A stretch of 32,794 nucleotides of DNA from NCBI GenBank assembly GCA_030681555.1, contig JAUXRW010000105.1:1-32794 (forward strand), given 5' to 3'. Made by a program: the position numbers and the translations under genes. This document shows positions 1 through 32,794 of this stretch, piece after piece. Every line of letters starts with the position of its first letter. Position 1 is the stretch's first letter. The DNA is from Acidimicrobiales bacterium (GTDB lineage Bacteria; Actinomycetota; Acidimicrobiia; Acidimicrobiales; VFJN01). The notes beneath the pieces were generated by a model. It was not told the origin of the DNA, did no database searches, and saw only the letters and a program-made list of their open reading frames with translations.

Positions 1-424
1 GACGTGCACGGGTGTGGAGATGTTCCGGAAGCTGTTGGATCAGGCGCAGGCGGGGTACAACATCGGGGCGTTGTTGCGGGGGACGAAGAAGGAAGAGGTG
101 GAGCGTGGTCAGGTGTAGTGCAAGCCGGGTTCGATCACGCCGCACAGCGAGTTCGAGGGCCAGGTGTATTTGTTGACGCAGTCTGAGGGGGGTCGGCACA
201 AGCCGTTCTTCTCGAACTACCGGCCGCAGTTCTTCTTCCGGACGACTGACATCACGGGTCATGTGGAGCTTCCGGAGGGCACGGAGATGTGCATGCCGGG
301 GGACAACACGGTGATGACGGTGGAGCTGATCCATCCGATCGCCATGGACGAGGGCCTGCGGTTCGCGATCCGTGAAGGTGGCCGTACCGTGGGCGCCGGC
401 CGCGTCACCAAGATCATCAAGTGA
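1..424 (+). CDS. tuf: Elongation factor Tu, C-terminal part, with an in-frame TAG
   Basis: EF-Tu is the GTPase that delivers aminoacyl-tRNA to the ribosome. Reading from base 2 gives 140 codons that align without gaps to the last 140 residues of bacterial EF-Tu: TCTGVEMF, the domain 2 segment RGQV, then [54 protein letters not shown]. The 5' part lies outside the window. Codon 39 (bases 116-118) is TAG, where the family has a Leu or Val between QV and CKPG; one T-to-A change from TTG would explain it. The codons before about base 370 favour NNG (ttg, ggg, acg, ccg), whereas the last 15 look like the neighbouring genes. A sequencing or assembly error at a contig edge, a mixed tuf copy, or a broken paralogue are all possible. 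Family identity is certain; integrity is not. Confidence 0.93.
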
Positions 425-576
425 TCGGATCCCGAAGCGGAGCTTCGGGACCGAGCTTTGACGAACCGCCTTCGGCGGTGCTGTCCTTAGATCGAACGAC
501 CGGCAGAGCCGGACCGTCCGATGGCGAGGGGAAGGACACCTCCCCCTCGAACTCCCCCTCGTGGGCCGAACCTTGA
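421..576 (+). CDS. Possible bridging micro-ORF between tuf and rpsJ (51 codons)
   Basis: A GTG overlapping the tuf stop (GTGA) opens a 51-codon frame that ends at TGA, 15 bases before rpsJ. The peptide is rich in Ser, Gly, Pro and Asp/Glu and matches no family I recognise. The frame passes through three hairpins. Alone it would be unremarkable in GC-rich DNA. It is listed because the same arrangement recurs in the spacers inside the S10, spc and alpha operons. It may instead be an untranslated leader of rpsJ. Confidence 0.22.
430..512 (+). promoter_or_regulatory. Cluster of three hairpins in the tuf-rpsJ spacer
   Basis: Three inverted repeats follow tuf: a perfect 9-bp stem (430-438 with 442-450, loop GGA), a 6-bp stem (465-470 with 474-479, loop TTC) and a 5-bp stem (500-504 with 508-512, loop AGA). 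None is followed by a T-run, so a simple intrinsic terminator is unlikely; processing or partial attenuation between tuf and rpsJ is possible. The core of the first stem recurs in opposite orientation before rpsK (16160-16175), which suggests a dispersed palindromic repeat. Confidence 0.5.
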
Positions 577-591
577 AAAGCGAGCTGGCCA

Positions 592-912
<321 letters not shown>

Positions 913-1241
913 GCCCCACCCCGCGCCGCCGGTTCGTCACCCTGGCGGCGGGCGCCGATGTCGTCGTCGGCGGCCACGCCCATCGCCTGCAGGGCGGCGG
1001 CCGGCTCGGCGACGCGGTGGTGCACTACGGCCTCGGGAACTTCCTGTTCCGGGCCAACAGCTCGGAGGGCGCTCGTACCGGCGTGTTCGAGGTGACCGTC
1101 ACCGGTCGGCGGATCGACGGATACCGGTGGGTGCCGGGCCGGATCTCCGACAGCGTTCCCCGCCCCCTCGCCGCCGCCGAGGCCGCCTCCGAGCTCATCT
1201 ACTGGGACAGCCTCCGCGCCTGCGCCGACCTCGACCCCTGA
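913..1241 (+). pseudogene. 5'-truncated CapA-family (poly-gamma-glutamate/capsule type metallophosphatase) remnant
   Basis: Immediately after the rpsJ stop a frame without a suitable start encodes the C-terminal quarter of a CapA-like protein. Diagnostic pieces are [16 protein letters not shown] (the family's AGADxVVGxHxH metal-site strand), HYGLGNFLF (the YSLGNF strand) and a trailing beta segment [10 protein letters not shown]. CapA proteins are usually over 300 residues; only about 105 remain and the N-terminal catalytic part is missing. The piece that looks like CPTPxQ in relatives begins exactly at the rpsJ stop (SPTPRRR), so the join looks like a recombination breakpoint. A short translated leftover from an inner GTG (1017) cannot be excluded, but it would lack the active site. 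Confidence 0.75.
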
Positions 1242-1289
1242 CCCCCTCAACCCGATCTGTGATGCCCCCAGGTCAGCGCCCCGACGACG

Positions 1290-1799
1290 TCACAGAACGG
1301 GGTCCAGGAAGGCGGCGGTGGTGCCGCCGAGGGCCTGGGCGGGCATGCCGAGCCTGCGGTGGTCCCAGGTGCGGGAGCGCTCCGCCCGGATGCGGACGGC
1401 GACCCGCTTCGTGAGCATGAACTCGACGAGGGGCTTGACCTCCTCGGAGTACGGCCCGTTGTAGCGCTCCCACACGCTGACGCCCACCGCCCACAGGGCG
1501 TCGGGGTCCTCGACGATCTCGGCCGAGCCCTCGAGCTCGACGCCACGGAGGGTGTCGTAGGTGTGCCCGGCCTCGACGAGGGCGCTGATGCGGGGGTCGC
1601 GCCGGAGGTTGACCACCTTCTGCGACTTCCCCTTCGTCTCGAACCACATGTCGCCGTCGACGACGGCGTACCACATGGCGACCAGGTGGGGATGGCCCGT
1701 AGGGCCGATGGTGGCGATGGTGGCCACCCGCTGCTCCTCGAGGAACTGGGCCACCTCGGCGTCGTCCATCGTGATCTGGCTGCGCTGGTTCGTCCCCAT
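1290..1799 (-). CDS. PPOX-class split-barrel flavin/F420-binding protein
   Basis: The 169-residue product belongs to the pyridoxamine-5'-phosphate-oxidase-like superfamily, whose actinobacterial members bind FMN, F420 or haem and often reduce small quinone-like or xenobiotic substrates; the substrate here is unknown. Visible features are the first barrel strands RVATIATIGPTGHPHLVAMWY (split in two at TGHP, residues 24-44), the cofactor-binding segment KGKSQKVVNLRRDPR (56-70), GVELEGSAEIVED (87-99) and a C-terminal TWDHRRLGM (144-152) typical of the F420-type subgroup. The start is placed at the ATG complementing 1797-1799, because a TAGCGT -10-like hexamer lies 7 bases upstream (leaderless); another ATG ten codons in is possible. 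It is the only reverse-strand gene in the window and splits the S10 operon. Confidence 0.85.
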   Translation of the reverse strand: MGTNQRSQITMDDAEVAQFLEEQRVATIATIGPTGHPHLVAMWYAVVDGDMWFETKGKSQKVVNLRRDPRISALVEAGHTYDTLRGVELEGSAEIVEDPDALWAVGVSVWERYNGPYSEEVKPLVEFMLTKRVAVRIRAERSRTWDHRRLGMPAQALGGTTAAFLDPVL

Positions 1800-1806
1800 C
1801 GGCCGG

Positions 1807-1812
1807 ACGCTA
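1807..1812 (-). promoter_or_regulatory. Possible leaderless -10 element of the PPOX-family gene
   Basis: On the reverse strand TAGCGT (TANNNT pattern) ends 7 bases before the chosen ATG, the spacing of leaderless actinobacterial transcripts. No convincing -35 and no Shine-Dalgarno is visible. Confidence 0.35.
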
Positions 1813-1862
1813 CGCCAGGCGAGGGTCCGCCCCCTGGTCGCCGCCACGCGCTAGAGGGCCCT

Positions 1863-1892
1863 TTGGACGGGGGTGGCCCCCGCCGCTATCCT
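1863..1892 (+). promoter_or_regulatory. Predicted promoter of the rplC-led S10 operon
   Basis: TTGGAC and TATCCT are separated by 18 bases, a fair match to a housekeeping actinobacterial promoter. Transcription would start near 1899 and leave a leader of about 175 bases before rplC. A new promoter is needed here because rpsJ is cut off from rplC by a capA remnant and an opposing gene. Confidence 0.6.
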
Positions 1893-1987
1893 CTCCAAGC
1901 CGCTGTTCCGGGCATGCGCGTCCGGACGGCAGCTCGCAATCGAAGTCCGGATAGGCCCGCTCGGGAACCGGCCGGCACAACCGAATC

Positions 1988-2017
1988 ACGCTCCGCCGGG
2001 TCCCCCGAGCGGAGCGT
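1988..2017 (+). promoter_or_regulatory. Strong hairpin in the rplC leader
   Basis: ACGCTCCGC (1988-1996) pairs with GCGGAGCGT (2009-2017), and CGGG (1997-2000) pairs with CCCG (2004-2007), leaving loop TCC and one unpaired A: 13 base pairs in all. No T-run follows. In other bacteria the S10 operon leader is bound by L4 for autoregulation; this hairpin is a candidate for a comparable role, by inference only. Confidence 0.5.
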
Positions 2018-2074
2018 TCGCGTGGAACGGGGCCACTCCGGTCCCACCAGCCCCCAGAGAGAGACGCAGTCGTC

Positions 2075-2716
2075 ATGGCGACAAAGGCAATCGTCGGCGA
2101 GAAGGTAGGGATGACCCAGGTCTGGGACGACGACAACCGCGTCGTGCCCGTGACCGTCCTCCGGGTCAAGCCCTGTCGCGTCGTGCAGGTCAAGACCGAC
2201 GAGCACGATGGCTACTCCGCCCTCCAGGTGACCTTCGGCACGAAGAAGGCCACGAAGATCAGCAAGCCCAAGCTCGGCCAGTTCGAGAAGGCCGGCGTCG
2301 ACCCGGGGCCGCGCCTCGTGGAGCTCCGGCTCGACGACGTGTCGGACTACCAGGTCGGGCAGGAGCTCCGGGCCGACCTGCTGTCCGACGGCGACAAGGT
2401 CGACGTGACGGCCGTGAGCAAGGGAAAGGGCTTCGCCGGCGGCATGAAGCGCCACGGCTTCAAGGGCCTGCCCGCCAGCCACGGCGCCCACCGCGTGCAC
2501 CGTGCGCCGGGCTCCATCGGCGCCTGCGCCACGCCATCCCGGGTGTTCCGGGGCACGCGCATGGCCGGTCGCATGGGCAACGAGAAGGTCACCACCCTGA
2601 ACCTGACGGTCGTCCAGGCCGACGCCGAGCGCCAGCTCGTGCTGGTCCGGGGCTCCGTGCCCGGCCCCAAGGGCGCTCTGGTCCTCATCCGTGACGCCGT
2701 GAAAGCAGGTCGCTGA
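2075..2716 (+). CDS. rplC: 50S ribosomal protein L3
   Basis: L3 is an early-assembling 50S protein whose loop reaches the peptidyl-transferase centre. The 213 residues include the start [15 protein letters not shown], the conserved core [15 protein letters not shown], the basic [17 protein letters not shown] stretch, and [18 protein letters not shown] with the Gln/Met-loop region. Length is normal. The ATG is preceded by a purine-rich GAGAGAGA about 12 bases upstream, a loose Shine-Dalgarno. It is the first gene of the S10 operon in this genome, since rpsJ is displaced, and lies one base ahead of rplD. Confidence 0.98.
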
Positions 2717-2717
2717 C

Positions 2718-3368
2718 ATGGCCACGCTCGACACCAAGGACGCCACGGGGGCCAAGGCCGGTACCGTGGAGCTCGACGACGCCATGTTCGGCATCGAGCC
2801 GAACGTGCCCGTCATGCACCAGGTCGTGACCGCCCAGCTGGCGGCCCGCCGCAGCGGCACGCAGTCCACCAAGACCCGCGCCGAGGTGCGCGGCGGTGGC
2901 GCCAAGCCCTGGAAGCAGAAGGGCACCGGTCGGGCCCGAGCCGGCTCCAGCCGATCCCCGATCTGGACCGGTGGCGGCGTGGCGCATGCCCCGAAGCCCC
3001 GCTCCTACGCCCAGCGAACCCCCAAGAAGATGATCCGCCTGGCGCTGCGGTCGGCGCTGTCCGACCGGGCGGCATCCGAGCGCATCCTGGTCATCGACTG
3101 GGGGATCGACACGCCGAGCACCAAGGCAGCCGTCGACATCCTCGCCAGGAACGGCGTCACCGGCCGCGTGCTGGCCGTCCTCCGCAACCAGGACGACGTC
3201 GTCTGGAAGAGCCTCCGGAACCTGCCCCAGGTCCACATCTGCAGCGCCGGTGAGCTGAACGCCTACGACGTCCTCGTCTCCGACTGGCTGATCTTCACCC
3301 CCGACACGCTCCCCGTCGACCGTCCGGTCAAGAGGGGCCAGCCCGTCGCACAGGAGGTGTCGTCGTGA
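2718..3368 (+). CDS. rplD: 50S ribosomal protein L4
   Basis: L4 lines the peptide exit tunnel and, in some bacteria, represses its own operon. The 216-residue product carries the tunnel-loop signature [20 protein letters not shown] followed by [19 protein letters not shown], then [16 protein letters not shown]. The C-terminal Rossmann-like domain ends with [14 protein letters not shown]. The final residues [14 protein letters not shown] form a short tail past the usual end. Its stop overlaps the GTG of rplW by four bases (GTGA), so the two are translationally coupled. Confidence 0.97.
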
Positions 3369-3655
3369 AGGACCCCCGTGACGTGATCATCGCCCCGGTG
3401 GTGAGCGAGAAGTCGTACGCCCTCCTCGAGAGCGGCGCCTACACCTTCAAGGTCCACCCCGAAGCGTCCAAGCCCGAGATCCACGACGCCATCGAGGCCA
3501 TCTTCAACGTCAAGGTCGTCAAGGTGAACACCCTCAACCGCAAGGGCAAGCGGAAGCGCAACCGCAAGACCTTCGGCTACGGCACCCGCCCCGACACCAA
3601 GCGAGCCATCGTCACCCTCGCCGCTGGCGACACGATCGACCTCTTCCAGGCATAG
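3365..3655 (+). CDS. rplW: 50S ribosomal protein L23
   Basis: L23 sits at the tunnel exit and is the docking site for trigger factor and the signal recognition particle. The 96 residues show [17 protein letters not shown], the strand [22 protein letters not shown], the motif [17 protein letters not shown] and a final strand [14 protein letters not shown]. The GTG start overlaps the rplD stop; family length and alignment of the first residues (KDPRDVI) support it. rplB follows after ten bases. Confidence 0.97.
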
Positions 3656-3665
3656 GTCAGGACCC

Positions 3666-4502
3666 ATGGCACTCCGCAAGCGCAAGCCCACCAGCCCCGG
3701 CCGCCGGTTCCAGACGGTCTCCGACTTCTCGGAGATCACGAAGGACACACCCGAGCGGTCGCTCCTGGCGCCCAAGCACAACACCGGTGGTCGCAACAGC
3801 TACGGCCGCAAGACCGCCCGGCACAAGGGCGGCGGCCACAAGCAGCGGTACCGCATGGTCGACTTCAAGCGGACCAAGGACGGCGTCCCGGCCGTGGTCG
3901 CCGCGGTGGAGTACGACCCGAACCGGAACTGCCGCATCCTCCTGCTCCACTACCTCGACGGCGAGAAGCGCTACATCCTCGCCCCCAAGGACGTGCACGT
4001 CGGCGATCGGCTGCAGTCGGGCCAAGGCTCCGAGATCCGTCCGGGCAACGCCCTCCCGCTCCGCTACATCCCCGTCGGCACCACCGTGCACGCCATCGAG
4101 CTCCAGCCCGGCGGCGGCGCCAAGATGGGCCGCTCGGCCGGCACCTCCGTGCAGCTCGTGGCCAAGGAGGGCGACCACGCCACCCTGCGCCTGCCCAGCA
4201 CCGAGATGCGCCGCGTCCCGATCGACTGCCGGGCCACCATCGGCGAGGTCGGCAACTCCGAGGCCGAGCTGATCAAGGTGGGCAAGGCGGGCCGCAACCG
4301 CTGGAAGGGCGTGCGCCCGCAGACCCGCGGCGTCGCCATGAACCCCGTCGACCACCCGCTCGGCGGTGGCGAGGGCAAGACCTCCGGTGGCCGTCACCCC
4401 GTGTCGCCCTGGGGCAAGCCCGAAGGCCGCACCCGAGACAAGACCAAGCCGTCCCAGAAGCTCATCGTTCGCCGGCGCCGTACGCGCGGCAGCCGGAGGT
4501 AG
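3666..4502 (+). CDS. rplB: 50S ribosomal protein L2
   Basis: L2 is a large, highly conserved 23S-binding protein needed for subunit association and near the peptidyl-transferase centre. The 278 residues include [55 protein letters not shown] and, near the C-terminus, the invariant histidine-containing loop [18 protein letters not shown]. It ends in the basic [10 protein letters not shown] tail usual for the family. It starts with ATG after a short AGGTCAGGACCC region and is followed after five bases by rpsS. Confidence 0.98.
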
Positions 4503-4507
4503 GACCC

Positions 4508-4792
4508 ATGCCCCGCAGCCTCAAGAAGGGCCCGTTCGTCGACGACCACCTCCTCAAGAAGGTGGACGTGCTCAACGAGAAGGCCGAGAAGAAGGTCATC
4601 AAGACCTGGAGCCGCCGCTCCACGATCATCCCCGAGATGGTCGGCCACACGATCGCCGTCCACGACGGGCGCAAGCACGTCCCCGTCTACGTGACGGAGG
4701 CCATGGTCGGGCACAAGCTCGGCGAGTTCTCCCCCACCCGCACCTTCAAGTTCCACGCGGGCATGGAGAAGCAGGCACGAGGACGACGATGA
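4508..4792 (+). CDS. rpsS: 30S ribosomal protein S19
   Basis: S19 binds 16S rRNA in the 30S head and contacts S13. The 94 residues match the family throughout: [51 protein letters not shown] and [16 protein letters not shown]. The last residues EKQARGRR are a typical basic tail. The TGA stop sits inside ATGA, where a 32-codon micro-ORF begins; rplV starts 97 bases further on. Confidence 0.98.
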
Positions 4793-4886
4793 TTCGCACT
4801 CACAAGCAGAGCTTGCTCGGCGAGCCGGCGGCGCCTTCGCCGACACGGCGGAGCCGGATCGGCTACGGCACAGAGGGAAGCATCTG

Positions 4887-4887
<1 letters not shown>
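4789..4887 (+). CDS. Bridging micro-ORF 1 (32 codons) between rpsS and rplV
   Basis: ATG overlaps the rpsS stop (ATGA) and the TGA overlaps the rplV start (TGATG), so the frame spans the whole spacer exactly. The peptide is basic ([12 protein letters not shown] at the start, [12 protein letters not shown] at the end) and has no family I recognise. Close relatives are encoded between rplR and rpsE and, more distantly, between rpsC and rplP. A Shine-Dalgarno-like AGAGGGAAG lies inside its end and would serve rplV. It may be translated only to carry ribosomes across the repeat. Whether the peptide has a function is unknown. Confidence 0.42.

Positions 4888-4889
<2 letters not shown>
4793..4889 (+). 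repeat. Dispersed spacer repeat, copy 1
   Basis: This copy shares the core CACAAGCAGAGCTTGCTCGG at 4801-4820 with the spacers before rplX and rpsE. GCTTGC (4811-4816) pairs with GCGAGC (4820-4825) around loop TCG, with one G-U pair that is G-C in the rplX copy. The right end, a GAGGGA-type Shine-Dalgarno followed by TCTGATGG, is shared by the rplX and rpsE copies. Confidence 0.8.
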
Positions 4890-5644
<755 letters not shown>

Positions 5645-5645
<1 letters not shown>

Positions 5646-6550
5646 TGGGTCAGAAGGTCAACCCCTACGGGTTCCGCCTCGGTGTCACCACCGAGTGGAA
5701 GTCCCGCTGGTTCGCCGACCGCAAGGAGTACGGCAACTTCATCATCGAGGACTGGAAGATCCGGAACTTCCTGATGACGCAGCTCCCCCACGCGGCGATC
5801 AGCCGGGTGGAGATCGAGCGCACCCGGGAGCGGCTCCGCGTCGACGTCCACACCGCCCGCCCGGGCATCGTCATCGGTCGCCGCGGCGCCGAGGCCGACC
5901 GCCTCCGCGCCGGCCTCACCGCCATCTCCGGCAACCACAAGGTGCAGCTCAACATCCAGGAGATCAAGCAGCCCGAGCTCGACGCCGCCCTCATCGCGCA
6001 GGGCGTCGCCGACCAGCTCGCCGGCCGCGTGGCGTTCCGCCGGGCCATGAAGCGGGCCGTGCAGAGCGCACAGAAGGCCGGCGCCCTCGGCATCCGGGTG
6101 CAGTGCTCCGGCCGCCTCGGCGGCGCCGAGATGTCTCGCACGGAGTGGTACCGCGAGGGTCGCGTGCCACTGCACACACTCCGCGCCGACATCGACTACG
6201 GCTTCCGCGAGGCTCGCACCCCCGCCGGTCGCATCGGCGTGAAGGTGTGGCTCTACAAGGGCGACATCCTTCCCTACAAGGCGCAGAGCGCCGACAAGAT
6301 CAGCCGGGAGGCGGCCATGGCCGTCGGCGAGACCTCCGGTGGGCCCGACGCGCCGCGCCGGGTCGTGTCCTCGTCGGCCGCCGCTCGCCGGAGCCCGGCT
6401 GCGGAGGGCGACGCCGCTGTCGAGGCCGAGCCCCTGGTGAAGGAGGCAGATCCGGAGCTGGAGCGCCTCCTCGCCGAGGAAGAGGAGATCGAGCGCCGGG
6501 TCCACGAGCCGCACGAGACCCCGAAGTTCCATCCAGGAGACTCCGACTGA
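5645..6550 (+). CDS. rpsC: 30S ribosomal protein S3 with C-terminal acidic extension
   Basis: S3 lies at the mRNA entry of the 30S subunit and contributes to helicase activity. The core has [21 protein letters not shown], the KH-domain GxxG region [62 protein letters not shown] and [14 protein letters not shown] usual S3 has about 210 to 240 residues; this one has 301. From about residue 215 it continues with a Ser/Ala/Arg linker and a Glu-rich segment ([20 protein letters not shown]) likely to be a short helix. Several actinobacterial S3 proteins carry such tails. Its stop overlaps the start of a micro-ORF. Confidence 0.97.
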
Positions 6551-6654
6551 TGTCTACGACTCCCAAGCAGATCTCGCTCGCCGAGCTGCAAGGCGCTCGG
6601 ACCGTCCGGATGAGCCGGATCGGCCTCCGGATCGAGAGCGGTGTCTCATGCTGA
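6550..6654 (+). CDS. Bridging micro-ORF 2 (34 codons) between rpsC and rplP
   Basis: ATG overlaps the rpsC stop (TGATG). The frame runs to a TGA that lies in TGATG at 6652-6656, overlapping the first codons of rplP. The peptide begins [14 protein letters not shown] and ends [14 protein letters not shown]. Its KQxxL and RIG positions align with the peptides of the rpsS/rplV and rplR/rpsE spacers, though nucleotide homology of the repeats is enough to explain this. No known function. Confidence 0.38.
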
Positions 6655-6656
6655 TG
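6551..6656 (+). repeat. Dispersed spacer repeat, copy 2 (most diverged)
   Basis: CCCAAGCAGATCTCGCTCGC at 6562-6581 is a diverged form of the core in the other three copies. The middle keeps the GGATGAGCCGGATCGGC segment and the right end again leads into TGATG. The stem of the core hairpin is weaker here (CTCG with CGAG). Confidence 0.62.
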
Positions 6657-7064
6657 CCTCGCAAGGTCAAGCACCGCAAGCAGCAGCGCGGGCGCATGAA
6701 GGGCAACTCCAAGGGTGGCACCGAGGTCACCTTCGGCGAGTACGGCATCCAGGCCCTGGAGCCCGGGTGGATCACGGCCCGGCAGATCGAAGCCGCCCGA
6801 ATCGCCATGACCCGCAAGACGCGCCGTGGCGGCAAGGTGTGGATCACGGTCTTCCCCGACCACCCCGTCACCGAGAAGCCGGCCGAGACCCGCATGGGCT
6901 CCGGCAAGGGCAACCCCGAGCACTGGGTCGCCATCGTGAAGCCCGGGCGCATCCTGTTCGAGCTCTCGTACCCCGATCCCGCGCTCGCTCGCGTCGCCAT
7001 CGACCGCGCCATCCAGAAGCTGCCGATCAAGGCCCGCTTCGTCGCCCGAGAGGAAGCGCTCTAG
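6648..7064 (+). CDS. rplP: 50S ribosomal protein L16
   Basis: L16 helps position tRNA at the A-site side of the 50S subunit. The 138 residues include [81 protein letters not shown] and a final [27 protein letters not shown]. Two starts compete: ATG at 6648 (MLMPRK, matching the family's MLxPRK) and ATG at 6654 in the TGATG junction. I chose 6648 for family alignment and the GAGAG upstream; the protein would differ by two residues. The stop overlaps rpmC (TAGTG). Confidence 0.97.
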
Positions 7065-7297
7065 TGCCTTCCAAGCAGACGGCCTTCCGTGAGCTCGACG
7101 ACGCCAGCCTCGTGCGGGCGCTGGCGGACACCAAGGAGGAGCTCTTCAACCTCCGCTTCCAGCACGTCACCGGGCAGCTCGACAACAACAGCCGCCTCCG
7201 CCAGGTGCGACGCGACGTCGCCCGCATCAACACCGAGCTCCGGGCCCGCGAGATCGCGGCCGCCGAGGCGCTCGACACCGAGAGGGAGAACGCGTGA
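7064..7297 (+). CDS. rpmC: 50S ribosomal protein L29
   Basis: L29 is a small two-helix protein next to L23 at the tunnel exit. The 77 residues contain [20 protein letters not shown] and [20 protein letters not shown], the family signature, then [16 protein letters not shown]. The start is GTG, overlapping the rplP stop by one base, and fits family length. A short Glu-rich end ([13 protein letters not shown]) extends slightly past the usual terminus. The stop overlaps the ATG of rpsQ (TGATG). Confidence 0.95.
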
Positions 7298-7569
7298 TGG
7301 CCGACGCCACCACCGACCGGCCGAACACCCGCAAGGTGCGCGAGGGCATCGTCACCTCCGCGGGCATGGACAAGACCGCGGTCGTCACGGTCACGACCCG
7401 CAAGCCGCACCAGCTGTACCGCAAGACGATGGTGCGGACGAAGAAGCTTTACGTCCACGACGAGGCCAACGACGCCAAGCTCGGCGACAAGGTCCGCGTC
7501 CAGGAGACCCGCCCGCTCTCGAAGCTGAAGCGCTGGCGCCTCGTGGAGATCCTGGAGCGGGCCCGATGA
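7297..7569 (+). CDS. rpsQ: 30S ribosomal protein S17
   Basis: S17 is an early-binding 16S protein with an OB fold. The 90 residues include [21 protein letters not shown], the loop [18 protein letters not shown], the conserved [27 protein letters not shown] and no unusual tail. The ATG in TGATG is preferred to the GTG one codon earlier. The TGA stop lies inside ATGA, where a 23-codon frame begins; rplN follows 64 bases later. Confidence 0.97.
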
Positions 7570-7637
7570 GCGAGCGCAGCGAGCGAATCAAGAAGCTCAG
7601 CGGTTCGACGTTGGTCATCGGGGGGCACCCCCGATGA
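7566..7637 (+). CDS. Bridging micro-ORF 3 (23 codons) between rpsQ and rplN
   Basis: The frame starts in the ATGA that ends rpsQ and stops in the ATGA that starts rplN. The peptide is [20 protein letters not shown] plus HPR. The DNA at its start, ATGAGCGAGC then GCAGCGAGCGAATC, is related to the start of the rpsH/rplF spacer. Ribosomes on this frame would have to open the hairpin that covers the rplN start. I recall Ser-Glu-Arg starts like this from other actinobacterial genomes but cannot check it here. Confidence 0.42.
7617..7635 (+). promoter_or_regulatory. Hairpin covering the rplN start codon
   Basis: ATCGGGGG (7617-7624) pairs with CCCCCGAT (7628-7635) around loop GCA. The right arm includes the first two bases of the rplN ATG (7634-7636) and no separate Shine-Dalgarno is exposed, so free initiation at rplN should be poor. 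Translation of the overlapping 23-codon frame would melt the stem and deliver a terminating ribosome to the ATG. Confidence 0.6.
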
Positions 7638-8002
7638 TTCAACAGGAGAGCCGCCTCCGGGTGGCCGACAACAGCGGCGCCAAGGAGGTCCTCTGCATCC
7701 GCGTGCTGGGGGGCACCAAGCGCCGGTACGCCTCGATCGGCGACATCTTCGTGGCGACCGTGAAGGACGCCATCCCGGGTGCCGCCGTGAAGAAGGGCGA
7801 GGTCGTGAAGTGCGTCGTCGTCCGCGTGAAGAAGGAGAAGCGCCGTCCTGACGGCAGCTACATCCGCTTCGACGAGAACGCCGCCGTGCTCATCAACGAC
7901 CAGATGAACCCTCGCGGCACCCGCATCTTCGGCCCGGTGGGCCGCGAGCTGCGGGACAAGAAGTTCATGAAGATCGTCTCCCTCGCACCCGAGGTCCTGT
8001 GA
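7634..8002 (+). CDS. rplN: 50S ribosomal protein L14
   Basis: L14 forms part of the intersubunit bridge region with L19. The 122 residues begin [19 protein letters not shown] and include [63 protein letters not shown] and [28 protein letters not shown], a full-length family match. The ATG lies in a hairpin stem and overlaps the stop of the preceding micro-ORF. Its own stop (TGATG) starts the next micro-ORF. Confidence 0.98.
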
Positions 8003-8097
8003 TGTCGCACTCACAAGCAGAGCTCGCTCGGCGAGCCGTAGGCGCTTCGGCCGACCGGATGAACCGGCTCAGCCTGCGCAGGGAGGGCGTCGTCTGA
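8002..8097 (+). CDS. Bridging micro-ORF 4 (31 codons) between rplN and rplX
   Basis: The start overlaps the rplN stop (TGATG) and the stop overlaps the rplX start (TGATG), so both junctions have the same overlap. The peptide is [20 protein letters not shown] then [11 protein letters not shown], with a helix-forming, basic composition. Because the copy lacks two bases at its left end, its first half is read in another frame than the rpsS/rplV and rplR/rpsE copies, yet the frame stays open throughout and ends at the same point. No known family. Confidence 0.42.
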
Positions 8098-8099
8098 TG
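8003..8099 (+). repeat. Dispersed spacer repeat, copy 3
   Basis: TCGCACTCACAAGCAGAGCT at 8005-8024 is identical to copy 1 (4794-4813). The hairpin GCTCGC (8022-8027) with GCGAGC (8031-8036) is fully Watson-Crick here. Net insertion relative to a bare TGATG junction is 95 bases, the same as for copy 1. The right end is GGGAGGG then TCTGATGG. Confidence 0.8.
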
Positions 8100-8417
8100 G
8101 CTGGCCTGAAGATCAAGAAGGGTGACCGCGTCCGCGTGCTCACCGGCAAGGACCGCGGCAAGGCCGGTGAGGTCATGCGCGCCATCCCCGAGACCGGCAA
8201 GGTGATCGTCGACGGCGTCAATGTCGTCAAGAAGCACCAGCGGGCCACCAAGGCCACGATGCAGGGTGGGATCATCGACAAGGACATGCCGATCCCCGTG
8301 GCCAACGTGGCCCTCATCTGCCCGAGCTGCGGCAAGGCCACGCGGGTGGGCTACAAGTTCGGCGGCGACGGCACCAAGGTGCGCGTCTGCAAGAAGTGCG
8401 CAGGAGAGATGCCGTGA
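8097..8417 (+). CDS. rplX: 50S ribosomal protein L24, zinc-ribbon type
   Basis: L24 starts 50S assembly by binding the 5' domain of 23S rRNA. The 106 residues begin with the KOW motif [22 protein letters not shown], then [25 protein letters not shown]. The C-terminal part has two CxxC pairs (C75, C78, C98, C101), so this is the zinc-binding form. An SD of the GGGAGGG type lies in the preceding repeat. The stop overlaps rplE's GTG (GTGA). Confidence 0.97.
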
Positions 8418-9001
8418 CCGACACCGCCACCACCCCCACCACGGTCGAGGCGCCGCGCCTCAAGGTCCGGTACGACGAGGAGATCCGCGCCGCCCTGCAG
8501 GAGAGCCTCGGCCTCCCGAACATCATGCAGGTGCCGCGGCTCGAGAAGATCGTCCTCAACATGGGGGTCGGCGCAGCCCTCGGCCAGCCGTCGCTCCTCG
8601 AGGGCGCGGTCGCCGACCTGACCCGGATCGCCGGCCAGAAGCCGGTCGTCACCCGGGCGAAGAAATCCATCGCCAACTTCAAGCTGCGCGAGGGCTACGC
8701 CATCGGCACCAAGGTGACGCTGCGCGGGGCCCGGATGTGGGAGTTCCTTGACCGGCTCATCAGCCTGTCGATCCCCCGCATCCGTGACTTCCGCGGCCTC
8801 AACCCGCGGTCGTTCGACGGCCGTGGCAACTACACGTTCGGCGTAACCGAACAGCTGATCTTCCCCGAGGTCGACTACGACTCGATCGATGCCCCCCGCG
8901 GCATGGACATCACGATCGTGACGACTGCGACCACCGACGCCGAAGGCAAGGCCCTGCTCGATGCCTTCGGCTTCCCGTTCAAACGTGAAGGGCAGAGCTG
9001 A
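8414..9001 (+). CDS. rplE: 50S ribosomal protein L5
   Basis: L5 binds 5S rRNA and contacts P-site tRNA. The product has 195 residues from a GTG overlapping the rplX stop, with AGGAGAG just upstream. After a short Thr-rich N-terminal extension ([12 protein letters not shown]) come [75 protein letters not shown] and [22 protein letters not shown]. Everything after residue 15 is a standard L5. The stop overlaps rpsN (TGATG). Confidence 0.97.
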
Positions 9002-9186
9002 TGGCCAAGAAGGCGCTCATCCAGAAGCAGCAGCGGACCCCGAAGTTCAAGGTCCGGGCGTACACGCGCTGCAAGCGGTGCGGTCGTCCGCACTCCGTCT
9101 ACCGGAAGTTCGGCCTCTGCCGTGTGTGCCTCCGCGAGATGGTGCACGCGGGGGAGATCCCCGGCGTGACGAAGGCCAGCTGGTGA
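9001..9186 (+). CDS. rpsN: 30S ribosomal protein S14, type Z
   Basis: S14 is a 30S head protein. At 61 residues this is the short zinc-binding form (S14 type Z, rpsZ), with CxxC pairs at C24/C27 and C40/C43 and the motifs [20 protein letters not shown] and [19 protein letters not shown]. Actinobacteria often hold a second, zinc-free S14 elsewhere for zinc starvation; none is seen in this window. It overlaps rplE by one base and rpsH follows after 13 bases. Confidence 0.98.
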
Positions 9187-9199
9187 GGGGAGCCGCACG

Positions 9200-9604
9200 A
9201 TGACCATGACCGACCCCATCTCCGACATGCTGACCCGCATCCGCAACGCGAACGTCGCGATGCACGACGACGTCCGCATGCCCAGCTCCAAGGTGAAGGA
9301 AGCCCTCGCCGAGATCCTCCACAAGGAGGGCTACATCGACGGCTACGAGGCCTCCGACAACCCCGAACGCCCCGGCCGCGTGCTGCACATCCGGATGAAG
9401 TACAGCCCGGAGCGCGCCCGGGTGATCTCCGGCATCCGCCGGGTGTCCAAGCCAGGCCTGCGCGTCTACAGCCAGTCCACGAAGGTCCCTCGGGTCTTCG
9501 GCGGGCTCGGCGTCGCAGTTCTCTCGACCAGCCAGGGGCTCATGACCGACCGCGAGGCGCGCAAGCGTCGCGTGGGCGGCGAGATCCTCTGCTTCGTCTG
9601 GTAG
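9200..9604 (+). CDS. rpsH: 30S ribosomal protein S8
   Basis: S8 binds the central domain of 16S rRNA and is the usual autoregulator of the spc operon. The 134 residues contain [62 protein letters not shown] and the C-terminal signature [38 protein letters not shown] upstream is a good Shine-Dalgarno. The TAG stop is followed after six bases by another micro-ORF. Confidence 0.98.
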
Positions 9605-9610
9605 GGAACC

Positions 9611-9697
9611 ATGAGCGAGCTTGCGAGCGAATCCAACAGCGCAGTCCGGTCGTTTGCCGGCACGCGCATGACCCGAGCGCGAGAGGAAGACTCTTGA
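9611..9697 (+). CDS. Bridging micro-ORF 5 (28 codons) between rpsH and rplF
   Basis: The ATG follows GGGAACC just after the rpsH stop, and the TGA overlaps the rplF TTG (TTGA). The peptide starts MSELASESNSAV and ends RMTRAREEDS. The first 22 bases (ATGAGCGAGC, then TTGCGAGCGAAT) are related to the start of the rpsQ/rplN micro-ORF, so these two spacers share a second repeat family. The end contains GAGAGGA, which is the Shine-Dalgarno of rplF. No known function. Confidence 0.38.
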   Translation: MSELASESNSAVRSFAGTRMTRAREEDS

Positions 9698-10233
9698 GCC
9701 GAATCGGCAAGGCCCCCATCCCGGTACCCAGCGGCGTCGACGTGACGATCGCGGACCGCCACATCACGGTGAAGGGCCCGAAGGGCACCCTCGAGCGTGA
9801 CCTCCCCGGCGTGATCACCATCCGCCAGGACGGCGACGAGCTGCTCGTCGAGCGTCCCAACGACGAGCGCCAGAACCGCGCCATGCACGGCCTGGTGCGC
9901 TCCCTTGTGAACAACATGGTGGTGGGCGTCCACACCGAGTTCACCAAGGAGCTCGAGATCATCGGCGTCGGCTACCGCGCCGCCGCCCAGGGCCCGACCA
10001 AGCTCGACCTCGCCCTCGGGTTCAGCCACCCCGTCTCGGTCGAGGCGCCCACGGGCGTGACCTTCGAGGTGCCCACCCCCAACCGGGTCATCATCCGAGG
10101 TGTCGACAAGGAAGCCGTCGGCCAGGTCGCCGCCAACATCCGCAAGATCCGCAAGCCCGAGCCCTACAAGGGCAAGGGCGTCCGGTACCTCGGCGAGCAG
10201 GTCGCCAAGAAGGCCGGGAAGACGGGCAAGTAG
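9694..10233 (+). CDS. rplF: 50S ribosomal protein L6
   Basis: L6 lies near the factor-binding site of the 50S subunit. The 179 residues start SRIGKAPIPVPSGVDVTI and include the first domain KGPKGTLERDLPG, the family segment VNNMVVGVHTEFTKELEIIGVGYRA, HPVSVEAPTGVTFEVPTPNRVIIRGVDKEAVGQVAANIRKIRKPEPYKGKGVRY spread over the second domain, and end in GEQVAKKAGKTGK. The start is TTG, supported by GAGAGGA six bases upstream and by exact family alignment of SRIGK. Confidence 0.97.
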   Translation: MSRIGKAPIPVPSGVDVTIADRHITVKGPKGTLERDLPGVITIRQDGDELLVERPNDERQNRAMHGLVRSLVNNMVVGVHTEFTKELEIIGVGYRAAAQGPTKLDLALGFSHPVSVEAPTGVTFEVPTPNRVIIRGVDKEAVGQVAANIRKIRKPEPYKGKGVRYLGEQVAKKAGKTGK

Positions 10234-10242
10234 AGGACCACC

Positions 10243-10608
10243 ATGAGCGTCAGCGCACAGCACAAGCGAGAGTCCCGGATCCGGCGCCACCGCCGCGTCC
10301 GCAAGAAGGTGGAGGGCTCGTCCGAGCGTCCTCGCCTCGCGGTGTTCCGCTCGAACAAGCACATCTCCGCCCAGGTGATCGACGACCGCACCGGCCGCAC
10401 GCTGGCCGCGGCGTCCACCACCGAGCCCGACCTCCGCGGCGGCGCAACCAGCAACAAGGCGGCCGCCACCCAGGTGGGGCAGCTCGTCGCCGAGCGGGCC
10501 AAGGCCGCCGGCGTCACCAAGGTCGTCTTCGACCGCGGCGGCAACCTCTACCACGGGCGCGTCGCCGCAGTCGCCGACGCAGCCCGTGAGTCCGGATTGG
10601 AGCTCTAG
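10243..10608 (+). CDS. rplR: 50S ribosomal protein L18
   Basis: L18 binds 5S rRNA together with L5. The 121 residues include a basic start ([19 protein letters not shown]), [81 protein letters not shown] at the end. The DRGG and YHGRV elements are typical. It starts with ATG after AGAGGACC. Its stop is followed by a repeat carrying a 37-codon frame before rpsE. Confidence 0.97.
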
Positions 10609-10610
10609 AC

Positions 10611-10724
10611 ATGTTTCGCACCCACAAGCAGAGCTTGCTCGGCGAGCTGATGAGGTCTGCGCCGATGAGGTCTGCGCCGACACGGCAACGCCGGATCGGC
10701 TCCGACACAGAGGGAAGCGTCTGA
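10611..10724 (+). CDS. Bridging micro-ORF 6 (37 codons) between rplR and rpsE
   Basis: The ATG comes two bases after the rplR stop and the TGA overlaps the rpsE ATG (TGATG). The peptide starts [13 protein letters not shown] and ends [11 protein letters not shown], very close to the rpsS/rplV one. In the middle it carries a duplicated MRSAP from a 15-base tandem duplication that keeps the frame. A Shine-Dalgarno AGAGGGAAG lies in the end. The in-frame duplication is compatible with selection on the open frame, but one event proves little. Confidence 0.42.
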
Positions 10725-10726
10725 TG
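10613..10726 (+). repeat. Dispersed spacer repeat, copy 4, with a 15-base tandem duplication
   Basis: CACAAGCAGAGCTTGCTCGG at 10623-10642 matches copy 1 exactly; hairpin GCTTGC (10633-10638) with GCGAGC (10642-10647). GATGAGGTCTGCGCC occurs twice head to tail (10649-10663 and 10664-10678). The right end CACAGAGGGAAGC then GTCTGATGG differs from copy 1 at one base. Confidence 0.85.
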
Positions 10727-11350
10727 GCAAACGGATCAGGTCCCCCCCGCGGTCGCGATCGCGCTCGCGAGGATCGCGAGAACCCGCGGCAGTCCACCGA
10801 CACCACCCTGCGCGAGTCGCGGGTGATCAACATCAACCGCGTCGCCAAGGTGGTCAAGGGCGGTCGGCGCTTCAGCTTCACCGCCCTGGTCGTCATCGGC
10901 GACGGCAACGGCCGGGTGGGGCTGGGCTACGGCAAGGCCAAGGAGGTACCCCTCGCCATCCAGAAGGGCACGGAGGAAGCGCGGAAGAACCTCTTCCAAG
11001 TGCCGCTCGCCGGTTCCACCGTCACGCACCAGATCATCGGGCAGATGGGCGCCGGCCGGGTGCTGCTCAAGCCCGCCGCTCCCGGCACCGGCGTCATCGC
11101 CGGTGGCGCCGCCCGCGCCATCCTCGAGGAGGCCGGCGTGCACGACGTGCTCTGCAAGTCGCTCGGGTCGTCCAACCACATCAACGTCGCCCGCGCCACG
11201 ATCGCCGGGCTCAAGGCGCTGAAGCGGCCGGACGAGATCGCCCGGTTGCGTGGCCTCGATCCCGAGGACTTCGTCCCGAAGGGCCTGCTCGAGGCGTACC
11301 GCCGCAGCGAGCGCGGTCCGCAGGCCCACGTGCCCGAGGAGGTCGCCTGA
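10724..11350 (+). CDS. rpsE: 30S ribosomal protein S5
   Basis: S5 helps control decoding accuracy and lies at the mRNA entry. The product has 208 residues. A 30-residue basic N-terminus is followed by [51 protein letters not shown] (the double-stranded RNA-binding part and loop) and the second domain [37 protein letters not shown], then [17 protein letters not shown]. The ATG in TGATG with AGAGGGAAG upstream sets the start; the frame is also open further upstream through the repeat, but the family starts near here. It overlaps rpmD by one base. Confidence 0.97.
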
Positions 11351-11550
11351 TGGCCGGCGAAGGCACCATCACCGTCACCCAGGTGAAGTCCGCCATCGGC
11401 ACCAAGCCGAAGCAGCGCGGCACCCTCCGCGCCCTCGGCCTCGGCCGCATCGGCAAGTCGAACACCCTTCCCGACCGTCCCGAGATCCGGGGGATGCTGG
11501 CCCGAGTGCCGCACCTCATCTCGGTGGAGGAGCAGCAGGCCAATGGCTGA
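11350..11550 (+). CDS. rpmD: 50S ribosomal protein L30
   Basis: L30 is a small 50S protein present in most actinobacteria. The 66 residues include ITVTQVKSAIGTKPKQRGTLRALGLGRIGKSNTLPDRPEIRGMLARVPHLI, covering the complete ferredoxin-like fold, and end in EEQQANG. The ATG overlaps the rpsE stop (TGATG), and the last eight bases overlap the start of rplO, so coupling on both sides is tight. Confidence 0.97.
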   Translation: MAGEGTITVTQVKSAIGTKPKQRGTLRALGLGRIGKSNTLPDRPEIRGMLARVPHLISVEEQQANG

Positions 11551-12043
11551 GCCCATCAAGATCCACGACCTCAAGCCCCCCGCGGGCTCCAACAAGCGCA
11601 AGAAGCGCGTCGGCCGCGGCATCAGCGGCAAGGGCGGCAAGACCGCCGGCCGCGGCACCAAGGGCCAGAAGGCCAGGAGCAAGGTCCCCGCCAGCTTCGA
11701 GGGCGGGCAGATGCCGCTGCACATGCGGATCCCGAAGCTCAAGGGCTTCAACAACCCGTTCCGGGTGGAGTACCAGGGCATCAACCTCGACGTGATCGAG
11801 GCGACCGAGCTGACCGAGGTCAGCCCGGCGATCCTCCACGCCCGGGGCCTGGCGCACAAGGGCGCGCTCATCAAGGTGCTGGGGCGCGGCGAGCTGAGCC
11901 GTGCGGTGACCGTGGAGGCGCACGCCTTCTCGAAGTCCGCAGAGGCAGCCATCACCGCCGCCGGCGGTACCGTTGAGATCTTGTCCAAGCCGTGGGGCGA
12001 CCGTCGCCCGCCGGTCAAGGGCAACCAGTTCGCCAACCGCTGA
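11543..12043 (+). CDS. rplO: 50S ribosomal protein L15
   Basis: L15 is a late assembly protein of the 50S subunit. The 166 residues begin IKIHDLKPPAGSNKRKKRVGRGISGKGGKTAGRGTKGQKAR, the glycine/basic N-terminal extension of the family, followed by FEGGQMPLHMRIPKLKGF, NLDVIEATELTEVSPAIL and VTVEAHAFSKSAEAAITAAGGTVEIL. It ends with a tail KPWGDRRPPVKGNQFANR slightly longer than usual. The start overlaps rpmD by eight bases. secY follows after 50 bases that hold one small hairpin. Confidence 0.97.
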   Translation: MAEPIKIHDLKPPAGSNKRKKRVGRGISGKGGKTAGRGTKGQKARSKVPASFEGGQMPLHMRIPKLKGFNNPFRVEYQGINLDVIEATELTEVSPAILHARGLAHKGALIKVLGRGELSRAVTVEAHAFSKSAEAAITAAGGTVEILSKPWGDRRPPVKGNQFANR

Positions 12044-12055
12044 TCGACATCGTCC

Positions 12056-12070
12056 GCTGCCGCTGGCAGC
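12056..12070 (+). promoter_or_regulatory. Small hairpin in the rplO-secY spacer
   Basis: GCTGCC (12056-12061) pairs with GGCAGC (12065-12070) around loop GCT. No T-run follows. CCAGGAGC shortly downstream is the Shine-Dalgarno of secY. Confidence 0.35.
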
Positions 12071-12093
12071 GCTGCTGACCAGGAGCCCAGCCT

Positions 12094-13413
12094 GTGCTGT
12101 CCAGCGTCCGGAACACGTTCAGGGTCCCCGATCTCCGGGGCAAGATCCTGTTCACCCTGTTCATCCTCGCCCTCTACCGGTTCGGCGGCTTCATCCCTGC
12201 GCCCGGCATCGACCTCGACGCCGTGGAGGAGCTGCGCCGCCAGGCGGAGCAGGGTGCGGGTGTGCTCGGCTTCCTGCAGCTGTTCTCCGGCGGCGCGCTC
12301 ACGCAGTTCGCCCTGTTCGCGCTCGGGATCATGCCGTACATCACGGCGTCGATCATCATGCAGATCCTCACGGTGGTGATCCCCAAGCTGGAGGAGTGGC
12401 AGCAGATGGGGGCGGTGGGCCAGCGCAAGATCACGCAGTGGACCCGCTACCTCGCAATCACCATCGCGCTGCTCCAGTCCACGGGCCTCGCCTTCCTGTT
12501 CCACAACGGCGGCGGCGGCCTGCTCGGGGGCGGGGGGAACTCCACCGGCCTCGACGTCCTGCCGACGTTCACGCCGTTCCGCGTGATCGTGGTCGTGCTG
12601 ACCCTCACGGCGGGGCACGCCCTGCTGATGTGGATGGGCGAGCTCATCAGCCAGCGCGGCATCGGCAACGGCATGTCGCTGCTCATCTTCGCCTCCGTCG
12701 TCAGCTCCTTCCCCGCCGCCGGCGCGCAGCTCCGCGCCGAGAAGGGCACCGCCCTCCTCGTGATCCTCCTCGGCCTCGCCATCGTGCTGCTCGTGGCCAT
12801 CGTGTTCGTCGAGCAGGGGCAGCGCCGGATCCCGGTCCAGTTCGCCAAGCGGGTGGTGGGCCGGCGCATGTACGGCGGCCAGAGCACGTACATCCCACTG
12901 AAGGTCAACCAGTCGGGCGTGATCCCGATCATCTTCGCCAGCTCGGTGCTCTACCTCCCGGTGCTGCTCACCAACGTGCTCCCCTCGTCCGGGTGGGGCG
13001 CCTCCGTGCAGAGCTGGGTGAGCAACAACCTGGTGCAGCCCGACTCGATCTTCTACGTGATCGTCTACGGCTTCCTGATCATCGGCTTCGCCTACTTCTA
13101 CACGGCCATCGCCTTCGACCCGGCGCAGCAGGCCGAGAACATCCGCAAGCAGGGCGGGTTCATCCCGGGGATCCGCCCCGGTCCCCAGACCGAGCGCTAC
13201 CTCGGCCGGATCCTCACGCGCATCACGCTGCCGGGCGCCCTCTTCATCGCATTCATCGCCCTGCTCCCATCGCTCCTCCTGGCCTTCGCCGACGTCCAGA
13301 ACTTCCCGTTCGCCGGCACCTCGATCCTCATCGCGGTCGGCGTGGCCCTGGAGACGATGAAGCAGATCGACAGCCAGCTCATGATGCGCAACTACGAGGG
13401 GTTCCTGAAGTGA
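12094..13413 (+). CDS. secY: Protein translocase subunit SecY
   Basis: SecY is the channel of the SecYEG translocon in the cytoplasmic membrane. The 439-residue product has the usual length and ten predicted hydrophobic segments. The first follows RVPDLRGKILFTLFILALYR; the family's plug-region sequence GALTQFALFALGIMPYITASIIMQ is at about 67-90; MGELISQRGIGNGMSL is at 181-196; and GGFIPGIRPGPQTERYL is in the late cytoplasmic loop. A Gly-rich stretch near 138-150 lies in an outside loop. The start is GTG with AGGAG about nine bases upstream. adk and map follow, the standard spc operon ending. Confidence 0.98.
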   Translation: MLSSVRNTFRVPDLRGKILFTLFILALYRFGGFIPAPGIDLDAVEELRRQAEQGAGVLGFLQLFSGGALTQFALFALGIMPYITASIIMQILTVVIPKLEEWQQMGAVGQRKITQWTRYLAITIALLQSTGLAFLFHNGGGGLLGGGGNSTGLDVLPTFTPFRVIVVVLTLTAGHALLMWMGELISQRGIGNGMSLLIFASVVSSFPAAGAQLRAEKGTALLVILLGLAIVLLVAIVFVEQGQRRIPVQFAKRVVGRRMYGGQSTYIPLKVNQSGVIPIIFASSVLYLPVLLTNVLPSSGWGASVQSWVSNNLVQPDSIFYVIVYGFLIIGFAYFYTAIAFDPAQQAENIRKQGGFIPGIRPGPQTERYLGRILTRITLPGALFIAFIALLPSLLLAFADVQNFPFAGTSILIAVGVALETMKQIDSQLMMRNYEGFLK

Positions 13414-13432
13414 GCCCCCCCAGGTTGGCCTC

Positions 13433-14089
13433 GTGATCGACGGCACCCGGCTCGTCATCCTCGGGCGCCAGGGCGCAGGCAAGGGCACGCAGTGCGTGCG
13501 GCTCTCCCGCCACTACGTGATCCCCCACATCTCCACGGGCGACATGCTCCGGTCGGCGGTGAAGGAGGGCACCGAGTTCGGGCTCAAGGCCAAGGCGATC
13601 ATGGACGGCGGCGACCTCGTGTCCGACGACATCATGGGCGGCGTCGTGCGCGAGCGCCTCGATCGTGACGACACGCGAGGCCGCGGCTACATCCTCGACG
13701 GGTTCCCCCGTACGGTGGGCCAGGCGGAGATCCTCCACGAGATCACCGTCGACGACCCGCTCAACCTCGTCATCGACCTCGTGGTGCCCACCGAGGTGGT
13801 GCTCGAGCGCCTCGCCGCCCGCCGGGTGTGCACCGACTGCGGTGCGAACTACTCCATCGACGCACCCCCCAAGTACGGCTGGGTGTGCGACAACTGCGGC
13901 GGCGAGGTGGTGCAGCGGGCGGACGACACTCCCGAAGCGATCCAGAAGCGGCTCGACCTGTACGAGCGCGAGACGGCGCCCCTGATCGCCTGGTACGAGG
14001 AGCGCAAGCTGCTCGCCGAGGTCGATGGCCTGGGCGCGGCGGACGAGGTCACCAATCGCATGGTGGCCGCCATCGACGCACGCCGCTGA
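13433..14089 (+). CDS. adk: Adenylate kinase, zinc-binding LID form
   Basis: Adenylate kinase equilibrates ATP + AMP with 2 ADP. The 218 residues have the P-loop GRQGAGKGT (11-19; most relatives have GPPGAGKGT), the AMP-site segment HISTGDMLR (32-40), the signature YILDGFPRTVGQAE (86-99) and a long LID carrying four cysteines, C133, C136, C152, C155, which form a structural zinc site. Many actinobacteria have a short LID, so the zinc form is worth noting. The start is GTG; relatives begin MRLVxLGxxGAGKGT, so a few extra residues (MIDGT) precede the core. Confidence 0.96.
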   Translation: MIDGTRLVILGRQGAGKGTQCVRLSRHYVIPHISTGDMLRSAVKEGTEFGLKAKAIMDGGDLVSDDIMGGVVRERLDRDDTRGRGYILDGFPRTVGQAEILHEITVDDPLNLVIDLVVPTEVVLERLAARRVCTDCGANYSIDAPPKYGWVCDNCGGEVVQRADDTPEAIQKRLDLYERETAPLIAWYEERKLLAEVDGLGAADEVTNRMVAAIDARR

Positions 14090-14100
14090 GGCGCTCCGGC

Positions 14101-14847
14101 ATGCGGCGCTCTGCGGACGACCTGGCGAAGATGCGTCGCGCCGGGCGCGTGGTGGCCGAGATGCACGCGGCGATCCGCCAGGCCCTCCGGCCCGGGGTGA
14201 CGACGGCCGAGCTGGACCGCATCGGCCGTGGCGTGATCGAGCGGCGCGGCGCAAGGTCCAACTTCCTCGGCTACGGGTACCCGCCGTTCACCGGCGTCAT
14301 CTGCGCCTCGCCGAACGACGTCATCGTCCACGGTGTGCCCGGCCCGGTCCGGCTCGAGGAGGGCGACATCATCTCCATCGACTGCGGGGCGATCGTCGAG
14401 GGCTGGCACGGCGACGCCGCCTTCACCGCCGGCATCGGTGCGATCGACCCGGAGGCAGCGCGGCTGATCGAGGTGACGGAGGCGTCGCTCGCCGCCGGGA
14501 TCCGGGCCATGCAGCCCAGCGGGCGCCTGTCCGACATCGGCGCAGCGGTCCAGCGGGTCGCCGAGGAGGCCGGGTTCTCGGTCGTCCGGGAGTACAGCGG
14601 GCACGGCATCGGCCTCGCCATGCACGAGGATCCGGACATCCCGAACTGGGGCGTCCCCGGCAAGGGGCGGCGGCTCGGGCCCGGGCAGACCTACGCCGTC
14701 GAGCCGATGGTGTGCGCGGGGCGACCGGAGACCCAGCTGCTCGACGACCAGTGGACCGTTGTCACCCGGGACGGCTCGCTGGCTGCCCACGTGGAGCACA
14801 CGATCGCCGTCACCGAGCACGGACCGGAGATCCTCACCTCGGCCTAG
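14101..14847 (+). CDS. map: Methionine aminopeptidase, type I
   Basis: The enzyme removes the initiator methionine from new proteins. The 248 residues show all five metal ligands of the family: D94 and D105 in IDCGAIVEGWHGDAAFT, H168 in GHGIG, E201 in VEPMV and E232 in VEHTIAVTE, plus the catalytic H77 in VHGVP. There is no N-terminal SH3-binding zinc extension. It starts with ATG 11 bases after adk; no strong Shine-Dalgarno is evident (GCGGACGAC lies inside). It ends the spc-type transcript; a 433-base stretch follows before infA. Confidence 0.96.
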   Translation: MRRSADDLAKMRRAGRVVAEMHAAIRQALRPGVTTAELDRIGRGVIERRGARSNFLGYGYPPFTGVICASPNDVIVHGVPGPVRLEEGDIISIDCGAIVEGWHGDAAFTAGIGAIDPEAARLIEVTEASLAAGIRAMQPSGRLSDIGAAVQRVAEEAGFSVVREYSGHGIGLAMHEDPDIPNWGVPGKGRRLGPGQTYAVEPMVCAGRPETQLLDDQWTVVTRDGSLAAHVEHTIAVTEHGPEILTSA

Positions 14848-15162
14848 TGTCCCGGCAGGCTGACTCGCTGCGAAATCGATCGGCCAGATCCGTCCCTGGC
14901 TGCGTCCTCGGCCTCGCATTCGCTAGGGGAGTCCGTCGGCCTGCGTCTTTTGCCAGGACCGAACCTGACTCGCCCATCTCATCAACGGACCGACCTGCCG
15001 GGGAACGAGCCCGCTCCAGCTCGGGGTGGCCCCGGGCGTGCAGGCCCTCGGCGCGAGGATGCGGATCGAGCGGCGGCCGGAGGGTCGCGCGCGGGGCGTG
15101 GGACGGGGGCTAGGGTACGGGCGCTGCCGGCCCGACCCGCTGCAGCCGGTGGCGACGCCGAG
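14848..15162. other. Spacer between map and the infA promoter, no gene found
   Basis: I find no open frame with a family match in this stretch. It contains only a weak inverted repeat, GCCAG with CTGGC near 14900, and a TAGGGT hexamer at 15111-15116 that could be a -10 but lacks a good -35. A terminator for the secY-adk-map transcript would be expected here, but none with a T-run is visible. Confidence 0.6.
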
Positions 15163-15192
15163 TTGGCTTCGCCCGTCCTTGCGGCCTAGCAT
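15163..15192 (+). promoter_or_regulatory. Predicted promoter of the infA-led alpha operon
   Basis: TTGGCT (15163-15168) and TAGCAT (15187-15192) are 18 bases apart. Transcription from about 15200 would give a leader of some 80 bases. The -10 overlaps an in-frame ATG at 15191, which argues that this ATG is not the infA start. Confidence 0.5.
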
Positions 15193-15280
15193 GGCTCCTC
15201 GGCCCTGGGTCCTCCGCGGTTGCACGCGCCCCGTGCACCCGGATCGGACCCGCCACGAAGACCCCCAGGAGCGCACCACT

Positions 15281-15505
15281 CTGGCCAAGCCCAAGGAAGA
15301 CGCGATCGTCCTCGAAGGGACGGTGACCGAGCCCCTCCCGAACGCCATGTTCCGGGTCGAGCTCGAGAACGGCCACAAGGTGTTGGCCCACATCTCCGGG
15401 AAGATGCGGATGCACTACATCCGGATCCTCCCCGGGGACCGCGTTCAGGTGGAGCTCACCCCCTACGACCTCACCCGGGGTCGGATCACCTACCGCTACA
15501 AGTGA
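15281..15505 (+). CDS. infA: Translation initiation factor IF-1, apparent CTG start
   Basis: IF-1 binds the 30S A site and with IF-2 and IF-3 controls start selection. The 74 residues are a textbook IF-1: [43 protein letters not shown], then [30 protein letters not shown]. The codon matching the family's initiator Met (before AKPKED) is CTG, and AGGAG (15267-15271) lies nine bases before it, ideal spacing. In-frame ATG (15191) and GTG (15233) would add 30 or 16 unconserved residues; the ATG overlaps the predicted -10. I therefore call CTG, with GTG at 15233 as the alternative. A poor start on an initiation factor gene may give feedback control. Confidence 0.95.
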
Positions 15506-15518
15506 ACGAGAGCCAGTG

Positions 15519-15632
15519 ATGAAGGTTCGACCCAGCGTCAAGAAGATGTGTGAGAAGTGCAAGGTGATCCGCCGCCACGGGCGCGTCAGGGTCCTCTGCA
15601 CGAACCCCCGGCACAAGCAGCGCCAGGGCTGA
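15519..15632 (+). CDS. rpmJ: 50S ribosomal protein L36
   Basis: L36 is the smallest 50S protein. The 37 residues run [20 protein letters not shown], then [17 protein letters not shown], an exact family match. The zinc ligands are C11, C14, C27 and H32, so this is the zinc-binding form. It lies 13 bases after infA and 25 before rpsM, the usual infA-rpmJ-rpsM order. Confidence 0.98.
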
Positions 15633-15657
15633 GCGGGACAAGGCAGGCAACGCACCC

Positions 15658-16035
15658 ATGGCACGTATCGCAGGCGTCGACATCCCCCGTGAGAAGCGGC
15701 TGGAGATCTCGCTGACCTACATCTTCGGCATCGGCCGGACCACCGCCCAGAAGATCTGCGCCGAGCTCGACCTCGACGTCGACACCCGAGTGCGGGACCT
15801 CACCGACGAAGAGGTCAACAAGATCCGCGCCTACGTCGACAACAACCTCGAGGTCGAGGGCGACCTCCGGCGGGAGGTCCAGCAGGACATCCGCCGCAAG
15901 ATGGAGATCGGCTGCTGGCAGGGCCTGCGCCACCGCAAGGGCCTCCCGGTCCGCGGTCAGCGCACCCAGACCAACGCCCGCACCCGCAAAGGCCCGAAGA
16001 AGACCGTCGCCGGCAAGAAGAAGGTGCGCAAGTGA
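15658..16035 (+). CDS. rpsM: 30S ribosomal protein S13
   Basis: S13 lies in the 30S head, contacts P-site tRNA and forms intersubunit bridges. The 125 residues include [25 protein letters not shown], the helix-two-turn-helix part, the signature [43 protein letters not shown] and a lysine-rich end [12 protein letters not shown] that threads toward the P site. The start is ATG. The usual next gene, rpsK, is separated by an unusually long 152-base spacer. Confidence 0.98.
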
Positions 16036-16037
16036 CC

Positions 16038-16187
16038 ATGCTGCTGAGGAGCCGAGCCCCGCGAGGCCACCAGACGGCGCAGCGCCAATCCATGCGGGGT
16101 GTCATTGGAAAGGGCATCGGGCGGACCTGTCCGGCCGAAGGCTCCGCTGAGCGGGCCTTCGAAGCTCCGCTTCGGAGGTCCATCTAG
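16038..16187 (+). CDS. Bridging micro-ORF 7 (49 codons) between rpsM and rpsK
   Basis: An ATG two bases after the rpsM stop opens a 49-codon frame whose TAG directly abuts the rpsK ATG. The peptide is Arg-rich (MLLRSRAPRGHQTAQRQSMR at the start, FEAPLRRSI at the end) with no family I recognise. The frame crosses two hairpins. Expected coverage by chance is not negligible, but the exact fit to both neighbours repeats the pattern of the other spacers. Confidence 0.35.
   Translation: MLLRSRAPRGHQTAQRQSMRGVIGKGIGRTCPAEGSAERAFEAPLRRSI
16136..16175 (+). promoter_or_regulatory. Two overlapping hairpins before rpsK
   Basis: CGAAGGC (16136-16142) pairs with GCCTTCG (16155-16161), extended by CCGC (16144-16147) with GCGG (16151-16154), one bulged T, loop TGA. 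An overlapping stem CGAAGC (16160-16165) with GCTTCG (16169-16174), loop TCC, cannot form at full length at the same time, so the two may be alternatives. The second is the reverse complement of the palindrome core after tuf. Confidence 0.5.
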
Positions 16188-16586
16188 ATGGCGAAGCCCA
16201 AGCCCGGCGGTCGCCGGCCCCGCAAGCGCGAGCGCAGGAACGTCTCCCACGGCGTCGCTCACATCAAGAGCTCGTTCAACAACACGATCATCACGATCAC
16301 CGACCAGGAGGGCAACGTCCTCTCCTGGGCCTCGGCCGGCAACGTCGGCTTCAAGGGCTCCCGCAAGTCCACACCGTTCGCCGCTCAGATGGCCGCCGAG
16401 AAGGCCGCCCGAGGCGCGATGGAGCACGGCGTCCGCAAGGTCGACGTGCAGGTGAAGGGCCCCGGGTCGGGTCGCGAGACCGCCATCCGCTCGCTGCAGA
16501 ACACCGGCATCGAGGTCACCGGCATCAAGGACGTCACCCCTGTTCCCCACAACGGCTGCCGCCCTCCCAAGCGGCGCCGGGTCTGA
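16188..16586 (+). CDS. rpsK: 30S ribosomal protein S11
   Basis: S11 sits on the 30S platform near the mRNA exit. The 132 residues include [63 protein letters not shown] (family core), then [20 protein letters not shown] and the end [21 protein letters not shown], all standard. The ATG immediately follows the stop of the preceding 49-codon frame; GGAGG (16175-16179) nearby is a good Shine-Dalgarno. rpsD follows after nine bases. Confidence 0.98.
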
Positions 16587-16595
16587 GGCCCTCCC

Positions 16596-17210
16596 ATGGC
16601 TCGATACACCGGCCCCAAGGTAAAGATCTCGCGCCGCCTGGGCGTGAACATCTTCGAGAACGAGAAGGGCCGCAAGGCCCTCGAGAAACGCCCGTACCCC
16701 CCGGGGGAGCACGGGCGCTCGCGGCGGCGCCAGCCGTCGGAGTACTCGATGCAGCTGCAGGAGAAGCAGAAGGCGAAGCACATCTACGGCGTGCTCGAGA
16801 AGCAGTTCGAGAACCTCTACAAGGAGGCGACCCGCGAGAAGGGCGTCACCGGCGAGAGCCTGCTCCGGATGCTGGAGCAGCGGCTCGACAACGTGGTGTT
16901 CCGGGCCGGCTGGGCCCGCACCCGTCCGCAGGCCCGCCAGTTCGTGAACCACGGGCTGGTCGACGTCAACGGCCGCCGGGTCGACATCGCCAGCTTCCGG
17001 GTCCGCAAGGGCGACGTCGTCTCGCTGCGCGAGAAGAGCCAGCAGATGATCGTCATCCAGCACAACCTCGACACACTCGACGTGCGCCTCCCCGCGTGGA
17101 TGGACGCCGGCGAGGGGGGTCGCTCGATCACCGTGCGCGAGCTTCCGCTGCGCGAGCAGATCGACGTCCCCGTGCGTGAGCAGCTCATCGTCGAGCTGTA
17201 CTCCAAGTAG
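16596..17210 (+). CDS. rpsD: 30S ribosomal protein S4, cysteine-free form
   Basis: S4 nucleates 30S assembly and often represses the alpha operon. The 204 residues start ARYTGPKVKISRRLGVNIFE, with no N-terminal zinc cysteines (the C-minus form). RPYPPGEHGRSRRRQPSEYSMQLQEKQKAK is typical, and the S4 RNA-binding domain follows with MLEQRLDNVVFRAGWARTRPQARQFVNHGLVDVNGRRV. It ends EQLIVELYSK. Start ATG ten bases after rpsK. The zinc-containing paralogue is not seen here. Confidence 0.98.
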   Translation: MARYTGPKVKISRRLGVNIFENEKGRKALEKRPYPPGEHGRSRRRQPSEYSMQLQEKQKAKHIYGVLEKQFENLYKEATREKGVTGESLLRMLEQRLDNVVFRAGWARTRPQARQFVNHGLVDVNGRRVDIASFRVRKGDVVSLREKSQQMIVIQHNLDTLDVRLPAWMDAGEGGRSITVRELPLREQIDVPVREQLIVELYSK

Positions 17211-17251
17211 TCCGTCCCTCCCGCCGCCACCGATTCCAGAGGTAGCAGACC

Positions 17252-18190
17252 ATGCTCGTCATCCAGCGCCCCACCGTCGAGGCGATCGGCGAGGCCGAGG
17301 GCAACCGCCAGCGCTTCGCCGTCAGCCCGCTGGAGCCCGGCTTCGGCCACACCCTGGGCAACTCCCTGCGCCGCACGCTGCTGTCCTCGATCCCGGGGGC
17401 GGCGATCACGCAGCTCCGCTTCGACGACGCCCTCCACGAGTTCGACACCATCGCGGGCGTCACCGAGGACGTCACCGACATCATCCTGAACCTGAAGGAC
17501 CTCGTCCTCATCTGCCACAGCGACGAGCCCGTCACGCTGCGGCTCGACGCCAAGGGCGCCGCGCAGGTCACCGCCGCCGACATCGAGGCGAACTCCGACG
17601 TCGACATCCTCAACCCCGAGCTCTCGATCGCAACGCTGAACAAGGCCGCTCGGCTGGCCATAGACATCACCGTCGCCAAAGGCCGCGGCTACGTCTCGGC
17701 CGACCGCAACAAATCGAGCCAGACGATCGGCGTGATCCCGGTCGACTCGATCTTCTCCCCCGTCCGCCGGGTGTCGTTCCAGATCGAGCCCACCCGGGTC
17801 GAGCAGTCCACCGAATACGACCGGCTCGTCCTCGACATCGAGACCGACGGGTCGATCGAGCCCCGCGAGGCGCTGGCCTCGGCCGGCGACACGCTCCGCT
17901 CGCTGGTGGCCCTCGTCGCCGAGATGAGCGACGACCCGCAGGGCCTCGAGCTCGGCGAGGTCGCCACGGCCACCGCCGGGTCCCCCGACCTCGACCTCCC
18001 GATCGAGGACCTCGACCTCTCCGAGCGCCCCCGCAACTGCCTCAAGCGGGCCCAGGTCAACACGATCGGCGAGCTCCTGCTCAAGACCGAGGACGACCTG
18101 CTGGCCGTCACCAACTTCGGCCAGAAGTCGCTCGACGAGGTCATCCAGAAGCTCGACGAGCGCGGCCTGTCGCTGCGCACGAAGGACTAG
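17252..18190 (+). CDS. rpoA: RNA polymerase alpha subunit
   Basis: Alpha forms the dimer scaffold of RNA polymerase and its C-terminal domain binds promoter UP elements and activators. The 312-residue product has the N-terminal assembly part with LEPGFGHTLGNSLRRTLLSSIPGAAIT and LNPELSIATLNK, the RVSFQIEPTRVEQSTEYDRLVLDIETDGSI segment, an acidic linker near 230-245, and a C-terminal domain with DLDLSERPRNCLKRAQVNTIGELL, where the R/NCLK residues contact DNA, and NFGQKSLDEV. The ATG is preceded by AGAGGTAG. Length is normal for the family. Confidence 0.98.
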   Translation: MLVIQRPTVEAIGEAEGNRQRFAVSPLEPGFGHTLGNSLRRTLLSSIPGAAITQLRFDDALHEFDTIAGVTEDVTDIILNLKDLVLICHSDEPVTLRLDAKGAAQVTAADIEANSDVDILNPELSIATLNKAARLAIDITVAKGRGYVSADRNKSSQTIGVIPVDSIFSPVRRVSFQIEPTRVEQSTEYDRLVLDIETDGSIEPREALASAGDTLRSLVALVAEMSDDPQGLELGEVATATAGSPDLDLPIEDLDLSERPRNCLKRAQVNTIGELLLKTEDDLLAVTNFGQKSLDEVIQKLDERGLSLRTKD

Positions 18191-18196
18191 GACGCC

Positions 18197-18550
18197 ATGC
18201 CCGCCACCCCCAAGACGGGGCGCCGCTTCGGCGGCAGCTCCTCGCACCAGCGCCTGATGATGGCCAACCTCGTCGCGTCCCTCGTGGCCGCCGAGGGGAT
18301 CGTCACCACCGAGGCCAAGGCCAAGGCGCTGCGGCCGGTCGCCGAGAAGGTCATCACCAAGGCCAAGAAGGGCGGTCTCCACAACCACCGGCAGGTCGTC
18401 TCGTACCTGGGCGACAAGGAGATGGCGCACAAGCTCTTCACCGAGATCGGCCCGCGCTACGCCGACCGCAACGGCGGCTACACGCGAATCCTCAAGCTCG
18501 GCAACCGCCAGGGCGACAACGCTCCGATGGCGAGGATCGAACTCGTCTGA
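18197..18550 (+). CDS. rplQ: 50S ribosomal protein L17
   Basis: L17 lies by the tunnel exit. The 117 residues have [52 protein letters not shown], the complete conserved block, and a C-terminal strand region [30 protein letters not shown]. Many actinobacterial L17 proteins carry long acidic tails; this one does not. It starts six bases after rpoA and ends the alpha operon; a 117-base spacer leads to truA. Confidence 0.98.
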
Positions 18551-18551
18551 G

Positions 18552-18671
18552 TTGCCTGCTGCGGGCGTCGCTGCGCTCCTGCCTCCGCAGGTGCCTCCCG
18601 GCGACCGGCGGAGCCGGCTCGCCTTCGGCCTGGCCACCGACCACCGCAGCCACCTGATCGGTTCTCCGTGA
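18552..18671 (+). CDS. Possible bridging frame 8 (39 codons, TTG start) between rplQ and truA
   Basis: A TTG right after the rplQ stop opens a 39-codon frame ending in the GTGA that starts truA. The peptide is Ala/Pro/Leu-rich. The spacer holds a long inverted repeat, GGCGACCGGC against GCCGGCTCGCC around GGA, similar to stems in other spacers. TTG starts are less common and there is no clear Shine-Dalgarno, so this is the weakest of the series. Confidence 0.22.
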   Translation: MPAAGVAALLPPQVPPGDRRSRLAFGLATDHRSHLIGSP

Positions 18672-19462
18672 CGCTGTTCGATCCACCTCCTCCAGCGGCC
18701 TCCGGGCCGCTGGTGCGCGTTCGGATGGTGGTGGCCTACGACGGCTCGGGGTTCCACGGGTTCGCCGTGCAGCCGGGGGTGCGGACGGTCGGCGGAGCGC
18801 TGGGCGAGGCCATGTCGAAGGTCGTCCGGGTGCCGGTGGAGCTGACCTGCGCCGGGCGCACCGATGCCGGCGTGCACGCGTGGGGCCAGGTCGTCCATGT
18901 CGACCTGCCCGAGGGCACCGACCTGGACCGCCTGCACCGGTCGCTGCTGAAGCTCCTCGGTCCCGCTGTCGTGGTCCGCACCGTCGAAGCCGTCGACGGG
19001 AGCTTCGACGCCCGCTTCTCGGCCCGCTCGCGCACGTACCGCTACTCGGTGCACAACGACCCGGTGCCCGACCCGTTCACCGCCCACCTGGCCTGGCACG
19101 TGCCGGAGGCGCTCGATCTCGACCTGCTCGCCCTGGCCTGCGACCCCTTCGTTGGTGAGCACGACTTCTCGGCGTTCTGCCGGCGGCCCAAGGGTCCGGA
19201 CGACAGCGAGCCGGCGTCGCTCGTCCGGCGCGTGCTCCGGGCCGGGTGGACCGACCTCGGCGACGGGCGGCTGCGCTTCGAGGTCGAGGCGACGGCCTTC
19301 TGCCACCAGATGGTGCGCAGCATCGTCGGCACCATCGTCGCGGCCGGCCACGGCCGGACGCGGGCGGGCGACATCCGCGGCATCCTCTGGTCCGGGGATC
19401 GAGCCCAGGCCGCCCCGGTGGCGCCGCCGCACGGGCTGTGCCTGTGGCAGGTCGCGTACTAG
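18668..19462 (+). CDS. truA: tRNA pseudouridine(38-40) synthase
   Basis: TruA converts uridines 38 to 40 of the tRNA anticodon arm to pseudouridine. The 264 residues contain MVVAYDGSGFHGFAVQPGVRTV, the catalytic-aspartate motif CAGRTDAGVHAWGQV (D66), FDARFSARSRTYRYSV, and the C-terminal elements VEATAFCHQMVRSIVGTIVAAG. The start GTG gives a short N-terminal segment (TLFDPPPPAASG) before the core; an alternative start closer to VRVRMVV is possible. The gene sits between rplQ and rplM, as in many actinobacteria. Confidence 0.95.
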   Translation: MTLFDPPPPAASGPLVRVRMVVAYDGSGFHGFAVQPGVRTVGGALGEAMSKVVRVPVELTCAGRTDAGVHAWGQVVHVDLPEGTDLDRLHRSLLKLLGPAVVVRTVEAVDGSFDARFSARSRTYRYSVHNDPVPDPFTAHLAWHVPEALDLDLLALACDPFVGEHDFSAFCRRPKGPDDSEPASLVRRVLRAGWTDLGDGRLRFEVEATAFCHQMVRSIVGTIVAAGHGRTRAGDIRGILWSGDRAQAAPVAPPHGLCLWQVAY

Positions 19463-19479
19463 CGGATCAGGCGGCGAAG

Positions 19480-19509
19480 TTGCGGGACCCCTCGGAGCGG
19501 CCCTAGTTT
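19480..19509 (+). promoter_or_regulatory. Possible promoter of rplM-rpsI
   Basis: TTGCGG (19480-19485) and TAGTTT (19504-19509) are 18 bases apart, the spacing seen before rplC, infA and groES. A small hairpin, GGCGC (19524-19528) with GCGCC (19533-19537), lies in the resulting leader. Confidence 0.4.
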
Positions 19510-19572
19510 TGCCCTTCGCTTGTGGCGCCTTCGCGCCCAGCAGCCCTGTCTGAAATCTCCGAGGACGTCCGC

Positions 19573-20022
19573 GTGCGCACCTACAGCCCGAAGGCCAGCG
19601 AGATCGACCGCAAGTGGTTCGTGATCGACGCCGAAGACCTCGTCCTCGGGCGCCTCGCCACGGAGACGGCGCGCATCCTGCGCGGCAAGCACAAGCCGTG
19701 CTTCGCTCCCCACCTCGACATGGGCGACCACGTCATCGTGGTGAACGCCGAGAAGGTCGTCGTCACGGCGAACAAGGCCGAGCAGAAGATGGTCTACCGG
19801 CACTCCGGCTTTCCCGGTGGCCTCAAGTCCCGCAGCTTCGGCGACGCCCATGCGCGACGCCCGGAGGAGTCCGTGCGGCGAGCCGTCCGCGGCATGCTCC
19901 CCAAGAACCGCCTCGGTCGCCAGATGCTGACGAAGCTCAAGGTCTACGCCGGGCCCGTCCACCCTCACTCGGCCCAGCGGCCCGAGCCTCTCGACCTCGC
20001 CGACGCCCGGCGTCCCGCGTAG
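19573..20022 (+). CDS. rplM: 50S ribosomal protein L13
   Basis: L13 is an early 50S assembly protein. The 149 residues from the GTG include [59 protein letters not shown], the loop [55 protein letters not shown] longer reading from a GTG at 19522 adds an unconserved stretch; I placed the start at 19573 because GAGGA lies seven bases upstream and the family begins at this point. rpsI follows after eight bases. Confidence 0.97.
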
Positions 20023-20030
20023 GAGATCTG

Positions 20031-20435
20031 ATGCCCCAGCCCATCGTGCAGTCCACCGGTCGCCGCAAGCGCGCCGTCGCCCGGGTGCGCGTCCACCGCC
20101 GTGAGGGCGAGGGCGAGGGCACGATCACGGTCAACAAGCGGCCGCTCACCGACTACTTCCCGTCGAAGACGCACATCATGGTGCTGACCGAGCCGCTCCG
20201 GGTCACCGAGACCACCGAGCAGTACGACGTCGACGCGACGCTCGCTGGCGGCGGGCCCACAGGCCAGGCGGGCGCCCTGCGCCACGGCATCGCTCGGGCC
20301 CTCATCGAGATCGACCCCGAGCTGCGGCCCGTCCTGAAGCGGGCCGGCTTTCTCACGCGAGACGATCGCAAGAAGGAGTCCAAGAAGTACGGGCTCAAGA
20401 AGGCCCGCAAGGCCCCCCAGTACTCGAAGCGCTAG
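20031..20435 (+). CDS. rpsI: 30S ribosomal protein S9
   Basis: S9 reaches the P site with its C-terminal tail. The 134 residues include [112 protein letters not shown]. The terminal KR contacts P-site tRNA. AGGAG overlapping the rplM stop is its Shine-Dalgarno, so the two genes are coupled. An inverted repeat follows the stop. Confidence 0.98.
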
Positions 20436-20447
20436 CCGTTGTGCTCC

Positions 20448-20467
20448 AAGGGGGCGTCGCCCCCCTT
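20448..20467 (+). terminator. Possible terminator after rpsI
   Basis: AAGGGGG (20448-20454) pairs with CCCCCTT (20461-20467) across a six-base loop. Only TTCGCAT follows, so there is no T-run; the position between rpsI and the differently functioning glmM supports a terminator role. Confidence 0.45.
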
Positions 20468-20534
20468 CGCATAACCCCCCATTGCCTCGCGCTCGCGAAT
20501 TGGCCCCTCCGGTGGGCTCTGGCACGCTCTGTCC

Positions 20535-21866
20535 GTGCTGAGGTTCGGGACCGATGGGGTTCGAGGGGTGGCGAACCTCGAGCTCACGCCTGAGCTCGTC
20601 CTCGCGCTCGGGCGCGCGGCTGCCCGGGTGCTGCGGGCCTCGCACTTCGTGGTGGGGCGCGACACCCGGAGGTCCGGGCCGCTGCTCGAGGCCGCGCTCG
20701 TCGCCGGCCTGACGGCGGAAGGGGCGGACGTGGAGCTGCTCGGCGTGGCGCCGACGCCGGCGGTGGCCTGGCTCTCCGCGCGCGACGGCCTCGCCGGGGC
20801 GGTCATCTCCGCTTCGCACAACCCGTACCAGGACAACGGCGTGAAGCTGTTCGGGCCGGGCGGGCGCAAGCTGAGCGACGAGATCGAGGACGCCCTCGAG
20901 GCCGAGCTGCACGCACTGCTGCACGGCGAGGCCCTGCGCGATCCGCTGGTAGGGGCGTCCGTGGGCACCGTCACGGAGGGCGGCGCCGACGTGGCGCGGT
21001 GGATGGAGTCGGTGGTGTCGTCCACCGACGGACGGGGACTGCAGGGGCTGCGCGTGGTGGTCGACTGCGCCAACGGCGCCGCCACCCTCCTCGGTCCGAA
21101 GGTGCTCCGGGCGCTCGGCGCGCACGTCGAGGTGCTCCACGCCGACCCCGACGGCACGAACATCAACGAGCGGTCGGGCTCGACGCACCCGGCAGATCTC
21201 CGGCGTGCCGTCGTGCAGTCGGGCGCCGATGCCGGCATCGCGTTCGACGGCGACGCCGACCGGGCGCTGGCCGTCGACGCCGCGGGTCGCCTGATCGACG
21301 GCGACCAGATCATGGCCATCGTCGCCATCGACCGGAAGGCGCGCGGCGTCCTCGTTGACGATGCCGTGGTGGTGACCGTCATGACCAACCTCGGCTTCCG
21401 TCGGGGGATGGCCGACCACGGGATCGACGTGATCGAGGTGCCCGTCGGCGATCGCCACGTGCTCGCCGTCCTCGACCAGCGAGGGCTCAGCCTGGGCGGC
21501 GAGCAGAGCGGTCACGTCATCTTCCACGACCTCGCCACGACCGGGGACGGCCTGCTCACCGCCGTCCAGCTGCTCGATGTCGTCGCCCACTCGGGGCGCC
21601 CGCTCGGGGAGCTGGCGGACGCTGCGATGACGAAGCTGCCGCAGGTGCTGCGCAACGTCGCCGTGCCCGCGGCAGGGCGAGACGTGGCCGCCGAGCTCAC
21701 GGCCGAGGTGGCCGCCGCCGAGGCGGAGCTGGGCGAGCACGGGCGGGTCCTCCTGCGCCCGAGCGGCACCGAGCCGCTGGTCCGGGTGATGGTCGAGGCC
21801 CCCACGATGGACCAGGCGGAGGGCCTTGCGGACCGCCTCGCCGGAGCCGTCGCCGAGCTCGGGTAG
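20535..21866 (+). CDS. glmM: Phosphoglucosamine mutase
   Basis: GlmM interconverts glucosamine-6-phosphate and glucosamine-1-phosphate on the way to UDP-GlcNAc. The 443 residues start LRFGTDGVRGVAN and hold the active phosphoserine loop ISASHNPYQDNGVK (S94), the metal-binding DGDADR (238-243), the sugar-binding GGEQSGH and the C-terminal phosphate-binding RPSGTEPLVRVMVE. Length is normal. The start is GTG with no strong Shine-Dalgarno. It precedes the GlmS-like gene, which would supply its substrate. Confidence 0.97.
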   Translation: MLRFGTDGVRGVANLELTPELVLALGRAAARVLRASHFVVGRDTRRSGPLLEAALVAGLTAEGADVELLGVAPTPAVAWLSARDGLAGAVISASHNPYQDNGVKLFGPGGRKLSDEIEDALEAELHALLHGEALRDPLVGASVGTVTEGGADVARWMESVVSSTDGRGLQGLRVVVDCANGAATLLGPKVLRALGAHVEVLHADPDGTNINERSGSTHPADLRRAVVQSGADAGIAFDGDADRALAVDAAGRLIDGDQIMAIVAIDRKARGVLVDDAVVVTVMTNLGFRRGMADHGIDVIEVPVGDRHVLAVLDQRGLSLGGEQSGHVIFHDLATTGDGLLTAVQLLDVVAHSGRPLGELADAAMTKLPQVLRNVAVPAAGRDVAAELTAEVAAAEAELGEHGRVLLRPSGTEPLVRVMVEAPTMDQAEGLADRLAGAVAELG

Positions 21867-21919
21867 ATCCGGCCGTAGCGGTACGCTGATCGGGTTCCCG
21901 ACCCGGAAGGACCGCAGCC

Positions 21920-24900
21920 GTGTGCGGCATCATCGCCCTCGTGCGCGCCCCCGGCGCTCGTCGCCACTGGGCCGCGTCGGACGTCCTCGATCGCTTCGAC
22001 GCGATCCAGGCCGGCCTGTCCCCGGAGGGTGACCTCGTGGCCACGGCGGAGGCGGCGAAGCGGGCCCTCGCCGAGCTGGATGCCCTGCTGCTGGACACCG
22101 ACGGCGTCGCGCTCCTGGTGCGGGAGCAGAAGATCGCCATCCGGGCGCGCGCCGTATGCGCGACCGTCGCTGACTGGGTCGAGGCGGCCGAGTCGCGGCT
22201 CGACGTCGACGGGCCACCGCCGGGCCAGCCGCTCGAGGCGGCCAACGCCGCGCTCCTCTCGCTGAAGGACGCGCTCTGGGCCGTCGAGCGCGATCGGCTG
22301 CCGACGGCGGAGCGCGTGCGCGACTTCGTCGGGGCGGGGGCGTCGTGGTCGGCGATCGAGGTCGCCACGTCGATCCAGCAGGCCCTCAGCGCCCTCGACC
22401 GGCTGGAGGTCCGCGGGCGCGACTCGGCCGGCCTCACCGTTCTGGTCCAGCACCACGGTCTCGATTTGGCCGACCCGGCCATCGCCCGCCTCGTCGCGGC
22501 CCGAGACGCCGACGCGCTCTTCCGCTCGCTGTCGGTCCGCACGCCCGAGGGCCACCTGAGCTTCGTCTACAAGGCCGCTGCGGAGATCGGTGAGCTGGGG
22601 GACAACACCCGGAGCATCCGGACCACGATCGCCGGCGACGACCTCCTCCGCCTCGCGCTGGCCGCCGACACCGCGACGGCGGTCGTCCTCGGCCACACCC
22701 GTTGGGCGAGCGTCGGGATCATCTCCCAGCCGAACGCGCACCCGCTCGACAGCCGGGAGCTGGAGCGCCCCGACGGCCCGTACGTCACTGCGGTCCTCAA
22801 CGGCGACGTCGACAACTTCGCCGACCTCAAGGCGGCCGACGGCCTGCGCGTGGCGGCCGAGATCACCACCGACGCCAAGGTCATCCCCACGCTCGTCTCC
22901 CGACGGCTCGCCGGAGGTGTCGACCTCACCAGCGCGTTCCGGAACACGGTGGCTGCGTTCGAGGGGTCGGTGGCCATCGCCGCCAGCTCGGCGTCGCAGC
23001 CCGACCAGCTGCTGCTGGCGCTGCGGGGGAGCGGGCAGGCGCTCTACGTCGGGCTCCTCCCCGGCTGCTTCGTCGTCGCCTCCGAGCCCTACGGCGTGGT
23101 GGAGCTCACCGACACCTACCTCCGCATGGACGGGGAGACGCCGGCCAACGAGGACAACCCCACCGCCAGCCGCGGGCAGATCGTGCGGCTCGACGGCGCA
23201 CGGGCCGGACGCCACGAGGCGATCCTCCGGCAGTCCTACGACGGCACCGACCTCCCGGTGGCAGAGGCTGATCTCTCGCACGCCGAGATCACGACCCGGG
23301 ACATCGACCGCGGCGCGTTCCCGCACTTCCTCCTGAAGGAGATCACCGAGGCGCCGCAGAGCTTCCGCAAGACGCTGCGCGGCAAGCTCGTCGACGAGGG
23401 TGCCGGTCCGGTCGTGGTCCTCGGTCCCGACGTGCTCCCCCCTGACGTGGTCGACGACCTGCAGAGCGGCGCCATCGAGCGGGTCGAGGTCATCGGCCAG
23501 GGCACCGCCCACGTGGCGGGCCAGAGCCTGGCTGCTGCTCTGCTCATCGCGGCGCCCGACGGGCGGCTGCGGGTGCAGGCCCAGCAGGCGACCGAGCTCT
23601 CCGGCTTCGGGCTGCGGCCGGAGATGCGCGACACGCTCGTGATCGCGATCAGCCAGTCCGGCACCACCACCGACACGAACCGTACGGTCGACCTCGCGCG
23701 GGATCGCGGGGCTCGGGTCATCGCTATCGTCAACCGACGGAGCTCCGACCTCACGGACAAGGCCGACGGCGTCCTCTACACCTCCGACGGCCGTGACGTG
23801 GAGATGAGCGTCGCTTCGACGAAGGCCTTCTACTCGCAGATCGCGGCGGGCTTCCTCCTCGCCTGGGCCATCGCCACCGAAGTGGGGGGCACCGTCGACC
23901 CCGAGGTGGTGAGCGCCCTGCGCTCCCTCCCGGAGGCCTTGGAGGCCACGGTCTCGCGCCGTGCCGCCGTGGCGGCGGTGGCCCAGCAGCTCGCCCCCCC
24001 GAAGCGGTACTGGGCCATCGTTGGCAACGGGAGCAACCGCATCGCGGCGGAGGAGCTGCGGATCAAGCTGAGCGAGCTCTGCTACAAGGCCATCGCCTGC
24101 GACGCCACCGAGGACAAGAAGCACATCGACCTCTCCTCCGAGCCGCTCATCCTCGTGTGCGCCGCGGGCCTCGAGGGCTCGACCGCCGACGACGTGGCCA
24201 AGGAGGTCGCGATCTACCGCGCCCACAAGGCCACACCGATCGTGCTGGCCAGCGACGGGGAGGAGCGCTTCGCCGCTGCGCTGCAGGTGCTCTTCGTGCC
24301 GGCGACGCACCCGCAGCTCGCCTTCGTGCTCGCCTGCATGGCGGGCCACCTGTTCGGCTACGAGGCGGCGCTGGCCATCGACGCACAGGCCCTGCCGCTG
24401 CGCGCCGCCCGGGCGGCCATCGAGGAGGCCGTCGGCGAGTCGGCGGCCACGGACGGCGACGACCTCCTCCGCTCGCTCCGCCCGGCGATGGCGCGGGCGT
24501 CCGGCCAGTTCTTCGACGGGCTGCGCAGCGGTGCCTACGACGGGCACCTCGAGGCGAGCACCGCAGTGCGGCTCGCGTCGTCGTTGCGCTACGCCGTGGG
24601 CGTGGCTCCCCTCGAGTCGTACCAGGCCGAGCACGGGCGGATCGGCACTCCGGCGGTCGTCATCGACGACCTGACCGCCGCCCTCACCCAGGGCATCGAG
24701 GAGCTCACCCGCCCCGTCGACGCCATCAAGCACCAGGCCAAGACGGTGACCGTCGGCATCTCCCGCAGCGACGAGACCCTCCTCCAGCCCGCCCTCGTGC
24801 AGGCCGTGCTGGCGGCGGGCACCGCGCGCGACCGGCTCACCTACAAGACCCTCCGCACGCTCGCCGACCTCGACCCGGCCGTTGCCGAGGTCACCGGCTG

Positions 24901-25348
24901 GATCCGCTACGAGATCGAGGGCGATGCGGAGGACGGCGAGGTGCCCGTGGCGGTGGTCGACCGCGGAGGCATCGCCCTCGACATCCCCACGCGGGCGGAG
25001 AAGATCGGCACCCTGCGGGGCACGAAGCACACCGTCGCCCTCGAGCGGCAGGTGTTCGTCACCCGGGGCCGCAAGGACGGGCGCACGATCGTCATCGTGC
25101 CGGAGACCAAGGACGACCGCGCCACCGGGATCACGCTGCTCCACGTCCGCTTCCACGACCACCTCTCCGTGGGCGCGGCTCGCGGCGCCCTGCAGGGGTA
25201 CCGCAACCGGTGGGCCGCCCTGCGGGACGCCGTGCTCGAGACGGAGCCGACCTTCCGGGACGACCTGCTCACGACCGTGCCGACGGTTGATCTGCTGGTG
25301 GCCCCGTTGGCCGATCTGGCCGACCGCTGGCGCACCAAGGCCTCGTGA
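21920..25348 (+). CDS. glmS: Oversized GlmS-like glutamine-fructose-6-phosphate aminotransferase (1142 residues)
   Basis: GlmS makes glucosamine-6-phosphate from fructose-6-phosphate and glutamine. Domains: a class II glutaminase start MCGIIALV (C2 nucleophile), then about 130 extra residues before RGRDSAGL (165-171), GHTRWASVG (258-266), PNAHPL (271-276), NGDVDNF (294-300) and TTDAKVI (316-322). The isomerase half starts FLLKEITEAPQSFRKTLRG (470-488) and has ISQSGTTTDT (577-586), ASTKAF (632-637), GNGSNRIAAEELRIKLSELCY (702-722) and KKHID (733-737). The catalytic lysine tail of GlmS, usually the C-terminus (NLAKSVTVE), appears as HQAKTVTVG at 938-946 after another 115-residue insertion, and about 195 residues follow. 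Usual GlmS has about 610 residues. AAGGA precedes the GTG. Position between glmM and acpS supports a GlmS role; the added regions are unexplained. Confidence 0.88.
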   Translation: MCGIIALVRAPGARRHWAASDVLDRFDAIQAGLSPEGDLVATAEAAKRALAELDALLLDTDGVALLVREQKIAIRARAVCATVADWVEAAESRLDVDGPPPGQPLEAANAALLSLKDALWAVERDRLPTAERVRDFVGAGASWSAIEVATSIQQALSALDRLEVRGRDSAGLTVLVQHHGLDLADPAIARLVAARDADALFRSLSVRTPEGHLSFVYKAAAEIGELGDNTRSIRTTIAGDDLLRLALAADTATAVVLGHTRWASVGIISQPNAHPLDSRELERPDGPYVTAVLNGDVDNFADLKAADGLRVAAEITTDAKVIPTLVSRRLAGGVDLTSAFRNTVAAFEGSVAIAASSASQPDQLLLALRGSGQALYVGLLPGCFVVASEPYGVVELTDTYLRMDGETPANEDNPTASRGQIVRLDGARAGRHEAILRQSYDGTDLPVAEADLSHAEITTRDIDRGAFPHFLLKEITEAPQSFRKTLRGKLVDEGAGPVVVLGPDVLPPDVVDDLQSGAIERVEVIGQGTAHVAGQSLAAALLIAAPDGRLRVQAQQATELSGFGLRPEMRDTLVIAISQSGTTTDTNRTVDLARDRGARVIAIVNRRSSDLTDKADGVLYTSDGRDVEMSVASTKAFYSQIAAGFLLAWAIATEVGGTVDPEVVSALRSLPEALEATVSRRAAVAAVAQQLAPPKRYWAIVGNGSNRIAAEELRIKLSELCYKAIACDATEDKKHIDLSSEPLILVCAAGLEGSTADDVAKEVAIYRAHKATPIVLASDGEERFAAALQVLFVPATHPQLAFVLACMAGHLFGYEAALAIDAQALPLRAARAAIEEAVGESAATDGDDLLRSLRPAMARASGQFFDGLRSGAYDGHLEASTAVRLASSLRYAVGVAPLESYQAEHGRIGTPAVVIDDLTAALTQGIEELTRPVDAIKHQAKTVTVGISRSDETLLQPALVQAVLAAGTARDRLTYKTLRTLADLDPAVAEVTGWIRYEIEGDAEDGEVPVAVVDRGGIALDIPTRAEKIGTLRGTKHTVALERQVFVTRGRKDGRTIVIVPETKDDRATGITLLHVRFHDHLSVGAARGALQGYRNRWAALRDAVLETEPTFRDDLLTTVPTVDLLVAPLADLADRWRTKAS

Positions 25349-25719
25349 TCGGGATCGGCGTCGACCTCTGCGAGGTCGAGCGGATGCGCACAGCCCTCGA
25401 GCGCACCCCGACCCTCCGCGGCCGGGTGTTCACCGACGCCGAGCAGCACTACTGCGACCGGCGCAGCGATCCGACCGAGCGGTACGCCGCCCGGTTCGCA
25501 GCCAAGGAAGCGGTGCTGAAGGCCATGGGCCTGGGCGTCGGCGCCTGCAAGTGGCGCGAGATCGAGGTCATCAACGCACCCAGCGGCGCCCCGTCGGTAC
25601 TGCTGCACGGCGGGGCACGGCAGCTCGCCGACGAGCGAGGCATCGCCTCGTGGCGGCTCACCATGACCCATACCCACCGGACGGCAGAGGCCATCGCCGT
25701 CGCGCTGGCGACGGCATGA
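25345..25719 (+). CDS. acpS: Holo-[acyl-carrier-protein] synthase
   Basis: AcpS transfers the phosphopantetheine arm of CoA to acyl carrier protein. The 124 residues begin MIGIGVDLCEVERMR, with the magnesium ligand D7, and contain RYAARFAAKEAVLKAMGLG (E55 is the second ligand) and WREIEVINAPSGAPSVLLHG. It ends in a strand and helix with LTMTHTHRTAEAIAVAL. The GTG start overlaps the GlmS-like stop (GTGA) and the stop overlaps the next ATG (ATGA). Confidence 0.96.
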   Translation: MIGIGVDLCEVERMRTALERTPTLRGRVFTDAEQHYCDRRSDPTERYAARFAAKEAVLKAMGLGVGACKWREIEVINAPSGAPSVLLHGGARQLADERGIASWRLTMTHTHRTAEAIAVALATA

Positions 25720-27068
25720 TCCCGATCGTCACGCCCGAGGAGATGGCGGCGATCGACGCCGCTGCGCCCCAGCCCGTGGAGGTGCTCATCGAGCGGGCGG
25801 GCGCAGCCGTCGCGCGCACGGCCCTCGAGCTTCTCGGCGGCGCCTACGGGCGGCGCGTCGTGGTGCTGGCCGGGAAGGGCAACAACGGTGCCGACGGTCG
25901 TTCGGCCGCCGCCCGGCTGCGCCGGCGCGGCGCGCGGGTGGAGGTGATCGACGCCGGCAGCTCGCCCGACCGCTTCGGTCCGGCCGACCTGGTGATCGAT
26001 GCCGCCTACGGCACCGGGTTCCACGGGCAGCACCACCCGCCCGAGCCGGGCGGGGCCCCCGTCCTCGCCGTCGACATCCCCAGTGGCGTGTCCGGCCTCA
26101 CGGGGGAGGTGGGGGGTTGGGCGCTCCCTGCCGTCCGCACCGTCACGTTCGCGGCGTACAAGCCGGGGCTGCTCCTCGAGCCCGGTCGGGGTCTGGCGGG
26201 AGAGGTCGAGGTGGCCGACATCGGCCTCGACGTGGCAGGCGCGGCCGCGGGGATCGTCGAGCGCGCCGACGTCGCGGCCTACCTGCCACGGCGGTCGGTC
26301 GCCTCCCACAAGTGGCGGGCCGCGGTGCTGGTCGTGGCCGGTTCGCCCGGAATGGCCGGGGCGGCACAGCTCGCGGCCGCCGCCGCGCAGCGCGCCGGTG
26401 CGGGGATGGTACGGCTCGCCTCGCCAGGCTTCGACGACCCCACCCGCCCCACCGAGGCGGTGGGCATCCCGCTGCCGGCGCGCGGCTGGGCGGACGCCCT
26501 CCTCGGCGCCGTCGGGCGCGAGCACGCCATGGTGATCGGCCCGGGGCTCGGAGCGGGGGACGCCACCCGCCAGGGTGTGCGCAAGGTGCTCGCGCACACG
26601 GACCTGCCCGCGGTGATCGACGGCGACGGCCTCACCGTGCTCGGCGTGGACGCTGCGGACGTGCTGCCGGAGCGAGCCGCCCCCACGGTGCTGACACCGC
26701 ACGACGGCGAGTTCGAGCGGCTCGTCGGGCACCCACCGGGAGCCGACCGACTGGCCGCCGCCCGGCAGCTGGCCGCTGCCACCGGAGCCGTCGTGCTGCT
26801 GAAGGGCCCGGTCACGATCGTGGCCGCGCCCGATGGCGAGGTGCAGGTGGTCACCGCCGGTGATGCCCGGCTGGCTACGGCCGGAACGGGCGACGTGCTC
26901 AGCGGCATCATCGGCGCCCTCCTGGCCCAGGGCGTGCTGGCCATCGAAGCGGCGGCTGCGGGCGCCTGGCTGCACGGCCGGGCCGGGTCGCACGGTCCTG
27001 CACGCGGCCTCGTCGCCCACGACCTGCTCGACCTCCTGCCGAGCGCCCTGGCGGAGGTGGGGGCGTAG
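25716..27068 (+). CDS. nnr: Bifunctional NAD(P)HX epimerase/dehydratase
   Basis: The enzyme repairs hydrated NAD(P)H: the N-terminal epimerase (NnrE) interconverts NAD(P)HX epimers and the C-terminal ADP-dependent dehydratase (NnrD) restores NAD(P)H. In 450 residues it shows GKGNNGADGR (53-62) and DIPSGVSG (121-128) of the epimerase, then HKWRAAVLVVAGSPGMAGAA, VIGPGLG (274-280), VIDGDGL (301-307), LTPHDGEFERL (327-337), LKGPVTIV and the catalytic GTGDVLSG (391-398, D394). The epimerase half is short, about 190 residues. The ATG overlaps the acpS stop, and the stop overlaps alr. Confidence 0.95.
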   Translation: MIPIVTPEEMAAIDAAAPQPVEVLIERAGAAVARTALELLGGAYGRRVVVLAGKGNNGADGRSAAARLRRRGARVEVIDAGSSPDRFGPADLVIDAAYGTGFHGQHHPPEPGGAPVLAVDIPSGVSGLTGEVGGWALPAVRTVTFAAYKPGLLLEPGRGLAGEVEVADIGLDVAGAAAGIVERADVAAYLPRRSVASHKWRAAVLVVAGSPGMAGAAQLAAAAAQRAGAGMVRLASPGFDDPTRPTEAVGIPLPARGWADALLGAVGREHAMVIGPGLGAGDATRQGVRKVLAHTDLPAVIDGDGLTVLGVDAADVLPERAAPTVLTPHDGEFERLVGHPPGADRLAAARQLAAATGAVVLLKGPVTIVAAPDGEVQVVTAGDARLATAGTGDVLSGIIGALLAQGVLAIEAAAAGAWLHGRAGSHGPARGLVAHDLLDLLPSALAEVGA

Positions 27069-28183
27069 TGGCCCGGGCGTGGGCCGAGGTGTCGCTCGGG
27101 GCCGTGGCGGCGAACGTCGCTGCGCTGCGGGCCGAGGTGGCGCCGGCGGAGGTGTGCGCGGTCGTGAAGGCCGACGGGTACGGCCACGGTGCCGCTCCGG
27201 TCGCTCGCGCGGCGCTGGCCGCCGGTGCCGGGTGGCTGGCGGTCGCGCAGGTCCCGGAGGCCACCGAGCTGCGCGATGCCGGGATCGACGCGCCCATCCT
27301 CCTGCTGTCCGAGCCTCGGCTGTCCGAGCTCGACGAGGCGCTGGCCGCCCGCATCCGGATCACGGTGTACACCCCGGAGGTCATCGAGCGCCTCGGCAGG
27401 GCTGCTGGTGCGGCCGGACCGCCGGTGCCGGTCCACCTGAAGGTCGACACGGGCATGCACCGCGTCGGCGCCGCGCCGGAGGACGTGGTGGCACTGGCGA
27501 AGGCGATCGGGGCGCACCCGAGCCTCGCTCTCGAAGCCGTGTGGACGCACTGCGCGGTCGCGGACGAGCCCGACCACCCCTTCACCGCCGAGCAGCTGGA
27601 GCGGTACGAGGCGTCGCTGGCCGACCTCGCGGCCGCCGGGTTCCGGGTGCCGCTGCGCCACGCCGCCAACTCGGCGGCCGCCATCGCTCACCCGGCCAGC
27701 CGCTACGACCTCGTGCGCTGCGGCATCGCCGTGTACGGCATCCCCCCGTCTCCGGCGCTGGCCGGCTCCGTCGCCCTCGTCCCTGTGGTGCGGCTGGCCA
27801 CCGAGGTCGCCGCGGTGAAGCGCGTCGCCGCCGGCGACGGCATCTCGTACGGGCTGCGCCACCGGCTCGAGCGCGAGAGCCTCGTGGCCACCCTGCCGAT
27901 CGGCTACGCCGACGGCGTGTTCCGCAGCCTCAGCCGCTCCGGACAGGACGTGCTCGTCGGCGGTCGCCGTCAACCGATGGTGGGCACGATCACCATGGAC
28001 CAGCTGATGGTCGACCTCGGCCCGGACAGCGAGGTCCGGGTGGGCGACGAGGTGGTCCTGCTGGGCGCGCAGGGGGAGGAGCGCATCTCACCGGACGAGT
28101 GGGCGGAGCGGCTCGACACCATCTCCTACGAGGTCGTCTGCGCCATCGGCGCGCGGGTCGAGCGCCGCTACACGGCGTCGTAG
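27068..28183 (+). CDS. alr: Alanine racemase
   Basis: Alanine racemase makes D-alanine for peptidoglycan with pyridoxal phosphate. The 371 residues contain the cofactor lysine in [11 protein letters not shown] (K34), [12 protein letters not shown] (123-134), [17 protein letters not shown], the second catalytic base Y261 in [17 protein letters not shown] and [13 protein letters not shown]. Length is normal. The start is GTG sharing one base with the nnr stop (TAGTG). With glmM, glmS-like and nnr it forms a wall-precursor cluster common in actinobacteria. Confidence 0.96.
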
Positions 28184-28186
28184 GGT
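28181..28186 (+). promoter_or_regulatory. Possible leaderless -10 element of the uracil-DNA glycosylase gene
   Basis: TAGGGT includes the alr stop codon and ends six bases before the GTG of the next gene. This is leaderless spacing and there is no Shine-Dalgarno. No clear -35 is visible. Confidence 0.35.
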
Positions 28187-28192
28187 CGGGGC

Positions 28193-28765
28193 GTGCCGAC
28201 CGCCCTCGAGGAGCTCGCCGTGCAGGCCTCGACCTGCGTCGCCTGCCGCCTCTCGGAGCATCGCACGCAAGTGGTGTTCGGCATGGGGGACCCCGCCGCC
28301 GACCTGATGTTGGTCGGGGAGGGGCCGGGTGCCGAGGAGGACCGGCAGGGCCTTCCCTTCGTCGGCCGCTCCGGTCAGCTTCTCGACCGCCTCCTGCTGG
28401 AGGAGATGGGCCGAACCCGCGACTCGGTGTTCATCGCCAACACCGTGAAGTGTCGCCCTCCCGGCAACCGTGACCCGAAGCCCGACGAGGTCGAGACGTG
28501 CTGGGGCTGGCTCGAGCAGCAGCTCGACCTGATCGCCCCGGCCGTGGTGATCACGCTCGGCAACTTCGCCAGCAAGCGGCTCCTCGGCACCGACGTCGGC
28601 ATCACGAAGCTCCGCGGCAGCGCCTACCCGTACCGCGGCGGCTCGCTGGTGGCGACGTTCCACCCAGCGGCCGCGCTACGCGGCGGCGGCGCGGTGCTGG
28701 CCCAGATGCGGTCCGACTTCGTGCGGGCCAAGCTCCTGCTCGACGGCCACGGAGCGGGTCGGTGA
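28193..28765 (+). CDS. Uracil-DNA glycosylase, family 4 (iron-sulfur)
   Basis: Family 4 enzymes excise uracil from DNA and carry a 4Fe-4S cluster. The 190 residues have the four cluster cysteines C15, C18, C87 and C103, the catalytic [20 protein letters not shown] (43-61), [19 protein letters not shown] (81-99), and the C-terminal HPAA (157-160). The GTG start gives the family's N-terminal helix directly. It lies between alr and tsaE, and its stop overlaps the tsaE GTG (GTGA), so it is co-translated with the t6A genes. Confidence 0.95.
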
Positions 28766-29259
28766 CGCTCGTCGTGGCGACGTCGGCCGTGGACGACACC
28801 CGCCATGTCGGGGAGGCGCTCTCGGCGCTGGCCCGGCCCGGCGACGTCGTCGTCCTGGCCGGCGACCTCGGCGCCGGGAAGACTGCGTTCGTGCAGGGGT
28901 TCGGGCGAGGCCTCGGCGTGCCGGACCGCATCACCAGCCCGACCTTCACGTTGGTGCACGTGTACGACGGCCGGCTCCCGGTGCACCACCTCGACGTCTA
29001 CCGCCTCGACCAGCTGAGCGAGGCCCTCGACCTAGGGCTGGCGGAGATGCTCGACGAGCCCGGGGTGGTGCTCGTCGAGTGGGGCGACGCCATCACTCCC
29101 GTGCTCCCGCACGACTACCTCGAGGTGCGCCTCACGTTCGGGGAGGGCGACGACGACCGCAACCTGGCCCTGCGGTGCATCGGCCCTCGCTGGACGGCGC
29201 GGCAGAGCGCCCTGGCCTCCAGCCTCGCCCCGTGGGCACCGACCGAGGAGACGGACTGA
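28762..29259 (+). CDS. tsaE: tRNA threonylcarbamoyladenosine biosynthesis ATPase TsaE
   Basis: TsaE is the ATPase that recycles the TsaB-TsaD complex making t6A37 in tRNA. The 165 residues have Walker A GDLGAGKT (34-41), the switch region TSPTFTLVHVYDG (58-70), the motif HHLDVYRL (75-82) and VEWGDAI (105-111). A tail of some 20 residues (ARQSALASSLAPWAPTEETD) extends beyond the core. It overlaps the glycosylase gene (GTGA) and tsaB (TGATG). Confidence 0.95.
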   Translation: MTLVVATSAVDDTRHVGEALSALARPGDVVVLAGDLGAGKTAFVQGFGRGLGVPDRITSPTFTLVHVYDGRLPVHHLDVYRLDQLSEALDLGLAEMLDEPGVVLVEWGDAITPVLPHDYLEVRLTFGEGDDDRNLALRCIGPRWTARQSALASSLAPWAPTEETD

Positions 29260-29960
29260 TGCTCATCCTTGGCGTCAGCACGTCGACCGCACGGGTCGGC
29301 TGCGCCATCGGCGGCCACGAGGGGATCCTCGGGGCGGTGCACTCATCGCGCGGCCGCCGGCACGCCGAGACGCTCACGCCGGCGATCGAGTTCCTCTGCC
29401 GCCAGACGCGGGTCGAGCTGTCCGAGATCGGGGCCATCGCCGTCGACCTCGGCCCCGGCCTGTTCACCGGCTTGCGCGTCGGGGTCGCCGCCGGCAAGGC
29501 GCTGGCCCACGCCCGGCGGCTTCCGATGATCGGGGTGGCGAGCCTCGACCTGCTGGCCTTCGCGTTGCGGCACTCCAGCCGGCGGATCGTCTGCGCCATC
29601 GACGCCGGGCGCGGCGAGATCTTCTCGGCGTCGTACCGGCAGTCCCCCGGTGGGGTGCAGCGGCTCGGGGACCCTCAGGTGGGCACGCCCGACGACCTCG
29701 CCGCCGAGCTGGCCGCCGGCAAGGAGGAGCTGCTCCTCGTCGGCGACGGCGCCCTGCGCTACCAAGAGGCCTTCGAGGGGATCCGCCGCCTCGAGCTCGG
29801 CGACTCGGGCGTCGCCCACCCGTCGGCCGGGTCGCTCGTGCAGCTGGCGCACGCCCGGGCCCTGCGGGAGGACTTCGTGCTGCCCGCCGACCTCACGCCG
29901 CTCTACCTGCGGCGGCCGGACGCAGAGATCGGGTGGATCACCCGGGATGCGCCGCGATGA
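29259..29960 (+). CDS. tsaB: tRNA threonylcarbamoyladenosine biosynthesis protein TsaB
   Basis: TsaB is the inactive paralogue of TsaD that scaffolds the t6A synthase complex. The 233 residues start MLILGVSTSTARVG, an ASKHA-fold phosphate strand, and include HAETLTPAIEFLCRQT, AVDLGPGLFTGLRVGVAAGKALA (62-82) and VCAIDAGRGEIFSASY. The C-terminal part is divergent, ending DLTPLYLRRPDAEIGW, a usual TsaB feature. The ATG overlaps the tsaE stop (TGATG); the stop overlaps rimI. Confidence 0.95.
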   Translation: MLILGVSTSTARVGCAIGGHEGILGAVHSSRGRRHAETLTPAIEFLCRQTRVELSEIGAIAVDLGPGLFTGLRVGVAAGKALAHARRLPMIGVASLDLLAFALRHSSRRIVCAIDAGRGEIFSASYRQSPGGVQRLGDPQVGTPDDLAAELAAGKEELLLVGDGALRYQEAFEGIRRLELGDSGVAHPSAGSLVQLAHARALREDFVLPADLTPLYLRRPDAEIGWITRDAPR

Positions 29961-30523
29961 TGGCGCGCGCCGAGCCCTTCCCCGCGCCCGACGGCCTGCG
30001 CGTCGCGCTCGGACCGATGCGCCGCCGGCACCTGCGCGGCGTGCTGCGCATCGAGCAGCAGGTGTACCCGCGGCCCTGGTCCATGGGTCTGTTCATGAGC
30101 GAGGTCGGCTACCGGAGCGGCCGGGTGTACCTGGTGGCGCGCGTGGGGCCCACGGTCGTCGGCTACGGCGGGCTCATGCTCGTCGCCGACGACGGTCACA
30201 TCACCACGCTGGCCGTCGATCCGGCCTGGCACCGGCACAAGATCGGCACCCGGGTGCTCCTCACGCTGGCACGGGCCTCGATCGACCGGGGGGCGCGCAA
30301 CCTCACGCTCGAGGTGCGGCTGGGGAACGAGCCCGCCCAGGCGCTCTACCGCGCCTTCGGGTTCGCGCCGGCGGGCATCCGGAAGGGCTACTACGTGGAG
30401 ACCCAGGAGGACGCGCTCATCATGTGGGCCAACGACGTCGACTCGCCGGCTTATCAGGCCCGGCTCGAGGGGCTGGCCGCCACCGTGCCAGGCACCACGC
30501 TCGTCGAGGAGCTGGACAGATGA
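29957..30523 (+). CDS. rimI: Ribosomal-protein-alanine N-acetyltransferase RimI
   Basis: RimI is a GNAT acetyltransferase known for N-terminal acetylation of S18 and sometimes other proteins. The 188 residues contain IEQQVYPRPWSMGLFMSE (32-49), the strand ITTLAVDPAWHRHKIGTRVL (82-101) with the acetyl-CoA loop HRHKIG, and LEVRLGNEPAQALYRAFGFAPAGIRKGYY (118-146). It is about 30 residues longer than the shortest RimI proteins. The start is the first ATG of ATGATG in the overlap with tsaB. The gene commonly lies between tsaB and tsaD in actinobacteria. Confidence 0.93.
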   Translation: MMARAEPFPAPDGLRVALGPMRRRHLRGVLRIEQQVYPRPWSMGLFMSEVGYRSGRVYLVARVGPTVVGYGGLMLVADDGHITTLAVDPAWHRHKIGTRVLLTLARASIDRGARNLTLEVRLGNEPAQALYRAFGFAPAGIRKGYYVETQEDALIMWANDVDSPAYQARLEGLAATVPGTTLVEELDR

Positions 30524-31560
30524 GCTTCGACACCGGGCGTGGTCGCGTGCTCGGCATCGAGACGTCCTGTGACGAGACGGCTGCGGCCATCGTGCAGAGC
30601 GGCACGTCGGTGCTGTCGTCCGTGGTGAGCAGTCAGGTCGACCTGCACGCCCGCTACGGCGGCGTGGTGCCCGAGATCGCCAGCCGCGCCCACGTCGACC
30701 TCATCGTGCCCGTTGTCGCCCAGGCGTTCGTGGAGGCGGGCCTCTCCGACCGGCCCGTCGAGGGCGCTTCCTGCGACGTGGACGCGGTCGCCGCGACCTA
30801 CGGCCCCGGGCTGGTGGGAGCCCTGCTCGTCGGCGTGTCCGCAGGGAAGGCGCTCGCCTTGGCGTGGGACGTGCCGTTCATCGCCGTCAACCACCTCGAG
30901 GCCCACCTCTACGCGGCGCTGCTCGACGAGCCGGAGCTAGAGCTGCCCGTGATCGTCCTGCTCGTGTCCGGCGGGCACACGCTCATCGTCCACATGGAGG
31001 ACCACGGCCGCTACCGGGTGCTCGGATCCACCATCGACGATGCGGCGGGGGAGGCCTTCGACAAGGTCGCCAGGTTTCTGGGCCTCGGGTACCCCGGTGG
31101 CCCGGCCATCGACCGCATCTCGGTGGGGGGCGATCCGACGGCCGTGCGGTTCCCCCGACCGATGCTCGGTGACGGCACCTTCGACTTCTCCTTCAGCGGC
31201 CTGAAGACGGCGGTCGTCAACTACGTGCGGAAGCACCCGGAGGTCTCTACGCCGGACGTCGCGGCTTCGTTCCAGGAGGCGGTCGTCGACGTCCTGCTGA
31301 CGAAGACGAGGGCCGCCGCGAAGGCGGTGGGAGCCAGGGGCCTGTGCCTCGGCGGTGGCGTGGCTGCGAACTCCCTGCTCCGCGAGCGGTTCCTCGACGC
31401 CTGCCTCGAGGATGGCATGCCGGGGTATCTGCCGAGCTGGGCCATGTGCACGGACAACGCGGCGATGATCGCCAGCGCCGCGTGGTACCGATGGCGCTCC
31501 GACGGCCCGTGGCCGCTCGACACGGGCGCGCTGCCGAACCTCGGCCTCCCCGTCGCCTGA
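30520..31560 (+). CDS. tsaD: tRNA N6-adenosine threonylcarbamoyltransferase TsaD
   Basis: TsaD transfers threonylcarbamoyl to A37 of ANN-decoding tRNAs. The 346 residues include LGIETSCDETAAAIV (11-25), YGGVVPEIASRAHVD (46-60), the metal-binding NHLEAHLYA (H125, H129), LLVSGGHT (147-154), DDAAGEAFDKVARFLGLGYPGGP (173-195), SFSGLKTAV (224-232), GGGVAANSLLR (278-288) and CTDNAAM (D312). Length is standard. The ATG overlaps the rimI stop (ATGA). It ends the operon that starts at udg or upstream. Confidence 0.97.
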   Translation: MSFDTGRGRVLGIETSCDETAAAIVQSGTSVLSSVVSSQVDLHARYGGVVPEIASRAHVDLIVPVVAQAFVEAGLSDRPVEGASCDVDAVAATYGPGLVGALLVGVSAGKALALAWDVPFIAVNHLEAHLYAALLDEPELELPVIVLLVSGGHTLIVHMEDHGRYRVLGSTIDDAAGEAFDKVARFLGLGYPGGPAIDRISVGGDPTAVRFPRPMLGDGTFDFSFSGLKTAVVNYVRKHPEVSTPDVAASFQEAVVDVLLTKTRAAAKAVGARGLCLGGGVAANSLLRERFLDACLEDGMPGYLPSWAMCTDNAAMIASAAWYRWRSDGPWPLDTGALPNLGLPVA

Positions 31561-31752
31561 CGACGCCGGTCACCGACCCTCCCCTCGCTGATTCACTCCT
31601 GCCGCCCCCGAGGCAGGCCGTGTGGCCGTGGGGAGCACTCGGACCGGTGCCGAATGCACTGGTTACCCGGCAACCACGTGCTGCCCCTGAACCGGTGGCC
31701 TACCTCCGCGACATGCGGGAGATCATGGAGACGGTCGGCTTCGCGTGACGCG
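31561..31752. other. Spacer after tsaD with a weak hairpin and a small unrecognised frame
   Basis: CCTGCC (31598-31603) and GGCAGG (31612-31617) form a six-pair stem without a T-run, a weak terminator candidate for the tsaD operon. A frame from GTG at 31620 to TGA at 31746-31748 would encode 42 residues ending VAYLRDMREIMETVGFA. This end looks protein-like, but there is no Shine-Dalgarno and I recognise no family, so I do not call it a gene. Confidence 0.4.
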
Positions 31753-31779
31753 CTGGCACTCGACGGTTGCGAGTGCTGA
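31753..31779 (+). promoter_or_regulatory. CIRCE-type operator, upstream copy (imperfect)
   Basis: CTGGCACTC, nine bases, GAGTGCTGA: the HrcA operator pattern TTAGCACTC-N9-GAGTGCTAA with two mismatches in the left arm and one in the right. It covers the -35 region of the predicted groES promoter. Confidence 0.85.
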
Positions 31780-31796
31780 CGAACTGGGCGTAGGGT
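31767..31796 (+). promoter_or_regulatory. Predicted groES promoter between two CIRCE elements
   Basis: TTGCGA (31767-31772) and TAGGGT (31791-31796) are 18 bases apart. The -35 lies inside the upstream CIRCE and the -10 abuts the downstream one, so bound repressor would cover both sides of the promoter. Confidence 0.55.
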
Positions 31797-31822
31797 TAGC
31801 ACTCGCACGACCCGAGTGCTAA
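31796..31822 (+). promoter_or_regulatory. CIRCE operator, downstream copy (perfect)
   Basis: TTAGCACTC, nine bases, GAGTGCTAA is a perfect match to the CIRCE consensus bound by the heat-shock repressor HrcA. It lies 33 bases before the groES start and over the expected transcription start. Confidence 0.97.
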
Positions 31823-31854
31823 CCGCATCACCAGCGTCACGGAGGCGCCCAGCC

Positions 31855-32794
<940 letters not shown>

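What the first reader, a model, noticed from the sequence alone, without database searches (positions are those of the whole stretch)
21920..25348. GlmS-like protein almost twice the normal size
All catalytic landmarks of GlmS seem present (C2, GHTRW, NG, isomerase SQSG, the lysine loop), but about 130 residues are inserted right after MCGIIALV, about 40 before GHTRW, and about 115 between the last SIS helix and the lysine loop. It occupies the normal glmS locus. The insertions could give new regulation (for example UDP-GlcNAc or signalling control), a new oligomeric state or a different ammonia channel.
Basis: partly seen in the sequence, partly recalled or inferred. Interest (0 to 1): 0.7.

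Follow-up and report, generated by a model that had tools for sequence, protein, structure and literature searches.

The report
Giant GlmS with extra sensor-like domain
Many Acidimicrobiia-type bacteria seem to make the first sugar of their cell wall with an almost double-sized version of the normal enzyme GlmS, which takes the place of the ordinary gene and carries an added end domain that resembles small-molecule sensors, so this enzyme may be controlled in a way not seen in other bacteria.

Summary
21920-25348 (+) is one open frame of 1142 aa with the GlmS glutaminase and double-SIS isomerase core and 23 of 27 checked active-site positions. It is the only GlmS candidate in its genome (98% complete); no NagB or NagB-II passes its cut-off there. 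The long form is a conserved family. In 198 genomes of the class, 104 have ordinary GlmS over the cut-off, 78 the long form, none both; in most loci both forms lie between glmM and acpS. AlphaFold (pLDDT 88) gives a GFAT/GlmS core. The C-domain (pLDDT 95) has no Pfam or PDB sequence match; its fold matches are weak, mostly PAS/GAF/Cache-type sensor domains, best a regulatory segment of the large glutamate dehydrogenase (Z 8.3, near background). Best reading: a working glucosamine-6-phosphate synthase with a built-in, probably allosteric, sensing module. Catalysis is strongly inferred, regulation moderately; the ligand is unknown. Seven PMC searches aimed at such a form listed no description. 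A new variant of a known enzyme.

The parts
21920..25348 (+). long glmS, 1142 aa, GTG start
21905..21910 (+). GGAAGG, ribosome-binding-site-like, 9 nt before the start
   Evidence: sequence printed; reading is inference
21923..23137 (+). Ntn glutaminase part, residues 2-406, interrupted by inserts 1 and 2
   Evidence: PF13522 over its cut-off; aligned to 1xff chain B at Z 30.2, rmsd 1.8, 235 residues
21956..22369 (+). insert 1, residues 13-150, helical in the model, least conserved part (column identity 0.34 over residues 12-147)
22445..22546 (+). insert 2, residues 176-209
23306..24376 (+). isomerase, two SIS domains, residues 463-819
   Evidence: PF01380 over its cut-off; Z 39-42 to isolated isomerase domains of known GlmS/GFAT
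24377..24703 (+). insert 3, residues 820-928, helical in the model
24731..24763 (+). C-tail loop (residues 938-948) with K941 (E. coli K603) at 24740-24742; pLDDT under 50 in the model
24764..25345 (+). C-terminal domain, residues 949-1142, alpha/beta, weakly PAS/GAF/Cache-like
   Evidence: no Pfam (49) or PDB sequence match (48)
20535..21866 (+). glmM, phosphoglucosamine mutase, next step of the pathway
   Evidence: TIGR01455 over cut-off
25345..25719 (+). acpS, overlaps the glmS stop
25716..27068 (+). nnrE/NAD(P)H-hydrate dehydratase (YjeF)
27068..28183 (+). alr, alanine racemase (peptidoglycan precursor)
18668..19462 (+). truA

Best explanation
The protein is the cell's glutamine:fructose-6-phosphate aminotransferase (GlcN6P synthase), the only one found in its genome, feeding GlmM and GlmU for peptidoglycan. 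Glutamine is hydrolysed at Cys2 and the ammonia passes to fructose-6-phosphate bound in the double-SIS isomerase with Glu719, His735 and Lys941, as in E. coli GlmS. The C-terminal tail that carries the lysine is not the end of the chain here: it is tethered to a 194-residue PAS/GAF/Cache-like domain, which most likely binds a cytoplasmic metabolite and, by moving the lysine tail (with the helical inserts as scaffold or assembly surface), tunes the enzyme's activity. Shown: frame, predicted core fold, conserved catalytic positions, no second copy found, same locus, mutual exclusion with ordinary GlmS in the class sample. Inferred strongly: catalysis. Inferred with moderate weight: sensing by the C-domain. 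Unknown: the ligand and the sign of the effect.
For: Core: SIS and GATase_6 over Pfam cut-offs; the best PDB sequence matches are GlmS/GFAT; VIA-align Z 42.3 to human GFAT-1 (608 aligned, rmsd 4.2) and 41.7 to E. coli GlmS (593 of 608, rmsd 4.4), tied. Catalysis: 23 of 27 checked E. coli positions are identical in the window and in all 27 long forms put in that alignment, incl. C1, R73, W74, N98, G99, D123, K485, E488, H504, K603. Role: only TIGR01135 match apart from a PurF-like protein (PurF named from its sequence by recall); GlmM beside it, a GlmU-like protein at 348 of 367 bits, no NagB/NagB-II over cut-off. Replacement: 104 ordinary and 78 long among 198 class genomes, overlap 0, 41 expected if independent (relatedness not corrected). 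Position: glmM upstream in 23 of 24 long and 16 of 20 ordinary class loci, acpS downstream in 19 and 16. C-domain: AF2 pLDDT 95.1; top VIA row is residues 172-361 of M. smegmatis large GDH, Z 8.3, rmsd 4.8, 158 of 193 aligned; the other 49 listed rows, mostly GAF, PAS-like and Cache receptor domains, lie at Z 5.8-7.2; [quoted passage not shown] Column identity is 0.57 in the C-domain, 0.34 and 0.50 in inserts 1 and 3, 0.69 in the isomerase: the domain is under constraint.
Against: The C-domain matches are weak: no Foldseek hit below 1e-3, with poor superpositions (TM by query at most 0.47 in the listed rows); the tool's own note gives 7-8 as a typical best Z for models without a clear match, so Z 8.3 is hardly above that; hhalign against four large-GDH sequences was no better than two controls. 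The protein falls well under the curated TIGR01135 cut-off (234 against 418 bits). T76S, H77V, S303A and L601Q lie in or near the active sites (S303A also occurs in 10 of 30 ordinary class GlmS). GlmR (TIGR01826; the UDP-GlcNAc-responsive GlmS activator of Bacillus) is over its cut-off in this genome and in 45 of 78 long-form genomes, against 55 of 104 ordinary ones (55 of 70 if the small-genome family f21 is left out), so the domain does not simply replace it. One genome outside the class (G237) matches both forms. I know of no activity data.
Confidence: 0.6

Rival explanations
1. The added parts are structural: the inserts and C-domain build a larger or more stable oligomer (or a scaffold with GlmM or other cell-wall enzymes) and bind no ligand; the PAS-like fold is incidental.
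For: Inserts 1 and 3 are helical, a usual form of assembly surface; the C-domain match is weak; in the large GDH the N- and C-terminal regions make the subunit contacts (PMC8175468, passages).
Against: The C-domain is conserved better than inserts 1 and 3 and has 28 invariant columns in 38 sequences, many polar or charged, more than packing alone would suggest, though that is judgement.
Confidence: 0.27
2. The core has drifted to a different sugar-phosphate or amino donor, so the protein makes another amino sugar and GlcN6P comes from elsewhere.
For: The stem branch of the long group is 7.6 changes per column; the residues around H504 and several active-site neighbours differ; score far below the GlmS equivalog cut-off.
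Against: Positions S347, Q348, S349, T352, V399, K485, E488, H504 and K603 are kept; it sits directly after glmM; no other GlcN6P source was found; exchange with ordinary GlmS at the same locus.
Confidence: 0.08
3. Artefact: fused genes, a frameshift, or a misassembled contig.
For: One relative (G149) has the gene broken by a frame change, so such errors exist in the family.
Against: The same long open architecture in the loci, one of them a complete chromosome (L006), and in single-contig genomes of the class sample (G002, G003, G027, G110, G157, G190).
Confidence: 0.01

Closest known systems
Bacterial GlmS (E. coli GlmS, PDB 2j6h/1jxa)
   Same: Glutaminase plus double-SIS fold, N-terminal Cys, 23 of 27 checked positions, glmM beside it in the window
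   Different: 26% identity, 1142 against 608 aa, three large inserts and a 196-aa extension after the lysine tail
Human/yeast GFAT (PDB 6r4e etc.)
   Same: Whole-chain fold match tied with E. coli GlmS; eukaryotic GFAT is feedback-regulated by UDP-GlcNAc at the isomerase domain, with a role for the interdomain linker (passages of PMC7000685)
   Different: The aligned human chain ends at residue 681 at the lysine tail, so it has no such C-domain; its regulatory site is in the isomerase domain, not a separate domain
Large glutamate dehydrogenases (L-GDH180, PDB 7jsr)
   Same: First fold match of the C-domain; also a central nitrogen enzyme enlarged by domains proposed as metabolic sensors
   Different: No sequence relation detected; weak Z; different enzyme; the sensory segment is N-terminal there. 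Which of its domains residues 172-361 form I did not check
GlmR (YvcK) control of GlmS in Bacillus subtilis
   Same: Known post-translational control of GlmS answering to UDP-GlcNAc (abstract of PMC7525490)
   Different: A separate protein acts there; here a domain on the enzyme itself is proposed

Membership tests
GlmS/GFAT enzymes (by architecture) | N-terminal Cys Ntn glutaminase with R73, W74, N98, G99, D123 equivalents | tested here: met
   T76S and H77V differ
GlmS/GFAT enzymes (by architecture) | Double-SIS isomerase with K485, E488, H504 equivalents | tested here: met
   S303A differs
GlmS/GFAT enzymes (by architecture) | Catalytic lysine (K603) in the ..AKSVTVE tail | tested here: met
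   K941 in AKTVTV, invariant in 75 of 75 rows
GlmS/GFAT enzymes (by architecture) | That tail is the C-terminus of the chain | tested here: not met
   196 residues follow it
NCBIfam TIGR01135 (glmS equivalog) | Score over the curated cut-off (418 bits) | tested here: not met
   234 bits
GlcN6P synthase (function) | Makes GlcN6P from fructose-6-phosphate and glutamine | not testable with these tools
   inferred from residues, locus and lack of another detected source
PAS/GAF/Cache sensor domains (C-domain) | Sensor-type fold | tested here: inconclusive
   Best Z 8.3 (large GDH), the other listed rows Z 5.8-7.2; Foldseek best E 1.3e-3
PAS/GAF/Cache sensor domains (C-domain) | Sequence match to a Pfam family of that kind | tested here: not met
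   38 members scanned; best E 0.013 to GCIP_N; a Cache-like family in 1 of 38 at E 0.12
PAS/GAF/Cache sensor domains (C-domain) | Binds a ligand | not testable with these tools
   -

The most novel reading that the evidence does not exclude
A self-sensing GlcN6P synthase: a strongly diverged GlmS lineage that took over the glmS locus in a large part of Acidimicrobiia and carries its own PAS/GAF-like metabolite sensor wired to the mobile lysine tail, giving cell-wall precursor synthesis a direct in-cis allosteric switch that I have not seen described for any GlmS.
Probability: 0.4. Interest if true: 0.75.

Novelty: new variant of a known kind. Interest (0 to 1): 0.6.

Why it matters
GlmS commits carbon and nitrogen to the cell wall, and how bacteria control it differs between groups (ribozyme and small RNAs recalled; GlmR). 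A double-sized form that excludes the ordinary one in 78 of 198 sampled genomes of the class suggests a further solution and gives a clean target for biochemistry. It also shows that the curated GlmS model scores the likely essential enzyme of these genomes far below its cut-off, so pathway reconstructions that rely on it may report a false gap.

Tried and rejected
A second, ordinary glmS in the genome: none found; the other match is PurF-like. C-domain as a known Pfam or PDB sequence family: none. Sequence relation of the C-domain to large GDH: hhalign probability 0.1, no better than GlmM and Alr controls. Replacement of GlmR by the domain: GlmR is over its cut-off in 45 of 78 long-form and 55 of 104 ordinary genomes; leaving out the small-genome family f21 (34 ordinary genomes) makes it 55 of 70 (58 with fragments, against 46 of 78; Fisher p 0.002). 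The sign depends on f21 and the losses follow families, so I draw nothing from it. Viral and plasmid origin: 62 pattern matches in viral contigs, none a relative; 295 plasmid records match, none over 80% of the query, and in the 40 rows listed the match lies within residues 156-821; viral fold library only weak matches, best E 3.8e-3. Two weak C-domain hits (G181, G464) dropped as false; they look like methylmalonyl-CoA mutase (recall from sequence). The large-GDH family PF05088 is not found in G000.

Not reached: phyla other than that of the window. The position of the C-domain and inserts in the dimer, and the ammonia channel, could not be examined, because model coordinates were not in the Python box. 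The C-domain searches scored only the 8 or 16 best first-look candidates per genome, so distant copies of the domain on other proteins could be missed.
Full report
OBSERVATION. The ORF at 21920-25348 (+) is 1142 aa and begins MCGIIALV. Against E. coli GlmS (L178), 596 residues align with 26.0% identity; the extra residues are 13-150, 176-209 and 820-928, six pieces of 5-13, and 947-1142.

IT IS A FAMILY. Because they are ranked by likeness to this query, that all 80 are long does not tell how common the form is. Of them 78 have the normal start and L005 and L030 run off the contig edge; lengths run from 1128 to 1183 aa. Most record titles name Acidimicrobiia, its orders or genera, or Actinomycetota; six name other groups (Bifidobacterium breve three times, Acidobacteria twice, Thermoanaerobacterales once), which I take for misnamed bins. 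That the window belongs to Acidimicrobiia is inferred from these titles; G000 itself is unnamed.

CORE AND CATALYSIS. Pfam SIS and GATase_6 pass their cut-offs; TIGR01135 matches at 234 bits, under its 418-bit cut-off. Of 27 E. coli positions that I checked (numbers and roles recalled), 23 are identical in the window, including the nucleophile, glutamine-site residues, S347/Q348/S349/T352, and K485, E488, H504 and K603. The four that differ are T76S, H77V, S303A and L601Q; H77 varies between V, I and M, the others are fixed in 27 long forms. AlphaFold2 with 75 aligned rows gave pLDDT 88.4 and pTM 0.82; the two segments under 50 (265-268 and 938-948) coincide with the loop after HTRWAS and the lysine tail, both mobile in known GlmS (recall). 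Foldseek's best PDB rows are human GFAT-1 and E. coli GlmS; VIA-align gives Z 42.3 and 41.7, a tie.

NO SECOND COPY; PATHWAY. In G000 (98.23% complete, 162 contigs) TIGR01135 hits this gene and a PurF-like protein. GlmM lies directly upstream (TIGR01455 over cut-off); a GlmU-like protein scores 348 of a 367-bit cut-off (only 9 of the 14 control genomes pass that cut-off); NagB scores 32 of 237 and NagB-II hits only this gene. So this protein is the only source of GlcN6P that I could see.

MUTUAL EXCLUSION AT ONE LOCUS. In 198 genomes of the class, 104 carry a GlmS over the TIGR01135 cut-off and 79 match the C-domain model A2. One of the 79 (G181) is false, leaving 78; overlap 0. Sixteen have neither (15 plus G181); 11 of these are under 90% complete, and some (for example G192, G093, G197) have partial TIGR01135 matches. 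If independent, 41 would overlap, but relatedness inflates this. In the phylum draw of 396 genomes 32 match A2, 31 truly, 9 of them outside the class. Of these 9, checked for ordinary GlmS, one (G237, 6.5 Mb, 5% contamination) has both: the only exception seen, possibly a mixed bin. In the 24 long-form class loci, glmM is upstream on the same strand in 23 and acpS downstream in 19; in 20 ordinary-form loci the figures are 16 and 16. Seven further long-form loci of that call lie outside the class: one (L173) has the same neighbours; L170, L171, L172 and L174 show none of them; L175 and L176 are contig fragments. Among the 80 loci, glmM is upstream in 63 of the 64 with room, and acpS present in 64 of the 74 with room downstream. 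In L171 the neighbours are a methionyl aminopeptidase and an RtcB-like gene.

HISTORY. In a tree of the neighbouring GlmM (94 of 126 usable rows, thinned by me), the long label needs at least 7 changes, 3 if only starred branches are trusted. All 57 long rows lie in one starred clade of 65, which also holds 8 ordinary rows. In a tree of the GlmS core (87 rows, 599 columns) the 18 long rows are one group on a stem of 7.6 changes per column (support 100). That stem joins three ordinary class rows with a starred branch, but so long a branch may be misplaced. The ordinary GlmS of the eight genomes that fall inside the long clade of the GlmM tree, plus one same-order genome without usable GlmM, form two groups. 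I read this as one gain of an already very divergent GlmS, then a few in-place exchanges back to ordinary GlmS; other histories are possible. The source lineage cannot be told.

C-TERMINAL DOMAIN. Residues 950-1142 folded alone reach pLDDT 95.1. There is no Pfam family and no PDB sequence match below E 0.33. Foldseek finds nothing below 1e-3; of the 50 rows listed, I count 33 named as GAF, LOV, sensor or receptor ligand-binding domains, with poor superpositions. VIA-align ranks residues 172-361 of the M. smegmatis large glutamate dehydrogenase first (Z 8.3, rmsd 4.8, 158 aligned); the other 49 rows lie at Z 5.8-7.2 and are mostly GAF, PAS-like and Cache domains. The tool's note gives 7-8 as a usual best Z without a clear match, so this is a lead. 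[quoted passage not shown] By sequence no relation was detected. Mean column identity is 0.57 in this domain, 0.64 in the main glutaminase stretch, 0.69 in the isomerase, 0.34 in insert 1 and 0.50 in insert 3. In 38 rows 28 columns are invariant, among them R21, D22, R47, Y48, R76, K87, D104, R106 and E113 of the domain numbering. The cationic residues would suit an anionic ligand, but this is a guess. In the two A2 searches I saw the domain on no other kind of protein, apart from the two weak false hits; only 8 or 16 candidates per genome were scored, and fragments at contig ends were not checked.

MECHANISM. I propose a normal GlmS reaction whose lysine tail, free in other GlmS, is tethered to a sensor-like domain, so that ligand binding can change tail closure or domain orientation. 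In eukaryotic GFAT, UDP-GlcNAc bound at the isomerase domain inhibits the glutaminase, with a role for the interdomain linker (passages of PMC7000685); in Bacillus, GlmR stimulates GlmS and UDP-GlcNAc prevents this (abstract of PMC7525490). These show that GlmS-type enzymes are controlled at this step, not that this one is. GlmR is over its cut-off in G000 and in 45 of 78 long-form genomes, so in-cis sensing would add to rather than replace it.

LITERATURE. Nine searches of the PMC library were made; seven aimed at a long or specially regulated GlmS, two at large GDH and GlmR (66, 86). Their listings (titles and starts of abstracts; capped lists) show no description of a long GlmS. Only open-licence PMC papers are held. 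A paper on molecular markers of Acidimicrobiia has no occurrence of glucosamine or fructose in its main text (find in PMC5962788).

VERDICT. The protein is a strongly diverged GlmS of a conserved long type, very probably the functional GlcN6P synthase of its cell. The regulatory reading is the best available but rests on a weak fold resemblance and on conservation.

Noticed in passing
G149:C1 (L166, 5735-7027 and 6834-9269, - strand): The long glmS of this relative is broken by a frame change in a two-contig genome; probably a sequencing error.
   Followed up: partly
G237 (L172, L208): The one genome seen that holds both the long and an ordinary GlmS; 6.5 Mb with 5% contamination, so possibly a mixed bin.
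   Followed up: partly
class draw, family f2 and f4 genomes: GlmR (TIGR01826) does not reach its cut-off in many long-form genomes of these families, including single-contig ones (G002, G027, G157).
   Followed up: partly
G181, G054, G148: Genomes 95-98% complete with neither GlmS form detected; how they make GlcN6P is open.
   Followed up: no
several phylum genomes: Proteins matching only the isomerase half of GlmS (TIGR01135 about 253-602), in open frames of about 350-630 aa, probably NagB-II-like or other SIS proteins.
   Followed up: no
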